From positions 1 through 64,000 of the forward strand of contig JADPRS010000004.1 of assembly GCA_015686845.1 (NCBI GenBank): a stretch of 64,000 bases of DNA. Reading direction: 5' to 3'. A program made the position numbers and the translations under genes. The notes beneath the pieces were generated by a model that was not told where the DNA came from, did not search any database, and saw only the letters and a list, made by a program, of their open reading frames with translations. This DNA comes from Lutibacter sp. B2. GTDB taxonomy: Bacteria > Bacillota > Clostridia > Peptostreptococcales > Thermotaleaceae. Below, piece after piece: positions 1 to 64,000 of the stretch (positions within the stretch are counted from its first letter, which is position 1; each line of letters starts with the position of its first letter).

Positions 1-1
1 A

Positions 2-47
2 TACCTATAGAATAAACACTCTTTTTTATGTGTCTTATCTATAGGTA
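2..47. repeat. imperfect inverted repeat at the window edge
   Basis: TACCTATAG near the left edge pairs with CTATAGGTA ending at 47. Extra pairing lies inside (ATAA/TTAT and ACAC/GTGT) around a T-rich loop. It could be the terminator of a gene outside the window, but no clear U-run follows it. Function is unknown. Confidence 0.35.
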
Positions 48-303
48 CCATTTTACAACAATGTAATTTTAATTTTTTTCACTTGAATTCCTCCATATAA
101 TTTTATTTTTAAGTATCAAATAATAGATATTAGTTGATATTTATGAAACTGAATATGTAAATTATACCAATCAAAAACTAAAAAATAAATAAAGTTATCT
201 ATACCTCTTATTATATATACAATAAAAAATAATTGTCAACATGAATATGAAAGAAGTTTACTTAATAAGTATTAAAAGAAGAATTGAAAAAGGAGAAATA
301 AAT

Positions 304-1044
304 ATGAAGAGAAGAATTTGTGTTGCAATAATAGTGAGTGTATTTTTACTTGGAATGACAGTATATTTTGTAGTTAGCAATAAAAGTGTAACTACATTTT
401 ATGATAAAGAAAATAGTAAAGAAATAATATGGAATGGTTCTAGAGATGAAAAATTAGTAGCATTAACCTTTGATGATGGCCCTCATCCTAGATTTACCCC
501 TAAAATACTAGATGTGTTAAAAGAATATGATGCAAAAGCAACTTTTTTTATGCTTGGAAAACATGTGAAGTTATATCCGAAAGTAGTAAAAAGAGTGGCA
601 AAGGAAGGTCATGAAATAGGAAATCACACCTATACACATATAGATGTAAAAGCGAATTCATCGCAAAAAATACAGGATGAATTTAAAAAGACGCAAGAAA
701 TCGTATATGAGGTTACAGGAAAAAAACCTACCCTATTTAGGCCTCCTTATGGATTTTACAATAGTATAGTAAAAAATATAACAAGTAAAGAGGGGTGTAG
801 AATAGTACTTTGGTCTACGCACCAAGATTCAAAAGATTGGAGTTGTCCAGGCGTCAATAAAATAGTAAATACTGTTGTTAAAAAAACTAAAAATGGGGAT
901 ATTGTAATATTACATGATTATGTAGTAGGAGAGAGTGATACCATAGAAGCTTTAAAGACTATATTGCCAGAATTGAAGAAAAAAGGGTTTAAGTTTGTCA
1001 CTGTATCGGAGTTATTAGAGATATCGTTTGAAGTAGATAAATAA
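304..1044 (+). CDS. polysaccharide deacetylase (NodB domain, carbohydrate esterase 4), membrane-anchored
   Basis: Predicted to remove N-acetyl groups from peptidoglycan or a similar cell-wall polysaccharide outside the membrane. Residues 4-24 form an uncleaved signal anchor. The NodB domain fills the rest: TFDDGPHP (55-62) supplies the catalytic base and metal aspartates, GNHTYTH (106-112) the two metal-binding histidines, then RPPYG and a late ILHD. ATG 304 is chosen because AAAGGAG lies 8 bases upstream; the in-frame ATG at 241 has no ribosome binding site. It is monocistronic, with a riboswitch-led gene downstream. Substrate (chitin-like, peptidoglycan or spore cortex) cannot be told from sequence alone. 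Confidence 0.9.
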   Translation: MKRRICVAIIVSVFLLGMTVYFVVSNKSVTTFYDKENSKEIIWNGSRDEKLVALTFDDGPHPRFTPKILDVLKEYDAKATFFMLGKHVKLYPKVVKRVAKEGHEIGNHTYTHIDVKANSSQKIQDEFKKTQEIVYEVTGKKPTLFRPPYGFYNSIVKNITSKEGCRIVLWSTHQDSKDWSCPGVNKIVNTVVKKTKNGDIVILHDYVVGESDTIEALKTILPELKKKGFKFVTVSELLEISFEVDK

Positions 1045-1171
1045 TATGCGAAAAATCACAAAAAAAGAGGGAAATTTCAAACAATGCAGAAAATATAAAT
1101 AGTACTAAAGGTCTATTTATATGGTTCTATTTATAAAGTTCTGTTCATATATATATATAACATATGTTGTA

Positions 1172-1304
1172 AATAGCAAACTTATTGAAAGATAAGGACG
1201 CAAAACTATGGATCTAAGGAAATTTTATTTCTATGATTGCCAGGTCGCCTAAGCATGAATAAAGTTTATTCTTATAAGGTGCCTGGAGATGGGCACCTTA
1301 TGTT
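1172..1304 (+). promoter_or_regulatory. cyclic di-GMP-I (GEMM) riboswitch with hairpin expression platform
   Basis: The aptamer (about 1172-1250) shows GCAAAC, a CTTATT-GAAA-GATAAG hairpin with GNRA tetraloop (1181-1196), the hallmark GACGCAAA (1197-1204), a tetraloop-receptor-like TATGG / CTAAG pair, and the closing GCCAGGTCGCC (1239-1249). It is followed by a 10-bp hairpin, ATAAGGTGCC / GGCACCTTAT (1274-1301). CCTGG inside that hairpin can instead pair with CCAGG of the aptamer, so two exclusive folds are possible. The gene downstream is a diguanylate cyclase. The U-run after the hairpin is poor, so the output mode is inferred. Confidence 0.85.
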
Positions 1305-1351
1305 GATATTTAAATGAAAGATTGTACAGGGGGATAAAAGGGGGAACTAAA

Positions 1352-2194
1352 ATGAAAGAGATGATGAACAAAGTGTTTTTCTATGAAGGATTTGATGCAA
1401 TGTTTATTGTAGATTATCATACATTAACGATTGCAGCTTGTAATAAAAAATCTGTACAAATGTGTGAGATGTATGAAGGTGAGTTGATAGGAAAGCATAT
1501 TGAAGCTTTGTTTGGAAATATAATTGAGGACATTATGGAAATGGGTGTGCAAGAAAATAATGAAAAATACACACTGTATTGTAAAGAATTCAAGGGTAGA
1601 TGGATAGATCTTCACTTTAAAAAGATATCTATAGAAGATAAAAAATACATAATAATTCAATGTATAGATAGAGATGAGCATAAAAAGTTGGAATATATGG
1701 CATATCATGATGCTTTAACCAATTTACCAAATAGGAGATGTGCAGAAGAACGTTTAAAGTCAGCCATTAAAAGGGCTTCTAAAAATAATACGCAAATGGC
1801 GATTCTGTTTGTTGATTTGGATAATTTTAAATATATAAATGATACTTTTGGACATGCTGTAGGGGATGAGATTTTAAAGGGTATTGGATCAAGAATTAAA
1901 AATAGTATTCGTGAGGAAGATGTTGTATCAAGGTATGGAGGAGATGAATTTATAGTAATATTAGATAAAATATTTGAACATGATCATGTAAGACAAGTAG
2001 TAGAAAGACTAATGGATGCTTTTTTAAATTCATTTAAGGTAGAAGAGAAAGAATTGAATACTACCTGTAGCATTGGTGTCGCAGTATTTCCACAAGATGG
2101 AAGGGATATTGACAGCTTGTTAAAACATGCAGATGTAGGAATGTATAAAGCAAAATCAAGTAGAAAAAATACATACAGGATAATTTGTACCTAA
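1352..2194 (+). CDS. PAS-GGDEF diguanylate cyclase
   Basis: Makes the second messenger c-di-GMP from two GTP. The N-terminal 110 residues look like a PAS sensor (FYEGFDAMFIVD, then the start of the cyclase at YHDALTNLPNRR). The GGDEF domain follows, with the DLDNFKYINDTFGH signature and an intact GGDEF at 196-200. An inhibitory I-site RxxD (REED, 187-190) sits exactly five residues before GGDEF. No membrane segment is seen, so it is cytosolic. ATG 1352 follows AGGGGGAAC; an in-frame TTG 30 bases upstream is less likely. It lies directly behind a c-di-GMP riboswitch, so its own product probably controls expression. A terminator follows. Confidence 0.92.
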   Translation: MKEMMNKVFFYEGFDAMFIVDYHTLTIAACNKKSVQMCEMYEGELIGKHIEALFGNIIEDIMEMGVQENNEKYTLYCKEFKGRWIDLHFKKISIEDKKYIIIQCIDRDEHKKLEYMAYHDALTNLPNRRCAEERLKSAIKRASKNNTQMAILFVDLDNFKYINDTFGHAVGDEILKGIGSRIKNSIREEDVVSRYGGDEFIVILDKIFEHDHVRQVVERLMDAFLNSFKVEEKELNTTCSIGVAVFPQDGRDIDSLLKHADVGMYKAKSSRKNTYRIICT

Positions 2195-2222
2195 AAAACA
2201 AGGATTTGATCCTTGTTTTTTA
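2194..2222 (+). terminator. rho-independent terminator
   Basis: AAAACAAGGAT / ATCCTTGTTTT stem with a short loop and a T-rich tail, directly after the stop codon of the cyclase gene. Confidence 0.85.
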
Positions 2223-2317
2223 TCTATAACAATATTCATATTTTAAAGGAAAAAGAAGAATTATATAGAATAAATAATATTGAAATGTAAAAAAATGGCT
2301 AAAGGAGGAATGGGAGG

Positions 2318-3838
2318 ATGAATGAGAAAAAATTTCAAATCAAAAAATATATTTGGCTTATTTTATCCATGATTATGTTTAGTATTGTTATTGTTACCTA
2401 TATGAATAAAATTTATATGCCTACTATATCAGGATTTTTTGCGATTTTTGTGATACTGTCATTTTATAATGTAGGAAATAAGATTGGATGGATCAATGTA
2501 CTTATCGTTAGTACATATAGTCTGTTTTCGTTTTGGATACATATAGATATGTTGACCAAGCGTCCTATGGGTAATCATCATATTTATTTTGTATTTTCAT
2601 TGATAGAGGATATCATCTTATTCTGCATAGCAACTTTAGTAGGAAAATTGGTTAATAGAAATAGAATAATATTAGATGAATTTAAAGAAAGTAATGAAAA
2701 ATATAGGACATTAGTAAAAAATATACCAGATGCTATTGTTATTCATAAGAATGGAATTATTAAATTTGTTAATCATGAGGCGGGGAAGTGGTTGAATATA
2801 GAAGATCCAATTGGAAAAAATATATTTGATTACATTCATCCGGATTATTTAGAATTAGCAAAAAATAATATAAAGAAATCAAATGAAGAAGAGTGTATAT
2901 TTGGCCCTGTAGAGGAAAAGTGTATATTGGAAAATAAAAAAGAAATTCCTGTAGAGATCATTGGCGTTCCATTGATTTATTCTGGAGAAAAGTGTATCCA
3001 AGTGATTGTTAGAGATTTAAGTGAACGTAAAAGAGGAGAAGAAAAAGAAAAATTATTATTAAAAGCAAAGGAATACGATAAAATGAAAAATGAATTTTTC
3101 GCAAATATTTCTCATGAATTAAGAAATCCAATTAATGTAATACTAGGGACTTTACAAGTAGTTTGTTTAGATACAGAGCATATAGAGGAAAAACATAAGC
3201 GATATATAAATATTATGAGTCAAAATTGTAATCGTCTTTTAAGATTGATTAATAATTTGATAGATAATACAAAAATAGAGGCTGGATTTTTGACTCTTAA
3301 TAAGGAAAATGTAGATATTGTAAACCTCGTGGAAGAAGTCACTTTATCTACTGTAGAATATGCAAAGAACAAAGGAGTTTATGTAGAGTTTGATACAGAA
3401 GTAGAAGAGAAGATCATTGCGTGTGATCCAGAAAAAATGGATAGGATTTTATTAAACCTCTTATCAAATGCTGTTAAATTTACAGACTCAGGTGGAAAGA
3501 TTAAGGTAAATGTTTATAACGAAAAGGAGTATGTGAAAATTAGTGTAAAAGATACAGGGAGAGGTATTTCAAGTGAAGATAAGGATTTGATTTTTAAGCG
3601 TTTTCATCAAGTGGATCATTCTCTATCTAAAAGAAATGAAGGAAGTGGGATTGGATTATCTTTGGTAAAATCACTGATAGAAATGCATGATGGAAAAGTG
3701 TATGTAGAAAGTGAATATAGAAAGGGCAGCGAATTCGTGTTGTTAATACCTGATAAAAAGATAGGAATTGAAAATATACAAGAAGTAACCGATAATATAA
3801 TTGAGCAAGTGAATATAGAGTTTGCAGATATAACATAG
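2318..3838 (+). CDS. membrane PAS sensor histidine kinase
   Basis: Sensor kinase of a two-component system. Residues 10-110 hold several hydrophobic helices of a small membrane sensor region. A PAS domain follows (about 120-235, with VRDLSERKR at its end), then HisKA with phospho-acceptor His266 in ISHELRNP, and an HATPase domain with N-box LLNLLSNAVKF, G1 DTGRGIS and G2 GSGIGLS. ATG 2318 is preceded by AGGAGG 9 bases upstream. No response regulator is adjacent, so it is an orphan kinase here. Homoserine dehydrogenase starts 17 bases after it and is probably co-transcribed. In some clostridia orphan kinases of this build feed Spo0A, but nothing in this sequence proves that. Confidence 0.9.
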   Translation: MNEKKFQIKKYIWLILSMIMFSIVIVTYMNKIYMPTISGFFAIFVILSFYNVGNKIGWINVLIVSTYSLFSFWIHIDMLTKRPMGNHHIYFVFSLIEDIILFCIATLVGKLVNRNRIILDEFKESNEKYRTLVKNIPDAIVIHKNGIIKFVNHEAGKWLNIEDPIGKNIFDYIHPDYLELAKNNIKKSNEEECIFGPVEEKCILENKKEIPVEIIGVPLIYSGEKCIQVIVRDLSERKRGEEKEKLLLKAKEYDKMKNEFFANISHELRNPINVILGTLQVVCLDTEHIEEKHKRYINIMSQNCNRLLRLINNLIDNTKIEAGFLTLNKENVDIVNLVEEVTLSTVEYAKNKGVYVEFDTEVEEKIIACDPEKMDRILLNLLSNAVKFTDSGGKIKVNVYNEKEYVKISVKDTGRGISSEDKDLIFKRFHQVDHSLSKRNEGSGIGLSLVKSLIEMHDGKVYVESEYRKGSEFVLLIPDKKIGIENIQEVTDNIIEQVNIEFADIT

Positions 3839-3855
3839 ATGAGGAGTGAGGACAG

Positions 3856-4851
3856 ATGAAGATTGCTGTAGTTGGATATGGTGGTGTTGGAGCTGCATTT
3901 ATAAAATTACTGAAGGATCAAAAAGAGTATATAAATAAAGAAGGAATAAAAATACAGGTAAATTATATTTTAAATAGTCGTGGCGGTGTATATAATCCTC
4001 ATGGAATAGATTGTGAAGATGTAGTTAATTCTTTTGAAAAAGATATTACATTTAATACCATTATTAAAAATAAAGATGTAGACCTTGTAGTAGAGGTTAC
4101 TCCTACGAATAAAGAAACAGGTCAACCAGGCATGACTCATATAGCAAAAGCTTTAGAGAATGGAATGCATGTAGTTACTGCCAACAAAGGACCCATCCTT
4201 TTAAACTATAAAGGGTTAAATGAGTTAGCCGTAAAAAATAATGTGGAGTTATGTATTGGATGTACTACAGGTGGGGCATTACCATCTATTAATGGAGGAA
4301 TAATGGATTTAGCAGGATCAAATATTCTATCTATAGAGGGTGTGCTTAATGGTACAACGAATTTTATCTTAAACGAAATGGAAGCAAATGGAGTTGACTA
4401 TAGTCAAGCACTAAAAAAAGCCCAAGAGTTGGGTATTGCAGAAACAAATCCTACTTTAGACGTTGAAGGTTGGGATACCGCTTCTAAACTTTTAATTTTG
4501 ACCAATGTATTAATGAACCAAGAAAAGACATTAAAGGATATGAATGTAGAGGGCATAACGAAGATTACGCCAGAGGAAATTAAGGATTGTATAGGTGAAA
4601 ATAAGAAATATAAGTTAGTTGGAAAAACGACAAATGAAAATGGGAATGTTAAGATGAGTGTAAAACTTGAAAAGTTAAGTAAGGACCATCCCCTTTACAA
4701 TGTAGATGGAAAAAATAAAGGAGTAAGATATACATCTGATCCATTAGGAGATTTGACGATCATAGGAGGAGCATCTGGTGTAACCCCTGCTGCTGCATCT
4801 ATTTTAAGAGATTTGATAAATATTCATAGAGGATATAAATTTTCTAGGTAA
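3856..4851 (+). CDS. hom: homoserine dehydrogenase, short form without ACT domain
   Basis: Reduces aspartate semialdehyde to homoserine in threonine and methionine synthesis. The N-terminal Rossmann fold shows VGYGGVG (6-12) for NAD(P)H. The catalytic domain has GVLNGTTNFIL and the DVEGWDTASKLLIL stretch typical of the family. At 331 residues it lacks the C-terminal ACT domain of the long enzymes, so allosteric control by threonine through ACT is not expected. It sits 17 bases after the histidine kinase stop, likely in one transcript, and ends at a strong bidirectional terminator. No threonine operon genes are adjacent. Confidence 0.88.
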   Translation: MKIAVVGYGGVGAAFIKLLKDQKEYINKEGIKIQVNYILNSRGGVYNPHGIDCEDVVNSFEKDITFNTIIKNKDVDLVVEVTPTNKETGQPGMTHIAKALENGMHVVTANKGPILLNYKGLNELAVKNNVELCIGCTTGGALPSINGGIMDLAGSNILSIEGVLNGTTNFILNEMEANGVDYSQALKKAQELGIAETNPTLDVEGWDTASKLLILTNVLMNQEKTLKDMNVEGITKITPEEIKDCIGENKKYKLVGKTTNENGNVKMSVKLEKLSKDHPLYNVDGKNKGVRYTSDPLGDLTIIGGASGVTPAAASILRDLINIHRGYKFSR

Positions 4852-4898
4852 AAAGAAAAGAATAAAGTCATTTTAGACTTTATTCTTTTCTTTTTTAT
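4852..4898. terminator. bidirectional terminator between convergent genes
   Basis: AAAGAAAAGAATAAAGTC pairs with GACTTTATTCTTTTCTTT across a short loop. It serves hom (+) and the ClC gene (-) and overlaps the last codons of the latter. Confidence 0.85.
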
Positions 4899-6216
4899 CT
4901 TCATGATAAATGTGATGAAGTAACTTTGATTCTTTGGTTAGGGTAACGTTGTCTACTTGGCCGATTTCACAATAAGGTTCATTAATCATAGCAGGAGATT
5001 TATTAACTGCAAGAAGCTGACTTGGATAGACGCTTTTATGCCCGACGATGAGATAGCTCACTGCACATGCGATAGATGAAAAACAGCCAACCTCTGGACT
5101 GAATAATTCGATTGCAATTAATATTGAAGCAATGGGTGTATTGGCACATGCGGACAAAAATGCGACCATGCCGATTGCTGAAAACAGAGCTAAATCCAAA
5201 TTAAAAAATTGACCCCAAAAGTTCCCAAAAGTTGAACCTACATAAAATACAGGTGTTAAAATTCCTCCACTCCCACCAGAACCTAAAGTGATAGAGGTCG
5301 TAAACATTTTAAGTAAAAAGGAAGATTTATCAATGATATTTCCTTGGAGACTATTTTTAATGATATCAGATCCTAATCCGATACAGTCCTTACTACCTGT
5401 AATAAAAACGATAAGAATCAGAATAAGTCCTCCTATAATCCCTTTAAGGGGTTTATAAATTGAAATTTTATGAATATAGGATTCTATAATTGTTAGTACA
5501 CGGATGAAGATCATAGCTAGTAAACCGATAAAAATACCAAAAAAAACCATGTGAAAAAGCATTTGAATTTCTGTAAGGGAACCTAAAGAAATTAAGTAGC
5601 GTGTATGATGTATGCCCATATAATTAATGACCACATAGCTTACATAAGATGAAATTAAGGATGGTAAAAGTACAATATAAGAAAATCTACCTACATACAA
5701 TACTTCAGCAGCAAAAATTGCGCCTGCGATAGGCGTTCCAAAAACCCCTGCAAATCCAGCACTAATACCACATGTAACAAACCTTTTCTTACTCATTTCG
5801 TCATTCAATTTAAATAAGTCTGTAAAAAATGAGGCTATACCAGCACCTATTTGAGCACAAGGCCCCTCTTTACCTGCTGAACCACCTGATATTAAAGTGA
5901 TAAGCGTTGCAAATAATTTTACAGGAATCACTTTAATGTCTATCTTTCCTGCCCTTTGATGTATAGCCTCTATAACTTTTTCAGTTCCGTGTCCTTCTGC
6001 GGAGGGAGCTAGCTTCATGATCATATAGCTACTAGAAAAGAATGCCAAGGGCATAAAAAGATAATAATAATTAAAAGAATGTGACCAAGATTGTCCCGTG
6101 TTTAGTAATTTTAAAAATAAGCCTGTAACAGACCCTACAATGCCACCAATGAAAACAGCAAGAATCGTCCACTTAATAGTACTAGCTAATAAAACAACAA
6201 CTTCTATACAATCCAT
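4873..6216 (-). CDS. ClC-family chloride channel or chloride/proton antiporter
   Basis: Polytopic membrane protein of the ClC superfamily, which moves chloride or a related anion. Visible signatures are GGSAGKEGPCAQIGAG, with the gating glutamate in GKEGP, and GSGGSGGILTP corresponding to the third anion-site motif. The first motif (usually GSGIP) is altered to a GHG-type sequence, placing it in a divergent bacterial branch. About 10-11 hydrophobic segments; no CBS domains. ATG 6216 is a tentative start: an AGAAGGTGATC that matches the 16S tail well lies about 25 bases upstream, too far for ideal use, and no better in-frame start lies at the right spacing. No fluoride riboswitch is visible upstream. 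Confidence 0.85.
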   Translation of the reverse strand: MDCIEVVVLLASTIKWTILAVFIGGIVGSVTGLFLKLLNTGQSWSHSFNYYYLFMPLAFFSSSYMIMKLAPSAEGHGTEKVIEAIHQRAGKIDIKVIPVKLFATLITLISGGSAGKEGPCAQIGAGIASFFTDLFKLNDEMSKKRFVTCGISAGFAGVFGTPIAGAIFAAEVLYVGRFSYIVLLPSLISSYVSYVVINYMGIHHTRYLISLGSLTEIQMLFHMVFFGIFIGLLAMIFIRVLTIIESYIHKISIYKPLKGIIGGLILILIVFITGSKDCIGLGSDIIKNSLQGNIIDKSSFLLKMFTTSITLGSGGSGGILTPVFYVGSTFGNFWGQFFNLDLALFSAIGMVAFLSACANTPIASILIAIELFSPEVGCFSSIACAVSYLIVGHKSVYPSQLLAVNKSPAMINEPYCEIGQVDNVTLTKESKLLHHIYHEDKKEKNKV

Positions 6217-6393
6217 ATCAAATCTTTTTTTAATAAGATCACCTTCTCTAAAAATTTTGAATTTTCATATACATACTACTATTTTTAGATAATTATGTAA
6301 AGCAAAATATTCAGAAAATATTTAAAGTTATTGATAATAAATATGGTAAAATAAAACTGTTAAGTGATTTGTTAATGAAAAGAGATGAAAATT

Positions 6394-7791
6394 ATGATTA
6401 CATTAAGTCATTATTTAAGTACGGGGATTACTTTATTTGTTGTATCTTATTTAGGATACAGTGTTAGTAAAAAAATAAAAACGTCACAGGATTTTTCAGT
6501 AGGAGGAAGAAAACTAAAAGCAAAGCAAGTTGCAGGAAGTATTATAGCTACCATTATTGGAGGGGCGTCTACTATTGGTACAGCACAGCTTGCATTTGAA
6601 AAGGGTTTGAGTGCCATGTGGTTTACGTTAGGAGCAAGTATAGCTTGTTTATTTTTAGGTAAATTTATGGCAGGGCCACTAAGACGTGCAGAGGTAGAAA
6701 CTGTGTCTCAATTATTAGCACAAAATTATGGTATGTATGCAGGTATATCAGCAAGTATTATTACTTCTTTTGCAATTTTTATTCATATTACAGGACAGGT
6801 ATTAGCTTCAACGGCTATTATTACGAGTGTTTTTCCCATAAATATGATCCATGCAGTAATGATAACTATTTTACTTATATTATCCTATATATTCTTTGGG
6901 GGATTTTTAGGAACCAGTATTGTAGGTATTGTAAAATCTGTATTGCTATATTTTACACTTATGATTAGCGCAAGTATTGCATATCATCATGTAAATGGAA
7001 TACAAGGACTGAGTACTACTTTTTCAAAAGATCCTTGGTTTAATCTGTTTAGTGATGGAATATATTCTAGTATAGCATTAGGATTTTCAATGGTTGTAGG
7101 AATTGTATCTACTCAAACCTACCTGCAAGCAATGTTTGCAGGAGAAAATGAACAGGAATCTAGAAAAGGCGCTTATATAGCGGCATTATTAATTCCACCC
7201 GTAGGACTCATATGCACACTAATTGGTTTACATATGAGAGCTGTTCATCCTGAACTTATTCCAAAAGAGGCACTTCCTTATTTTATAGTACATTATCTGA
7301 ATCCTTGGATTGGTGGGATGACCATTGCAACATTGATTATATCAGTAATTGGTACAGGTGCAGGATTAACCCTTGGAATTAGTACCATGTTAAATAGAGA
7401 TATTTATGTAAAATGCATAAACCCATCGGCAGATGATAAAACTCAATTGAAAGTTTTAAGGATTTTTGTGTGTATAGTCGTGAGTTTAAGTGTGATTATG
7501 GTATTTATGAATACAGATTCGCTGATTCTAAAATGGGGATTTTTATCTATGGCATTAAGAGGAACGACCATTTTTGTACCACTGTTAGGGGCTATTTATT
7601 ACAAGGATAAAATTCATCCAAAGGCAGGTTGCGTGGCTATTATTGGTGCTCCGATTATTTCTGTTATATGGAAGATTGTAGGTGTTTCGAAAATAAATGA
7701 GCTTTATATAGGATTATTAAGTAGTTTATTCCTTTTGATTGTAGGATCAATTGTATTTAAAGGGAAGAAAAATAAGGAGATTCAAGGATAA
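6394..7791 (+). CDS. sodium:solute symporter (SSS family)
   Basis: Sodium-coupled uptake carrier with about 12-13 hydrophobic helices. Family features are the early DFSVGGRKL stretch with the ATIIGGASTIGTAQLAFEKG segment of TM2, and the central LGFSMVVGIVSTQTYLQAMFAG. ATG 6394 is preferred because AAGAGATG lies 6 bases upstream; ATG 6385 is a possible earlier start. Length 465 residues fits the family. It stands alone between the divergent ClC gene and a terminator. The substrate could be proline, pantothenate or another organic solute and cannot be read from sequence. Confidence 0.85.
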   Translation: MITLSHYLSTGITLFVVSYLGYSVSKKIKTSQDFSVGGRKLKAKQVAGSIIATIIGGASTIGTAQLAFEKGLSAMWFTLGASIACLFLGKFMAGPLRRAEVETVSQLLAQNYGMYAGISASIITSFAIFIHITGQVLASTAIITSVFPINMIHAVMITILLILSYIFFGGFLGTSIVGIVKSVLLYFTLMISASIAYHHVNGIQGLSTTFSKDPWFNLFSDGIYSSIALGFSMVVGIVSTQTYLQAMFAGENEQESRKGAYIAALLIPPVGLICTLIGLHMRAVHPELIPKEALPYFIVHYLNPWIGGMTIATLIISVIGTGAGLTLGISTMLNRDIYVKCINPSADDKTQLKVLRIFVCIVVSLSVIMVFMNTDSLILKWGFLSMALRGTTIFVPLLGAIYYKDKIHPKAGCVAIIGAPIISVIWKIVGVSKINELYIGLLSSLFLLIVGSIVFKGKKNKEIQG

Positions 7792-7818
7792 AAACTCAGC
7801 TAATACTGAGTTTTTTAT
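7791..7818 (+). terminator. rho-independent terminator
   Basis: AAAACTCAG / CTGAGTTTT stem and a T tail right after the symporter gene. Confidence 0.85.
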
Positions 7819-7837
7819 ACATTTTGAAATTTAATGA

Positions 7838-7866
7838 TAGACATGATAATCATTATCAGTTATAAT
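7838..7866 (+). promoter_or_regulatory. promoter with a perfect Fur box in its spacer
   Basis: TAGACA (7838-7843) and TATAAT (7861-7866) are 17 bases apart. The spacer holds TGATAATCATTATCA (7844-7858), a perfect 7-1-7 Fur inverted repeat. Iron-loaded Fur would block RNA polymerase directly. The controlled gene is the chemoreceptor starting at 7943. Confidence 0.85.
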
Positions 7867-7942
7867 CGAATGTGAAGTATGTAAGAAATTGTATTAAATC
7901 GTAAAATTAATAACAAAAGAAATATTTGAAGGGAGCATACAT

Positions 7943-9925
7943 ATGAAAAAGAAAATAGGAATAAGGCTAAAGTTTACTTTAATGTTTCTCGTGTTAATTT
8001 CTATACCATTAGCTATTTTAGGAACAAATTCATATTTAAAATCAGTAGATTTGACAAAAAATGAATTAGAAAAATCAACTTTACAATTAGTAACTCAAGT
8101 TGAGTTATCCATCAATAATTATTTAGGAGGAATAGAAGATAATATTTCATATTTGGAAAGCAACTCAAATACAGATGATGTAGACCACATGATAAAGGAT
8201 TTTCAAAATTTTAAAAATAGCCACAAAGACATAATGTGTATATACCTGGGGACAAAACAAAAAAACATATATCAATATCCGTATCAAGAAAAGGATAGTA
8301 GTTATGATCCTACTCAAAGACCGTGGTATATAAAGGCTACAACTGAAAAAAAATTAGTTTGGACGAAGCCTTATGTAGATAGCGATTCTAAAAAATTAAT
8401 TATTTCAGTAGCTGTACCTATGTATGATAAAAACAATGGGAATGAGCTTAGGGGTGTATTAGCAGCAGATATTGCCTTAGAAACTTTAGGAAATATGATA
8501 AATAAAATAAAGATAGGGCAAGAAGGATATCCTGTAGTAGTTGATTATACTGGAAATGTAATTTTTCATAGAGATCATAAATTGATAGAAAAAGCATTGC
8601 CAGTTAAAAAGATTGTGGATGCTATAAAAAATGAAAAAGAAAGTATAGTGCAATACAATTGGAAGGAAAATGAAAAAGATTATAAAAAGTTTGCTGTATT
8701 TACCACACTAGAAAAATTAAATTGGAAGATAATAGGAACTATGTATATTGGTGAATTAGAAGAAAAAACTTCAATTATATTGAGCAACACTGTATTTGTA
8801 GGTGGAATTTCACTACTATTGGCAATAGTGCTTGCATATATATTTGCACGATCATTGACGAATCCTATCAAAGTACTTGCTAAAGATATGGAGGATGTAA
8901 AAAAAGGAGACCTTAGTGTAAGATGCAAAATAAAAACCCATGATGAAATAGGGCAGCTTGGTGAAAATTTTAATGGGATGGTAGAGGATTTAGGAAAGCT
9001 TATTAAGAAAGTGCAAGATGTATCTATGGCGGTTACTGGATCTTCACAAGGATTAGCAGCTATTTCTGAAATGACGAGTATGTCTATTCAAGATGTGGCA
9101 ACAACGGTGGATGCAATTGCCAATGGAGCTTCAGAACAAGCAGCAGAGGCTGAAAAGGGTGCTTCACTTACAGTCCATTTAGCAGATGAATTTAATAAAC
9201 TTACAAATGAATTTGATGATATTAAAAAATCTACTGGAGATGTAATGGAAATTAGCGAAGAAAGCATGGTAGTTGTAGATGAACTAAAAGAAAAGACACA
9301 ATTTAATAAAGAAGGAACCCAAAAAATTGAATCAGTAATTATTGCACTAGATAATAGAATAAAACACATAGGAAATATATTAGAAACCATAGATGGCATT
9401 GCTGAACAGACAAATTTATTAGCCCTTAATGCTTCTATTGAAGCAGCAAGAGCAGGGGATGCAGGTAGAGGTTTTGCCGTAGTTGCAGAGGAGATAAGGA
9501 AACTGGCTGAAGGTGCAAAAAATTCTTCGGGTGAAATAAAAGATATTATTATTAATGTTCAAGAAGAAAGTAACAATGCTGTAGAAGTAATGGAAGAAGT
9601 AAAAGAAATGTCATTAGAGCAATCTCAATCTGTATCAAAAGTAAATTACTCATTTGAAAAGATATTAAATTCAATAGACTGTATTACAGAAAAAATAGAA
9701 CAAATTAGTCATTTTATAAATCATTTAAATGAAGATAAAGATTTTATTGTAGAATCTATCCAAAATATTTCTGCAATATCTGAAGAAACAGCTGCTGCCT
9801 CAGAAGAAGTAAATGCTTCTATGCAGCAACAAACTACTTCAATTGAAGAAATAGAAAAGGCTGCAGATAGCCTTGATGAACTTGCATCTATATTGAATCA
9901 AGAAACAAATAGATTTAAAATATAG
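7943..9925 (+). CDS. methyl-accepting chemotaxis protein with extracellular dCache domain
   Basis: Chemoreceptor that signals to CheA/CheW. TM1 is about residues 11-32, followed by an extracellular double-Cache region. That region contains RPWYIKA and WTKPYVD, then [10 protein letters not shown]; this resembles the amino-acid-binding subset of dCache domains, so an amino-acid ligand is plausible but unproven. TM2 lies around 275-297, then HAMP and a coiled-coil signalling domain with the hairpin tip [18 protein letters not shown]. No CheR-docking pentapeptide is seen at the C-terminus. The ribosome site GGGAG precedes ATG 7943. A perfect Fur box in the promoter predicts expression under iron limitation. 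A terminator follows. Confidence 0.93.
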
Positions 9926-9927
9926 AG

Positions 9928-9966
9928 AAAGATGAGGTATAAGTATTTTACCTCATCTTTTTATAT
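9928..9966 (+). terminator. rho-independent terminator
   Basis: AAAGATGAGGTA / TACCTCATCTTT stem followed by TTATAT after the chemoreceptor. Confidence 0.85.
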
Positions 9967-10023
9967 ATTTTCCTATTCCATTTGATATAATAGTAAGATA
10001 TAGAAGATGAAAGGAAGACGAAT

Positions 10024-11199
10024 ATGCATACAATACAAGAACTAATCAATAAAATAATTGAGGAAGACGGTTTAATTCATTCTGTTTTAAGTAATGTGAG
10101 AAAAAAGGATGAGCAAGGATACAATAAGGTAATAATCAGACCCATTTTATTAAAAGATACTTTACTATATCAATTTGAATATCACTATAAAAAGAAAGTA
10201 GTACATGAAAACTTGAAACAAGAAGCTACTGCAAATAAAATGAATGAGTTACTTGAAAATGAGTTTAGACAAGGACAATTATATGGAACAGATCATGACT
10301 ATCAGATTTTGATTAGTAAAAAGTTCAAAGCAAAAATAATAAAAAAACCTGCTTCAAAAAAGATGGAAACACGAACACATAATAGAAAGAAAAAATACAT
10401 AATAGAAGAAAATGTACCATGTCCATTTCTGACTAGGCTAGGCGTAATGAATAAAGATGGAAAAGTAATATCAGCTAAGTACGATAAGTTCCGCCAAATC
10501 AATCGGTTTTTAGAAATGATCCGAGACGTCGTTTCTAATATGGATCATACAAAAGAAATTAAAATTATAGACTTTGGTTGTGGAAAATCTTATTTAACCT
10601 TTGCAATGTATTATTATCTTGTGGATCTATTAGGGTATTCTGTAGATATCATTGGACTGGATTTAAAAGAAGAAGTTATTAAGGACTGCAATCAAATTGC
10701 AAGAGATTTAGAATATGATCATTTAAGATTTCAAATGGGCGATATTGCTGAGTTTGAAGGTGTAACGAATGTGGATATGGTTGTTACCTTACATGCTTGC
10801 GATACGGCAACAGATGCAGCACTTGCAAAGGCAGTAAACTGGAATGCAAAAGTTATATTATCTGTACCATGTTGTCAGCATGAATTGTTTAATCAAATTG
10901 AGAATGAGATGATGAGTCCAATGCTAAAGCATGGAATTATAAAAGAAAGACTATCTGCACTGACTACGGACAGTATTCGTGCAAATATATTAGAAATAAT
11001 GGGATACTCTACACAGATTCTAGAGTTTATAGATACCGAGCATACACCAAAAAATTTATTAATTCGTGCAGTAAAATCTGATGATAAGAATGAAAAAGCA
11101 ATGGATGAATATTTGAGATTTAAAGAGTTTTTAGGGGTAGATCCATATTTAGAAAGAGCCCTTAGAAATGAGTTACTGGAAAAAGGATTAAAATTATAA
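10024..11199 (+). CDS. SAM-dependent methyltransferase (Methyltransf_32-like)
   Basis: Class I methyltransferase of unknown substrate. The first 130 residues form an uncharacterised N-terminal region. The Rossmann methyltransferase core starts around residue 175 with IIDFGCGKSYLTFAMYY (SAM-binding motif I) and GLDLKEEVI (motif II acidic residue). A cysteine pair occurs in VPCCQHEL, with a preceding LHACDTATD; this TLHACD / PCCQ pattern marks the Methyltransf_32 group, whose members are suspected RNA or protein modifiers. GGAAG precedes ATG 10024. It is a single gene followed by a strong hairpin. The pathway cannot be inferred from its neighbours. Confidence 0.8.
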   Translation: MHTIQELINKIIEEDGLIHSVLSNVRKKDEQGYNKVIIRPILLKDTLLYQFEYHYKKKVVHENLKQEATANKMNELLENEFRQGQLYGTDHDYQILISKKFKAKIIKKPASKKMETRTHNRKKKYIIEENVPCPFLTRLGVMNKDGKVISAKYDKFRQINRFLEMIRDVVSNMDHTKEIKIIDFGCGKSYLTFAMYYYLVDLLGYSVDIIGLDLKEEVIKDCNQIARDLEYDHLRFQMGDIAEFEGVTNVDMVVTLHACDTATDAALAKAVNWNAKVILSVPCCQHELFNQIENEMMSPMLKHGIIKERLSALTTDSIRANILEIMGYSTQILEFIDTEHTPKNLLIRAVKSDDKNEKAMDEYLRFKEFLGVDPYLERALRNELLEKGLKL

Positions 11200-11267
11200 T
11201 ATAAGCGCAAAAGAAGACTGTGTACAAGCTGAATAAATACGTAGATAAATCCACAATTGTATAGAAA

Positions 11268-11303
11268 AATAATAAGCTATCCACAGAGGGATAGCTTATT
11301 ATT
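11268..11303. terminator. long hairpin, likely terminator
   Basis: A perfect 15-bp stem (AATAATAAGCTATCC and its complement) with a 6-base loop lies about 70 bases after the methyltransferase stop. The 3' side is T/A rich but has no long T-run. Confidence 0.65.
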
Positions 11304-11340
11304 TAAATGTAGCTATAGATAAATAACTTCATCTTTTAAT

Positions 11341-11420
11341 TTAAAAAGGGTGTAATTATATAATAAGGAGTGACTTGCAATCTTCATACTTGCTGGAACA
11401 ACGTTTATATCATTACACCC
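11341..11420 (-). terminator. large-loop hairpin with T-run, probable tyrS terminator
   Basis: GGGTGTAATTATATAA (11348-11363) pairs with TTATATCATTACACCC (11405-11420) with one mismatch. Read on the minus strand, the stem is followed by TTTTTAA, as expected for the end of tyrS. The loop of about 40 bases is unusually large for a terminator. Confidence 0.5.
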
Positions 11421-11445
11421 CTACTATATCTAAGTTGTTTATCTA

Positions 11446-12672
11446 TTAAACCAACTTAACTTGATGGTATACTTTTTTACCTTTCTTAATCATTAAAGCA
11501 CCCTCTTCAAAAGTATCTTTCGTTACTGTATATTTGAAATCAGTAACTTTTTCTCCGTTTAAAGATACACCACCCTGTTGAACCAATCTTCTAGCTTCAC
11601 CAACGGAAGCAGTTAATCCTAAATCATTTAAAAGATTTAATAATCCCATACCTTCTTCGAATTCAGAAGTGTTCATATCAGTAGATGGAATATCTTCACT
11701 CATAGGACCTTGTCCAAATAAAGCTCTTGCAGCTTCTTGAGATTTTTGTGCATCTTCTTCGCTGTGAATTAATTTCGTTACTTCATAAGCCAAAATTTCT
11801 TTTGCTTTATTAATTTCAGCACCTTCTAATGAACCTAATCTTCTAACTTCATCCATCGGTAAGAAAGTAAGTAGAGATAGGCATCTTTCTACATCTGCAT
11901 CTGCAACGTTTCTCCAGTATTGGTAAAACTCATAAGGAGAAGTTTTTTCGGGATCTAACCAAAGGGCTCCATTTTCTGTTTTACCCATTTTCTTACCTTC
12001 ACTAGTGGTAAGTAAAGTAAATGTCATACCATAAGCTGAAGCCCCTTCTTTTCTTCTGATTAGATCAGTACCAGCTATGATATTAGACCATTGGTCGTCC
12101 CCACCCATTTCCATTTTACAATCATATTTCTTGTAAAGCTCTAGGAAATCATAAGCTTGCATTAACATATAGTTAAACTCAAGGAAAGAAAGCCCTTTTT
12201 CTAGGCGACTTTTAAAACATTCTGCTGTAAGCATACGATTTACAGAGAAATTTTTACCGATTTCTCTTAAAAATTCAATGTAATTTAAATTTCTAAGCCA
12301 GTCTGCATTGTTTACCATTAGAGCTTTATTATCGGAGAAATCTATGAACTTAGAAAGCTGTTTTTTGAAATTTTCAGCATTTGCATCTATGTCTTCAACC
12401 GTCAACATTTTTCTCATATCTGTTTTACCAGTAGGATCCCCTACCATCGTTGTTCCACCACCAAGAAGAACAATCGGTCTGTGACCTGCTCTTTGCATGT
12501 GCATCATAGTCATGGCTTGTAAGAAGTGTCCTACGTGTAAACTATCAGCAGTTGGGTCAAAACCTATATAAAAAGTAACAGATTCTTTTCCAAGTAGTTC
12601 TCTTATTTCATCTTCATGAGTCGTTTGTTGAACAAATCCTCTTTCTTTTAATACATCAAAAATATTTTGCAT
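11446..12672 (-). CDS. tyrS: tyrosyl-tRNA synthetase
   Basis: Class I aminoacyl-tRNA synthetase that charges tRNA-Tyr. The HIGH motif appears as HVGH (46-49), tyrosine-binding residues lie around MQAYDF and GGDDQW, and the KMSKS-equivalent is KKMGKT (227-232). The last 70 residues are an S4 RNA-binding domain ([15 protein letters not shown]). Length 408 is normal. ATG 12672 has AAGGAGG upstream. The leader is a T-box element with a UAC tyrosine specifier, so transcription rises when uncharged tRNA-Tyr accumulates. Confidence 0.97.
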
Positions 12673-12699
12673 TTTAAAACCTCCTTAGTTTTTTATAAA

Positions 12700-12920
12700 A
12701 AAATAAAGAGCCCCCTCGTCTAAGGACGAGAGGACCCGTGGTACCACCTTAATTTTGCATAAAGCCTCAAGCCACGATAACGAGTGGGAACCGTCAAAGC
12801 GTTTAACTTTGAAAACTCAAGAGTGTAATTCATCAATCTATGTACTGCGAACCTTTCACCAACCGATTCGCTCTCTAAATTGTAACCATAGGGACTTAAA
12901 TCTCTTTCATAGTTTTAATA
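12700..12920 (-). promoter_or_regulatory. T-box leader (tyrosine) of tyrS
   Basis: On the minus strand the leader holds the T-box sequence AAGGTGGTACCACGG (12736-12750), competing with a terminator stem built from CTCGTC / GACGAG and a T-run (12700-12733). In the Stem I bulge the triplet UAC (12825-12827), within GAATTACACTC, is the tyrosine specifier codon and matches the downstream gene. The 5' end near 12913-12920 is approximate. Confidence 0.93.
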
Positions 12921-13043
12921 TATATATATTTTCCACTATGTTAACATAAGTGTATTCATAATGGCAAGGATTTTTTAATACTTTTATTAAAGAATAATTA
13001 ATCACAAACGGTTGAAAAATACTATAAAAACTATTAAAATAGA

Positions 13044-13087
13044 AAAGTCAGTTCGCGATATCCTGACATTAAAAAAAACTACGGGAG
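13044..13087 (+). promoter_or_regulatory. preQ1-I-like riboswitch before queT
   Basis: A GTCAG / CTGAC stem (13047-13051 and 13063-13067) encloses TTCGC and is followed by an A-rich tail ending in AAACTA next to the ribosome site CGGGAG. This is the layout of small preQ1-I aptamers, in which the tail folds back as a pseudoknot and hides the ribosome site. The downstream gene is a queuosine-precursor transporter, which fits. The pseudoknot pairing was not verified base by base. Confidence 0.72.
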
Positions 13088-13096
13088 TTGAATAGA

Positions 13097-13558
13097 ATGA
13101 AAAAAACGAATACTTTAGTGCAGGCAGCATTTATTGCGGCAATTTATGTAGCAATAACCATTGCCTTTGCACCTATTAGTTATGGCCAAATTCAGATAAG
13201 GATATCAGAAGCACTTACGGTCTTACCTATGTTTACACCTGCTGCAATCCCTGGGTTATTTGTAGGATGCATTATAGCAAATATCTATGGTGGAGGTGGA
13301 ATGATCGACATCGTATTTGGTAGCTTGGCCACACTTTTAGCAGCATATTTATCTTATAAAATGCCAAAGAGATGGTTGGTTCCATTACCAGCAGTAGTCG
13401 TAAATGGTATTGTTATAGGGTTTGTTCTAAATTTCTTATATGAATTGCCATTACTTATTACTATGGGTTGGGTAACCATTGGACAAGTGATTGCATGTTA
13501 TGGACTAGGATATCCACTTATTTTAACCTTAGAAAAATACAGAAATAAAATATTTTAA
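13097..13558 (+). CDS. queT: queuosine precursor transporter QueT (ECF substrate-binding subunit)
   Basis: Membrane S-component that captures a queuosine precursor (preQ1 or related) for the shared ECF energy-coupling module. The 153-residue protein has five or six hydrophobic helices, and the N-terminal QAAFIAAIYVAITIAFAPISYGQIQIRISEAL block, seen here from residue 9 on, is typical of the QueT family. ATG 13097 has GGGAG 9 bases upstream; the in-frame TTG at 13088 overlaps that site. A preQ1-type leader lies directly upstream. The ECF ATPases and T-subunit are not in the window. A terminator follows. Confidence 0.9.
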   Translation: MKKTNTLVQAAFIAAIYVAITIAFAPISYGQIQIRISEALTVLPMFTPAAIPGLFVGCIIANIYGGGGMIDIVFGSLATLLAAYLSYKMPKRWLVPLPAVVVNGIVIGFVLNFLYELPLLITMGWVTIGQVIACYGLGYPLILTLEKYRNKIF

Positions 13559-13572
13559 TGGAAAATAGAAAC

Positions 13573-13611
13573 GGATCCCTCGCCTTATTATAGGTGGGGG
13601 ATCCATTTTTA
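13573..13611 (+). terminator. rho-independent terminator
   Basis: GGATCCCTCGCC / GGTGGGGGATCC stem (with one G-T pair) followed by ATTTTTATTTT after queT. Confidence 0.88.
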
Positions 13612-13701
13612 TTTTATATGTAAACTGATTGGGAAATATGAAATAATATGGTAAAATATACAATATAATATGTGACCTACTCATATGAAAGGGGTTTTAG
13701 A

Positions 13702-14940
13702 ATGTTAAAGGGGAAAAAAAAGAAGGTATTCATTATAGTGACGATTATAGCAGTTGTTGCTTTAATAGGCGTTAAAACTGTTAAGGCAAGCAAAAAAGAA
13801 CAAAATGCTAGTATGTCTGTTCAGACGGTGGAAATAAAAAAGGAGGATATTGAATCCCATATACAAGCAACAGGACAAATTTTATCTATGGATAAAAGGG
13901 ACATCGTTTCTGATGTAGAAGAAAAGATAGAAAAGTTATATGTTGAAAAAGGAGATCAGGTTGAAAAAGACCAGATTCTTATGAAATTAGAAGAAACAAA
14001 TATTAGCTATAAAATTAAGGAAGCAGAGATAAGATTGGAAATGCAGGAAAATACATTAGAGCAGTTAAAAACAGATTTAGAGATGACGCTTAGCAATGTA
14101 GAAATTAAATATAATGACGCAAAGAATACCTATGAAAGAAATAAGAAGCTTCATGAAGCAAATGCACTAAGTAAAAGTGAATTGGATCAGTCAAAAGATA
14201 GAATGGATGAAATAAACAACGACTATATTTTGGCAAAGAAAAAGTTAGGAGATGGAAAAAATAGGGGTGAAGTTGCAAAACAAGAAAAACAAATAGAACT
14301 TGCTAGGTTAGAGGTACAAAAACTAAAAGATGATTTGAAAAAGCACACCATTAAAAGCCCTATTACAGGAACCATTGTGGATATGAAAATTTCAGAAAGT
14401 GGAATTGTAGAATCTCATATTCCATTAATGTTTATTCAGGATGTAGATCACTTAGAAATTGTTACAGATATTAATGAATACGATGCAAGTAAAATAAAAG
14501 TAGGACATGTTGTAAAGATAACAGGAGATGCCTTTGAAGGAAAATCTTATGATGGAAAAGTAAAATATGTGGGCCCCTTTGCAAAGACAGTGGAGACGGG
14601 ACAAGGAAAAGAAAATGCAGTAGAAATAAAAATTGAAATTAAGGGTATAGATGAATACTTAAAACCAGGATTTTCAGCTACATTAGATATATTAACAAAG
14701 AGTAAAAAAGATGTTTTTGTACTGCCTTATGAAACCATATTCACAAAAAGAAATGGACAAAAGGTCATATTTACTGTTACGGATGGAAAAGTAAAGGAGC
14801 ATACCATTAAAACAGGCATAGAGAGTGATCTAGAAGTTGAAATAATAGGAAAAGATATGAAGGAAAAAGACCATGTTATTATGAACCCTACAGAAGGTAT
14901 TAAAAATGGTGATGAAGTTAGTGAGAATGAGGGGATGTAA
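13702..14940 (+). CDS. efflux adaptor protein (HlyD / MacA-like membrane fusion protein)
   Basis: Periplasmic-adaptor-type subunit of an ABC efflux system. An N-terminal signal anchor (about 7-25, [17 protein letters not shown]) is followed by a split lipoyl-like domain around a coiled-coil hairpin of about 110 residues rich in E, K and L, then a beta-barrel and membrane-proximal domain. ATG 13702 follows AAAGGGG; a GTG 30 bases upstream is less likely. The gene is one base from the ATPase gene and is followed by a MacB-type permease. In a Firmicute without outer membrane such systems usually export peptides, antibiotics or signal molecules; the cargo is unknown. Confidence 0.88.
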
Positions 14941-14941
14941 T

Positions 14942-15655
14942 ATGATAAAAATAGAAGCACTAAAAAAAACTTATAAGACAGGTAGTATATCGGTTGAAGC
15001 GTTAAAGGACACAAACATAGAGGTAAAACCAAAAGAATTTGTATCTATTATGGGCCCCTCAGGATCAGGAAAATCTACACTAATGAATATCTTAGGTTGC
15101 TTAGATAAACCAAGTGGTGGAAAATATGAATTAGATGGAGAAAAGATTGAAGAATTAGATGATGTTCAATTAGCTATGATCCGAAATAAAAAAATAGGAT
15201 TTGTTTTTCAATCTTTTAATCTTCTTCCTCGTATTTCGGCTTTAAAAAATGTAGAATTGCCTATGATTTATGCAGGTATGCAACCAAAGGAACGAAGAGA
15301 AAGAGCAATACAAGCGTTAGAAAGAGTAGGGCTTGGGGATCGTATAGATCATAAATCAAATGAACTTTCTGGAGGACAAAGACAAAGGGTTGCCATTGCA
15401 AGATCCTTGGTGAATAATCCGTCTATTATTTTAGCAGATGAGCCCACAGGTAATCTTGATACAAAATCAGGAGACGAGGTTATGGCTATATTTCAGCAAC
15501 TAAATAGAGAAGGAGCAACCATTGTTATGGTAACCCACGAGCCAGAAATAGCCCAGCATACAAAGCGAATTATAACCTTTAGAGATGGAGCGGTTATAAA
15601 AGATACATTAGTAGAAAATCAGATTATAATTAATTCGAATGCTATAAAAGAATAG
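14942..15655 (+). CDS. ABC transporter ATP-binding protein (MacB / LolD type)
   Basis: Drives the MacAB-like exporter. Walker A is GPSGSGKST (about 37-45), the signature [15 protein letters not shown], Walker [13 protein letters not shown] and the switch histidine in VTHEPE. Length 237 fits the family. ATG 14942 is just after the adaptor stop with GGGG upstream; an earlier in-frame ATG at 14906 would overlap the adaptor gene and has no ribosome site. The permease starts 10 bases after its stop. Confidence 0.95.
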
Positions 15656-15665
15656 AGGTGTTTTA

Positions 15666-16883
15666 ATGAATTTTATAGAAAGTATTCAGGTAGCAATAAA
15701 TGCTATTTGGGTGAATAAGATGCGTTCCCTTTTAACCATGCTGGGCATTATTATAGGCATATCTTCTGTTATTGCTGTCGTTACATTGGGACAGGGAAGT
15801 CAACGTGCAATTGATAAGGAATTTGAACAATTTGGTGCAAGTAGAGCCTATATAGGAACAAATTGGAGAGAAAACCTTACTAGAAAAGATGAATTAACCT
15901 ACTCTGATATGGATGCAATAAAAAGATCTTTTAAAGATGATTTAGATGCGATTATTCAAAATTTATCAGAAAATGGAAAGATTAAATCTAAAAATGATAC
16001 CATTGACGTAGCGTTAACAGGTGCAAATGAAGACTATAATAAAATTGAAAAGGTAGATTTGCTAAATGGAAGGTATTTAACAGAAAGTGATGTAAAGGCG
16101 AAAAGGGCAGTCGCTATCATTGATAAGAAAACGGCAATAGATCTATTTGGAAGAAGTAACGTTTTAGGAGAAAGTATTATGGTGGACATGGGGTATACTA
16201 ATGCATCATTTGTTATTATAGGATTATATGAAAAACCTAAAAGTACGCTTCAAAATTTAGGAGGAGAGAAAGAAACGCCGAATGTATTTGTACCTGTATC
16301 AACCCTAAAAAAAGTAATGGGTATGGGAGAAAACATCTGGGGTATGCAACTAAGCATGAAAAAGGATGTTGATGTAAAGAGCACAATTGAACATATGATC
16401 AAACTTCTTGAAAGAAGACATGGAAATGGTGGAGAAAATAAGTATAGAAGCTATACAGCAGAAGGTGAAATGCAGTCTATTAATAAAGTAACAGGGATAG
16501 TGACAGGGGTAGTAGGCGCTATAGCAGCCATTTCATTATTAGTTGGTGGTATTGGTGTTATGAATATTATGTTGGTGTCTGTTACAGAAAGAACAAGAGA
16601 AATTGGAATTAGAAAAGCAATCGGAGCCAGAAGAAAAGATATATTGATGCAATTTTTAGTAGAAGCTGTTATTGTATCGGGGATCGGGGGAATCCTTGGA
16701 ACCATACTAGGAATAGGTATATCATTTGGAATTGCAAAGTTTATTAAAATACCTCCTAGTGTATCTATTAGTACGGTTGCGATTGCTTGGCTTTTTTCAG
16801 CAGGGGTAGGAATTTTCTTTGGAATTTATCCGGCGAATAAAGCTTCAAAGTTAAACCCTATTGACGCATTGAGATATGAATAA
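15666..16883 (+). CDS. ABC transporter permease (MacB / FtsX-like)
   Basis: Membrane subunit with one N-terminal helix (about 20-45), a large extracytoplasmic MacB_PCD domain (about 50-270) and three C-terminal helices. The FtsX signature near VTERTREIGIRKAIGARRKDI lies between helices 2 and 3. AGGTG precedes ATG 15666. It completes the three-gene exporter with the adaptor and ATPase. The RocB-like gene begins 17 bases downstream and is probably in the same transcript. Confidence 0.93.
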   Translation: MNFIESIQVAINAIWVNKMRSLLTMLGIIIGISSVIAVVTLGQGSQRAIDKEFEQFGASRAYIGTNWRENLTRKDELTYSDMDAIKRSFKDDLDAIIQNLSENGKIKSKNDTIDVALTGANEDYNKIEKVDLLNGRYLTESDVKAKRAVAIIDKKTAIDLFGRSNVLGESIMVDMGYTNASFVIIGLYEKPKSTLQNLGGEKETPNVFVPVSTLKKVMGMGENIWGMQLSMKKDVDVKSTIEHMIKLLERRHGNGGENKYRSYTAEGEMQSINKVTGIVTGVVGAIAAISLLVGGIGVMNIMLVSVTERTREIGIRKAIGARRKDILMQFLVEAVIVSGIGGILGTILGIGISFGIAKFIKIPPSVSISTVAIAWLFSAGVGIFFGIYPANKASKLNPIDALRYE

Positions 16884-16900
16884 AGGAGGAGGAATTTAAT

Positions 16901-18559
16901 ATGTATATTAATTGTTATGAAGAAGTAAAAAACATAACGAAAGAGTTAGTTTCTGTACCCAGTATTGTAAGAGTACCTAATGGAGAGACCAATTGTGCTA
17001 AAAAAATCTATGACTATTATAGGGAACTTGATTATTTTAAAAAACATTCAGACAGAGTGAATATGGTTAAGACGATTAATGATTTTGTAGATAGACATAG
17101 TACTTATGCTTATGTAAAGGGGACAAAAGGAAATTCAAATAAAACCATTATACTCATTGGGCATTTGGATACTGTTGGTGTTGATGACTTTGGAAGTATC
17201 AAGAAATATGCATTTTCTCCTGATGAATTGCCTGAATTGTTTATGAATATGAATGTAAGTGAGGAAGTGAAAGAAGATATATTATCTGGAGAATATATGT
17301 TTGGGCGTGGTGCACTAGATATGAAATCTGGTGTAGCAGGTCATATGTATTTGATAAAATATTTCTCAGAACACCCAGAAGAACTTGATGGAAATATAAT
17401 CGCTTATGCAGAGTGCGATGAAGAAGACAATTCAATGGGTATACTTACTGGATTAAAGGAATTTAAAAAATTGAAAGAAAAAGAGGACTTTGAGTATATT
17501 GCATGTATTAATGCAGATTATTCTACAGGATATAATCTAACGGATATTAATAGATATGTATATTTTGGAAGTATAGGAAAGCTTTTGCCATCATTCTATG
17601 TTGTAGGAAAAGAAACGCATGTTGGTCAAGCTTATGGAGGACTTGATCCAAACCTAATTGTTTCAGAACTTACAAGGTTGATTGAGTTAAATACAGACCT
17701 TTGTGATGAAGCGCAAGGAGAGGTTACAATTCCTCCTATTTCATTAAAACAATCAGATTTTAAAGAAGGATATACAGTTCAAACAGCAATTGCAGCCTAT
17801 GTATATTATAATTTCTTTACGCATAGTATGTCACCAGCAGATGTAATGAAGATTTGTAAACAGAAAGCTATAGAAGCTTTTGATAATGTAGTAAAATATA
17901 CAAATGAATCTTATAAAAAATACTGTGAAATGAGTCATGTTGCGTATACAAAGTTGCCTTGGAAAACGAGAGTTTATACATGGGAAGAGTTTTACGATGA
18001 ATTAAAAGAAAAGCATGGAGAAAAATTTACAGATCATATATTTAATTTTGCAAAGGGGCTAAATGAAAAAGAACCAACCCTTGATTTAAGATTATTTAGC
18101 ATAAAAGTAATTGAAGAAGCATGGAAATGGGCTGATGATAAGTCTCCTGCAATCATTGAGTTTTTTGGTTCGGTTTTTTCTGCAAGAATTGAAATGACTG
18201 GAAAAACTGAAAAAGAAAAGATGCTTTTATCTTCCGTGAATCATTCTATTGAAAAAGTTCAAAAACACTGTGAAAATCCTATTAAAGTTAGAATGTTTTA
18301 TCCATATATTTCAGATTCAAGCTTTATGGCATTGAGTGATGATGTAGAAACGATTGAAACCCTTGGAAAGAATATGCCTTCTTGGAAAACAAAATATTTC
18401 TATAATGTGGATGAGGTATTAGAAATTAATGTGCCAGTTGTTAATATTGGTACTTTTGGTAAGGATGGACATAAATTTACTGAAAGAGTTCATATGAAAT
18501 ATACTTTTGAAAATGTTCCCAATATGACGTATTTGACTATTTGTGAACTTTTAAAATAG
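16901..18559 (+). CDS. rocB: M20-family metallohydrolase, RocB-like
   Basis: Cytosolic zinc hydrolase of the M20 group resembling RocB, a protein linked to arginine and amino-acid degradation whose exact reaction is not established. Zinc-ligand motifs are GHLDTVG (87-93), GALDMKSG (about 140-147) and AECDEEDNS (about 168-176). The 552-residue length, longer than typical M20 peptidases, fits RocB. AAAGGAGG precedes ATG 16901. It follows the exporter genes closely and could act on a substrate or product of that transporter; this is inference. A strong terminator follows. Confidence 0.85.
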   Translation: MYINCYEEVKNITKELVSVPSIVRVPNGETNCAKKIYDYYRELDYFKKHSDRVNMVKTINDFVDRHSTYAYVKGTKGNSNKTIILIGHLDTVGVDDFGSIKKYAFSPDELPELFMNMNVSEEVKEDILSGEYMFGRGALDMKSGVAGHMYLIKYFSEHPEELDGNIIAYAECDEEDNSMGILTGLKEFKKLKEKEDFEYIACINADYSTGYNLTDINRYVYFGSIGKLLPSFYVVGKETHVGQAYGGLDPNLIVSELTRLIELNTDLCDEAQGEVTIPPISLKQSDFKEGYTVQTAIAAYVYYNFFTHSMSPADVMKICKQKAIEAFDNVVKYTNESYKKYCEMSHVAYTKLPWKTRVYTWEEFYDELKEKHGEKFTDHIFNFAKGLNEKEPTLDLRLFSIKVIEEAWKWADDKSPAIIEFFGSVFSARIEMTGKTEKEKMLLSSVNHSIEKVQKHCENPIKVRMFYPYISDSSFMALSDDVETIETLGKNMPSWKTKYFYNVDEVLEINVPVVNIGTFGKDGHKFTERVHMKYTFENVPNMTYLTICELLK

Positions 18560-18576
18560 GTGGAAGTTATAAAATT

Positions 18577-18620
18577 AAATGGGCTGTCTCACTTTTTATT
18601 GTGAGACAGCCCATTTTTAA
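18577..18620. terminator. bidirectional terminator
   Basis: A perfect 16-bp stem, AAATGGGCTGTCTCAC and its complement, with an 8-base loop sits between the convergent rocB-like and Na/Ca exchanger genes. T-runs occur on both sides. Confidence 0.9.
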
Positions 18621-18622
18621 AA

Positions 18623-19690
18623 TTATTGTAATATATTTAGAGGAATTAGGTTCGTAGCGACACCTATGACATAACCTATAAATAATAAATAAACAAATGC
18701 CATAATCAATGCATCTTTTTTATGAACACCATCTTTTTTTAGTAATAATAAAGCTGTTGTAAACATGGATAGTAACAAGAATGCAAATATAACTATGTTC
18801 TCGCCAAAGTTTATTGGAATTTCTTCTCCTGCAATTAACATTGGAACCCCTAAACATATACATATATCAAATATATTTGATCCTACTGCATTGGATACAG
18901 CGCCATCTGCATCACCAATTCGTGCAGATTTTACAGATAAAAGAGTATCTGGAATAGATGTACATGCTGCAAGTATTACTACAGAAACGATCAGCATTGG
19001 AATGTTTAGTGTTTCTGCAATGACTAAAGCTGATTGTACAATAGCATCACAACTAATCCATAAAAATACCATGGATATTGCTATTACACCAAAAATTTTA
19101 CCATAACGCATATCCATAAAATCTTCATCATCATCTTCTGCTAGTTCATGAACTACATCTGCCATATCTGAAATTTCTTCTCCCAACGTTTGAGATGCAC
19201 GATGTTTTTTAGTTTGGAAGTATAAGGTTGTGATATACCCAACGTAAACGAGTAGTAGAATGACACCTGAAATAGGTGTGAATTTACCCATATAAGTTGT
19301 AACGATTAATACTAAAATACTTATACTATAGAAAAACATATCTCTATAAACACCAGATTTATTTGCTTTAAGAAGGGATGAGCCTTTATAAGCAAAGATG
19401 CTTACCATTGGTATAAGTAATATATTAAATATACCAGATCCTGCAATTGTTGGAACTCCTACATCGCTAAATTGTTTGTATACTAGAACTGCAACCATGG
19501 CTGTAGAAAATTCTGGAAAAGAAGATGCAATGGCATCAAAAGTGGCCCCTCTAACAGAGTTAGGAATATTTAATTTTAACCCCAACACATGAAGAACATC
19601 GCCCAATTTATCAGAAGCTACATTAATTACCCATGCCATGATAAACAACATCATGATAGCAAGCCAAATATTATTAATAAAATGAAACAA
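18623..19690 (-). CDS. sodium/calcium exchanger family membrane protein
   Basis: Cation antiporter of the CaCA superfamily. The two alpha-repeats are visible: GATFDAIASSFPEFSTA in the first half and ACTSIPDTLLSVKSARIGDADGAVSNAVGSNI-type sequence in the second. About ten hydrophobic helices are split by an acidic cytosolic loop (VHELAEDDDEDFMD). The start is TTG 19690, supported by GGGAGG 7 bases upstream; no ATG lies at that spacing. Length 355 is normal. Calcium is the likeliest exported ion, but related proteins carry other cations. Confidence 0.87.
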   Translation of the reverse strand: MFHFINNIWLAIMMLFIMAWVINVASDKLGDVLHVLGLKLNIPNSVRGATFDAIASSFPEFSTAMVAVLVYKQFSDVGVPTIAGSGIFNILLIPMVSIFAYKGSSLLKANKSGVYRDMFFYSISILVLIVTTYMGKFTPISGVILLLVYVGYITTLYFQTKKHRASQTLGEEISDMADVVHELAEDDDEDFMDMRYGKIFGVIAISMVFLWISCDAIVQSALVIAETLNIPMLIVSVVILAACTSIPDTLLSVKSARIGDADGAVSNAVGSNIFDICICLGVPMLIAGEEIPINFGENIVIFAFLLLSMFTTALLLLKKDGVHKKDALIMAFVYLLFIGYVIGVATNLIPLNILQ

Positions 19691-19922
19691 AAAAAAACCT
19701 CCCTCATAAAAATCGGATTATTAGTAATCAACTATATGCATATATAGTATCAGTTTTTGAAAAGTTTAACAACTGTTAAAACGATTAACTAGGGCTACCG
19801 ATACATATCAATGAAATTGTTAATTTAAGGAGGAAATTGGATATATATGTCGAAAGTCTTAATGTTGATATAAATGTAATGATTTAGTATTTAAATATGA
19901 TATATGTAAAAGGAGGAGCGTT
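19691..19922. other. intergenic region with small palindromes
   Basis: Contains TTTAACA-AC-TGTTAAA (about 19763-19778) followed by GTTAA-AACGA-TTAAC, then AAGGAGG with only an eight-codon reading frame. No known riboswitch class was recognised. It may hold the promoter and an operator for the chemoreceptor downstream. Confidence 0.3.
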
Positions 19923-21677
19923 ATGAAAAGAGTAATGAAATGGATAAGCATGAAAAAAGGCACCATGGGAAAGGTGTTATTTAGATGGAAAGATATAAGC
20001 ATAGGATATAAATATGGTATGGGCATGTTGGTTATATTGACTTTATTCATTGTAGCTATTTGTATAACGATCAATTCATTCTCAAATATAGAGAAAAACA
20101 TTGAAAAATTAGAAGCAACAGACAAGAAACTTATAAAAATTACACAAATGGGTTCTTTGTTTAGGGAAAAAGATATTAACATTGGAGAGTTTATTCAATT
20201 TAAAAAGGATAGATATATTAATGAATATGAGGATACTAGAAGAAAAATTTTAATATTATCAGATGAAATAAAGCCCATCATGAATACGGATCAATTGAAA
20301 ATTTATTATAAGTATATTAAAACAAGTGATGAAAAGGTAGAAAAAACCTTTAAAAAGGAGATTATTTCATCTGTAAAAATGAATAAAGAAAAAAAGATTA
20401 TGAATGCAAGAATAATCATTTCTGCAACAAAAAATAGTACCATTGAAGTATTAGAAACAATGAGTAAGCTGGTTTCTAAAGAGTGTGAGCTAGCTGTGAA
20501 AAATGCAAATGCAAGTATAAAAAAGGGTATATATACGTTATTAATTTCTGTTATTATATCCATTATATTAGGAAGTCTTGCTACCTATATTATAGCAAGA
20601 CAAGTTAGAAAATATCTAGAACAGGTTATTAAAATTAGTGATCAAGTGGCACAAGGAGATCTTACAGTAAACAAGATTCATTATGATGGCAAAGATGAAA
20701 TCGGACAATTGGCAAGTTCAATAAATAAAATGATAGATAATTTTAGAAGGATCATAAATGAATTAGCAACCGTTTCTGAAGAAGTAAATAAGCAAAGTGA
20801 ATCTTTTACAAATATTGCAGAAGAGGTTAGAGGTGGAAGTGAGCAAATTGCTGAAACCATGCAACAAATGGCTATTGGAGCAGAAGAACAGGCTGATTCA
20901 TCTACAGAAATTTCACATAAGGTAAATGAACTATCTATTATTATTGAAGAATCTAATAATCATGGAAAAGAGTTAAAAGAGAGATCTGAATCCGTATTAG
21001 CTGTTACGGAAGTAGGAAATAAATTAATATTAGCATCTGTAGATCAAATGGATGTAATTAATAATGTTGTAAAGGAATCTGTAGAAAAAGTAAAAAACCT
21101 AGATGAAAAATCTAAAAATATTTCTACCTTAATAGATGTTATTAATTCTATTTCTAAACAAACAAATTTACTAGCATTAAATGCAGCTATTGAAGCAGCA
21201 AGAGCAGGAGAAGCAGGAAGAGGATTTGCAGTAGTCGCAGATGAAATCAGAAAGTTAGCTGAACAAGTTGGAAACTCAGCTAGTGAAATTAGAAGAATTA
21301 TAGAAGCTATTCAGAAGGATACGAATCTAGTAGCAGAAGCGTTGGAAATTGGATATGGAGAGGTGGAAAGTGGTAGAATACAGATTAGTGATACAGAAAA
21401 ATCTTTTGTAAAAATAGATAAAGAAGTAAGGCAGATGGCGGGAAATATACAACAGCTTTCTAAAAATCTATCAAAAGTAGTAGATCATAGTGTAGAGATT
21501 AGCACTTCTATAGAACAAGTAGCAGCTATCGCAGAGGAAAATTCTGCATCTATCGAGCAGACCTCAGCACTTGCTCAGCAAGAAAACAGTTCAATGGATT
21601 TGATGAAAAATAAAAATGGTGATATGATTCATTCGATTGAAAGGTTGAAAACATATATTAATAACTTTAAAATATAA
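19923..21677 (+). CDS. methyl-accepting chemotaxis protein with four-helix-bundle type sensor
   Basis: Chemoreceptor. TM1 is about residues 33-53, followed by a mostly helical extracellular region of about 150 residues (4HB type), TM2 about 202-223, HAMP, then the signalling domain with tip [18 protein letters not shown] and flanking adaptation helices. AAAGGAGG precedes ATG 19923. The N-terminal 30 residues before TM1 are basic and slightly longer than usual. The ligand is unknown. It lies 100 bases before the terD island but is probably an independent unit. Confidence 0.92.
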
Positions 21678-21778
21678 ATAAGTAGAAGGAATTTATAAAT
21701 TTAAGAAGAAATGTTAATAGTAGAACATATAAGGGTATAAATAAAAGGGGAATAACCCCAAAAATAGGAGGGTAAATT

Positions 21779-22357
21779 ATGGCAATTAGTTTACAAAAAG
21801 GACAAAAAGTTGATTTGACAAAAGGAAATCCAGGACTTACAAAAGTGGTAGTAGGTTTAGGGTGGGATACAAATAAGTATGATGGTGGACAGGATTTTGA
21901 CCTAGATGCAGCAGCATTTCTATTAGGGGAAAATAGTAAGGTGACGACTGATCATGACTTTATATTTTATAACAATTTAAAAGATGCAGCAGGTTCTATT
22001 ACTCACTTAGGAGATAACCTAACAGGTGAAGGTGATGGAGATGATGAGCAAATAAAAGTAGAGTTAGATAAAGTACCTGCTAATGTACATAAAATTGCAT
22101 TTACAGTAACGATTCATGATGCAGTAACAAGAAGACAAAATTTTGGACAAGTATCTAATGCTTTTATTAGAATTGTTAAAGAAGACAATGGCGAAGAGTT
22201 AATCAGATATGATTTAGGAGAAGATTTCAGTATTGAAACTGCTGTAGTCGTAGGGGAATTGTATCGTAATAATGGAGAATGGAAGTTTAGTGCAACTGGA
22301 AGTGGCTTTGAAGGTGGATTAAGTGCACTTTGTGGAAACTTTGGAATTAACATCTAA
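21779..22357 (+). CDS. terD: TerD family stress protein (first copy)
   Basis: Small cytosolic calcium-binding protein of the TerD family, part of the Ter chemical-stress and tellurite-resistance system. Hallmarks are the N-terminal [21 protein letters not shown], the Ca-binding acidic [11 protein letters not shown] and GEGDGDDEQ, and the C-terminal [12 protein letters not shown] with GFEGGL. Length 192 is standard. GGAGGG precedes ATG 21779. It heads a set of six co-directional genes ending at 27865, separated from the second copy by a 13-bp hairpin that may tune expression within the operon. Confidence 0.95.
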
Positions 22358-22370
22358 AATCATATATAAT

Positions 22371-22402
22371 TAAGAGTTAGAGAAAGTATTCTCTAACTCT
22401 TA
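22371..22402 (+). terminator. intra-operon hairpin (attenuator or processing site)
   Basis: A perfect TAAGAGTTAGAGA stem and complement with a 6-base loop between the first and second terD. It lacks a long T-run, so partial termination or RNA processing is more likely than a full stop. Confidence 0.6.
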
Positions 22403-22439
22403 TGTTCTACTAAGGAACAAAAATAAAGGAGGAAGTGTT

Positions 22440-23042
22440 ATGGGTATAAATTTAACAAAAGGCCAAAGAATAGATTTAACGAAAGGAAATGCAGGTTTAT
22501 CTCAAATTATGGTTGGATTAGGTTGGGATGCTGCACAGAATAAATCGGGGGGACTATTTGGAGGATTATTTGGAAGTAAAGCAGAAGATATTGATTGTGA
22601 TGCTTCTGTATTAATGTTAGATGAAAATGGAAAGTTTTCAAAAAAACAAGATCTTATTTATTTTGGAAATTTAAAAAGTGCTTGTGGTAGTGTTGTTCAC
22701 ACAGGAGATAATCTTACTGGTGATGGAGACGGGGACGATGAACAAATTATTGTAGAGTTAAATAAAGTGCCGTCTACGATTCATAAATTAGTTTTTGTAG
22801 TAAATATTTATGATTGTATTAGAAGAAAACAGGATTTTGGATTGATTAGAAATGCTTTTATTCGTATCGTGAATGGTTCAAATAAGCAAGAAATCATTAG
22901 ATATAATTTATCAGATGACTATGTTGGGAAAACAAGTTTGATCGTAGGAGAACTTTATAGACATAATACAGAGTGGAAATTTGCAGCCATTGGTGAAGGA
23001 ACACATGATGCTTCACTAAGTGAAATTGTGAAAAGATATTAA
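22440..23042 (+). CDS. terD: TerD family protein with glycine-rich insertion (second copy)
   Basis: TerD paralogue with [21 protein letters not shown], then an inserted [15 protein letters not shown] segment before the acidic DCDASVLML Ca site, followed by GDGDGDDEQ. The insertion of about 13 residues marks the TerD subgroup often placed beside ordinary TerD copies. The C-terminus differs from the other two ([13 protein letters not shown] in place of GFEGGL), so its interactions probably differ. AAGGAGG precedes ATG 22440; the third copy follows after 13 bases. Confidence 0.93.
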
Positions 23043-23055
23043 GGGGGAACAATTT

Positions 23056-23637
23056 ATGTCAATTAATCTATCAAAAGGACAAAGAATAGACTTAACAAAG
23101 AGTAATCCAGGACTTAAGAAAATCATAATAGGATTAGGCTGGGATACAAATAAGTATTCAGGAGGATATGATTTTGATTTAGATGCATCTGCGTTTTTAG
23201 CTGGTGAAGATGGAAAAGCAAAGAATGACTTGGACTTTATTTTCTATAATAATTTAGTTGGACCTAATGAATGTATCGTACATACAGGAGATAATCGTAC
23301 GGGAGAAGGCGATGGAGATGATGAACAGATTATAGTCGATTTTAGCAAGGTGCCAGAACATATACATAAAATTGCTATTACTGTAACGATTCATGATGCA
23401 ATACAAAGAAAACAAAGCTTTGGACAGGTTTCAAATGCTTTTGTTCATATCGTAAATGAAGAGACCAATGAGGAAGTATTAAGGTATGATCTTGGAGAAG
23501 ATTTTTCGGTAGAAACAGCTGTTGTAATTTGTGAATTATATCGTTATAATGGAGAGTGGAAATTCAGTGCAATAGGCAGTGGTTTTGAAGGTGGATTAGC
23601 TGCTCTTTGCAGAAATTATGGATTACAGGTAGGTTAA
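23056..23637 (+). CDS. terD: TerD family stress protein (third copy)
   Basis: Very like the first copy: [34 protein letters not shown] and GEGDGDDEQ, with the same [11 protein letters not shown] and GFEGGL ending. AGGGGG precedes ATG 23056. The close match suggests that copies one and three arose by duplication around the divergent second copy. A 15-bp hairpin follows before the CitE-like gene. Confidence 0.95.
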
Positions 23638-23642
23638 TAGTG

Positions 23643-23676
23643 TAACAAAGTCTTCCTCTTTAGGAAGATTTTGTTA
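23643..23676 (+). terminator. hairpin between terD and the biosynthetic genes
   Basis: TAACAAAGTCTTCCT pairs with AGGAAGATTTTGTTA with one mismatch. The short 3' T content suggests partial termination, separating TerD expression from the downstream enzymes. Confidence 0.6.
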
Positions 23677-23698
23677 GTTATGAAGAAAGGGGAGGGCA

Positions 23699-24769
23699 AT
23701 GAGGTATTTTGACTATTTAACAGAAAATGAAAGACAATCAATTTTCTATTCTCCGCCAGAAGAATTTTCTAGAGAAGATGAAAAAGAAAAGATTACATAT
23801 GCACTAGGGGCTACATTGTACATGCCAGCATTAAAAGAAACAATCGCACAAGATATACTACAAAAAAAGCATAAAGGACTCATATCTATGGTAATTTGCC
23901 TAGAAGATGCGATAGGAGATGAGCAAGTAAGCCGTGCAGAAGAATCTTTATATAAGCATTTAAATGATTTGGCATTGGCTATAGAAGAAGGACGGTTTGA
24001 AGACAAAAAACTTCCGTTTATTTTTATACGAGTAAGAAATCCAAATCAAATGATGCACATTGCAAGTGAAATAGATGTAAATCTGAAACTGCTTACAGGA
24101 TTTGTATTACCAAAATTTTCAAATGAAAATGGAGATAAATATTTCGAAATATTGCGACAATTAAATGAGAAAACAGATCATACTTTATATGCAATGCCAA
24201 TTTTGGAAACAAAAGAATTGATCTATAAGGAATGTAGAGATAAGGAATTAGACTTCATAGAACAAATAATAGATAGACATAATGATTTAGTATTAAATAT
24301 ACGTGTAGGTGCAACGGATTTTTCCAGTATTTTTGGATTAAGAAAAGGGTATGAAATGACTATTTATGATGTTGCGGTCATAAGAGATTGTTTTGTAGAT
24401 ATTTTAAATAGATTCATTCGGATGGATAAGAACTATATTGTATCTGGACCTGTATGGGAATATTTTGGGATAGATGGATTAATGAAGGAAGCGTTGCTTG
24501 ATCAAGTCAATGGATTTACAGGAAAGACGGTTATTCACCCGAGTCATATAATACCAGTTCAAGCTATTTGTTCAGTAAGTCATGAACAATATTTGGATGC
24601 TTTAAGTATTATTGAAAATAATAATGGCCAGGTGGGCGTCATGAAAAGTAAACATGAAAACAAGATGAATGAAATAAAGCCTCATTTAAATTGGGCTAAA
24701 AAAATACTAATAAAATCAAGAATCTATGGGGTGTATCATGAAGGAAAAAACTTTGCAGACCTGTTATAA
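23699..24769 (+). CDS. HpcH/HpaI-CitE-like lyase of the Ter system
   Basis: TIM-barrel protein related to citrate lyase beta subunit. The acidic ICLEDAIGDE segment (around residue 65-75) matches the metal-binding region of CitE, with RVRNP and VLPKF following, and RVGATDFSSIFG and HPSHI later. At 356 residues it is longer than ordinary CitE. No alpha or gamma citrate lyase subunit is present. In Ter gene neighbourhoods a CitE-like enzyme accompanies phosphoribosyltransferases and a HAD phosphatase in a predicted biosynthetic pathway whose product is unknown. GGGGAGGG precedes ATG 23699. The next gene overlaps its end. Confidence 0.88.
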   Translation: MRYFDYLTENERQSIFYSPPEEFSREDEKEKITYALGATLYMPALKETIAQDILQKKHKGLISMVICLEDAIGDEQVSRAEESLYKHLNDLALAIEEGRFEDKKLPFIFIRVRNPNQMMHIASEIDVNLKLLTGFVLPKFSNENGDKYFEILRQLNEKTDHTLYAMPILETKELIYKECRDKELDFIEQIIDRHNDLVLNIRVGATDFSSIFGLRKGYEMTIYDVAVIRDCFVDILNRFIRMDKNYIVSGPVWEYFGIDGLMKEALLDQVNGFTGKTVIHPSHIIPVQAICSVSHEQYLDALSIIENNNGQVGVMKSKHENKMNEIKPHLNWAKKILIKSRIYGVYHEGKNFADLL

Positions 24770-27074
24770 GATTGATCAAGATTTACATGTACATATAAAA
24801 ATAAAAGAAAATCCCTACAATGTTCCGCTAGATGAATTGTTTTCTATGGCAAAAAGATATAATAAAAAAAGAAGTTTTTTGTTTGTCAGCAAGGTTTTAG
24901 GAAAGCATATCCCAGTCAATCCACGTACCGTAATTGATACAAGTGAAATGCTGGCAAGGGAGTATAGGAAGACTATTCACGGGAAAAAGAAAACGTTATT
25001 TATTGGATTTGCAGAAACGGCTACTGCATTAGGACATGCCATGTTTGATTGCTTTGAAAATGCAAGCTATATTCATACAACGAGAGAAGAAATGATAGAC
25101 AAAGAATCTTTCATTTCTTTTGAAGAAGAACATTCCCATGCAACTGCACACAGATGTTATCCAATAGATGAATCTATTTTTAAAAATAGCGAAACAATTG
25201 TACTGGTAGATGATGAGATTACAACAGGAAAAACCGCATTAAATATTATTAGATCTATTCAAAAAAAATATCCTAAAAAAGAATATGCAGTAGTATCTAT
25301 ATTAGATTGGCGTAAAAAAGAAGACATAAAGAGGTATGAAGAATTACAAAATGAACTGGATATTAAAATTCATACAGTTTCTATCATAAGTGGGGAAATT
25401 ACAGTGGAGGGAACTCCTTCAAAAAAGAAAGAGATAAAAATGAAAGAAAATTCACAAAAAATAGACATAAATATGCATTATTTAGATGAAGAATTTGAAA
25501 AAGTTCATTTTGCATCAGTAAATAATTTGAATGAAATAAATAGCATACCTTATATAAAAGAAACAGCAAGATTTGGATTATCTTCAATGGAAGTAAAAGA
25601 AATCCATGAAAAATGCAAGTGTGCAGGAGAAAAATTAGGGAAATTAAGAAATGGAAAACATACATTATGTCTTGGAAATGGAGAATTTATGTATATTCCA
25701 CTTAAGATTGCTTCCCATATGGGAGATGGGGTAGTATACCATTCTACTACTAGAAGTCCAATTCATCCATTTGATCAAGGTAATTATGCTATAAAAAATG
25801 CTTTTTCTTATCCAAACCCTGAAGATGCTACCATCATGAACTATTTTTATAATATACCTTATGGATATTATGATGAACTATTTATTTTTATTGAAAGAGA
25901 AATAGAGAGAGCCAGATTAGATGCAATGATCTTTGAACTTAAAAAAGTAGGATGTAAAACAGTTCATTTTATTTTTGCTTCAAAAGATGTAAATAAAAAA
26001 GAAAACTTTGGCAGTTATTCTCATAAGGATGTAACATTTTTAGTAAAAGATTTAAATGAAGCGATGGAAGAGTTGGGGACTGAAGAGAGAGAAAGGGCCA
26101 TTCAAAGTGGTACCCATTATTCAGAAATGCTACCCCTAGAATATAATCCTACTTTAGAATATATAAACTTATTTCATGAAACATTAAAGACAACAGCAGA
26201 AAAGATTGCTAAGTCAGTTTCTGTAGTTGGAGAAAAGATCATTAAAAATAGGGGGAAAGATATTGTCCTAGTGTCGCTAGCAAGAGCGGGTACGCCTATT
26301 GGAATATTGATTAAAAGATATATTGAATATAAATACAAAGAAAACATTCCTCATTATAGTATTTCTATTATTAGAGGAAAAGGGATAGATGAAAATGCTA
26401 TTAAGCATATTCTCGAAAATCATCCAAACAAAGAAATTCAGTTTATTGATGGATGGACTGGAAAAGGGGCTATAACGAGAGTCCTTACAGATGCTTGCAA
26501 TGAGTTAAAAGAAAGAGAAGGAATATATGTAAATGATGATTTGGCAGTTCTAGCAGATCCAGGGCATTGTGTATCCACCTTTGGAACGAGAGAAGATTTT
26601 TTGATTCCTAGTGCATGTTTAAATTCTACTGTTTCAGGCTTGGTTAGTAGAACTGTACTCAGAGAAGATTTAATTCATGAGGATGATTTTCATGGAGCGA
26701 AATATTATAGGGAGTTAAGAGACGAGGACGTATCTAATCTATATATTGATACCGTTACTTCTAAATTTTCACCTATAGTAGAGGAAGTAATAGAGGAAGA
26801 TACAAATCCATCTTGGGCAGGATTAGAGGATATAAAGACCATGCAAGAAGAATTTGAGATAGAAGATATTAATTTAATAAAGCCAGGAATAGGAGAAACA
26901 ACAAGGGTACTTCTTAGAAGAATTCCTTGGAAAATCCTTGTTAGAGAGGATAATAAAAATTTAGAACATATTTATTTACTTGCAAAAGATAAAAATGTGC
27001 CTATCGAGATTTATCCTAATATGACGTATCTATGTTGTGGACTGATCAAGCCATTAAAGGGGAATAAAGAATGA
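24738..27074 (+). CDS. fused phosphoribosyltransferase-TRSP and StiP-type protein
   Basis: A 778-residue two-part enzyme. The N-terminal half is a phosphoribosyltransferase with PRPP-binding ETIVLVDDEITTGKT (about 149-163), followed by a region matching the TRSP domain that normally accompanies it (FGLSSMEVKEIHEKC, CLGNGEFMYIP, YHSTTRSPI). The second half, from about residue 470, has VSLARAGTPIG and FIDGWTGKGAI and resembles StiP/PRTase_1 proteins of Ter clusters. In the neighbourhoods I know these two halves are usually separate genes. ATG 24738 has GGGGTG just upstream and overlaps the lyase gene by 32 bases. It probably transfers a ribose-phosphate to an unknown base; catalysis is not shown. 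Confidence 0.8.
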   Translation: MKEKTLQTCYKIDQDLHVHIKIKENPYNVPLDELFSMAKRYNKKRSFLFVSKVLGKHIPVNPRTVIDTSEMLAREYRKTIHGKKKTLFIGFAETATALGHAMFDCFENASYIHTTREEMIDKESFISFEEEHSHATAHRCYPIDESIFKNSETIVLVDDEITTGKTALNIIRSIQKKYPKKEYAVVSILDWRKKEDIKRYEELQNELDIKIHTVSIISGEITVEGTPSKKKEIKMKENSQKIDINMHYLDEEFEKVHFASVNNLNEINSIPYIKETARFGLSSMEVKEIHEKCKCAGEKLGKLRNGKHTLCLGNGEFMYIPLKIASHMGDGVVYHSTTRSPIHPFDQGNYAIKNAFSYPNPEDATIMNYFYNIPYGYYDELFIFIEREIERARLDAMIFELKKVGCKTVHFIFASKDVNKKENFGSYSHKDVTFLVKDLNEAMEELGTEERERAIQSGTHYSEMLPLEYNPTLEYINLFHETLKTTAEKIAKSVSVVGEKIIKNRGKDIVLVSLARAGTPIGILIKRYIEYKYKENIPHYSISIIRGKGIDENAIKHILENHPNKEIQFIDGWTGKGAITRVLTDACNELKEREGIYVNDDLAVLADPGHCVSTFGTREDFLIPSACLNSTVSGLVSRTVLREDLIHEDDFHGAKYYRELRDEDVSNLYIDTVTSKFSPIVEEVIEEDTNPSWAGLEDIKTMQEEFEIEDINLIKPGIGETTRVLLRRIPWKILVREDNKNLEHIYLLAKDKNVPIEIYPNMTYLCCGLIKPLKGNKE

Positions 27075-27865
27075 TTTTTGCAAGTGATTTAGATAGAACA
27101 TTGATTTATTCAAAGAAGTTTGTTAAAGAGGACATGAAAAATATTAGGCTTATCGAGACAAAGGAAGAAGAATCAATATCGTATATGACGGAAAAGGCAA
27201 TAGATCAGCTCAAAGAATTATCAAAAAAAGCATCGTTTATACCCGTAACCACTAGAACCATTGCGCAGTATAAAAGAATACATCTTTTTAGGGATGAAAT
27301 TAAACCTAAATATGCCATTACGAGTAATGGTGGAAATATAATAATTAATGGAGAAGTAGATACGAACTGGAACGAAAAAATTAGAAAAAGCATAGGAGCA
27401 GACTCTTTAGCTACAGAAGATGTGTTGAAAAAATTTGAAGATATTAAATCGGATACATGGCTTCTTAAAAGTCATATTGCAGAAGATTTATTTCATTATT
27501 TTATAGTGGATAGAGAAAATGTGCCACTAAAGGAGCTGGAGACATTTAGTGATTTCCTGAATGAAAATAATTGGAAAACTTCTCTTCAAGGAAGGAAGTT
27601 GTATTTTGTTCCTCAATGTGTTTGTAAGTGGAAGGCATTAGAGTATATAAAAGATCGAGAAGAAGAAACCTTTATCGCATCAGCAGGAGATTCCCTATTA
27701 GATTTACCTATGCTTAAAATGGCAGATTATGCAGTTGTTCCAAAGCATGGAGAAATATATAAATTTTATGAAAAGGGTAAAGATGATCATATTATATTTA
27801 CAGAATCAGAAGGGATTATTGCTGCGGAGGAGATACTACAAAAGATCATAGGGTGTACAAAATAA
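27071..27865 (+). CDS. HAD-superfamily phosphatase of the Ter island
   Basis: Haloacid-dehalogenase fold hydrolase. Motif I is SDLDRTLIY (5-13) with nucleophile and acid aspartates, motif II lies in TTR, and motif IV is GDSLLDLPML near residue 215. A C2-type cap occupies the middle. Length 264 is normal. Its ATG overlaps the previous stop in ATGA, showing translational coupling with the phosphoribosyltransferase, so it probably dephosphorylates that pathway's product. A terminator follows, ending the island. Confidence 0.88.
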   Translation: MIFASDLDRTLIYSKKFVKEDMKNIRLIETKEEESISYMTEKAIDQLKELSKKASFIPVTTRTIAQYKRIHLFRDEIKPKYAITSNGGNIIINGEVDTNWNEKIRKSIGADSLATEDVLKKFEDIKSDTWLLKSHIAEDLFHYFIVDRENVPLKELETFSDFLNENNWKTSLQGRKLYFVPQCVCKWKALEYIKDREEETFIASAGDSLLDLPMLKMADYAVVPKHGEIYKFYEKGKDDHIIFTESEGIIAAEEILQKIIGCTK

Positions 27866-27893
27866 AAAAGTGACGATTGTCGCTTTTTTTTGA
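27866..27893 (+). terminator. rho-independent terminator of the Ter island
   Basis: AAAAAAGTGAC / GTCGCTTTTTT stem with a GATT loop and T-run. Confidence 0.85.
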
Positions 27894-27941
27894 ATATATA
27901 GGAGAAATGATATAAGTAAGTGTTATAAGAAAGATTCAAAT

Positions 27942-28526
27942 TTACCTATATTTTTTCATCCATGTATCCCATAAAGTTCCTATTCGATCAACGATAAAAG
28001 GATCGAATTGAGTACTTGCATTATTATAAATCTCTTCTTTACAGTTTTCCCATGAAAAAGGATCTCTATAAGGCCGAGCGGATGTCATTGCATCGATGCT
28101 ATCGCAAATGGCAATAATTCGTGCACCAATAGGGATCAATTCTTCTTTAAGTCCTGTTGGATATCCTGAACCATCCCATCTTTCGTGATGAGATAAAATG
28201 ATTTCTGAAATTGATTGTAAATATTTAGATTTTTTGATGATATCATATCCAATTTGAGGATGTTGTTTCATCATCTCCCATTCAGGCTGTGTTAACTTTC
28301 CTACCTTGTTTAGTATCTGATCTGGAACCCCTATTTTACCGATATCGTGTAGATGACCTGCAATATGAATAAATTCCACTGTTTCATCAGGAAGGTTTAA
28401 TTTTTTTGCTAAATCAAGAGCCATGTCTCCAACTCTAGAAGAGTGACCTGACGTATAAAGATCTTTTGCTTCTAAAGCGTGTATGAGGCAATGACTTATA
28501 TCGTGATATATATCCATCGTATGCAT
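27942..28526 (-). CDS. HD-GYP domain phosphohydrolase
   Basis: Predicted c-di-GMP phosphodiesterase. The protein is essentially one HD-GYP domain: HSSRVGDMALDLAKKL, the HD pair in AGHLHDIGKIGVPD, LSHHERWDGSGYP with the GYP core, and ICDSIDAMTS. The start is ATG 28526, with GGAGG 10 bases upstream; the reading frame extends further but without a ribosome site. It is divergent from a GGDEF gene. A Fur-like box sits in its promoter region, so iron probably represses it. No sensor domain is attached. Confidence 0.88.
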   Translation of the reverse strand: MHTMDIYHDISHCLIHALEAKDLYTSGHSSRVGDMALDLAKKLNLPDETVEFIHIAGHLHDIGKIGVPDQILNKVGKLTQPEWEMMKQHPQIGYDIIKKSKYLQSISEIILSHHERWDGSGYPTGLKEELIPIGARIIAICDSIDAMTSARPYRDPFSWENCKEEIYNNASTQFDPFIVDRIGTLWDTWMKKYR

Positions 28527-28561
28527 TAGATAAATCCTCCATAATCTTATGATAATGTAAA

Positions 28562-28576
28562 TGATAATCATTATAG
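28562..28576 (-). promoter_or_regulatory. Fur-like box upstream of the HD-GYP gene
   Basis: TGATAATCATTATAG matches the 7-1-7 Fur repeat at 14 of 15 positions. It lies 36 bases before the HD-GYP start codon, where the -10 region would be. Confidence 0.75.
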
Positions 28577-28613
28577 TAATAGTACAATATATTCTACTTA
28601 AAAGTCAATTATA

Positions 28614-28642
28614 TTGACAATATAGTGAAATTCTACTATATT
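28614..28642 (+). promoter_or_regulatory. sigma-A type promoter of the GGDEF gene
   Basis: TTGACA (28614-28619) and TATATT (28637-28642), 17 bases apart, upstream of ATG 28681. The Fur-like box of the divergent gene lies 38 bases further upstream. Confidence 0.75.
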
Positions 28643-28680
28643 AAATGAGAAGGGTTATCAAATTATAAGGGGCGTAATAT

Positions 28681-29742
28681 ATGGAAATAATTAAAAAAAA
28701 TAAAATATCCATTATAGAAGAACAATATATAGGATTTCAATTAATGGCATTATTGATTAATATTTTTAGTTATTTTGAAATGGATAGAAAATGGACTTTA
28801 GAAGACCAGATATTTCTTGCTACGTATACTATATATATTGGTTATATTGTATATCTATTTATGAGTAAAGGATTCTTTGAAAAAGATACTATGGATTTTA
28901 GTCCAGCCCACATAACACCAATAATGGATATTGTAATTATTACTTATATAATGATTTTTCAAGAAAGATTTGAAATGGTTTTATGTTCTCTTTACTACCT
29001 ATTTATAATATATCATACTATGCGTTTTCCAAGAAAGAATACAATCTATTGGGTTGGATTAGTTTCTAGTTCTTGTTTTATAAATGCGTTTATTAAAGAA
29101 AAATTGATTATTAATTTTATACCAATGATTTTTCAAATTGGTGTTTTTTGGATTTTCACGTATGTTTTTTCATCTGTGGTTAAGGCACTAAGTGTAAGCG
29201 AATCAAAAAATGAATATATGATCAAAGAATTGGCACAGAAAAACAAGATGCTCATAGAATATGCTTCTCAGGATTATCTTACTAGTTTATTAAATCATAA
29301 AAGCTTTTATGAATACTTAGAAAAAATTTTTGTTACGACTAAAACCTTTTCCGTATGTATATTAGATATAGATAATTTTAAAAAGGTAAATGATCAATAT
29401 GGTCATATTGCTGGAGATGAAATATTAAAACAAGTAGCTGATATTTTAAAAGCTTCGGTTTGTTCCACCGATATTGTATCAAGATACGGTGGAGAAGAGT
29501 TTGCGATTATTTTTCCAAATACCAAAATAGAGTTAGCCAAAATAATCTGTGAAAGAATTAGATTGAATATTCAAGAAGCCGCTTTTAAAGCCCTGACTAA
29601 AAATATAAATATAACCATTAGTGGTGGAGTGAAAGAAATAAACAAAGAGGTTTATTTAGAAGCGCAAAAAAAGTTTGTTGATAGTGTAGATCAACTTTTA
29701 TATAAGGCAAAGATGAGTGGGAAGAATAAAATATTAGGTTAA
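28681..29742 (+). CDS. membrane GGDEF diguanylate cyclase
   Basis: About six hydrophobic helices (residues 15-175) form a membrane sensor, followed by a coiled-coil linker and a GGDEF domain with DIDNFKKVNDQYGH and active GGEEF (270-274). The inhibitory RxxD site is absent: the matching position reads CSTD (261-264), so product inhibition at that site is not expected, unlike the other cyclase in the window. AAGGGG precedes ATG 28681. It is divergent from the HD-GYP phosphodiesterase, pairing synthesis and breakdown of c-di-GMP. Confidence 0.9.
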   Translation: MEIIKKNKISIIEEQYIGFQLMALLINIFSYFEMDRKWTLEDQIFLATYTIYIGYIVYLFMSKGFFEKDTMDFSPAHITPIMDIVIITYIMIFQERFEMVLCSLYYLFIIYHTMRFPRKNTIYWVGLVSSSCFINAFIKEKLIINFIPMIFQIGVFWIFTYVFSSVVKALSVSESKNEYMIKELAQKNKMLIEYASQDYLTSLLNHKSFYEYLEKIFVTTKTFSVCILDIDNFKKVNDQYGHIAGDEILKQVADILKASVCSTDIVSRYGGEEFAIIFPNTKIELAKIICERIRLNIQEAAFKALTKNINITISGGVKEINKEVYLEAQKKFVDSVDQLLYKAKMSGKNKILG

Positions 29743-29798
29743 CGATCAGAACATCATTCATGAAAATGAAGATGTTTATTTTTTTATATTTAAACAGC

Positions 29799-29844
29799 TT
29801 GACAAATATAGAAAAAGAAAATATAATAATGATAATCAATATCA
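29799..29844 (+). promoter_or_regulatory. promoter with downstream Fur-like box
   Basis: TTGACA (29799-29804) and TATAAT (29822-29827), 17 bases apart, are followed at once by TGATAATCAATATCA (29830-29844), which matches the Fur 7-1-7 box at 14 of 15 positions. It drives the DUF2325 gene. Confidence 0.82.
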
Positions 29845-29865
29845 ATAAAGAAGAGAGGTGAATAT

Positions 29866-30174
29866 ATGACGGCGTTAATAGTAGGTGGAGATAGATTGGG
29901 GAATATACCGCAGGTACTGGATGCTAAAGGGATCACGGATTACATACATTGGGTAGGACGCAAAAAAGGAACGAGGAATATGTCGATTCCTGGAAATATA
30001 GATATGGTGATTGTTTTATATGATTTTATTGAACATAATCTAGCAAAAATCATAAAAAGAGAATCTAAAAATATGGAAGTACCCTGTATTTTTTCAAAGA
30101 GAGGAACGAGTGATTTAACAATTCAATTAGATCGATGTAAACACTGTAAAAAGGAATGTTATAGTCGTACATAA
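29866..30174 (+). CDS. DUF2325 domain protein, Fur-regulated
   Basis: Small 102-residue cytosolic protein of the DUF2325 family, whose function is not known. It begins ALIVGGDRLGNIPQVL and ends with a CKHCKKEC cluster of three cysteines that could bind metal. AGAGGTG precedes ATG 29866. The promoter carries a Fur-like box and the next genes are feoA and feoB, so a role in iron homeostasis is likely but not shown. A terminator separates it from feoA. Confidence 0.85.
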   Translation: MTALIVGGDRLGNIPQVLDAKGITDYIHWVGRKKGTRNMSIPGNIDMVIVLYDFIEHNLAKIIKRESKNMEVPCIFSKRGTSDLTIQLDRCKHCKKECYSRT

Positions 30175-30188
30175 TATATCCAACTTTT

Positions 30189-30214
30189 AAATCTTCCTCA
30201 GGAAGATTTTTTCT
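30189..30214 (+). terminator. rho-independent terminator
   Basis: AAATCTTCC / GGAAGATTT stem, tight loop, then TTTTCTT after the DUF2325 gene. Confidence 0.78.
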
Positions 30215-30293
30215 TGAAAAAAAATTCTATGGAAAAAACAATAAAAAAGGGATTGTAAAATAAAAGAAAATGATTTACAATAGTAACTGTAAA

Positions 30294-30308
30294 TGATAAT
30301 CATATTCA
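30294..30308 (+). promoter_or_regulatory. Fur-like box of the feoA-feoA-feoB operon
   Basis: TGATAATCATATTCA matches the 7-1-7 Fur repeat at 13 of 15 positions. It lies about 50 bases before the first feoA start. Confidence 0.7.
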
Positions 30309-30354
30309 AAATGATTGAGGCATTATATATATAAATAGAGTGGGAGGGGTAGCA

Positions 30355-30579
30355 ATGCCATTATCCATGATAAGTAATGGACAGAGTGTACTTTTAACTG
30401 ATATTAATTGGGGACCTAAACTAAAGAAGAAATTACAGGATATGGGATTGACACCAGGCGTAGAGATGATCGTTATATCGAATGATACGAATGGGTCTTT
30501 TATTTTGAAGGTGAGAGATTCACGATTGGTATTAGGCTGTTCGGTTACACAACAGATTATGGTTCAATCAATAGTATAA
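30355..30579 (+). CDS. feoA: FeoA-like ferrous iron transport protein (first)
   Basis: A 74-residue SH3-like FeoA protein: MPLSMISNGQSVLL, then LKKKLQDMGLTPGVEM, the conserved LxDMGLxPG pattern, and VRDSRLVLGCSVTQQIMV. FeoA proteins are cytosolic partners of the FeoB iron pore. ATG 30355 has GGAGGGG upstream; an in-frame GTG at 30340 overlaps that site. It is the first gene of a feoA-feoA-feoB operon with a Fur-like box in front. Confidence 0.9.
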   Translation: MPLSMISNGQSVLLTDINWGPKLKKKLQDMGLTPGVEMIVISNDTNGSFILKVRDSRLVLGCSVTQQIMVQSIV

Positions 30580-30614
30580 AGAAAATAAAGAAAATAGGGA
30601 GGGACGGTTACAAA

Positions 30615-30836
30615 ATGAAAACATTAAAAGATTTAAAACCCAAAGAGAGTGGAAAAATTGCAGTAGTTAAAACTACAGGGCCTATAAAAAGAAGACTTAT
30701 GGATATGGGTGTTGTAAGAGGAACGGAAGTTTATGTAGAGAAGGTTGCGCCACTTGGAGATCCTATTGAGGTGAAAATTAAAGGGTATAATTTAACATTA
30801 AGAAAATCAGAAGCTGAAAAAATCATTATGGAATAA
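30615..30836 (+). CDS. feoA: FeoA-like ferrous iron transport protein (second)
   Basis: A 73-residue FeoA: KTLKDLKPKESGKIAVV, IKRRLMDMGVVRGTEVYVEKVAPLGDP, and the C-terminal IKGYNLTLRKSEAEKIIME. It is a more classical FeoA than the first. AGGGAGG precedes ATG 30615. Its last 19 codons reappear as a remnant before the second feoB. Confidence 0.92.
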   Translation: MKTLKDLKPKESGKIAVVKTTGPIKRRLMDMGVVRGTEVYVEKVAPLGDPIEVKIKGYNLTLRKSEAEKIIME

Positions 30837-30869
30837 TTTTCATTGAAAATAAATTAGGAGGGAAAAAAT

Positions 30870-32918
30870 ATGTCTAAAAGTATTACAATCGCTTTAGCGG
30901 GAAATCCCAATAGTGGAAAAACAACATTATTTAATGCTTTTACAGGTGCTAGGCACTCGGTAGGAAACTGGCCTGGTGTTACGGTAGAAAAAAAAGAAGG
31001 AAAGATTCAACATAATAATGCACAAATAAATATTGTAGACCTTCCAGGTACTTATAGTTTATCTCCCTATTCATTAGAAGAGGTAGTGGCTAGAAATTAT
31101 ATCGTTGATGAGTCTCCTGATGTGGTATTAAACATTGTAGATGCATCAAATATTGAAAGAAACTTATATTTATCAACACAATTAATGGAATTAGGAAAAC
31201 CTGTAGTCATTGCTTTGAATATGATGGATGTAGCGGAAAAAAGAGGACATAAGATAGACTGCAAGAAATTATCTGAATTATTAGGCGTACCAGTAGTGCC
31301 CATTGTAGCAGCGCAAAAAAAAGGGATACAGGATTTATTAAATACAATTGTAGATGTATCAAAAGGAAAAATAATCTGTAATCCAACGGATGTAGACTAT
31401 GGAAAAGAGATAGAAGCGAAAATAAAAGAAACAATAGAAGTTATTAAAGATAATATCTATGCTCATAAATTTAACCCAAGATGGTTAGCACTAAAGGTTT
31501 TAGAAGAGGATGAGGCCATTTTAAAAACAATTAAATTGAATTTAAGTAAGCTACAATCACATGAACAAATTGCTGCAACAAGTGAAATGTCATTAGACGA
31601 TGATTTTGAGTCTGTGATTGTAGATAGAAAGTACACACATATAGCAAAAATTATTTCAAAAGCTGTCAAAAAGCCAAAAGTATTTGGACTTACTACTTCA
31701 GATAAGATAGACAAAGTGCTTACAAATAAATGGTTAGGGCTACCCATATTTGCAGGACTTATGTATATCGCATTTTGGTTTACATTTAGTATAGGGAATA
31801 TATTCTTAGATCTAATAGATGGTTATTTTGGAGCACTTGGAGAATCTGTTGGGGCATCCCTTGAGGTAGCTGGTACAGCAGATTGGTTAAACTCATTAGT
31901 AGTGGATGGTATTATAGGTGGTGTTGGTGGAGTACTTACTTTCGTGCCAAACATTGCATTCTTATTCATTGCAATTGGAATTTTAGAAGACAGTGGATAT
32001 ATGGCGAGAGTTGCATTTATTATGGATCGAGCTATGAGAAAAGTAGGATTAAGCGGAAAAGCATTTATTCCAATGCTTGTAGGATTTGGTTGTTCTGTGC
32101 CCGCTATCATGGGAACCAGAACCCTTGAAGAAGAAAATGATCGATTAACTGCAATCTTAGTATCTCCATTTATGTCTTGTGGAGCAAGATTACCGATTTA
32201 TATCTTATTTGCAGGAGTATTCTTCCCGGGTAAAGAGAGTACAGTAGTATATTCATTATATATGTTAGGAATTGTGGTTGCAATTTTAGCGGCATTAACT
32301 TTTAAAAAGACTTTATTTAAGGGAGCAGCAGTACCATTTATAATGGAACTTCCGCCATATCGCATACCCACCATTAAAGGAACAGGTATTCATGTATGGG
32401 AAAGAGTAAAAGCGTATATATTAAAAGCAGGAACGGTTATATTCTCAGCTTGTTTAGTGATTTGGTTTATCTTAAACTTTAATCTATCAGGAATGGTAGA
32501 AATGCAAGATAGTATAGGAGCAGGTATCGGTAAAGTATTTGCGCCAATATTTGCACCATTGGGATTTGGTAATTGGCAAGCAGCATTATCTCTTATTACA
32601 GGATTATTAGCGAAAGAGGCCGTTGTAGGTAGTATGGCTGTGATCTATGGACTAGGAGAAGCAGTAGGAGAAGCAGCTGTGGACGGAGATGTAGTTGGTT
32701 TTATTTCTACATTAAAGACTGCTGGATTTACACAGCTTAGTGCATATGCATTTATGGTATTCACATTACTTTATACACCTTGTGTTGCTGTAATCGGTGT
32801 AGTAAAAAGAGAAACGAACTCTTGGAAGTGGACTGGTTTCTCCGTAGCTTATCAATTTGTTGTTGCTTGGGTAATTGCATTACTTGTATATCAAGTTGGT
32901 GGATTGTTAGGATTTTAA
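30870..32918 (+). CDS. feoB: ferrous iron transporter FeoB (first copy)
   Basis: Imports Fe(II) across the membrane. The N-terminal GTPase shows G1 GNPNSGKT (11-18), G3 DLPG (57-60) and G4 NMMD (117-120), followed by a GDI-like helical linker and a membrane region with two Gate domains (GYMARVAFIMDRAM and GFGCSVPAIMGTRTL). Length 682 is standard. AGGAGGG precedes ATG 30870. It is co-transcribed with two feoA genes and a Cys-rich membrane peptide. A second, closely matching copy lies downstream. Confidence 0.97.
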   Translation: MSKSITIALAGNPNSGKTTLFNAFTGARHSVGNWPGVTVEKKEGKIQHNNAQINIVDLPGTYSLSPYSLEEVVARNYIVDESPDVVLNIVDASNIERNLYLSTQLMELGKPVVIALNMMDVAEKRGHKIDCKKLSELLGVPVVPIVAAQKKGIQDLLNTIVDVSKGKIICNPTDVDYGKEIEAKIKETIEVIKDNIYAHKFNPRWLALKVLEEDEAILKTIKLNLSKLQSHEQIAATSEMSLDDDFESVIVDRKYTHIAKIISKAVKKPKVFGLTTSDKIDKVLTNKWLGLPIFAGLMYIAFWFTFSIGNIFLDLIDGYFGALGESVGASLEVAGTADWLNSLVVDGIIGGVGGVLTFVPNIAFLFIAIGILEDSGYMARVAFIMDRAMRKVGLSGKAFIPMLVGFGCSVPAIMGTRTLEEENDRLTAILVSPFMSCGARLPIYILFAGVFFPGKESTVVYSLYMLGIVVAILAALTFKKTLFKGAAVPFIMELPPYRIPTIKGTGIHVWERVKAYILKAGTVIFSACLVIWFILNFNLSGMVEMQDSIGAGIGKVFAPIFAPLGFGNWQAALSLITGLLAKEAVVGSMAVIYGLGEAVGEAAVDGDVVGFISTLKTAGFTQLSAYAFMVFTLLYTPCVAVIGVVKRETNSWKWTGFSVAYQFVVAWVIALLVYQVGGLLGF

Positions 32919-32931
32919 GGAGGGGATGCAA

Positions 32932-33084
32932 ATGGGTACTTTTCTTACTGTAATCATTGCAGTACCTATTATTGGATATGCCATTTACGCATTAGTAAAA
33001 TCTATAAAACAAGAGATAAAAGGTGGATGCTCAGGTTGCGCAGGTTGTGGCGTGAAAGATTGTTCTTCTCGTAAAGAAGATTGA
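32932..33084 (+). CDS. FeoB-associated Cys-rich membrane peptide (first copy)
   Basis: A 50-residue protein with one N-terminal membrane helix (FLTVIIAVPIIGYAIYALV), a basic linker and a cysteine cluster GGCSGCAGCGVKDCSS, with Cys at 33, 36, 39 and 44. Such peptides commonly follow feoB and may pass or sense iron; the exact role is unproven. AGGAGGGG precedes ATG 32932, which lies 13 bases after the feoB stop. Confidence 0.9.
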   Translation: MGTFLTVIIAVPIIGYAIYALVKSIKQEIKGGCSGCAGCGVKDCSSRKED

Positions 33085-33092
33085 ATAAAAAG

Positions 33093-33130
33093 AGTCCTTT
33101 GGTTATTTTTTAGACCGAAGGATTTTTTTA
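33093..33130 (+). terminator. rho-independent terminator of the first feo operon
   Basis: TCCTTTGGT / ACCGAAGGA stem followed by TTTTTTTATTT. Confidence 0.82.
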
Positions 33131-33238
33131 TTTAGAAGGGTTATAAAAGTATTTCCTAAGGAGAAAATTACCACTCTTGTACGACCCCAAAAAAACATTG
33201 CAAATTAAAAGTAAATGACTTACAATGTTAATAGTAAT

Positions 33239-33253
33239 TGATAATCACAATCA
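33239..33253 (+). promoter_or_regulatory. Fur-like box of the second feoB unit
   Basis: TGATAATCACAATCA matches the Fur 7-1-7 repeat at 13 of 15 positions. The surrounding sequence (about 33205-33270) resembles the leader of the first feo operon, so it is a duplicated promoter region. Confidence 0.65.
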
Positions 33254-33291
33254 AATATTCAGAATATAATATATAAACTTAGAGTAGAAGA

Positions 33292-33348
33292 AAAGGTTAT
33301 AATTTAACGTTAAGAAAGCAAAAAACTGAAAAAATAAATATGGAATAA
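33292..33348 (+). pseudogene. feoA: feoA 3' remnant before the second feoB
   Basis: Eighteen sense codons plus a stop read KGYNLTLRKQKTEKINME, matching the end of the second FeoA (KGYNLTLRKSEAEKIIME) in the same frame. There is no start or 5' part: the Fur-box leader is joined almost directly to this fragment. It is the scar of a duplication followed by deletion of both feoA genes. Confidence 0.85.
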
Positions 33349-33379
33349 TTTTCTTGAGAATAAAGTAGGAGGAAAAAAT

Positions 33380-35428
33380 ATGTCTAAAAGTATTACAATC
33401 GCTTTAGCGGGAAACCCTAATAGTGGAAAAACAACATTGTTTAATGCTTTTACAGGTGCTAGACACTCAGTGGGAAACTGGGCTGGTGTTACTGTAGAGA
33501 GAAAAGAAGGCAAAATTGAACATAATAATGAACAAATAAATATTGTAGACCTTCCAGGTACGTATAGTTTATCTCCCTATTCATTAGAAGAAGTGGTAGC
33601 TAGAAATTATATCGTTGATGAGTCTCCTGATGTTGTATTAAATATCGTAGATGCATCAAATATTGAGAGAAACTTATATTTATCAACACAATTAATAGAA
33701 CTAGGAAAACCTGTAGTCATTGCTTTGAATATGATGGATGTAGCGGAAAAAAAAGGACATAAGATAGATTGTAAGAAATTATCTGAATTATTGGGAGTGC
33801 CCGTAGTACCCGTTATAGCAGCGCAAAAGAAAGGAATACAGGAATTATTAAATACAATCCTAGAGGTAGCAAAAGGGAAAATAAGCTGTACGCCGAGTGA
33901 CGTAGACTATGGAAAAGAGATAGAAGTGAAAATAAAAGAAACAATTGAAGTTCTTAAAGATAATATCCATGCTCATAAATTTAACCTAAGATGGTTGGCA
34001 TTAAAGGTATTAGAAGAGGATGAGGTAATTTTAAAAACAATTAAAGTTGATTTAAGTAAGTTACAATTACAAGAGCAAATTGCCGTAACGAGTGAAATTG
34101 CATTAAAAGATGATCTTGGGTCTATGATTGTAAGTAGAAAATACACACATATAGCAAAAATCATTTCAAAAGCTATTAAAAAGCCAAAGGTAGCTGGGCT
34201 TAGTACTTCAGACAAGGTGGATAAAATTCTTATAAATAGATGGTTAGGACTACCGATCTTTGCCGCACTTATGTATATGGTATTTGGATTTACCTTTAAT
34301 ATAGGGAATATATTCTTAGATTTGATCGATGGTTCTTTTGCAGCCCTTGGAGAAATGGTTGGAGCATCCCTTGAGGCAGCTGGAACAGCAGAGTGGTTAA
34401 ATTCATTAATCGTAGATGGGATTATAAGTGGTATTGGTGGCGTACTTACTTTCGTACCTAACATTGCATTTTTATTCATTGCCCTTGGAATATTAGAAGA
34501 TAGTGGATATATGGCAAGGGTTGCATTTATCATGGATCGAGCAATGAGAAGAGTAGGATTAAGTGGAAAAGCATTTATTCCAATGCTTATGGGATTTGGT
34601 TGTTCTGTTCCAGCGGTTATGGGAACAAGAACACTTGAAGAAGAGAGTGATCGATTAACTACAATTTTAGTAACTCCATTTATGTCTTGTGGAGCAAGGT
34701 TACCGATCTATATCTTATTTGCAGGGGTATTTTTCCCTGGTAAAGAGGGTGTAGTAGTATACTCATTATACATGTTAGGAATTTTAGTTGCAGTGCTTGC
34801 TGCATTAACATTTAAAAAGACTTTATTTAAGGGAGAAGAAGTACCATTTATAATGGAACTTCCACCCTATCGCATGCCTACTATTAGAGGAACAGGACTT
34901 CATGTATGGGAAAAAGTAAAAGGATATATATTAAAAGCTGGAACGGTTATATTTGCAGCTTCACTAATAATATGGTTTCTTTTAGGATTTAATTTATCAG
35001 GGGTATCAGAAATGCCACAAAGCATAGGCGCGAGTATTGGTAAAGTATTTGCACCTATATTTACACCATTAGGATTTGGTAATTGGCAAGCGACATTAGC
35101 TCTTATTACAGGATTATTAGCGAAAGAGGCAGTTGTAAGTAGTATGGCGGTTATCTATGGATTAGGAGAAACAGTAGGATCAGCAGCTGTAGACGGAGAT
35201 GTAGTTGGTTTTATTTCTACATTAAAGACTTCTGGATTTACACAACTTAGTGCATATGCATTTATGGTATTTACATTACTTTATACACCTTGTATTGCTG
35301 TGGTTGCAGTAATCAAAAGAGAAACAAATTCTTGGAGATGGGCAGGTTTCTCGATGGTTTATCAATTTGTAGTTGCATGGGTAGTTGCATTACTTGTATA
35401 TCAAGTTGGAGGATTATTAGGATTTTAA
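33380..35428 (+). CDS. feoB: ferrous iron transporter FeoB (second copy)
   Basis: Paralogue of the first FeoB with identical length and the same GNPNSGKT, DLPG and NMMD GTPase motifs and both Gate regions (GYMARVAFIMDRAMR, GFGCSVPAVMGTRTL). Differences concentrate in the GDI linker (about residues 165-245) and scattered membrane positions, suggesting relaxed or diverging selection there. GTAGGAGG precedes ATG 33380. It has its own Fur-like box, no feoA, and a Cys-rich peptide after it. Confidence 0.96.
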   Translation: MSKSITIALAGNPNSGKTTLFNAFTGARHSVGNWAGVTVERKEGKIEHNNEQINIVDLPGTYSLSPYSLEEVVARNYIVDESPDVVLNIVDASNIERNLYLSTQLIELGKPVVIALNMMDVAEKKGHKIDCKKLSELLGVPVVPVIAAQKKGIQELLNTILEVAKGKISCTPSDVDYGKEIEVKIKETIEVLKDNIHAHKFNLRWLALKVLEEDEVILKTIKVDLSKLQLQEQIAVTSEIALKDDLGSMIVSRKYTHIAKIISKAIKKPKVAGLSTSDKVDKILINRWLGLPIFAALMYMVFGFTFNIGNIFLDLIDGSFAALGEMVGASLEAAGTAEWLNSLIVDGIISGIGGVLTFVPNIAFLFIALGILEDSGYMARVAFIMDRAMRRVGLSGKAFIPMLMGFGCSVPAVMGTRTLEEESDRLTTILVTPFMSCGARLPIYILFAGVFFPGKEGVVVYSLYMLGILVAVLAALTFKKTLFKGEEVPFIMELPPYRMPTIRGTGLHVWEKVKGYILKAGTVIFAASLIIWFLLGFNLSGVSEMPQSIGASIGKVFAPIFTPLGFGNWQATLALITGLLAKEAVVSSMAVIYGLGETVGSAAVDGDVVGFISTLKTSGFTQLSAYAFMVFTLLYTPCIAVVAVIKRETNSWRWAGFSMVYQFVVAWVVALLVYQVGGLLGF

Positions 35429-35440
35429 GGAGGTATGCAA

Positions 35441-35572
35441 ATGGGAACTTTTCTAACAATAATCATTGCAGTACCTATTATTAGATATGGCATTTATGCA
35501 TTAGTAAAATCTATAAAACAAGAGATAAAAGGCGGATGCTCCGGTTGCACAGGTTGTGGCGTGAAAGATTGA
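35441..35572 (+). CDS. FeoB-associated Cys-rich peptide (second copy), UGA at the last Cys position
   Basis: Matches the first copy over its whole length, with the same membrane helix and CSGCTGCGVKD. Codon 44, TGT (Cys) in the first copy, is TGA here (35570-35572), and the frame continues SSRKED to TAA at 35591-35593. Taken at face value the peptide ends seven codons early, losing its fourth cysteine. Because selenocysteine is probably used elsewhere in this window, readthrough is possible. The only nearby hairpin starts right at the UGA, and the next is the terminator, so no well-placed SECIS is seen. AGGAGG precedes ATG 35441. Confidence 0.8.
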   Translation: MGTFLTIIIAVPIIRYGIYALVKSIKQEIKGGCSGCTGCGVKD

Positions 35573-35602
35573 TCTTCTCGTAAAGAAGATTAAATACAAA
35601 GA

Positions 35603-35640
35603 GTCCTTTGGTTATTTGGACCAAAGGACCTTTTTATTTA
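35603..35640 (+). terminator. rho-independent terminator of the second feoB unit
   Basis: GTCCTTTGGT / ACCAAAGGAC 10-bp stem and a TTTTTATTT tail. Confidence 0.85.
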
Positions 35641-36052
35641 GAAATTTTTGCGTTCTTTTATGTTTTGGATTTTCAAATACTTCTTTTGATATTCCTTGTT
35701 CTATAATGTGGCCATTATCCATAAAGATGACTCTGTCTGAAACTTCTTTTGCAAACTCCATCTCGTGGGTTACAATAATCATTGTCATATGTTCTTTTGC
35801 TAAATTTCTTATAACAGAGAGTACTTCTCCAGCTAATTCTGGATCAAGAGCAGATGTGGGTTCATCAAATAATATGACCTGTGGATTAACGGCCATTGCC
35901 CTTGCAATAGCTACACGCTGCTGCTGTCCACCAGATAAAGTAGATGGATAGCTATTTTTTTTATCAATTAATCCAACTTTTAATAATAAATTTTCACCAA
36001 TTTTTTCTGAGTATTCTTTTTTCATATTCTTAACGATCATTATTTTTATCAT
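35612..36052 (-). pseudogene. amino-acid ABC transporter ATPase, C-terminal remnant
   Basis: Encodes only the second half of a GlnQ-type ATPase: signature [16 protein letters not shown], Walker [16 protein letters not shown]-loop and the switch VTHEMEFA. The Walker A half is missing, so it cannot bind ATP properly. Upstream it runs without a ribosome site into the remnant of a substrate-binding protein gene. The permease gene that should lie between is absent. One internal deletion explains this. Confidence 0.85.
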
Positions 36053-36529
36053 ATTCTTTTATAATTTGCTCATAGTTTGATCCTAAGCTTACCCAATCTT
36101 TTTTCCCTTTAAGTCGTCTAGGGTTTTAATTGTATCATTTCCTTGTTTTACAATTAATTGAGCGCCAGAGTATACGCATGGCGTTGGGAATAAATATTTT
36201 GCTTTTCTTTGATCTGTAAGTGTAATTTGATTGGATATGGTATCAATTTTACCAGTATCTAACATTCCAAATAATCCACTAAATTCTGCTGTAACAAATG
36301 TAACTTCAGAACCTATTCTATGCCCAATTTTATTCCATACATCTATTTCGAACCCATCCAACTTGCCTTCTTTATTTATAAATGTAAACGGATGGTATCC
36401 TCCAGATGTACCTACTTTAATAACATTATTTCCGACTTCATTTGTTGGATTTGAACTGCATCCTGTAATGAAAATTAATAGTCCTAAAATAATTGAAAAT
36501 ACCATTATAAATCTTTTTTTTTAAAACAT
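36030..36529 (-). pseudogene. amino-acid ABC substrate-binding lipoprotein, broken
   Basis: The N-terminal half of a family 3 solute-binding lipoprotein (lipobox ending ITGC, then GYHPFTFINKEGKLDGFEIDVW). AAGGAGG precedes an ATG at 36529 that hits a stop after two codons in an A/T homopolymer. The readable frame restarts at 36505. After LKGKKIG a second frameshift (a missing G) hides [18 protein letters not shown], which continues in another frame to about 36030. The C-terminal lobe is missing. Two frameshifts plus the truncation mark a dead gene. Confidence 0.85.
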
Positions 36530-36714
36530 TGTTTTCCTCCTTGTTAATCCGTAGTATTCATATCGGAGTTACTTAGATTGGTTTAACATGTAGTTAAGCA
36601 CTCGTCAATAAATTTTAGAATAAAAGGAAAATTCTTTTTATAGATGGTTGTGTTTCATTGGGGTGAGAGAAAAAATGATATAATATATTTATTTTATAGA
36701 AGGTGGCTATTGGA

Positions 36715-37377
36715 ATGCTTTATATGGATGAACCTTATGCAACGAAAATAATTGATCTGTTTCCTCATGATTGCATTGAGGAATGGATGAATAATGGAAA
36801 AGAGATTACTTTCAAAAAAGGGGAGTTAATTACTACAGCTGGAAAATTAACGAAGGATGTTTATCTGATAAAAAAAGGAGATGCCCATGTATTTCATATT
36901 CATGCAGATGGAAAGGAATGTGTGATTGGACTTTTATCTTCAGGAGATTTTATTGAGTTATTAGATATTTTTACAGAAAAAGAAAGTAACTTATTTACTA
37001 AGGCCTTGACAGAAGTTACAGTTGTTGCTATTTCTAAGGAGAAAGTAAGAAAAATTGTAGAGAAGACGTCATCTCTTGCCATGGCTCTGCTAGATCATTT
37101 TTCATACAGACTTCAAGAGATGGCTGAAATTTTGATGCATGTTGCTTATGGAAAAGTTGAAGAAAGATTAGTTTTTCTATTAAAAAAATTAGTTGATCCA
37201 TATAAAGAAGAGGATGGTTGGGGTCCTATTCCTGCTTATATTACGCATAAAGATATGGCAGGGATGGTTGCCTCAACGCGAGAAACTGTAACCGTATTAA
37301 TCAATAAACTTATTCAGGTTGGGGTAATTCGTCAGTATAAAAATAAGATTTGGATTCGGCTGAAAGAAAAAAAATAA
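36715..37377 (+). CDS. Crp/Fnr-family transcription regulator
   Basis: An N-terminal cyclic-nucleotide-binding fold (VYLIKKGDAHVFHIHADGKECVIGLLSSGDFIELLDIF) is joined by a long dimer helix to a winged helix with recognition region STRETVTVLINKL near residues 180-195. No FNR-type N-terminal cysteine cluster is present, so it is not an Fe-S oxygen sensor of that kind; heme or small-molecule sensing is open. ATG 36715 follows AGAAGGTGG. The gap to the next gene contains a TGTAA-N6-TTACA palindrome of Crp-family geometry, so the adjacent OsmC gene is a likely target. Confidence 0.88.
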   Translation: MLYMDEPYATKIIDLFPHDCIEEWMNNGKEITFKKGELITTAGKLTKDVYLIKKGDAHVFHIHADGKECVIGLLSSGDFIELLDIFTEKESNLFTKALTEVTVVAISKEKVRKIVEKTSSLAMALLDHFSYRLQEMAEILMHVAYGKVEERLVFLLKKLVDPYKEEDGWGPIPAYITHKDMAGMVASTRETVTVLINKLIQVGVIRQYKNKIWIRLKEKK

Positions 37378-37393
37378 AATTAAATATTTCGTA

Positions 37394-37411
37394 ATGTAAG
37401 CCTCCTTACAT
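37394..37411. promoter_or_regulatory. palindromic operator, Crp/Fnr-family geometry
   Basis: ATGTAAGCCTCCTTACAT is a perfect 7-bp inverted repeat with a 4-base centre. Its core TGTAA-N6-TTACA has the spacing of Crp-family sites. It lies between the regulator gene and osmC, upstream of a TATAAA-like -10 at about 37443. Confidence 0.65.
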
Positions 37412-37477
37412 ACAAGGGTAAAGGGTTTTGTTAATATCTAAGTATAAAATCATTTAAATGTATGGGAGGAAATAATT

Positions 37478-37969
37478 ATGAACAATATTTCATTTGATGT
37501 ACAACAACAAACGGTAAAGGCAATAAAGGAAAATCCTGAATTGGGCATGAAAAAGTGGGCTGCCCATATTCATTGGAAAGATGGCGTTCAGAATCAAGTG
37601 CTTATAAGAGATTTTGAACCTTTAATGATAGATGAACCGGAAGCTTTAGGTGGTTCTGATAAGGGACCCAGTCCTATCGAAACTTTAATAGGTGCAGCTG
37701 GAAGTTGTTTTGCCATTACATTTGAGGTGTTTGCAAGCCAAAATGGAATAAAATTAGAAAAAGTGGAAGTAGATATTGAAGCAGATTTAAATGCAGCAGT
37801 GTTTTTAGGATTAGAAGAAGGGGACGGTGGAATCTTAAATCCAATCATTAAATTAAAAGCGATTACTTCTGCTTCTGAAGAACAAGTAAAGAAAATTGCA
37901 AACCTTGCTTTGTCAAAGTCTCCTGTGTTAGTCAGTCTTAAAGCAAAATTAGAGCTAGTGATCCAATAG
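37478..37969 (+). CDS. OsmC/Ohr family protein
   Basis: A 163-residue OsmC-fold protein. The family's first redox cysteine is Cys77 in IGAAGSCF. The second, normally in a CPV-type motif near the C-terminus, is replaced: the text reads SKSPVLVSLK. A single-cysteine form is unlikely to act as an ordinary two-cysteine organic hydroperoxide reductase and may do thiol chemistry with a partner. GGGAGG precedes ATG 37478. It is flanked by a Crp-type regulator and a selenoprotein glutaredoxin, which suggests a redox-stress group. Confidence 0.85.
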   Translation: MNNISFDVQQQTVKAIKENPELGMKKWAAHIHWKDGVQNQVLIRDFEPLMIDEPEALGGSDKGPSPIETLIGAAGSCFAITFEVFASQNGIKLEKVEVDIEADLNAAVFLGLEEGDGGILNPIIKLKAITSASEEQVKKIANLALSKSPVLVSLKAKLELVIQ

Positions 37970-38080
37970 TTTTTAAATTAGCTAAGTATAATTACAGCCA
38001 TGACAAAAGGTAAATAAATCAGATCCTATTAGGGCATACTATGAAAATCAGAGATATTAATAGTATAAGGAGAGATGATT

Positions 38081-38305
38081 ATGAAAAAGGTAGTAATTTA
38101 TACAAGTAACACTTGACCACATTGCTTTACTGCAAAGGATTACCTTTCGGAGAAAGGTATAGATTATGAAGAGAAGAATATTCAAACAGACACAAGTGCT
38201 AGAAAAGAATTAATGAAGAAGGGACATATGGGTGTACCTGTTATTATGGTAGATGATGAAGAAGTAGTAGGATTTGATAAAGCAAGATTAGAAAAATTAT
38301 TATAA
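38081..38305 (+). CDS. selenocysteine-containing glutaredoxin / NrdH-like redoxin
   Basis: A 74-residue glutaredoxin-fold protein read through an in-frame UGA at 38114-38116 (codon 12). The frame is [22 protein letters not shown], so the usual CPHC active site is UPHC with Cys15 as resolving residue. The later [12 protein letters not shown] (TVP-loop equivalent) and GFDKARL are typical of glutaredoxins. AAGGAG precedes ATG 38081 and the frame runs to TAA 38305. A CCTTT-CGGAG-AAAGG stem-loop lies 26 bases after the UGA, the right distance for a bacterial SECIS. Selenocysteine glutaredoxins are known from Alkaliphilus-type clostridia. A standard gene caller would miss this gene. Confidence 0.92.
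38143..38157 (+). promoter_or_regulatory. candidate SECIS stem-loop of the glutaredoxin
   Basis: CCTTT / AAAGG stem with loop CGGAG carrying G at its second position. The loop begins 32 bases after the UGA, inside the 16-37 base window of known bacterial SECIS elements. Confidence 0.65.
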
Positions 38306-38309
38306 ATAT

Positions 38310-38339
38310 AAATCCCAGTTAGTTATTTAACTGGGATTT
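38310..38339 (+). terminator. hairpin terminator
   Basis: AAATCCCAGTTA / TAACTGGGATTT stem directly after the glutaredoxin, with only a short T stretch. Confidence 0.7.
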
Positions 38340-38384
38340 GCTACTTTAGAAATAGTAATCTCTAATAAAATATGTTGCTGATAA

Positions 38385-38441
38385 TTGACAAAATTAAGAC
38401 GTTGCTTTATGATCAAAGCATACCCCTGGCGCAAGGGGGGT
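38385..38441 (+). promoter_or_regulatory. promoter followed by a G/C-rich inverted repeat (CsoR/CstR-like operator)
   Basis: TTGACA (38385-38390) and TATGAT (38408-38413) are 17 bases apart. Six bases later ATACCCC (38420-38426) faces GGGGGGT (38435-38441). The layout copies that of the copA promoter in this window. The repressor, if any, is unknown. Confidence 0.6.
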
Positions 38442-38458
38442 GCGGAGGAGGATTTGAA

Positions 38459-39040
38459 ATGGTACATAAATTTGATGAAAAGAAAATGAAAAAATTAGAT
38501 AATCCAGAGAGAAGAAAAATAATGCCAGCAAAAGAAATATTAATAAATCTTGGACTAAAAGAAGAGGATACGTTTGCAGACATAGGATGCGGTATAGGTT
38601 ATTTTTCTCTTCCAGCATGCAAAATAGTCGGAGAAACAGGGCAAGTATATGGAATAGATATTTCTGATGTAATGCTTACTGAATGTAAGAAAAAAATAGA
38701 TGAACTAGAAATAAAAAATATGAAGTTACTTAAGTCAACGGAGTATTCATTGGGTATAAAATCTAAAGAAATCAGCTTTGCTTTTATGTGTAATGTATTA
38801 CACGAAGTAGAGGACAAGGAAAAATTCATAAAAGAAATTAAAGAGACATTAAAAGAAAAAGGAAAATTGGCTATAATAGATTGGCAGAAAAAAGAGACGA
38901 AAAAAGGTCCACCAATAGAAGACAGATTAGAGAAAGAGGAAGTAAAGAAATTATTAAAGAACCATGGATTTGTAAATATAAAAATAATGGATATTGAGGA
39001 AGAATTTTATTCTTTGATAGGAACAATTGATTTTGAATAA
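38459..39040 (+). CDS. class I SAM-dependent methyltransferase
   Basis: A 193-residue small methyltransferase with SAM motif I FADIGCGIGYFSLPA, motif II YGIDISDVM, a CNVLHEVED post-motif and a C-terminal FVNIKIMDIEEEF. It resembles UbiE-like enzymes in length and motif spacing but lacks the cysteines of arsenite methyltransferases. GGAGGAGG precedes ATG 38459; the reading frame extends 29 codons upstream through the promoter, so a longer start is unlikely. The promoter carries a G/C-rich inverted repeat, hinting at control by a metal- or sulfur-sensing CsoR-family repressor. Substrate unknown. Confidence 0.85.
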   Translation: MVHKFDEKKMKKLDNPERRKIMPAKEILINLGLKEEDTFADIGCGIGYFSLPACKIVGETGQVYGIDISDVMLTECKKKIDELEIKNMKLLKSTEYSLGIKSKEISFAFMCNVLHEVEDKEKFIKEIKETLKEKGKLAIIDWQKKETKKGPPIEDRLEKEEVKKLLKNHGFVNIKIMDIEEEFYSLIGTIDFE

Positions 39041-39043
39041 CAA

Positions 39044-39079
39044 CGTACACTCTGCTTTTTTAGTAGAGTGTTGTATTTT
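39044..39079 (+). terminator. hairpin terminator
   Basis: ACACTCT / AGAGTGT stem with a T-rich 11-base loop, then TGTATTTTA. Confidence 0.6.
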
Positions 39080-39209
39080 AATGTAGTAAATATACAAGAT
39101 GTTACATGTTATACTTTAGCAGTTATAGATATAATTACCATGGATTGAGATGTATAAATTTTATATAATATAGAAGGATTACATTTCGGTTACAAAAGGA
39201 GATTTATCA

Positions 39210-39965
39210 ATGAATAAGAAAAAGATTATTACTGCAATGATCAGTTTGAGTTTGCTAATCCAACCTATTATGACAACCAATGTTTATGCCAATGCTACAT
39301 ACACTTCTGTAAAAACTTTAAAAAACGAAATGCGTGGACAATCAGTTGTAGATCTTCAAAATAAGCTAAAAGAAGTAGGCTATTTTAGTGGTAATTCAAC
39401 AGGATACTTTGGAAGTATTACACAAGCATCTGTAAAGAAGTTTCAAAGAGATCATAACTTAGTAGCTGATGGCATTGCAGGTAGACAAACCTTTAGCATA
39501 CTGAATAGTAAAAATGGACAAACAACGGAAGTATCAAGGGGTACATCATCTGGAATTTATGAATGGACATGGTTTAAAAAGATTACAAATATTATTCCTA
39601 GAGGAACGGTTTACAAAGTAACGGACGTAAAAACAGGCAAACAATTTTATGTAAAAAGAACCTATGGAACAAATCATGCTGATTCAGAAACCCTTACAAA
39701 AGAGGATACGAATGTAATGAAAGGATTATATAATAATAGATGGTCTTGGGAAAGAAGACCCATTGTTGTAGAAGTGAATGGATTGAAAATTCCAGCATCA
39801 ATGGCAGGAATGCCTCATGGAACACATTTTATAAGAGACAATAATATGTATGGGCATTTTGATGTTCATTTTTTACTTAGTAAAACCCATGGAAGTAATA
39901 AAGTTGACCCGAAGCATCAAAATGCTATAAAAATTGCTAGAGAATTTTTACAAGGTATAAGATAA
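39210..39965 (+). CDS. secreted peptidoglycan-binding protein with uncharacterised C-terminal domain
   Basis: A signal peptide (about 1-28, cleavage near YANA) is followed by a PG_binding_1 domain (about 33-98: MRGQSVVDLQNKLKEVGYF, DGIAGRQTFSIL). The C-terminal 140 residues carry conserved-looking polar motifs (YGTNHADSETLT, MAGMPHGTHF, MYGHFDVHFLLSKTHGSN) with several His and Asp residues. They could form a metal-dependent or transpeptidase-like site, but I do not recognise the fold firmly. AAAGGAG precedes ATG 39210. It probably acts on the cell wall or spore cortex. A very strong terminator follows. Confidence 0.82.
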   Translation: MNKKKIITAMISLSLLIQPIMTTNVYANATYTSVKTLKNEMRGQSVVDLQNKLKEVGYFSGNSTGYFGSITQASVKKFQRDHNLVADGIAGRQTFSILNSKNGQTTEVSRGTSSGIYEWTWFKKITNIIPRGTVYKVTDVKTGKQFYVKRTYGTNHADSETLTKEDTNVMKGLYNNRWSWERRPIVVEVNGLKIPASMAGMPHGTHFIRDNNMYGHFDVHFLLSKTHGSNKVDPKHQNAIKIAREFLQGIR

Positions 39966-39973
39966 TGACCTGT

Positions 39974-40021
39974 AAAAATAAAACGTAGACATAGTACCAC
40001 TATGTCTACGTTTTATTTTTA
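39974..40021 (+). terminator. strong rho-independent terminator
   Basis: A stem of about 22 bp around AAAACGTAGACATAGT and its complement, with a three-base loop and a T-run. Confidence 0.92.
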
Positions 40022-40112
40022 TCGTATATAAGGAAATTTTTGATAATAAGTTTGAAAAAATATATATAAAATTATATACTATTTCATATAAAGAAAAATA
40101 TGGAGGAAAAAG

Positions 40113-41237
40113 ATGAAAAAAAGTATAATTTTTACATTTATATTCATTTTATTAACGACGCTATTCGTGAATGCACAGGCAAATGAAGAAATAGAAGAAC
40201 CTAAAAGTTATTCAGAAACAGCAATTGTTATGTCTGCAGAAAAGATTGAAGAACAAATGAATTCAGTAGAACCCATTGAACAAACACAGCAGGTGAAACT
40301 TGAAATAACCAGTGGGAAGTATAAAGGAGAATCGTTTGAAATCATTAATGTACTATCTGGAAATTATGCTTTTGATATACCTGTAAAAGTTGGAGATAAA
40401 GTGGTTGTAGTAATAGAAGAACTAGAAGATTACAATATACAAGTATCTATTGTAGAATATGTAAGAAAAGATTATATTGTATATTTATGTATTGTGTTTG
40501 TAATACTTATTCTTTTAGTAGGAAGGATGAAAGGGTTAAAGGCTACGATTACATTGGCACTTACAATGTTTGCCATTGTAAAAATTCTTCTTCCTATGAT
40601 TCTAAAGGGGGTTAATCCTATTCCTATTACTATTTTAATAGCAGTAGGGATTACAATTATTACTATGTTTATTATTGGAGGATTTAATAGTAAAAGTATT
40701 GCAGCCATTGCAGGAACTACTGGAGGGGTATTAACTGCGGGACTCATTGCATATTGGATAGGAAGTAAAGTAAGACTTACCGGTCTTGGCAGTGAAGAAG
40801 CAACCATGCTTTTATATATTCCTCAGGGGGTAAAATTTAACTTTAGAAGTCTCTTGTTCTCGGGGATTATAATAGGATCATTAGGGGCTGTAATGGATAT
40901 AGGAATGTCTATTGCATCTGCTATGGAAGAAATATATAAGGCGAATCAAGATATGACTAGAAAAGAATTATTTACTTCTGGTATGAATGTAGGAAAAGAT
41001 GTAATGGGGACCATGACAAATACGTTGATTTTGGCATATACTGGAAGTTCTATTCCTCTGCTGTTATTGTTTATGGCATATGAAACTTCTATGATAAAAA
41101 TATTGAATCTAGATATGGTTGCTACAGAAATTATTCGTTCTTTAGCGGGCAGCATAGGATTAATTCTTACGATTCCTATTACAGCATTAGTAGCAAGTAC
41201 ATTAATGAAAAGTAAAAAAAATCAAACGGATGCGTAA
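40113..41237 (+). CDS. YibE/F family membrane protein
   Basis: A 374-residue membrane protein of the YibE/F family, function not established. A signal-like first helix (about 4-22) is followed by an extracytoplasmic region of about 100 residues, then seven or so transmembrane helices. The family core VRLTGLGSEEATMLLYIPQGV and GAVMDIGMSIASAMEEI is present. GGAGG precedes ATG 40113. It stands alone, with a terminator overlapping its stop codon. Confidence 0.88.
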   Translation: MKKSIIFTFIFILLTTLFVNAQANEEIEEPKSYSETAIVMSAEKIEEQMNSVEPIEQTQQVKLEITSGKYKGESFEIINVLSGNYAFDIPVKVGDKVVVVIEELEDYNIQVSIVEYVRKDYIVYLCIVFVILILLVGRMKGLKATITLALTMFAIVKILLPMILKGVNPIPITILIAVGITIITMFIIGGFNSKSIAAIAGTTGGVLTAGLIAYWIGSKVRLTGLGSEEATMLLYIPQGVKFNFRSLLFSGIIIGSLGAVMDIGMSIASAMEEIYKANQDMTRKELFTSGMNVGKDVMGTMTNTLILAYTGSSIPLLLLFMAYETSMIKILNLDMVATEIIRSLAGSIGLILTIPITALVASTLMKSKKNQTDA

Positions 41238-41256
41238 GGACCATCCGTTTTTTATG
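41224..41256 (+). terminator. rho-independent terminator
   Basis: AAACGGATG / CATCCGTTT stem and T-run; the stem includes the last codons of the YibE/F gene. Confidence 0.82.
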
Positions 41257-41349
41257 TGACTTTAGAGGTGTAAAGTTAAATAACAATGGATTTATGTTAG
41301 AAAATATGATATTATAGACTCTGCAATGTATACTTTTTGTCAAAAAGAG

Positions 41350-41364
41350 AAATTTCTGACATTT
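41350..41364 (+). promoter_or_regulatory. possible CodY box upstream of abgT
   Basis: AAATTTCTGACATTT matches the CodY consensus AATTTTCWGAAAATT at 12 of 15 positions. It lies about 90 bases before the transporter start. In such AT-rich DNA this match is only suggestive. Confidence 0.3.
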
Positions 41365-41455
41365 TGTGCTATTATCTATAATGGAACAAATGATGATACA
41401 TGGAATTATCAGAAGATTACCTTTTTAGAAATAATTCAACACAAGGAGGAATAAC

Positions 41456-43024
41456 ATGTCAAAGACAACAAAAGCTATTCAACCAAAAAAGAAGAATCTA
41501 TTCGGAAAATTTCTTGATATGGTTGAGGTAGTAGGGAACAGAATGCCACATCCGGCAACTATTTTTGTATTACTAAGTATTGCAATCGTTATTATTTCGC
41601 ATATTGTAGCAAAAGCAGGTGTATCTATTCCATATACAATGATTGATAGATATACACATGAAGTAAAGGATACCACTATAAATGCAGTTAGTTTATGGAC
41701 GCCAGATGGTATTCGATTTATGTTCTCAAAGGCAGTAACTAATTTTACGGGATTTGAGCCTTTAGGAACCGTACTTGTAGCAATGCTTGGTGTTGGTGTT
41801 GCAGAAGGAACAGGACTTATTTCAGCATTATTAAAAAGAGTAGTATTAAGTGCACCAAAGAGCTTGATTACGATTATCGTAATATTAGCAGGAATCATGT
41901 CAAATATAGCATCAGATGCAGGATACGTTGTATTAGTTCCACTTGGAGCAATCGTATTTTTAAGCTTTGGACGTCATCCACTTGCAGGTATTGCAGCAGC
42001 ATTTGCTGGTGTTTCAGGAGGATTTAGTGCCAACTTACTTATAGGAACATTAGATCCACTATTAAGTGGAATTAGTACGGAAGCAGCAAGATTTATTGAT
42101 CCGGAATATATGGTAAATCCTACTGGAAACTGGTATTTTATGATTGTTTCAACGTTCCTTATAACAGCCATAGGTACTTATGTTACAGAGAGAATTGTTG
42201 AGCCAAGACTGGGTGAGTATAAGGGAGATGCAGAGGTAGATTTACATGATCTATCAAAACAAGAGAACAAAGGGCTTGTAGCAGCATTTATATCATTATT
42301 AGTATTTATAGGTATAATCGTAGCATTGGTAGCACCAGAAAATGGAATATTAAGAGAACCTGAAACTGGAGCAATATTAGGACATACTCCATTTATGGAA
42401 GGATTAGTTCCGATTATTATGTTCTTCTTCTTAGTACCAGGGGTAACATATGGTATTTTTGCAAAAACGATTAAGAATGATAAAGATATAGCAAAAGCTA
42501 TGGGAAAAGCAATGGCTGGTATGGGCGGATACCTTGTACTTACTTTTGCAGCAGCACAATTTGTTGCATATTTTAAATATACACATTTAGGTACGATATT
42601 AGCAGTAAAAGGTGCAGAATTCTTAAAAACTACAGGGCTGATAGGATTTCCATTAATTATAGGATTTATTATAGTATCAGCATTCCTTAACATGTTTATG
42701 GGTTCTGCTTCAGCAAAATGGGCGATTATGGCACCGGTATTTGTACCAATGTTTATGAAATTGGGTTATTCACCAGAATTTACACAAGTAGCGTATAGAA
42801 TTGGAGATTCAACAACAAATATCATTTCTCCATTAATGTCATATTTTGCAGTAATCGTTGCATTTGCACAAAAATATGATAAAGACACTGGAGTGGGTAC
42901 TTTAATTTCTACAATGGTTCCATTCTTTGCATTGTTTTTAATTGGTTGGTCACTATTATTAGCAGTTTGGTATTTTGTAGGAGCACCTCTTGGACCAGAT
43001 GCATTTATACATTTAAAAATGTAG
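41456..43024 (+). CDS. AbgT family transporter
   Basis: A 522-residue membrane carrier of the AbgT family, whose members move p-aminobenzoyl-glutamate, short peptides or sulfonamide drugs. Family motifs include NRMPHPATIF near the N-terminus, SNIASDAGYVVLVPLGAIVF, GVSGGFSANLLIGTLDPLL and a C-terminal GDSTTNIISPLMSYF. AAGGAGG precedes ATG 41456. The next gene is an M20 metallopeptidase, matching the usual pairing of an AbgT carrier with a hydrolase that cleaves the imported compound. A terminator lies between them, so they may be separate transcripts. Confidence 0.93.
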   Translation: MSKTTKAIQPKKKNLFGKFLDMVEVVGNRMPHPATIFVLLSIAIVIISHIVAKAGVSIPYTMIDRYTHEVKDTTINAVSLWTPDGIRFMFSKAVTNFTGFEPLGTVLVAMLGVGVAEGTGLISALLKRVVLSAPKSLITIIVILAGIMSNIASDAGYVVLVPLGAIVFLSFGRHPLAGIAAAFAGVSGGFSANLLIGTLDPLLSGISTEAARFIDPEYMVNPTGNWYFMIVSTFLITAIGTYVTERIVEPRLGEYKGDAEVDLHDLSKQENKGLVAAFISLLVFIGIIVALVAPENGILREPETGAILGHTPFMEGLVPIIMFFFLVPGVTYGIFAKTIKNDKDIAKAMGKAMAGMGGYLVLTFAAAQFVAYFKYTHLGTILAVKGAEFLKTTGLIGFPLIIGFIIVSAFLNMFMGSASAKWAIMAPVFVPMFMKLGYSPEFTQVAYRIGDSTTNIISPLMSYFAVIVAFAQKYDKDTGVGTLISTMVPFFALFLIGWSLLLAVWYFVGAPLGPDAFIHLKM

Positions 43025-43026
43025 TA

Positions 43027-43056
43027 CAAAAGACATCCACTTGGATGTCTTTTGTT
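43027..43056 (+). terminator. rho-independent terminator
   Basis: CAAAAGACATCC / GGATGTCTTTTG stem after the AbgT gene. Confidence 0.85.
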
Positions 43057-43115
43057 GAATGTGATTATAAGGTATACTATATATGAAATAATTTTCCAAA
43101 AATGGAGGAGATAAA

Positions 43116-44225
43116 ATGATTAATAAAGAAAGAATTCTAGATAATTTTTTAGGGTATGTACAGATGGAGAGTGAATCAAGAAATGAAGAGAATTTTTCAA
43201 AAGTAATAAGAAAAGAACTTCAAGATTTAGGCTTTGAGGTATACGTAGATGAAGCAGGTAAAAAAGCAGGTTCAAATACTGGAAATATAATCGCTAAATT
43301 AAAAGGGACAAAGGATGCAGAACCTATTTTATTTAGCAGTCATATGGACACAGTGGTACCTGGTAAAAAAATCAAACCAGTTATTAAGGATGGCGTAATA
43401 TATAGTGATGGGACAACTATATTAGGTGGAGATGATAAAGCGGGCGTAGCTGCGATTATAGAAGCTGTAAAAACAATGAAAGAAAATAATATTGCACATG
43501 GACCGATTGAAATCGTATTTAGTATATGCGAAGAAGTAGGGTTACTTGGAGCTAAAAATTTAGAGTACGATAAAATTGAAGCAAAGACTGCATTTGTACT
43601 AGATAGTGGTGGCGAACCAGGACAAATTATTATAAAAGCACCTGCACAAGATAAAATCGAAGTAACCGTTATTGGGAAATCTGCACATGCAGGCGTTGCA
43701 CCAGAAGAAGGAATTAGTGCTATTCAGGTAGCTGCATCAGCAATCAATAGAATGAAATTATTGAGAATTGATGAGGAAACTACAGCAAATATAGGGATGA
43801 TAGAGGGCGGAAAGGCAACCAATATTGTATGTCCTGAGGTTAAAATAACAGCAGAAGCAAGAAGTTTGAGCAATGAAAAATTAGATAGACAAACAGCACA
43901 TATGGTAGCGTGCTTTAAAGAAGCAGCAAAAGAGTTTGGCGTGGAAGTAGAAATAAATACACCTCGTTCTTATGGCGCACTTAACGTAGATGAAAATGAT
44001 CCTATTGTAAACATCGCAAAAAAAGCTTGTGAAGCCATAGATGTTACACCGTTTACAGCAGCATCTGGTGGTGGAAGTGATACAAATATATTAAATGAAA
44101 ATGGAATAAAGGCAGTAAACTTAGGAATAGGCATGAAGAAGTGTCATACATTAGAAGAACATATTTCTATTCAAGATTTAGAAAATGGTGCAAGATTAGT
44201 ATTGTCAATTATTCAAACTGTATAA
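43116..44225 (+). CDS. M20 family metallopeptidase, PepT-like
   Basis: A cytosolic dizinc aminopeptidase or amidohydrolase, 369 residues. Ligand motifs are SSHMDTV (His76, Asp78), GGDDKAG (Asp106), ICEEVGLLG (Glu139, Glu140), VLDSGGEPG and a C-terminal CHTLEEH. A dimerisation domain lies about 180-295. The layout fits the tripeptide aminopeptidase T group. GGAGG precedes ATG 43116. It follows the AbgT transporter and probably hydrolyses what that carrier imports. Confidence 0.92.
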   Translation: MINKERILDNFLGYVQMESESRNEENFSKVIRKELQDLGFEVYVDEAGKKAGSNTGNIIAKLKGTKDAEPILFSSHMDTVVPGKKIKPVIKDGVIYSDGTTILGGDDKAGVAAIIEAVKTMKENNIAHGPIEIVFSICEEVGLLGAKNLEYDKIEAKTAFVLDSGGEPGQIIIKAPAQDKIEVTVIGKSAHAGVAPEEGISAIQVAASAINRMKLLRIDEETTANIGMIEGGKATNIVCPEVKITAEARSLSNEKLDRQTAHMVACFKEAAKEFGVEVEINTPRSYGALNVDENDPIVNIAKKACEAIDVTPFTAASGGGSDTNILNENGIKAVNLGIGMKKCHTLEEHISIQDLENGARLVLSIIQTV

Positions 44226-44227
44226 TC

Positions 44228-44266
44228 AAAAAATCTCCAGAAATTTCTGGAGATTTTTTATTTATC
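44228..44266. terminator. bidirectional terminator
   Basis: AAAAAATCTCCAG / CTGGAGATTTTTT stem with a 6-base AAATTT loop. It serves the M20 gene (+) and overlaps the end of a small minus-strand ORF. Confidence 0.88.
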
Positions 44267-44423
44267 TTAAAGTTTTTTTAAAGTCATTCCATAATATTTT
44301 TTTTAATGAATTTCTATTGTTTGCAGATTTTTCTTCAAACAAATCAAGTATCAAGCAATCTGCTATTTCATTTCCAGTAAAAACTCTTTTTGTTGGTTGA
44401 CCTAAATTTTTGTACATATTCAT
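44262..44423 (-). CDS. small hypothetical protein (53 aa) downstream of a cobalamin riboswitch
   Basis: A minus-strand ORF of 53 codons with a good AGGAGG 7 bases before ATG 44423 and a stop inside the shared terminator. The product starts MNMYKNLGQPTKRVFTGNEI and contains one cysteine, an acidic stretch DLFEEK and a basic tail; no membrane helix. I recognise no family. It lies downstream of a cobalamin riboswitch on the same strand, with one other tiny ORF between. It could be a real small protein or the leftover of a larger gene. Confidence 0.55.
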   Translation of the reverse strand: MNMYKNLGQPTKRVFTGNEIADCLILDLFEEKSANNRNSLKKILWNDFKKTLR

Positions 44424-44455
44424 GTGAATACCTCCTAGGATTAGTATATATTTGT

Positions 44456-44590
44456 TTATTTAATACAGTCACCTAATATTGGAGGTTCTGGAAAGTGGCC
44501 ATAAGAAACAAACTTTAACAAAATTATATAGTTATCTGTAAACAGATCATTTAAGGAGAATTCAATTAGATTGTTTCTATAAAGATACAT
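44456..44590 (-). CDS. very small ORF (44 aa) with sequestered ribosome site
   Basis: A minus-strand ORF beginning MYLYRNNLIEFSLNDLF at ATG 44590, with AGGAGG 10 bases upstream. An earlier ATG, better spaced, opens a frame of only nine codons. A 20-base inverted repeat (44485-44504 with 44595-44615) can pair the ribosome site with the distal part of the ORF, hiding it. It may be a leader peptide, a structured RNA rather than a gene, or a remnant. Confidence 0.35.
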   Translation of the reverse strand: MYLYRNNLIEFSLNDLFTDNYIILLKFVSYGHFPEPPILGDCIK

Positions 44591-44615
44591 GGCATTATGG
44601 CCTCCTTTCCAGAAC
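44485..44615 (-). repeat. inverted repeat covering the small-ORF ribosome site
   Basis: GTTCTGGAAAG-GGCCATAA arms at 44485-44504 and 44595-44615 match as an inverted pair in about 19 of 21 positions. In minus-strand RNA the second arm includes AAGGAGG and would be paired. Confidence 0.7.
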
Positions 44616-44631
44616 TTATGGGATAAATTAT

Positions 44632-44656
44632 AAAAACCCTGTCAAAAGACAGGGTA
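44632..44656 (-). terminator. intrinsic terminator of the cobalamin leader
   Basis: On the minus strand ACCCTGTC-TTTT-GACAGGGT is followed by TTTTTATAA, about 80 bases after the aptamer. It is the likely off-state of the riboswitch. Confidence 0.8.
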
Positions 44657-44734
44657 ATAAGCACAGAGCAATAGTATAGAATAAAACGCTATAAAATCCG
44701 TGAGTATCCTGCTCTTCCCGCCGAAGAACGGTTG

Positions 44735-44905
44735 CGATACTAAAGGTAGGTCTCCTGACTTATAATTCATCCTACTTCCTCTTACCTTCCCGTTTTCACA
44801 GTGGTATGAATGAGGTTTCGTCATTATTTACAGTAGCGGGGGCTGTGTTGGAATTGCACCAAGCTTCCCTATTAAACCGAATGAACGGTACCTAAAGTAT
44901 ATGCG
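44735..44905 (-). promoter_or_regulatory. cobalamin (B12) riboswitch
   Basis: The minus strand shows the whole set of conserved blocks in order: GGGAAGCTTGGTGCAATTCC, ACACAGCCCCCGCTACTGTAA, GACGAAACCTCA, CCACTG, GGGAAGG, and GTCAGGAGACCTACC (the B12 box region and closing segments). A terminator follows downstream. No recognisable B12 transport or synthesis gene follows; only two tiny ORFs precede the convergent M20 gene. Confidence 0.93.
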
Positions 44906-45185
44906 ATATTTAACTAAGAATCATTATATAATGGAATATAATAGAAGTCAATATATATTTATACAAATTGAAAATAAAACATTCATAATGGATGAATTTT
45001 GAGCTGGAATATCTATGGATTATAGGAATAAGAAATAAATTAAAACATATTTATAAAAAGAGAGAGACTTAGTTGCGTGATGGGTAAATATAGAGTAAAA
45101 TCTTACATATAATTAATGAAGAGTAAGAATATGTAATACATAAAATGATTACAGAAATAAAGGTGGGAATAAGGAGATGAGTAAG
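44906..45185. other. gene-free stretch
   Basis: AT-rich DNA that should hold the divergent promoters for the cobalamin leader (-) and the activase cluster (+). I see no ORF, clear hairpin or recognised RNA motif. AAGGAG before the first activase-related gene is the only firm signal. Confidence 0.5.
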
Positions 45186-46220
45186 ATGAAAGTGGGAATA
45201 CCGAGGGCGTTATTGCATTATTACTATTATCCCTTTTTTAAGACGTTATTTGATGAGTTAAATATAGAAACCATTGTATCGAATCCAACCACTAAGGAAA
45301 TTATGAACAAAGGAATAGAACATTCTGTTGCTGAAATATGCGTTCCTATGAAAGTATTTTCAGGACATGTGGCAGAATTAGTGGATGAGGTAGATTATAT
45401 TTTTATTCCAAGAATGATTTCTATATCAAAATATGAATATTTCTGCCCTAAATTCATGGGACTACCAGATATGATTAGATATACAATACCTGGTGTAAAG
45501 GAAAAAATAGTAAGTCCTAAAATAGATGTGGCAGATGAAAATATAGCAAAGGCTAAGTATTATGGAGAGTTTAAGAAAAAACTAGGGGTCAAAGAAAAAG
45601 AATTACAGAAAGCGCTAAAAATTGCCTATGGAAAGTGGAACGATTTTAGAAATTATAGTAAAGAAGGACATACATTAGTAGAGGCACTTGATGGTTTTGA
45701 TCAAAATCATTATGAGGTTTCAAATACAAAAAATGATGAGATTATTACGATTGGGTTATTAGGATATGTATATAATATTTATGATGAATATGTTAGTATG
45801 AATATTATTGAAAAGTTAAAGGATTTAAAGATTAGAGTTGTAACCTTTGAAATGCTTGATGAACATGCATTAACAAAATCACTTACAGATCTGAAAAAAG
45901 TTCCATTTTGGACATTTAGTAATAAACTATTAGGTGCAGGATATTGTTTTTATGAAGATGAAAATATAGATGGAATTGTTCATATAACAGCTTTTGGATG
46001 TGGACCAGATTCTATGATCGGAAAAATATTAGAACTAGATAGTGATCAATATAAGAAGCCCTTTATGACCATTAGAGTAGATGAACATAGTGGAGAAAAT
46101 CATCTTCAAACTAGAATAGAAGCTTTTGCAGATATGATTAAAAGAAAGAAGATTAATCTAGGGGGTGGTACGGTCAATGAAAATAACATTTCCTTATATG
46201 GGAACACCGCTTGTATATAA
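45186..46220 (+). CDS. acyl-CoA dehydratase activase-related protein (DUF2229-like), first
   Basis: A 344-residue protein of the DUF2229 / CoA-dehydratase-related group. It starts KVGIPRALLHYYYYPFF and contains the family pattern EICVPMKVFSGHV with conserved Cys, PRMISISKYEYFCPKFMGLP and a C-terminal HITAFGCGPDSM with ENHLQTRIEAF. The Cys positions resemble those that hold an Fe-S cluster in 2-hydroxyacyl-CoA dehydratase subunits. ATG 45186 has AAGGAG 9 bases upstream; ATG 45177 abuts it. It overlaps the next gene by 44 bases, and a BadF-type activase follows. The substrate is unknown. Confidence 0.82.
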   Translation: MKVGIPRALLHYYYYPFFKTLFDELNIETIVSNPTTKEIMNKGIEHSVAEICVPMKVFSGHVAELVDEVDYIFIPRMISISKYEYFCPKFMGLPDMIRYTIPGVKEKIVSPKIDVADENIAKAKYYGEFKKKLGVKEKELQKALKIAYGKWNDFRNYSKEGHTLVEALDGFDQNHYEVSNTKNDEIITIGLLGYVYNIYDEYVSMNIIEKLKDLKIRVVTFEMLDEHALTKSLTDLKKVPFWTFSNKLLGAGYCFYEDENIDGIVHITAFGCGPDSMIGKILELDSDQYKKPFMTIRVDEHSGENHLQTRIEAFADMIKRKKINLGGGTVNENNISLYGNTACI

Positions 46221-47274
46221 AAAATTAGTAGAAATGCTTGGTCATGAACCTATAACGCCCAATAAGCCTACGCAAAGGATTATTGAACAGGGCGTAAAAA
46301 ATAGTCCAGAGTTTGCATGTTTTCCTATGAAAGTTATTATGGGCAGTTACATAGATGCATTAGAAAGAGGTGCAGAGGTGATTCTCTCATCTGGTGGAAA
46401 TGGACCTTGTAGAGCAGGATTTTATGGTCAGATGCACGAGAAAATCTTAAATAGCTTGGGGTATAATCCAAAGTTTATTATATTAGATTCAATACATAGA
46501 GATTTTAAAGGATTTATTAAAAATTTTAAAATGATTACTCAAAATGTATCTTTGTGTCAATTATATAGTATTTTTAAATTTTTACATAAAATGTCCAGTG
46601 ATTTAGACCAATTGGAGATGCAATTACAGACAAAGAGGGCGTATGAGATCAATAGGGTAGAGTGTAATAAAGTATGGGAAAAAATACAAAGTATATTTGA
46701 TAAGACATATATTAAAAAAGATTTAATAAAAGCAAAAGAAAAATGTCAAATATTGATTGATGATATTAATATAAGAAAAATACCAGAAAATGAAAAAATT
46801 AGGATTGGTATTGTAGGAGAAATTTATGCTGTTATGGAATCTTCTATCAATATGAAGATGGAAGAATTACTAGGAAGTTTTGGGTGTGAAGTTAGAAGAG
46901 CCCATTATTTATCTCATTGGATTGAAGATAATGTTGTACCAAAGATATTTAGTAAATCAAAAGATGGAGAGATTTGTAAAAAGGGACAAAAATATATAGA
47001 AGTAGCAATAGGGGGTCATGCTCAGCAGACCATAGGGCATATTGTAGACTATAAGGAACAGGGGTTTGATGGTATTGTACATTTAATGCCATTTGCTTGT
47101 TTGCCAGAATTAGTATCTCAAAGTATTATTCCAAAGATGTCAAATGAAATTGGAATACCTGTCCTGACGATTGCCCTAGATGAACAAATGGGGGTTGCAA
47201 ATAATACCACTAGAATTGAAGCGTTTATTGATATTATAAGAAATTCGAAAGAAAAGAAATATAGAGCATCCTAA
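46177..47274 (+). CDS. acyl-CoA dehydratase activase-related protein (DUF2229-like), second
   Basis: A 365-residue relative of the upstream protein: KITFPYMGTPLVYKKLVEML, FACFPMKVIMGSYIDALERGA, SSGGNGPCRAGFYGQ and a C-terminal HLMPFACLPELVSQS with NNTTRIEAF. The cysteines in these motifs could ligate an Fe-S cluster. GGGGGTGG precedes ATG 46177 inside the upstream gene, showing tight coupling. Together the two proteins look like a paired large complex served by the activase at 47293. Confidence 0.82.
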   Translation: MKITFPYMGTPLVYKKLVEMLGHEPITPNKPTQRIIEQGVKNSPEFACFPMKVIMGSYIDALERGAEVILSSGGNGPCRAGFYGQMHEKILNSLGYNPKFIILDSIHRDFKGFIKNFKMITQNVSLCQLYSIFKFLHKMSSDLDQLEMQLQTKRAYEINRVECNKVWEKIQSIFDKTYIKKDLIKAKEKCQILIDDINIRKIPENEKIRIGIVGEIYAVMESSINMKMEELLGSFGCEVRRAHYLSHWIEDNVVPKIFSKSKDGEICKKGQKYIEVAIGGHAQQTIGHIVDYKEQGFDGIVHLMPFACLPELVSQSIIPKMSNEIGIPVLTIALDEQMGVANNTTRIEAFIDIIRNSKEKKYRAS

Positions 47275-47292
47275 AGATATGGAGGAGAAGAC

Positions 47293-48264
47293 ATGAATAA
47301 GGTGTTTTTAGGAATTGATGTGGGTTCAGTAAGTATCAATGTAGTGGTAATAGATGATGAATATAAAGTTATTTCAAAGCAGTATATAAGAAGCAATGGT
47401 CAACCTCTAGAGTCAACGAAACAAGCCATTAGAAATTTAAGAAAAGAGATAGATGCTAAATATAACGTTTACGGAGTAGGAACCACTGGAAGTGGAAGAC
47501 AATTGATTGGAATGATGATCGGTGCGGATGTAATAAAAAATGAAATTACGGCTCATGCTACAGCAACGATACATTATGTACCAGAAGCTAGAACTATTTT
47601 TGAAATTGGTGGGCAAGATTCTAAAATGATATTTTTAAAAGACGGACTTATTACAGATTTTGCAATGAATACAGTATGTGCTGCTGGAACGGGTTCATTT
47701 TTAGACCATCAAGCGGAGAGACTGGGTATTCCTATACAAGAATTTGGTGCATTTGCAAAACGAGCAAATAAAAAGGTAAGGATTGCAGGAAGATGTACTG
47801 TATTTGCTGAGTCGGATATGATTTCAAAGCAGCAATTTGGATTTTCTAAGGAAGATATTATAAAAGGACTTTGTGAAGCATTGGTTAGGAATTATCTTAA
47901 CAATTTAGGAAGAGGTAAAAAAATTCATGCACCCTATGTATTTCAAGGTGGTGTTGCAGCAAATGATGGAATTAGAGTTGCTTTTGAAAAAGAATTAGGG
48001 CAAAAGGTGATTGTGCCAGAACATTTTGATGTTATGGGCGCCCTTGGCGTAGCTGTTCTTGCAAAGGAATATATTGAATTCACCAAAGAAATCACTAAAT
48101 TTAGAGGATATGAAGCTGCAGATGTTGATTTTACACCTACTAGTTTTGAATGTAGTGGATGCAGTAATCTTTGTGAAGTAATTAAAATAGAGATTAATGG
48201 GGAAGTCATTGCCATGTGGGGAGATAAGTGTGGTAAATGGACGAATAGTGTGAAGGCTATATAA
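47293..48264 (+). CDS. acyl-CoA dehydratase activase (BadF/BadG/BcrA/BcrD ATPase family)
   Basis: An ASKHA-fold ATPase, 323 residues, that in known cases uses an interfacial 4Fe-4S cluster to inject an electron into a 2-hydroxyacyl-CoA dehydratase. Phosphate-binding FLGIDVGSVSIN (4-15), TTGSGRQ, EIGGQDSKMI, NTVCAAGTGSFLD and GRCTVFAESDM are diagnostic; the cysteines in VCAAG and GRC are the Fe-S ligands in relatives. A further CSGCSNLC cluster lies near the C-terminus. GGAGG precedes ATG 47293. No dehydratase subunits or CoA-transferase are nearby, so the partner is probably the two preceding proteins. Confidence 0.92.
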   Translation: MNKVFLGIDVGSVSINVVVIDDEYKVISKQYIRSNGQPLESTKQAIRNLRKEIDAKYNVYGVGTTGSGRQLIGMMIGADVIKNEITAHATATIHYVPEARTIFEIGGQDSKMIFLKDGLITDFAMNTVCAAGTGSFLDHQAERLGIPIQEFGAFAKRANKKVRIAGRCTVFAESDMISKQQFGFSKEDIIKGLCEALVRNYLNNLGRGKKIHAPYVFQGGVAANDGIRVAFEKELGQKVIVPEHFDVMGALGVAVLAKEYIEFTKEITKFRGYEAADVDFTPTSFECSGCSNLCEVIKIEINGEVIAMWGDKCGKWTNSVKAI

Positions 48265-48292
48265 GAGAACAGGAAAATCCTGTTCTTTTTTA
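48265..48292 (+). terminator. rho-independent terminator of the activase cluster
   Basis: GAACAGGA / TCCTGTTC stem and T-run. Confidence 0.85.
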
Positions 48293-48358
48293 TTTTGAGA
48301 AGGAATGTTATAAAAATTCTAGAATATAATAAAAAAGGACAAAGGAGGAAATTAAAAA

Positions 48359-48790
48359 ATGACTTGGGATGAGCGTTTTAGAGCAGGAGAAAAGCTATTA
48401 AGTGAAAGAAATATAAACGAAGCAATTGAACATTATCAAAAAATGATGGAAGATTCGAAGGATGAGCCTAAAATTCATTATTGGGCATTAAAGCATATTG
48501 GAGATGCAATAGGATATGTAGGTGCTAAAGATTATATTCAGTCTATAGACATATACCAGAAGATTATAAATGAATATGAAGGAGAAGATACTCTATATAA
48601 TTGGTGCCAGTTAGATATAGCAAAAGCCTATTTAGAATTAGGCCTTGAAATGATGAGTAATTTTGATAATATGAAAGAAATAATAGAGATAGAAGACAAA
48701 GCGATGAATGAATATTTTGAGAAGCTTATGGATAAAAGAAATCAATACATTGAAAGAGCTGCAGAAATTATATATAAAGAAAGAATGTAG
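48359..48790 (+). CDS. tetratricopeptide-repeat protein
   Basis: A 143-residue helical protein with about two TPR-like repeats: RAGEKLLSERNINEAIEHYQKMMED and IGDAIGYVGAKDYIQSIDIYQKIINEYE, then AKAYLELGLEMM. TPRs mediate protein contacts. There is no signal peptide or enzyme motif. GGAGG precedes ATG 48359. Partners are unknown; it is an isolated gene between terminators. Confidence 0.82.
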   Translation: MTWDERFRAGEKLLSERNINEAIEHYQKMMEDSKDEPKIHYWALKHIGDAIGYVGAKDYIQSIDIYQKIINEYEGEDTLYNWCQLDIAKAYLELGLEMMSNFDNMKEIIEIEDKAMNEYFEKLMDKRNQYIERAAEIIYKERM

Positions 48791-48791
48791 A

Positions 48792-48826
48792 GAAGATGCC
48801 TGTAAAAGGCATCTTTTTCGTTTTTT
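48792..48826 (+). terminator. rho-independent terminator
   Basis: AAGATGCCT / AGGCATCTT stem followed by TTTCGTTTTTT. Confidence 0.85.
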
Positions 48827-48908
48827 ATTCTTGGATCTACGGCTGTCACCTTATTGAGAATCGTTGAATATACTAAAAAGAGGATTAAATAAAAAGAAGG
48901 TGAAAAAA

Positions 48909-50192
48909 TTGTCAATACATGTTGTGAAGTCTGGTGAAAGTCTTTGGGAAATTTCTAAGCTATATGGAATTCCTGTAGAACAATTAATAAAATCAAATGA
49001 AATTCCAAACCCCGAGAATCTAGTCGTGGGTCAAACCATAGTTATACCCATTTTGGGAAACTATCATTATGTAAGACCTGGGGAGAGTTTATATACCATT
49101 AGTAAAATGTATAATGTTCCTGTTTCTGAAATTATAAAAGTGAATCAAATTACAAATCCAAATCAGCTTTATGTTGGAATGAGACTTTATATTCCTCAAA
49201 AGATCCGACCTACAGTAGATGTAGGTGCATATGTAGATCCAAAATTAACTAGAAAGAATTCTGTACAAGAAGTAGAGAAAGTTGGAAAGGACTTAACTTT
49301 TCTTTCGATATTTAGCTATGCAGTAAATCGAGATGGAACACTAACGCCAATTGTAGACCAACCAATAATAAATGCAGCTTATAGGGATGATGTGGCCCCT
49401 TTAATGGTGCTTACTAATTATGAAGATGGTACTTTTAGTCAGGATTTAGCCACTGAAATACTTACGGATGAAGCATTGCAAGATAAAGTACTAGATGAAG
49501 CAATAAAAACCATGGAGCAAAAAGGATATTTAGGATTGGATTTTGATTTTGAATATTTAGGCGCAGAAAATCGTGAAAGGTATAATGAATTCTTGAGAAA
49601 AGCGAAGGTAAGATTAAAAGAAAAGAACTATTTTCTATCTTCAGCATTAGCACCTCAAACAGAAGCAAATCAAAAAGGTATACTATATGAGGGGCATGAT
49701 TATAAAGCACAGGGTGAGATTGTAGATTTTATTTTTTTCATGACCTATGAATGGGGATGGTCAGGTGGTCCTCCAAGGCCTGTAGCACCTATAGATCAAG
49801 TACGAAAAGTAATGGAATATGCAGTTTCTCAAGTGCCAAGGGATAAGATTATGATGGGCATACCTTTATATGGATATGATTGGACATTACCTTATGTAAA
49901 AGGAGGAAAATTTGCAAAGGCTATTAGTCCACAGAAGGCAATTGAATTAGCAGAAAAGTATAACGTAAGCATTGAATATGATCAAAAAACACAATCTCCA
50001 CATTTTAACTATACAGATGAAGAAGGAAAAAAACATGAAGTTTGGTTTGAGGATGCAAGAAGTATTCAAGCGAAGTTTGATCTTGTAAAAGAATTAGGAT
50101 TGAGAGGATTTTTCTATTGGGTATTAGGGAACGATTTTCCACAAAATTGGTTATTAATTAATGAAAATTTTGTTGTTAGAAAGAGAGTTTAA
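48909..50192 (+). CDS. spore cortex-lytic LysM-GH18 protein, YaaH/SleL type
   Basis: A 427-residue protein with two N-terminal LysM domains (about 2-47 and 51-96, HVVKSGESLWEISKLYG and YVRPGESLYTISKMYN) that bind peptidoglycan, then a GH18 glycosidase domain (about 105-427) with catalytic GLDFDFEYL (Glu215). YaaH/SleL of Bacillus have this architecture and length and cut spore cortex fragments during germination. The start is TTG 48909 with AAGAAGGTG upstream; the frame extends earlier without a site. The lack of a signal peptide also matches YaaH. It supports a spore-forming host. Confidence 0.9.
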   Translation: MSIHVVKSGESLWEISKLYGIPVEQLIKSNEIPNPENLVVGQTIVIPILGNYHYVRPGESLYTISKMYNVPVSEIIKVNQITNPNQLYVGMRLYIPQKIRPTVDVGAYVDPKLTRKNSVQEVEKVGKDLTFLSIFSYAVNRDGTLTPIVDQPIINAAYRDDVAPLMVLTNYEDGTFSQDLATEILTDEALQDKVLDEAIKTMEQKGYLGLDFDFEYLGAENRERYNEFLRKAKVRLKEKNYFLSSALAPQTEANQKGILYEGHDYKAQGEIVDFIFFMTYEWGWSGGPPRPVAPIDQVRKVMEYAVSQVPRDKIMMGIPLYGYDWTLPYVKGGKFAKAISPQKAIELAEKYNVSIEYDQKTQSPHFNYTDEEGKKHEVWFEDARSIQAKFDLVKELGLRGFFYWVLGNDFPQNWLLINENFVVRKRV

Positions 50193-50296
50193 AAATATAT
50201 AGTATAACCTTCGACAAAACGAGTTTAATTTTGTATAATAGACATTGGAAGAAGTTGGTTAAAACTTTTAACATGACCAAGAAAGGAATGGAGTAG

Positions 50297-51148
50297 ATGA
50301 ACAATAAGACAAAAGCGATTATTTATATGCTAGGATCTTCTTTTTTCTTTGCATTAATGGCTGCATTAGTAAAACTATCAGGAGATTTACCAACCGTTCA
50401 AAAAATATTCTGTAGAAATTTGGTGAGCTGTTTTGTTGCAGGGGGCATTGCTATTCATCATAAAAAGAAGTTATTTGGAAAAAGAGAAAATCAAAAATAT
50501 CTTTTGCTAAGATCACTATTAGGAACGATCGGTATGATTTGCTATTTTTATAGTATAGATCATATGCTTTTATCAGATTCAGCCATGCTTAATAAGATTA
50601 ATCCGTTTTTCGTAAGTATATTGGCATGCCTATTTTTAAAGGAAAAATTTTCTAAAATCCAGATTCCAGCATTAATCGTAGCATTTATAGGCGCATTATT
50701 TATAATAAAACCGCAATTCAACTTGGAAATGTTACCTTCTATTGTAGCTGTTGTAGGTGCAATGTTTGCAGCAGGCGCTTATACCATGGTAAGATTTTTA
50801 GGAGATAAAGAAGAATTTTACACCATCGTATTTTATTTTTCTTTCTTTTCTACAGCCGTTACATTTCCATTAACCATAATGAGTTATACACCTATGAGCA
50901 CAACTCAAATACTATTGTTAATAGGGATCGGAATAGTAGCATCAGCAGCGCAGTTTACCATGACCATAGCGTATAGATTTGCACCAGCGGGTGAAATATC
51001 TATTTTAAATTATACGAACGTGTTGTTTGCAGGGATACTTGGTTTTATATTATGGAGAAATATTCCTGATTTTATGAGTGTAATAGGATACTGTTTAATA
51101 ATCGGCGTAGCTTTTATAATATATAAGTACAATAAGGTTAAAGGTTAA
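50297..51148 (+). CDS. EamA/DMT family transporter
   Basis: A 283-residue membrane protein with about ten helices in two EamA repeats (about 7-135 and 145-275), of the drug/metabolite transporter superfamily. The PG-type GSSFFFALMAALVKLSG first helix and the QFTMTIAYRFAPAGEISILNYT motif of helix 8-9 are typical. GGAATGGAG precedes ATG 50297. Substrate unknown; relatives export amino acids or other metabolites. Its stop codon lies inside a run of GGTTAAA repeats. Confidence 0.9.
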   Translation: MNNKTKAIIYMLGSSFFFALMAALVKLSGDLPTVQKIFCRNLVSCFVAGGIAIHHKKKLFGKRENQKYLLLRSLLGTIGMICYFYSIDHMLLSDSAMLNKINPFFVSILACLFLKEKFSKIQIPALIVAFIGALFIIKPQFNLEMLPSIVAVVGAMFAAGAYTMVRFLGDKEEFYTIVFYFSFFSTAVTFPLTIMSYTPMSTTQILLLIGIGIVASAAQFTMTIAYRFAPAGEISILNYTNVLFAGILGFILWRNIPDFMSVIGYCLIIGVAFIIYKYNKVKG

Positions 51149-51167
51149 AGGTTAAAGGTTAAAGGTT
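51136..51167. repeat. heptanucleotide tandem repeat GGTTAAA
   Basis: Four full GGTTAAA units and a partial fifth. The repeat contains the stop codon of the EamA gene and supplies the left arm of the terminator between the convergent genes. Confidence 0.9.
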
Positions 51168-51188
51168 CATGACCTTTAACCTTCAATT
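51155..51188. terminator. bidirectional hairpin made from the tandem repeat
   Basis: AAGGTTAAAGGT pairs with ACCTTTAACCTT; the right arm encodes the last residues of RNase H. ATTTTT follows on the plus strand. Confidence 0.75.
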
Positions 51189-51727
51189 TTTAAAGAATCA
51201 ACACCTTTGTTTGCTAAAGCATCTGCATGTATATTCATTTTAGTAACATATATAAAATCATCCATTGAGAAATGAGTACCATTCCATTGGGTGAATTTTT
51301 TATACCATTGTTCCATTTGGCTAGAACTATTTATATTTAGATGACCTTTCACACGATAAAAATTAATTTGCTTTTGTTTATGTATTTCTTCCAATAGAGC
51401 CTGCCATAATTCCTTATTTTCTACTGGCTTCTTTGAAGCTGTAAGCCAACCGTTTTGTTGCCATTTTACATGCCATTTTTTTGTGAAGCATTCAATTAAA
51501 TAGGAACTATCAGAAAAGATATTAACGATAAAATCTTCTTTTTTTAATAGTTTTAATGCTTCAAGTACAGCTTTCATTTCCATTCGGTTGTTTGTTGTAT
51601 TCGCTTCTGCGCCATACAATTCTTTTTTATGTTCCTTATAAACTAAAATGGCACCCCATCCACCTAGATTTTCTTTGTGTTGATTTCCAGAACAAGCCCC
51701 ATCTGTATATATATTGATACTATTCAT
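51176..51727 (-). CDS. rnhA: ribonuclease HI
   Basis: Cleaves the RNA strand of RNA-DNA hybrids. The four carboxylates are visible: Asp9 in YTDGAC, Glu50 in NNRMEM, Asp73 in FSDSSYL and Asp169 in NIHADALAN; His129 in VKGHL starts the usual mobile loop. An insertion of about 25 residues between His129 and the last Asp makes it 183 residues, longer than the E. coli enzyme; insertions of this kind are seen in clostridial RNases HI. AAGGAG precedes ATG 51727. Confidence 0.93.
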   Translation of the reverse strand: MNSINIYTDGACSGNQHKENLGGWGAILVYKEHKKELYGAEANTTNNRMEMKAVLEALKLLKKEDFIVNIFSDSSYLIECFTKKWHVKWQQNGWLTASKKPVENKELWQALLEEIHKQKQINFYRVKGHLNINSSSQMEQWYKKFTQWNGTHFSMDDFIYVTKMNIHADALANKGVDSLKIEG

Positions 51728-51870
51728 TAAGTTTCTCCTTCCTTTATAAATTCATTTTATATTTTGATGATAGATAAATAACTTTATCTATCATATTTTA
51801 TCATATTTGTTTGCAATAAATTGAATGAATCTGAATATAGATAAAGTAAAAGAGAAAAGGGGGAAGCTAG

Positions 51871-52209
51871 ATGTGTACAAAAAATGCATCTTTATCTATT
51901 CATCCTAAAGAAGTGATGGAGATGTTTTTAAGAGATATAGGTGCAGATTTAATTCATTATGACTATTTTGAGTTAGAAAATGATAAAGGTTTTGGATATA
52001 TGGTATTTGAAAAGAATTACTTGAGAAGTAAGTGTTCAGAAATGTTAAATATAAATGTTGAAAATATAAGAGGCGTTACCAATGCGATCATTATTTTTTC
52101 ATCTGATGCAGAAGATCATTCTGATATAGATGGTAGTGAAAAAGAATCTTGGATCAATGAATCAATGGCGATTATAGAAGAATATATTATTGCGGAGATG
52201 GAAAAATAG
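51871..52209 (+). CDS. hypothetical protein (112 aa)
   Basis: An acidic cytosolic protein with no family that I recognise. It begins MCTKNASLSIHPKEVMEMFL, has a central NDKGFGYMVFEKNYL and an Asp/Glu-rich DAEDHSDIDGSEKESW stretch, and ends in a helix. Two cysteines are not spaced as a metal site. AGGGGG precedes ATG 51871 and a strong terminator follows, so it is probably expressed. Confidence 0.75.
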   Translation: MCTKNASLSIHPKEVMEMFLRDIGADLIHYDYFELENDKGFGYMVFEKNYLRSKCSEMLNINVENIRGVTNAIIIFSSDAEDHSDIDGSEKESWINESMAIIEEYIIAEMEK

Positions 52210-52246
52210 GTAATCAAAAATGATTACCTATTTTTCTTTTTTTTCA
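52201..52246. terminator. bidirectional terminator
   Basis: GAAAAATAGGTAATCA and its exact complement around AAAA, followed by CTTTTTTTT; it lies between convergent genes. Confidence 0.92.
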
Positions 52247-52494
52247 CTTCCGATTCTAATTACATCTTTCATTTTAGACATTACATAATCATATCCATTT
52301 TCACTATGAGGTATTAGACAATTCGTACAGTCTTTAATGCCATTTTTATAAGTAAAATTACCGCCACATTGATCTTTTAACATATATAGGGGGCAATAAC
52401 AAAAAAGACAATTAAAGTTTTCCTTATTTGTTGTCTTGTGACAGGGAAAAAATTCACATTTTGCGTGTTGATTAAATTTATAATGCTCACTCAT
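52228..52494 (-). CDS. cysteine-rich small domain protein
   Basis: An 88-residue protein with seven cysteines in CEFFPCH, NCLFCYCPLY, QCGG and DCTNCLIPH, the pattern of the cysteine-rich small domain that probably binds zinc or an Fe-S cluster. Relatives are sometimes fused to or next to cobalamin-synthesis genes; that context is not seen here. AAAAGGAGATG precedes ATG 52494. Function unknown. Confidence 0.85.
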   Translation of the reverse strand: MSEHYKFNQHAKCEFFPCHKTTNKENFNCLFCYCPLYMLKDQCGGNFTYKNGIKDCTNCLIPHSENGYDYVMSKMKDVIRIGSEKKEK

Positions 52495-52561
52495 CAGATC
52501 ATCTCCTTTTCAACCTAAATTGTATAACATTTTTTAAAAATTATCAATTTTATTAAACTTA

Positions 52562-52576
52562 TGAACCGTCCCCTAT
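52562..52576. repeat. inverted-motif left copy (TGAACCGTCCCCTAT)
   Basis: The reverse complement recurs at 55980-55994 with one mismatch. The pair flanks the two-component-HtrA module in opposite orientation. Confidence 0.6.
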
Positions 52577-52648
52577 TTTCCTTCGTAAGAAATGGTAGTA
52601 TTATTAATACTATAGAGAAAAAGTAGTGACAAAGAAAGGTGTGATTTT

Positions 52649-53353
52649 ATGAGTGAAGAACGGATTCTTGTAGTAGATGATGATCCGTATATATGCGAAC
52701 TAATAACTTTGTATCTGAAAAAAGAAGGGTATCAGGTATCTTGTGTATATAATGGAGCTGAAGCCATTGATAAGCTGAAAGAACAAAAACCAGAATTGGT
52801 TATTTTAGATATTATGCTTCCTGGAATGGATGGATGGCAGGTTTGTAGAGAGATAAAGAAAATTAGTGATGTGCCTATAATAATGCTGAGTGCAAAAGGA
52901 GATACCCTTGATAAGGTATTAGGGCTTAAATTAGGAGCAGATGATTATATGGTAAAGCCATTTGAGCCTAGAGAATTAATAGCTAGAATAGATGCAGTTC
53001 TAAGAAGAGTATCTGGAAGTACATCAAGTACAAAACAAATCATTCTTCCGAATCTATGCATAGACTTAGACTCATATACAACAAAGATTGTGAATGAAAA
53101 GATGGAACTCCCGCCAAAAGAAATGGAACTATTATACTTTCTTGTGAGAAATAAAAATTGTGTATTTACCAGAGAACAATTAATAGAAAGAATTTGGGGA
53201 TTAGACTTTGAAGGAGACAATCGTACCATTGATGTACATATAACAAGAGTAAGAAAAAGATTGGAAAATGTGAAAGAACAATATAATATAAAAACAATTT
53301 GGGGTGTAGGGTATAAATTTGAGGTGAAAAAACATGGGCAATACAGTATTTAA
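52649..53353 (+). CDS. OmpR-family response regulator
   Basis: A receiver domain (about 5-118) has acidic pocket DDD (10-12), phospho-acceptor Asp54 in VILDIMLPGMDG and the KPFEPREL switch lysine. An OmpR/PhoB winged helix (about 135-230, GDNRTIDVHITRVRKRLE) binds DNA. GAAAGGTG precedes ATG 52649. It overlaps the kinase gene by 20 bases. Three 11-bp-spaced repeats in front of htrA are a likely binding site. Confidence 0.95.
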   Translation: MSEERILVVDDDPYICELITLYLKKEGYQVSCVYNGAEAIDKLKEQKPELVILDIMLPGMDGWQVCREIKKISDVPIIMLSAKGDTLDKVLGLKLGADDYMVKPFEPRELIARIDAVLRRVSGSTSSTKQIILPNLCIDLDSYTTKIVNEKMELPPKEMELLYFLVRNKNCVFTREQLIERIWGLDFEGDNRTIDVHITRVRKRLENVKEQYNIKTIWGVGYKFEVKKHGQYSI

Positions 53354-54749
53354 AAAGTTAATGACAACCTATGTTTTTTTAATTGTAGTAGCTTTTTTGA
53401 TTTTAGGGTTATTATTTTCTCAGTTGTTTGGAAATTATTTTTTTGATCGACACGAAAGACTTTTAATCGAAGAAGGAAATAAAATAAATGAATTGGTAAT
53501 TGAGTATTTAAACAAAGATATTAGTAGAGAAAGACTTAGTTTAGAGCTTCAGTCTGTAGAGCGATTTTTAAATACTAGAATATGGATCATAGATAAACGA
53601 GGTGTTATATATGGGGTATCTAGTGATGAGAAAAAGTGGATTGGAAAACAAATTACAACAAAAGAATTATTAGAAGTTTTAAGTGGAAAGGTTGTAGTTA
53701 AAAAAGGGATATACGAAGAAGATGAAAAAACGCCTCTTATTACAGTTGGTATGCCTATTTTGGTGAATGGTTTTGTAGACAATGCAATCATCATGAATTC
53801 TCCATTATATGAAGTAACGAAAGTAATAAATGAAGTACATAAAATCATATGGACGGCAATGGGCATCTCTTTTATCATCTCATTTATATTATTATGGATC
53901 GCATCAAAAAAAGCCTCAGATCCCTTGCGTGAGATGGGAAGGATAGCAAGTAAATTAGCCCAAGGGGATTTTAGTCAAAGAGTAACAGGAGAAGAGCGAA
54001 AAGATGAAATAGGACAAGTTACTATGATGTTTAATAGTATGGCAGATAAATTAGAGAAGATTGATAAAAACAGAAGAACTTTTATTTCTGCAGTAGCCCA
54101 TGAACTTCGTTCTCCTATGACTTTAATCAAAGGCTTTATACAAGGAATTGTAGATGGAACCATAGAAGAAAGGGAACAAAATAAGTATTTAAACATTATT
54201 TTAGAGGAAACAAAAAGATTAAATCAGCTTGTGATCAATTTACTAGATATTCAAAAAATGGAGTCAGGACAGTATCCCATAAATCCAATCTCCTTTGATA
54301 TTTGTGAGCTTATAAGAAGAACACTTATTAAATACGAAGAAGAAATAGAGAAAAGAAATATAGAGGTTGAACTTGTATTTGAGGAAGACAAGCTTATGGT
54401 ATTGGCGGATAAGGAAGCAATAGAACAAGTATTGATCAATTTAATTGATAATGCTATGAAATTTATGAATGAAAATCCAAAGATTATTATAAAAGTGAAG
54501 AAAAGAAAAGATAAAGTGTGGATAACTATAAAGGATCATGGAATTGGCATTCCTAAAGAACATAAGGAAGAAATATGGAAACAATTTTATAAGACGGATC
54601 AATCAAGGGATAGAAACAAGAAAGGAACAGGGCTAGGATTATACATTGTGAAGAAAATTTTAGACTGTCACAATGAGCATATCCAGGTAGAGAGTATTAT
54701 TGGTGAAGGAACGAGTTTTAGTTTTTCATTAAAAAGAAATTGTTTATAA
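53334..54749 (+). CDS. sensor histidine kinase (HAMP-HisKA-HATPase)
   Basis: A 471-residue membrane kinase. TM1 is about 12-34, an extracytoplasmic sensor of about 130 residues follows, TM2 is about 170-190, then HAMP (about 190-243), HisKA with His256 in AVAHELRSP, and HATPase motifs LINLIDNAMKF, DHGIGIP and GTGLGLY. GAGGTG precedes ATG 53334 inside the regulator gene. With the regulator it resembles envelope-stress systems that control HtrA-type proteases; the protease gene is directly downstream. Confidence 0.94.
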   Translation: MGNTVFKKLMTTYVFLIVVAFLILGLLFSQLFGNYFFDRHERLLIEEGNKINELVIEYLNKDISRERLSLELQSVERFLNTRIWIIDKRGVIYGVSSDEKKWIGKQITTKELLEVLSGKVVVKKGIYEEDEKTPLITVGMPILVNGFVDNAIIMNSPLYEVTKVINEVHKIIWTAMGISFIISFILLWIASKKASDPLREMGRIASKLAQGDFSQRVTGEERKDEIGQVTMMFNSMADKLEKIDKNRRTFISAVAHELRSPMTLIKGFIQGIVDGTIEEREQNKYLNIILEETKRLNQLVINLLDIQKMESGQYPINPISFDICELIRRTLIKYEEEIEKRNIEVELVFEEDKLMVLADKEAIEQVLINLIDNAMKFMNENPKIIIKVKKRKDKVWITIKDHGIGIPKEHKEEIWKQFYKTDQSRDRNKKGTGLGLYIVKKILDCHNEHIQVESIIGEGTSFSFSLKRNCL

Positions 54750-54793
54750 TTTGTTCATATTCTGTTCATAACCTTCTTTTAAAATGGAATTAT
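54741..54793 (+). promoter_or_regulatory. three 11-bp-spaced direct repeats at the htrA promoter
   Basis: TGTTTATA (54741), TGTTCATA (54752) and TGTTCATA (54763) start exactly 11 bases apart, one helix turn, as OmpR/PhoB-type sites do. The last copy falls where a -35 would be, 17 bases before AATTAT (54788-54793). The first copy includes the stop region of the kinase gene. Confidence 0.72.
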
Positions 54794-54819
54794 CCACAAA
54801 ATAGAAGGAGGTTATAGAA

Positions 54820-55977
54820 ATGATCGAAGAAGAAAATATTCCTGTAATTTATGTGCCAGAAAAGAAACAAGATAAAAAGAAAAAAATAAATAGTAGATTA
54901 ATAGCAGTGGTACTAATATCTGCCCTAATAGGTGGTGTCATATCGAGTTATGTAGTGCCTGTATATGTATTTGGGAGAATACTACCTTACCCAGATAATT
55001 ATTTTTCTAAAGATACAAAACAAATTATTAAAGTGAATCCTAAAGGTGAATTTTTAGTATCGGCTGTTGCGAAAAAAGCAATGCCATCCGTAGTAGGAAT
55101 TACGACACAAGTAATGGAAAAAGATTTTTTCTTAGGAGAACGTACATCTAATGCAGTAGGAACAGGGGTTATTGTAGACAGTAGAGGATATATATTAACC
55201 AATTCCCATGTAGTGAATAACGGAAGCGCAGAAATGGTAAATGTACTCCTTTATGATGGAACGAAAAAGCAGGCGAAAATACTTTGGAATGATCCTGCTA
55301 TAGACTTAGCAGTAATTAAAGTAGATGGAGTAAATCTAGATGCAGCAGATTTAGGAGATTCAGATAAGATTGAAGTAGGAGAAGTGGCCATTGCTATTGG
55401 AAATCCTTTAGGAATGCAGTTTGAAAGAACGGTTACATCTGGAATTATTAGTGGTCTTAAAAGAAGTATAGAAATAAACAGTATGGAAACCATAGAAGAT
55501 TTGATTCAAACAGATGCCTCTATTAATCCAGGAAATAGTGGAGGACCTCTTTTGAATTCAAAAGGAGAAGTTATTGGAATTAATACTGCTAAAATTAAAT
55601 CTGGAGAAGGATTGGGATTTTCAATTCCTATTAATATGGCAAAGCCTATCGTAGATCAGTTTATTCAAAAAGGAGAATTCAAAAAAGCATATATAGGAAT
55701 TAAAGGAGTAGATGTAAAACGATTTGAACAAGCCACGGGGATGGATTTAAAAGTAGAAAATGGCGTATATGTAGCAGAGGTATCTAAAGAATCACCTGCT
55801 TTCAAGGGTGGATTGAGCACAGGAGATATAATCATAGGAATGGATGATAAAAAAATTGAAGACATGAGTAGTTTGGTTAAAGCATTGTATAAGTATAGAC
55901 CAAATGATGTTGTTAATTTGAAAATTATTAGAAATGAAGAAGAAAAAAATATAAAAGTAAAACTAGAGAGGCAATAG
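54820..55977 (+). CDS. htrA: HtrA/DegP-type serine protease with PDZ domain
   Basis: A membrane-anchored protease that degrades misfolded envelope proteins. A cytosolic 25-residue basic tail leads to one helix (about 27-50). The trypsin-like domain has His130 (TNSHVV), Asp162 (AIDLAVIKV) and Ser240 (GNSGGPL). A PDZ domain occupies about 285-380. Length 385 is typical of Firmicute HtrA. AGGAGG precedes ATG 54820. The upstream direct repeats suggest activation by the adjacent two-component system. Confidence 0.95.
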   Translation: MIEEENIPVIYVPEKKQDKKKKINSRLIAVVLISALIGGVISSYVVPVYVFGRILPYPDNYFSKDTKQIIKVNPKGEFLVSAVAKKAMPSVVGITTQVMEKDFFLGERTSNAVGTGVIVDSRGYILTNSHVVNNGSAEMVNVLLYDGTKKQAKILWNDPAIDLAVIKVDGVNLDAADLGDSDKIEVGEVAIAIGNPLGMQFERTVTSGIISGLKRSIEINSMETIEDLIQTDASINPGNSGGPLLNSKGEVIGINTAKIKSGEGLGFSIPINMAKPIVDQFIQKGEFKKAYIGIKGVDVKRFEQATGMDLKVENGVYVAEVSKESPAFKGGLSTGDIIIGMDDKKIEDMSSLVKALYKYRPNDVVNLKIIRNEEEKNIKVKLERQ

Positions 55978-55979
55978 GG

Positions 55980-55994
55980 ATAGGGGACAGTTCA
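55980..55994. repeat. inverted-motif right copy (ATAGGGGACAGTTCA)
   Basis: The reverse complement of the motif at 52562-52576 with one mismatch, just after the htrA stop codon. Confidence 0.6.
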
Positions 55995-56017
55995 CAAATA
56001 ATTCAATAGTAGAAAAT

Positions 56018-56054
56018 AAAAAAATCTGGGTTTGTATGTAAATCCAGATTTTTT
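56018..56054 (+). terminator. rho-independent terminator of htrA
   Basis: AAAAAATCTGG / CCAGATTTTTT stem with extended AAA/TTT pairing and T-run. Confidence 0.85.
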
Positions 56055-56075
56055 GTAATGATATAAAGTGAAACT

Positions 56076-56175
56076 TAATTCAGATGGAGTTTTTGATCCA
56101 GCTGAATTGTAGCTGAACTTATCCAGGGACTTTACAATTCTTATCCAAGTGGGCGTAGTAGAATTGTTAGTCATC
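56076..56175. other. unassigned structured intergenic segment
   Basis: ATTCAGATGGA / TCCAGCTGAAT forms an 11-bp stem with one mismatch around GTTTTTGA, followed by CAGCT / AGCTG and ACAATTC / GAATTGT inverted pairs. It contains no convincing ORF. It has the look of a dispersed intergenic repeat or small structured RNA; no second copy is seen in this window. Confidence 0.35.
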
Positions 56176-56211
56176 GGATAAATAAAGAATTAAAAGAAAA
56201 TGGAGAGCCGT

Positions 56212-56263
56212 TTGACAAAGAGGATAAAATAAATTATACTACAAATATACCGTAGGGGGGTAT
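56212..56263 (+). promoter_or_regulatory. copA operon promoter with CsoR-type operator
   Basis: TTGACA (56212-56217) and TATACT (56235-56240), 17 bases apart. Six bases later comes ATACCGTAGGGGGGTAT (56247-56263), a G-run flanked by ATACC/GGTAT arms like CsoR operators. The operon encodes CsoR itself. Confidence 0.85.
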
Positions 56264-56286
56264 GGTAAATAAAAAGGAGGAATCTT

Positions 56287-58743
56287 ATGAAATCAAAAAT
56301 AATGATTATAGATAAAATGAGCTGTGCAGCTTGTGCAAGGGCTGCTGAAAAAGCTGTAAATAAGTTAGAAGGTGTAAGTGAAGCAAGTGTAAATTTTGCA
56401 ACAAGCAAAATGAATTTAGTTTATGATGAAGAAAAAGTAACAATAGAAAATATAAAAGAGGTTATTAAAAAAGCCGGATTCGAAGCAAGAGAAGAAATGA
56501 TTGCAAAAGAAGTTTTAATACCCATAGGAGGTATGACTTGAGCGTCTTGTGCGAGAGCTGTTGATCGTGCTATCAACAAATTAGAAGGAATCATATCTGT
56601 GAATGTGAATATTGCTACGAATAAAGCAAATATACAATATGACGAAAAAATACTTAGAATATCTCAAATAAAGGCCGCTATAAAAAAAGCAGGGTATATG
56701 CCTTTAGAGATAGAGAAGAGTAAAAATATAAATGATGAGGAAGAAGTAGAAATAAAAGAAGAAAAAGCCATGAGAAAGAAATTAATATTTTCTATAGGCT
56801 TTGCACTACCCCTTCTTTTAATTGCTATGGGTCCTATGATGGGCATACATTTACCCGAAGGAATAAATCCTAAATATTCTCCACTTAATTTTGCGTTAAT
56901 CCAAATGGCTTTAGTGATTCCCATTGTCATTGCTGGAAGAAAATTTTATACTGTAGGAACAAAAGCAATCTTAAGAGGAAGTCCAAATATGGATTCATTG
57001 GTTGCAATGGGAACAGGAGCAGCCATTATGTATGGAATATATGCAACCTATAGAATTGCCCTTGGAGATACACATTATATACATGAATTATATTTTGAAT
57101 CAGGTGGGGTTATTATTGCATTAATCACATTGGGTAAATATTTAGAGGCTGTAAGTAAAGGGAAAACATCACAGGCAATAAAAAAATTAGCAGCCCTATC
57201 TCCTAAGACTGCTACTGTTATGCATGAAGATAAAGAAATAGAAATTCCTTTAGATGAGGTAGAAGTAGGAGATCAATTAGTAGTTAAGCCAGGAGAGAAA
57301 ATTCCAGTAGATGGAGAAGTAATAAAAGGAACAACATTTGTAGATGAATCCATGCTCACCGGAGAAAGTATTCCTGTAGAGAAAAAAAAAGGAGATCATG
57401 TGGTAGGAGCAAGTATTAATGGGAATGGATTCATTGTTATGAAAGCTACGAAAGTAGGAGAAGAAACAGCATTAGCACAAATTATAAAGTTAGTTGAAGA
57501 GGCTCAAGGGTCTAAAGCGCCCATTGCAAAACTAGCAGATATTGTATCATCATACTTTGTACCTGTTGTATTTGTCATTGCAACCATAGCTGCATTACTA
57601 TGGTATAGTAGCGGACAAAGTGGATCCTTTGTACTAACTATATTTATTGCAGTTTTAGTGATTGCTTGTCCTTGTGCATTAGGATTGGCTACGCCTACAG
57701 CTATAATGGTAGGAACTGGAAAAGGAGCAGAACTAGGAATTCTTATCAAGGGTGGAGAAGTATTAGAAGGTGCACATAAAATCGATACTGTTGTTTTTGA
57801 TAAAACAGGAACAATTACAGAAGGAAAACCATCCGTTACAGATATTGTAACCGTGCATGATATAAAAGAAGATTATTTATTAAAGATTTCTGCATCTGCA
57901 GAAAAGGGATCAGAACATCCATTAGGGCAAGCCATTGTAAATTTTGCAAATGAAAAAAATATAGAATTGTCAGAGATTGAAGAGTTTAGTGCAATCCCTG
58001 GCCATGGAATAGAAGTTAAAATAGAGGGACAAAATATACTTTTGGGAAATAAAAAATTAATGGTAGATAGAGAGATAGAATTATTTAATCTAGAAAATGA
58101 TTCAAGAAAATTAGCATCTGAAGGAAAAACACCTATGTATATTGCAATCAATCATAATTTAGCTGGAATCATTGCTGTAGCAGATAAAGTGAAGGAAACC
58201 AGTAAAGATGCAATTGAACAATTACAAAGGATGGGATTAGATGTAGTTATGATTACGGGAGATCATAAAGATACGGCAAAGGCCATTGCAAAAAATGTAG
58301 GAATTGACAAGGTATTAGCAGAAGTACTTCCCGAGGATAAAGCAAATGAAATTAAAAAACTACAGTCATTAGGAAAAAAAGTAGCTATGGTAGGGGATGG
58401 AATTAATGATGCACCTGCATTGGCTCAATCAAATATTGGTATTGCCATTGGTTCTGGAACGGATGTAGCCATAGAATCGGGAGATATCGTACTGATGAAA
58501 AGTGATTTAGCGGATGTAGCTACAGCTATAAAATTAAGCAAGGCGACTATTAGAAATATAAAACAAAATCTATTTTGGGCATTTTTCTATAATACTTTGG
58601 GCATTCCATTGGCAGCAGGATTTTTGTATGCATTTGGAGGGCCAAAATTAAATCCTATGTTTGGTGCAGCAGCTATGTCTTTAAGTTCAGTTTCTGTAGT
58701 AGGGAATGCCTTAAGACTTAGAAAATTTAAACCATATAAATAA
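56287..58743 (+). CDS. copA: copper-translocating P1B-type ATPase with selenocysteine in the second metal-binding domain
   Basis: An 818-residue Cu(I) exporter read through one in-frame UGA at 56539-56541 (codon 85). Two HMA domains lie at the N-terminus: the first has MSCAAC (Cys13, Cys16); the second has GGMT-U-ASC, where the usual GMTCASC has its first metal-binding Cys replaced (U85, Cys88). Then come eight membrane helices with the CPC motif (461-463), actuator TGES (358-361), phosphorylated Asp505 in DKTGT, HPLG and GDGINDAP. Homology continues without a break across the UGA. A 7-bp stem-loop follows 17 bases after it. AAGGAGG precedes ATG 56287. Standard callers would split this into an 84-residue piece and an N-truncated ATPase. 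Confidence 0.88.
56559..56578 (+). promoter_or_regulatory. candidate SECIS stem-loop of copA
   Basis: TGTTGAT / ATCAACA, a perfect 7-bp stem with loop CGTGCT carrying G at its second position. The loop starts 25 bases after the UGA, within the bacterial SECIS window. Confidence 0.72.
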
Positions 58744-58758
58744 AGAGGAGGAAGATTT

Positions 58759-58974
58759 ATGAAGAAGAAAATTATGATTGAGGGAATGACTTGTATGCAT
58801 TGTGTAGGACGTGTGAAAAATACATTAGAAGAAATGTCAGGCATAAAAGAAGTTATGGTAGACTTAGAGGGAAAAAGTGCTACAATTAAGTTAGAAAAAG
58901 ATGTTGAAGATGAGATATTAAAAGAAAAAATAGAAGATGCAGGATATGATGTAGTAGAAATAAAAACGGTATAG
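58759..58974 (+). CDS. copZ: copper chaperone CopZ
   Basis: A 71-residue HMA-domain protein that carries Cu(I) to CopA. The metal site is GMTCMHC (Cys12, Cys15) and the fold ends with IEDAGYDVV. Here both ligands are ordinary cysteines, in contrast to the second HMA domain of the adjacent ATPase. AGAGGAGG precedes ATG 58759, 15 bases after the copA stop. Confidence 0.95.
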   Translation: MKKKIMIEGMTCMHCVGRVKNTLEEMSGIKEVMVDLEGKSATIKLEKDVEDEILKEKIEDAGYDVVEIKTV

Positions 58975-58990
58975 AAGCAAGGAGCTAAAT

Positions 58991-59311
58991 ATGGAAAATA
59001 ATCTAAAAGAATGTGATGGTTGCAAGAAAGACAGACAAGGAAGTAATCGCACGGAAAAGGTAACGAAATCCTTGACTATTAGATTAAACAGAATTGAAGG
59101 TCAAGTTAGAGGCATAAAAGGTATGGTTGAAAAAGGTGTATATTGTGATGATATACTTACTCAAATTTCAGCAGTTCAATCAGCCATGAAAAGTGTAAGC
59201 AAGCTTTTATTAGAAAGTCATATGCGTACGTGTATTGTGGATAAGATTAAAGCTGGCGAAGAAGAGGCCTTAGACGAAGTATTAAAAACCATAGAAAGAA
59301 TGATGAAATAG
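58991..59311 (+). CDS. csoR: CsoR-family copper-sensing repressor
   Basis: A 106-residue all-helical repressor. The Cu(I) triad is Cys52, His77 and Cys81 (VYCDD, ESHMRTC), with the typical RLNRIEGQVRGIKGMVE second-helix start. An extra N-terminal CDGCKKD pair is common in clostridial members. It closes the copA-copZ-csoR operon and probably represses it by binding the G-rich box after the promoter. AAGGAG precedes ATG 58991. Confidence 0.94.
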   Translation: MENNLKECDGCKKDRQGSNRTEKVTKSLTIRLNRIEGQVRGIKGMVEKGVYCDDILTQISAVQSAMKSVSKLLLESHMRTCIVDKIKAGEEEALDEVLKTIERMMK

Positions 59312-59317
59312 AAAAAT

Positions 59318-59347
59318 ATAAGGATAAACTCCTTATGTTTTTTTATT
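59318..59347 (+). terminator. rho-independent terminator of the copper operon
   Basis: ATAAGGA / TCCTTAT stem followed by GTTTTTTTATTT. Confidence 0.85.
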
Positions 59348-59370
59348 TCATAGTAAATAATAAGATGAAT

Positions 59371-59535
59371 TTTAAGCAACGGAAATCTCGAATGAAATGG
59401 AGAGATTTCGTTGGCGACATGAGCAATTGCGAACTTTGCAATTGTGGATTTTAAGCAACGGAAATTTCGAAATGAAATGGAGAAATTTCGTTGGCGATAT
59501 GAGCAATTGCGAACTTTGCAAGTGCGAATTTTAAG
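59371..59535. repeat. two tandem 79-80 bp repeats with conserved hairpins
   Basis: The unit beginning TTTAAGCAACGGAAAT starts at 59371 and 59450, and its first bases recur at 59530. Each unit contains a GAAATCTC / GAGATTTC stem (first copy) or GAAATTTC / GAAATTTC stem (second copy), a paired base change that preserves pairing. A CAATTGC / GCAATTG stem follows. No ORF of note is present. Confidence 0.9.
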
Positions 59536-59615
59536 GTTCATTTAAGAATTCATTAAGGCTATTTTAAGTATAGACTGATATAATAGATAGTAAATGATGA
59601 AAGGAATGATTATAC

Positions 59616-60167
59616 ATGAAAAAAATACTTATTTTTGTACTATGTATCACCATGATGTTGTCCATTGTAGGATGTTCTAACAAAGCAGAAGAACAAGATT
59701 TAGGGAGTGATGATAATCCTGTAGCAGGGAAAGTTATGTCTGAGTTTACCACAAAAGACATTGAAGGTAATGAGGTAACACAAGAAATATTTAAAGACAA
59801 AAAGATCACCATGATTAATGTATGGGGAACGTTCTGTGGACCATGTATAGAAGAAATGCCTGATTTACAAAAGATTTATGAAGAATACAAAGGAGAAGAC
59901 TTTAATTTAATAGGGCTTGTTGCAGATGTAGAATTAGGAAATGATCCTAAAGAAGCTACCGAAGTAGTTAATCAAACAGGGGTAAAATATAAAAATATTT
60001 TAGTAAATGAAGTTTTAAATGAAGAAATACTTAGTAATTTTGATTATGTTCCATTTACTATTTTTGTAAATGCTGAAGGAAAGATTTTAGATACAATGGT
60101 TGCTGGATCACTAAGCTATGAAGGATATAAATCTAAAATAGATACTTTATTAAAAAATGAAAAGTAG
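59616..60167 (+). CDS. TlpA-family thioredoxin-like lipoprotein
   Basis: Extracytoplasmic redoxin. The lipobox SIVGC gives lipidated Cys20. The thioredoxin fold begins near residue 40, with active site WGTFCGPC (Cys74, Cys77) and a cis-proline region VPFTIFVNAEG. Length 183. GAAAGGAATG precedes ATG 59616. The next two genes are a CXXC micro-protein and a membrane 4Fe-4S protein; together they look like a thiol-reducing chain that passes electrons across the membrane. Confidence 0.93.
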   Translation: MKKILIFVLCITMMLSIVGCSNKAEEQDLGSDDNPVAGKVMSEFTTKDIEGNEVTQEIFKDKKITMINVWGTFCGPCIEEMPDLQKIYEEYKGEDFNLIGLVADVELGNDPKEATEVVNQTGVKYKNILVNEVLNEEILSNFDYVPFTIFVNAEGKILDTMVAGSLSYEGYKSKIDTLLKNEK

Positions 60168-60177
60168 GTAATCTGTT

Positions 60178-60309
60178 ATGAGAAAATCAAGTGTCGCTTT
60201 CATTTTAGTGAGTATAGCTTTTATGATGGCAGGGGTATATAGAGGCGAAGTTGGCATAATGTTTACGAAAGCAATCAACATATGTCTGGAGTGTATTGGA
60301 ATTGGGTAA
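60178..60309 (+). CDS. small CXXC membrane protein (CD1871A-like)
   Basis: A 43-residue protein beginning MRKSSVAFILVSIAFMMAGV, one membrane helix, followed by YRGEVGIMFTKAINICLECIGIG with a C-terminal CLEC motif. It matches the tiny CXXC proteins found between TlpA-like and 4Fe-4S genes in clostridia such as the C. difficile CD1871A region. It starts 10 bases after the tlpA stop and overlaps the next gene by 14 bases. It is short enough to be missed by gene callers. Its role as a redox relay is inferred from position and the CXXC. Confidence 0.85.
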   Translation: MRKSSVAFILVSIAFMMAGVYRGEVGIMFTKAINICLECIGIG

Positions 60310-61135
60310 ATTTAAAAGAAAAATTGTACAGATCATCACAGCTTTGGTTACCAATGCAAATTTCAAAGGATTTTTTGAAGGAAAAATATATAAAGGATCT
60401 TTAAAAAAGTCTTGTGTTCCGGGACTTAATTGTTATTCATGTCCTGGCGCAGTAGGTTCTTGTCCCATAGGTTCTTTGCAAGCCGTTATTGGAGGTTTCA
60501 AATATAAAATGTCTTTTTACATAGTAGGAATGATGATGTTAATGGGGACACTTTTAGGAAGATTTATTTGTGGGTGGCTTTGTCCATTTGGATTAATACA
60601 AGAATTACTGAATAAAATTCCTTCCCCTAAAATAAAAATACCTAAGATATTTTCATATATAAAGTATGTTGTATTAATAATATTTGTTATATTACTTCCA
60701 ATCGTATTTGTTAATGATCTAGGGATGGGAGATCCAACCTTTTGTAAATACATATGCCCAGCAGGAACCCTAGAAGGGGGTATTCCATTAGTACTTACAA
60801 ATCCTCCATTAAGGGATAGTATTGGTAACTTATTTTTCTGGAAAATATTTTTACTAATAGGAACAATTATAATGTCTATCATAACCTTTAGACCTTTTTG
60901 CAAGGCAGTATGTCCACTTGGGGCTATTTATGCATTGTTGAATCCCATTAGCGTATATCGATATGAAATTGATAAAAATAAATGTATCAGCTGTGGATTG
61001 TGTGCAAAAACGTGTAAGCTTGATGTAGAAGTTTATAAAAAACCAAATAGTTTAGAATGTATTCGTTGTGGAGAATGTATAAGTATATGTCCTCAAAATG
61101 CCATAGAAAGAAAAATGAACCTAAGAAGCAAATAA
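60296..61135 (+). CDS. membrane 4Fe-4S ferredoxin-type protein (NapH/NosR-like)
   Basis: A 279-residue protein with four or five helices. Cysteine motifs: CVPGLNCYSCPGAVGSCP near the N-terminus, CGWLCPFG, CKYICPAG and CKAVCPLG in membrane loops, and two C-terminal 4Fe-4S binding motifs (CISCGLCAKTCKLD, CIRCGECISICPQNA). It resembles NapH/CcoG-type electron-transfer proteins that feed quinol or ferredoxin electrons outward. The start is TTG 60296 with GGAG upstream, inside the CXXC gene; a second TTG at 60302 is possible. It is the likely electron source for the TlpA protein. Confidence 0.88.
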   Translation: MELGKFKRKIVQIITALVTNANFKGFFEGKIYKGSLKKSCVPGLNCYSCPGAVGSCPIGSLQAVIGGFKYKMSFYIVGMMMLMGTLLGRFICGWLCPFGLIQELLNKIPSPKIKIPKIFSYIKYVVLIIFVILLPIVFVNDLGMGDPTFCKYICPAGTLEGGIPLVLTNPPLRDSIGNLFFWKIFLLIGTIIMSIITFRPFCKAVCPLGAIYALLNPISVYRYEIDKNKCISCGLCAKTCKLDVEVYKKPNSLECIRCGECISICPQNAIERKMNLRSK

Positions 61136-61162
61136 AAAGCTGTTGAAAATTCAACAGCTTTA
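61136..61162. terminator. bidirectional terminator
   Basis: AAAGCTGTTGA / TCAACAGCTTT stem with an AAAT loop between convergent genes. Confidence 0.85.
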
Positions 61163-62347
61163 CTAGAAAAATTCATTTATATAATTATTTTTATGATTAA
61201 ATACTTTTGAAAACCCATCTATAGAAGAATCGTTAGAAACAGCAACTTTTTCAAGTTCAATGGCTTCATCTATGGTGATTGCACCAAAAAATAATTGTGT
61301 AAAAGTATTAATATCACAATGAAAATCTGCACAAGTATCTCCTAAAGATACTTGCGCTTTACCGTTCTTTACAGATACAGCAAAGAATCCATCATTCCAT
61401 GGTGCATAGTCATCCCTAAGTCCTATAGAAAATTCTGTGTTGATATTTTGATCAAAAGAACAATGCTCTATGGCATTTTTCACATGAATCATACGTCCAC
61501 ACATAAAAGGGTAAAGTCGAATATTATTTGTAGGTTTAGGTTGGATCGTATCTCGTAGGAATAAGTGCATAGAATCATTTGAAGGTGCAGACCATTCTAC
61601 AGTAGTCACTTGAGATTTATGATTATGCATAAATCCAAATAAAGATTTTCTTGCCCAAACATTTGAATAGGCCATTTCCTTTACGGTAAATTTAGCATCT
61701 TTTATAAAATATTGAACATACCCAACAGGATGATCTTGTGCATCCTTCAGCAAATAAGTATATCCTCCATAAAAATCTAGATCCTTTAAGTTGAATTTCC
61801 AGTCTTTTTTAGTTCTTTTTACATATCCATGATTATTTTTAAGATGAGTATTATATACTTCATTTAAATCATCTGTAGGATCATCTGGCAGAATCCTATA
61901 AAAATCTCCTTGCTTCTGACTAAGATCCTTTATGATATCAATAGGAACTTCATATGTAAGCTGACTATAACACAATTCCCATCCGTAGGGTCTATAAAAG
62001 GTAGTATCAAAAGGCATTAAAATAGAAATGAAATGATTTTTTTTATTCATTTCTGTAATTGCACTAGAGAGAAGTACTTTCATTGCTCCTCTATTTCTAT
62101 ACTCTGGCGCACTTATTACACCTACAACGTAGGATGTGTCAAATGATTGGTTATGTAGATAAATGCGATATGGATTTAATTGTAGGTAGCATACGAGCAC
62201 GTCTTTTTCAAAAATACCAATACAATTTTGTGGCATAAAAACCTCCTCAAAATACCAGCTGTAAAAAGGTTCATCCGTCTCAAAGGCATATCCCCATAAA
62301 TTCTTTGCAGCTTTTGTATCAAAAGAAGTTAAAAATCTTGTGATCAT
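61163..62347 (-). CDS. Eis-like GNAT N-acetyltransferase with SCP2 domain
   Basis: A 394-residue protein of the Eis type: an N-terminal GNAT domain with acetyl-CoA loop SAPEYRNRGAMKVLL (about 80-94), a second degenerate GNAT domain, and a C-terminal sterol-carrier-like domain (about 290-390). The FYRPYGWELC segment is typical of the family. Eis proteins acetylate amines, including aminoglycosides in some species; the natural substrate here is unknown. GGGGGTG precedes ATG 62347. The DUF2156 gene lies directly upstream, 16 bases away, in the same direction. Confidence 0.88.
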   Translation of the reverse strand: MITRFLTSFDTKAAKNLWGYAFETDEPFYSWYFEEVFMPQNCIGIFEKDVLVCYLQLNPYRIYLHNQSFDTSYVVGVISAPEYRNRGAMKVLLSSAITEMNKKNHFISILMPFDTTFYRPYGWELCYSQLTYEVPIDIIKDLSQKQGDFYRILPDDPTDDLNEVYNTHLKNNHGYVKRTKKDWKFNLKDLDFYGGYTYLLKDAQDHPVGYVQYFIKDAKFTVKEMAYSNVWARKSLFGFMHNHKSQVTTVEWSAPSNDSMHLFLRDTIQPKPTNNIRLYPFMCGRMIHVKNAIEHCSFDQNINTEFSIGLRDDYAPWNDGFFAVSVKNGKAQVSLGDTCADFHCDINTFTQLFFGAITIDEAIELEKVAVSNDSSIDGFSKVFNHKNNYINEFF

Positions 62348-62363
62348 ATCTTTTCACCCCCCT

Positions 62364-63287
62364 TTATTTTTTGAAAATCACATCATATTTTTCAATCATT
62401 TTATCGGGTTTATAAGAAAGCTTTGATTTTCTCAGGTTTGCTAACCCCATATCTTCTTCTCTATTTATATATTCTACATCCGTACATGAATGTTTAGAAA
62501 ATTGTTGATTAATAGCTGGATATATTCCTCTGATTTTTGTATTTGCTTTTTCTATATGGACGACAAACATATTTGGATTTATTTTACATCCGAGTGTAAA
62601 TGCTTCTACTTGACCGTTGATTAAAATGGCACCACCTTTACAACCTAATGCATCCATATTGTTTAAAGCCTGTTCCACTGCTTGCTGTTCTAGTTCGATG
62701 AGCGTTTGCTCTAGGGTAGTATATTCTCTATTCTCAACAAGCTCTTTAGTAAGGGCGATACAATCACTTATTAAATCGGGGGTTAAAGAAACATATTCAA
62801 AAGGAATATTTTTATAAAAAAAGTTAAGATGATTTTTCTTGGAATGATACTTTCGACCTTTTAGCTCAATTAGATTTTCAGATAAATACACATAATCAGC
62901 GTTATCTCTATCTGAAATAAAATCTAGTTCATGTGGTTTGGCCCTTTGAAATGATTCAATCATTTCCTCTGGAACAAGTTTAATTTTAAATTCACAATTT
63001 CTATTTTCAAATTTTTGTCTTAACACATCTAGTGTCTCAGAAAGTTTGTTAGGATCACATTCTTTCGTGGATAGAGGAGGGAAAGCAAAATGCTCTAAAT
63101 AATCCATTTGTAAATAATTGATTCCACAGATACATAAAAAGTCGTTGATGACTTCGTATGTAAACTTATTTAAATCTTTCCACATGAAAAGACTAGTAAA
63201 GCTTAGGCCCGAGGCTTCCATATTCTGAGTATATGTATATTTTTCAAATAATTCTTTATCGTGCAGTGTTATTTTATTTTTTAGCAT
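62364..63287 (-). CDS. DUF2156 family protein (GNAT-fold, LysX/MprF C-terminal-like)
   Basis: A 307-residue soluble protein of the DUF2156 family, related to the C-terminal aminoacyl-transferase domain of lysyl-phosphatidylglycerol synthases. Visible blocks are the N-terminal LFEKYTYTQNMEASGLSFTSLFMW, KGRKYHSKKNHLNFF, and LGCKGGAILINGQVEAFTLG, then a C-terminal YINREEDMGLANLRKSKLSY. It lacks membrane helices. AAGGAG precedes ATG 63287. It heads a two-gene unit with the Eis-like gene; the substrate is unknown. Confidence 0.88.
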   Translation of the reverse strand: MLKNKITLHDKELFEKYTYTQNMEASGLSFTSLFMWKDLNKFTYEVINDFLCICGINYLQMDYLEHFAFPPLSTKECDPNKLSETLDVLRQKFENRNCEFKIKLVPEEMIESFQRAKPHELDFISDRDNADYVYLSENLIELKGRKYHSKKNHLNFFYKNIPFEYVSLTPDLISDCIALTKELVENREYTTLEQTLIELEQQAVEQALNNMDALGCKGGAILINGQVEAFTLGCKINPNMFVVHIEKANTKIRGIYPAINQQFSKHSCTDVEYINREEDMGLANLRKSKLSYKPDKMIEKYDVIFKK

Positions 63288-63421
63288 AAAAAATCTCCTT
63301 TTACTTAAACGTATTCAAAAAAATAAATGAGCCATTGATTGATTGACTCGTTTATGTTTATTATATGTTTTATCTATTTATATTGTACACATAAAATCAG
63401 AAAAATAAATAGGCAATAAAA

Positions 63422-63447
63422 AAGACAAGAGAACAATCTCTTGTCTT
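63422..63447 (-). terminator. rho-independent terminator of the AGCS gene
   Basis: AAGACAAGAGA / TCTCTTGTCTT stem; read on the minus strand it is followed by TTTTTTATTG. Confidence 0.88.
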
Positions 63448-63459
63448 AATGATCTATAA

Positions 63460-64000
63460 CTATGCCGCTTTCTTATCTGATGATTCGATAGAATTAAAAT
63501 ATGATTTTGTTTCAGATATAATTACCCCACTTAATCCAATCAAACCAATCAAGTTTGGAATGGCCATAAGACCGTTTACGATATCTGCTAAAGTCCAAAT
63601 TAAATCTAATTTCAGGAAAGCACCTGAAGCAACTAATAATATATATATATATTTAAAAGGCTTTATTCCTTTTATTCCAAACAGATACACTGTACATCTT
63701 TCTCCGTAGTAGTTCCATCCAAGAATGGTAGTGAAAGCAAAGAATATAAGTCCAATGGTAACAACCCAATGACCAATGCCAGGAAGACCCGATTGAAAAG
63801 CAAAGTTTGTCATAGCGGCACCTTCTAAATTAGAATTCCATGCGCCTGTTAGAACTAATACTAATCCTGTCATTGTACATACAATAATGGTATCGAAAAA
63901 TGTACCTGTCATAGAAATAAGTCCTTGTCTTACACAAGAGTGTGTTTTAGCAGCAGCAGCAGCGATTGGGGCACTACCAAGTCCTGATTCATTTGAAAAT
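63460..64000 (-). CDS. sodium:alanine symporter (AGCS family), C-terminal part
   Basis: The 3' portion of an amino-acid/sodium carrier cut by the right window edge; the frame is open through position 64000. Family features are SNESGLGSAPIAAAAAKT at the edge, RQGLISMTGTFFDTIIVCTMTGLVLVLTG, and TILGWNYYGERC. Relatives are about 450-480 residues, so more than half is missing. It ends with a basic tail and a strong terminator. Alanine or glycine is the usual substrate. Confidence 0.92.
   Translation of the reverse strand, partial: FSNESGLGSAPIAAAAAKTHSCVRQGLISMTGTFFDTIIVCTMTGLVLVLTGAWNSNLEGAAMTNFAFQSGLPGIGHWVVTIGLIFFAFTTILGWNYYGERCTVYLFGIKGIKPFKYIYILLVASGAFLKLDLIWTLADIVNGLMAIPNLIGLIGLSGVIISETKSYFNSIESSDKKAA

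Follow-up and report, generated by a model that had tools for sequence, protein, structure and literature searches.

A copper-transporting ATPase gene with an in-frame UGA codon and a predicted selenocysteine at a metal-ligand position of its second HMA domain

The copper operon and its in-frame UGA codon

The window analysed here, that is, the whole stretch of 64,000 nucleotides of DNA, contains a copA-copZ-csoR operon whose features are compiled in Table 1. The copA frame, running from its ATG to the TAA ending at 58743, holds a single in-frame TGA, which replaces the codon of the first metal-ligand cysteine in the GGMT-U-ASC motif of the second HMA domain (HMA2), a position for which Cys homologues exist. 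A first-pass annotation of the same DNA had pointed to a UGA at this cysteine within a frame that stays open on both sides, to an intact CAAC motif in the first HMA domain (HMA1), to a CopZ with an intact CMHC encoded in the same operon, and to an apparently intact gene arrangement with a CsoR box. All of these features were recovered in the present analysis.

Table 1. Coordinates of the features of the copper operon in the window
Feature	Position	Strand	Evidence
CsoR-type operator-like box TACCGTAGGGGGGTA, upstream of copA	56248..56262	+	regex match
copA, 818-aa Cu(I)-type P1B ATPase, two HMA domains, one UGA read as Sec (predicted)	56287..58743	+	
HMA1, residues 8-67, Cys version, MSCAAC at residues 11-16	56308..56487	+	TIGR00003 stretch
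UGA codon 85, predicted Sec at first metal-ligand position of HMA2 (GMT-U-ASC)	56539..56541	+	
SECIS-like hairpin, 7-bp stem, 6-nt loop CGUGCU, loop beginning 25 nt after the UGA	56559..56578	+	
copZ, single-HMA copper chaperone, Cys version, GMTCMHC	58759..58974	+	PF00403, 65.8 bits
csoR-family metal-sensing repressor gene	58991..59311	+	PF02583, 104.1 bits

The CopA protein matched the copper-subfamily model TIGR01511 with 631.3 bits (cut-off 397) and the P1B heavy-metal ATPase model TIGR01525 with 677.9 bits (cut-off 346.25). The scores for the stricter, E. coli-type CopA model NF007952 (723.8 bits) and for NF041115 (87.4 bits) lay below the respective cut-offs of 1316 and 95, and no model specific to a Sec-containing CopA was among the best 25 NCBIfam families listed for this protein; automatic annotation may truncate such genes at the UGA. 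The protein carries CPC at position 461, YN at 768 and MSLSS at 797, the last conforming to MxxSS, and we take these three motifs to be the marks of a P1B-1 Cu(I) ATPase (CopA). Together with the neighbouring copZ and csoR genes, they suggest that the substrate would be Cu(I). Differences are most frequent at third codon positions, before as well as after the UGA, and in the comparison of the window copA with the homologous locus L097, third-position differences after the UGA amount to 348/600.

Upstream of copA, the box TACCGTAGGGGGGTA is presumably an operator of the CsoR type. Similar boxes begin 33-35 nt 5' of the matched CopA start in the homologous loci L097, L098, L099, L101, L102 and L138, and where 200 nt or more of upstream flank was available, the box expression matched 10 of 30 loci with a Sec codon and 15 of 128 of the Cys type. 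The copZ product matched the NCBIfam CopZ models below their cut-offs. A CopZ-like open reading frame was found in the flanks of 16 of 23 loci with Sec in HMA2, 2 of 8 with Sec in HMA1 and 61 of 131 Cys loci, the corresponding counts for CsoR being 11 of 23, 2 of 8 and 81 of 131, with flank lengths that vary by source; the CopZ-like frames listed near Sec loci had kept their cysteines in 18 of 18 cases.

Further downstream, a 65-nt direct repeat occurs twice just 3' of csoR (59391-59535), the copies being 92% identical and 80 nt apart. Genes for a Redoxin/TlpA-like protein (59616-60167) and a 4Fe-4S protein (60296-61135) follow beside the copper operon, and they possibly form an electron-transfer pair.

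Selenocysteine machinery and recurrence of the UGA codon

The first-pass annotation had suggested looking for selA, selB, selC and selD, and all four genes are present in the genome that harbours the window (98.4% complete, 77 contigs), where they lie together within 9 kb on contig C13. The matches for selA (634 bits), selB (384 bits) and selD (391 bits) are each above their cut-offs, and that for tRNA-Sec (selC) reached 69.7 bits against a gathering score of 47. In-frame UGA codons were also found in selD (L146, G000:C13:40242-41165) and in grdA of this genome; with a UGA in selD, Sec synthesis is itself apparently Sec-dependent. No second close CopA, and hence no close Cys-CopA, was found in this genome, the next P-type ATPase being 38% identical over the core, so that the organism seems to depend on the Sec version for this type of pump, provided that the draft assembly lacks no further copy.

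The window protein was compared with 162 homologous loci, 80 of them from genome contigs, 79 from the relatives and the class, and three more (one Sec, one Cys and the second P-type ATPase of the own genome). An in-frame UGA was present in 31 of the 162 loci, a ratio that gives no frequency estimate, since the set is non-random and took in all listed TGA rows and the Cys rows in part. The UGA lay in HMA2 in 23 loci and in HMA1 in eight, and never in both. At the two first-Cys columns, where aligned, the codons were TGT (154), TGC (71) and TGA (31), with TCC occurring twice and AAT, AAC, TCG and TCA once each. No TAA or TAG occurred at the metal-Cys columns in the 162 loci, and no UGA in any further aligned column; likewise, 13 additional rows listed for a TAA or TAG had no stop at the metal column.

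The stops remaining in the 162 alignments were all TAA, two of them C-terminal (L144 and L177) and one at column 72 (L145). In L225 and L226, as in L145, HMA2 is preceded by a TAA (columns 68 and 70, respectively) and, upstream of that, by another HMA in the same frame. These three Cys-type loci look as though a copZ-like HMA gene sat immediately upstream of a single-HMA copA, in one frame with it. In L137, L143, L144, L177, L218-L224 and L227-L230 no stop was found inside the ATPase except near its ends. One candidate Sec codon, the TGA of L182 (genome G258), was rejected as the ordinary terminal stop of the gene.

A degenerate pattern for GMT-UGA-Ala-[Ala/Ser]-Cys, which misses variants such as those of G039, G109, G119, G126 and G194, had matches in 29 of 393 genomes at the level of the order and in 5 of 398 at that of the phylum (the own genome is in both counts), and the reversed control pattern had no match among the rows listed. 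The pattern added ten loci, four of them outside the class. Downstream of the likely start codon, the available sequence of each contains a single UGA, which takes the place of the first Cys in one of the HMA domains. Eight of the ten align to CopA at 408 bits or more. The other two, L185 (34% identity over 211 residues) and L188, are truncated where their contigs end and are classed as likely CopA. The search for CopA homologues with a UGA at this column, also proposed in the first-pass annotation, thus yielded 40 further loci among the matches listed, for a total of 41 Sec loci with L185 and L188 included, in 39 or 40 genomes depending on the genome to which L047 belongs. Three of them (L199, L200 and L201) encode three HMA motifs each, of which the first contains the Sec codon and the remaining ones read CQSC, and in L138 and L139 Sec lies in the only HMA. 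Two paralogues occur in genome G134, L110 with Sec in HMA2 and L126 with Sec in HMA1. Among the relatives, selA was detected in 156 of 198 genomes and in 28 of the 28 with a Sec-CopA among the matches listed (hypergeometric p = 7e-4, kinship ignored); the scan considered the best five candidates per genome, so that at least 28 carry a Sec-CopA.

A quick tree of the ATPase core, from which the HMA domains were excluded, was built from 85 of the 162 loci, namely all Sec loci, the Cys loci scoring 900 bits or more and a single outgroup. Of its 82 inner branches 18 are open, and there are several long terminal branches, with L138 and L047 as those among the Sec rows. On this tree, Sec and Cys are related by nine changes, at least five of them forced by starred branches, compared with a mean of 25.5 for shuffled labels. 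Genes with Sec in HMA1 and in HMA2 fall in separate parts. The window copA groups with L138, near five more genes with Sec in HMA2 from its own family, further members of which carry a Cys CopA.

A SECIS-like hairpin downstream of the UGA

According to the passage on bacterial SECIS (bSECIS) elements in a 2026 review, the model element has a loop of 3-9 nt, a stem of 4-16 bp and a G in the first two loop positions, and lies 16-37 nt from the UGA (PMC13188914). The hairpin of the window (stem TGTTGAT/ATCAACA, loop CGTGCT) fits this shape, and the stem-loop with a G in its loop that the first-pass annotation had placed at bacterial SECIS distance is borne out. Its fold energy was -9.8 kcal/mol over 57 nt, a region with two helices, and -5.9 kcal/mol for the 33-nt piece bearing the hairpin, the bSECIS threshold being at most -7.5 kcal/mol. 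Against synonymous recoding the hairpin stood out (p = 0.010), and against dinucleotide shuffles it was in no way exceptional (z of 0.52 for the 57-nt region and -0.90 for the 33-nt piece). As the shuffle z-scores of the window hairpin were of no help, we relied on synonymous recoding and on Cys controls. An Rfam search around the operon returned no SECIS family; matches to mir-83 and, twice, to the L20 leader were below their gathering scores and were taken as chance.

Across the loci, a site was scored as having a hairpin if four or more base pairs formed without interruption, if G occurred among the two leading nucleotides of the loop, and if the loop started 16-37 nt after the codon and was 3-14 nt long, a range wider than the published 3-9. 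Each site was compared with 200 synonymous recodings. Values of p < 0.05 were obtained for 17 of 30 Sec sites, compared with 6 of 135 sites in Cys homologues and none of the 28 Cys-type HMAs that the Sec proteins also contain (Mann-Whitney p = 9e-13 and 1e-8, respectively, kinship ignored); the other 13 Sec sites missed this level. Hairpins of -4 kcal/mol or lower, whatever their p value, occurred at 20 of 30 Sec, 32 of 135 Cys-homologue and 3 of 28 other-HMA sites. Folding of 54-nt pieces pointed in the same direction, with mean z values of -1.47, -0.36 and -0.74 in that order. L113 had no hairpin under the stem and loop rule, and those of L127, L128 and L131 have a 10-nt loop, above the published limit of 9. 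Beyond the 30 sites with p values, L181 and the ten later-found Sec loci each have a hairpin under the rule.

Several hairpin designs were found, including GUUGAU types with the loop at +25/26 (many HMA2 sites), ACUGCC-GAGAG-GGUAGU types at +22 in HMA1, AGUGC types at +18 with a loop of 10, and UUCGAC-AGUUA-GUCGAG at +18. The stem-encoded peptide DRAIN is present in 10 of 23 Sec HMA2 domains, although these rows are related, versus 1 of 128 Cys HMA2 domains, and the stem may thus shape the protein sequence too.

Predicted decoding of the UGA and comparison with known systems

We regard it as highly probable that the gene encodes a Sec-containing CopA, in which UGA-85 would be decoded by SelB and tRNA-Sec via the downstream hairpin to give a Sec-x-x-Cys in HMA2. 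Sec insertion at this codon appears very likely because the UGA recurs, hairpins mark the Sec sites, the genome has the sel genes together with UGA-bearing selD and grdA, and no close Cys-CopA was found. Points against this reading are that the window hairpin is unexceptional in the shuffle comparison, that 13 of 30 Sec sites miss p < 0.05, that L113 lacks a hairpin and L127, L128 and L131 exceed the published loop limit, that hairpins of -4 kcal/mol or lower also occur at Cys-homologue sites, and that transport by CopA often does not require its N-terminal HMA domains, so that loss of HMA2 might be tolerated. Alternatively, a decaying gene could terminate at the UGA and restart internally from the GTG at 56599, which begins a 714-aa frame with an AGAAGGA stretch visible by eye shortly 5' of it, to make a shorter pump without both metal-binding motifs. 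We consider this highly improbable, given that the stop at the metal column is always UGA and never UAA or UAG in the examined loci, that third codon positions vary most on either side of it, that the hairpins are specific to Sec sites, and that the genome holds Sec machinery and other UGA-bearing selenoprotein genes. The probability of a sequencing error, or of a general reassignment of UGA in this genome, is close to negligible: the UGA column recurs in other assemblies, including the one- or two-contig genomes G006, G008 and G015, and UGA terminates 4 of the window's 53 open frames with 150 codons or more, so that it still seems to function as a stop. Overall, sequencing error or decay at the window copA is very unlikely.

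It is also conceivable, albeit unlikely, that the UGA of HMA2 yields two products, termination freeing an 84-residue HMA1 chaperone and selenium supply setting the chaperone-to-pump ratio. The 84-aa product would contain the whole of HMA1, 23 of 31 Sec sites lie in HMA2, frameshifting in E. coli copA sets a precedent for a short product, and the TAA before HMA2 in L145, L225 and L226 indicates that a free HMA1 occurs in those Cys loci. Against this dual output, a copZ-like frame is already present beside HMA2-Sec loci (16 of 23, versus 61 of 131 Cys loci), and in the 8 of 31 loci with the UGA in HMA1, as in L138 and L139 with the UGA inside their single HMA, termination would leave a mere scrap.

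Under the favoured reading of UGA-85 as Sec, SelB and tRNA-Sec would be guided by the hairpin 25 nt downstream, and the product would be an 818-residue Cu(I)-exporting ATPase whose membrane-proximal HMA2 bears a Sec-x-x-Cys metal site. The N-terminal HMA domains would obtain Cu(I) from CopZ, and CsoR would let go of the operon as Cu(I) rises. Such a Se/S site would be expected to bind copper differently, as the first-pass annotation had also proposed. Most likely, the selenolate at the first ligand position would act as an entry ligand or as a redox switch. We favour the former role, in which it would receive Cu(I) (or Ag(I)/Hg(II)) as a softer ligand of higher nucleophilicity and with faster ligand exchange; in the alternative role, it would be an easily oxidised and re-reduced switch. 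More broadly, we put forward as a tentative conjecture that clostridial CopA proteins repeatedly and interchangeably turn exactly one HMA into a selenolate/thiolate Cu(I) site, a tuned and probably non-catalytic metal relay or redox gate, and that termination at the UGA of HMA2 could also free an HMA1 chaperone, tying copper export to selenium supply.

Whether Sec-containing members of this family had been described was left as a question by the first-pass annotation. Passages of four papers answer it: Sec-CopA is a selenoprotein kind already in the literature, as a computationally predicted family. A Sec-containing cation-transporting ATPase E1-E2 appears in a table and in the transporter paragraph of the 2026 review, which traces it to a 2007 paper on Olavius algarvensis (PMC13188914); it is also tabulated in PMC9312934, in the GOS selenoproteome table (PMC2398784) and in Table 3 of PMC5029168, with 25 organisms and 32 selenoproteins. 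The choice of HMA domain, the single Sec per protein, the repeated switching between Cys and Sec and the Sec-tied hairpins are absent from these passages on Sec ATPases, and the literature passages, which cover few subscription journals, hold no statement of which HMA has Sec or any test of such a protein. The selenium passages of a paper on copper transporters (PMC2147054) make no mention of a Sec ATPase, and the words ATPase and copper are absent from the main text of the deep-Sep paper (PMC12013277). Almost all selenoproteins of known function serve antioxidant defence, according to the part of a 2022 review that treats them (PMC9312934). The predicted Sec of CopA would lie at a metal-handling position of a transporter that has many Cys relatives. 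A one-codon comparison of Sec with Cys in this one small domain could therefore directly reveal the merit of selenium as a metal ligand, and the 41 loci among the matches listed, with Sec in differing HMA domains, represent natural replicates.

The described Sec cation-transporting ATPase E1-E2 (example ABB15669.1) is, like the window CopA, a P1B ATPase with Sec in UxxC predicted from sequence; the comparison covers the published description, and the placement in HMA2 is that predicted for the window CopA. The families NF041115 (UxxU metal-binding (seleno)protein) and NF045683 (MerT/CopZ fusion-like heavy metal transport selenoprotein) have, by name, Sec in metal proteins of the HMA kind but, unlike the window CopA, are not P-type ATPases. 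Efficient ribosomal frameshifting takes place in E. coli copA, whose cited title names a transporter and a chaperone (passage in PMC9548414). It is likewise a recoding inside copA, and an HMA1-only product is possible for the window gene; in E. coli the event is a frameshift, whereas the window copA has a UGA with predicted Sec and a separate copZ downstream. Finally, the window CopA shares CPC, YN and MxxSS with Cys-type CopA (P1B-1; solved relatives 3j09 and 3rfu), matching 3j09 with 641 bits, and would differ from it by the replacement of one HMA ligand Cys with Sec.
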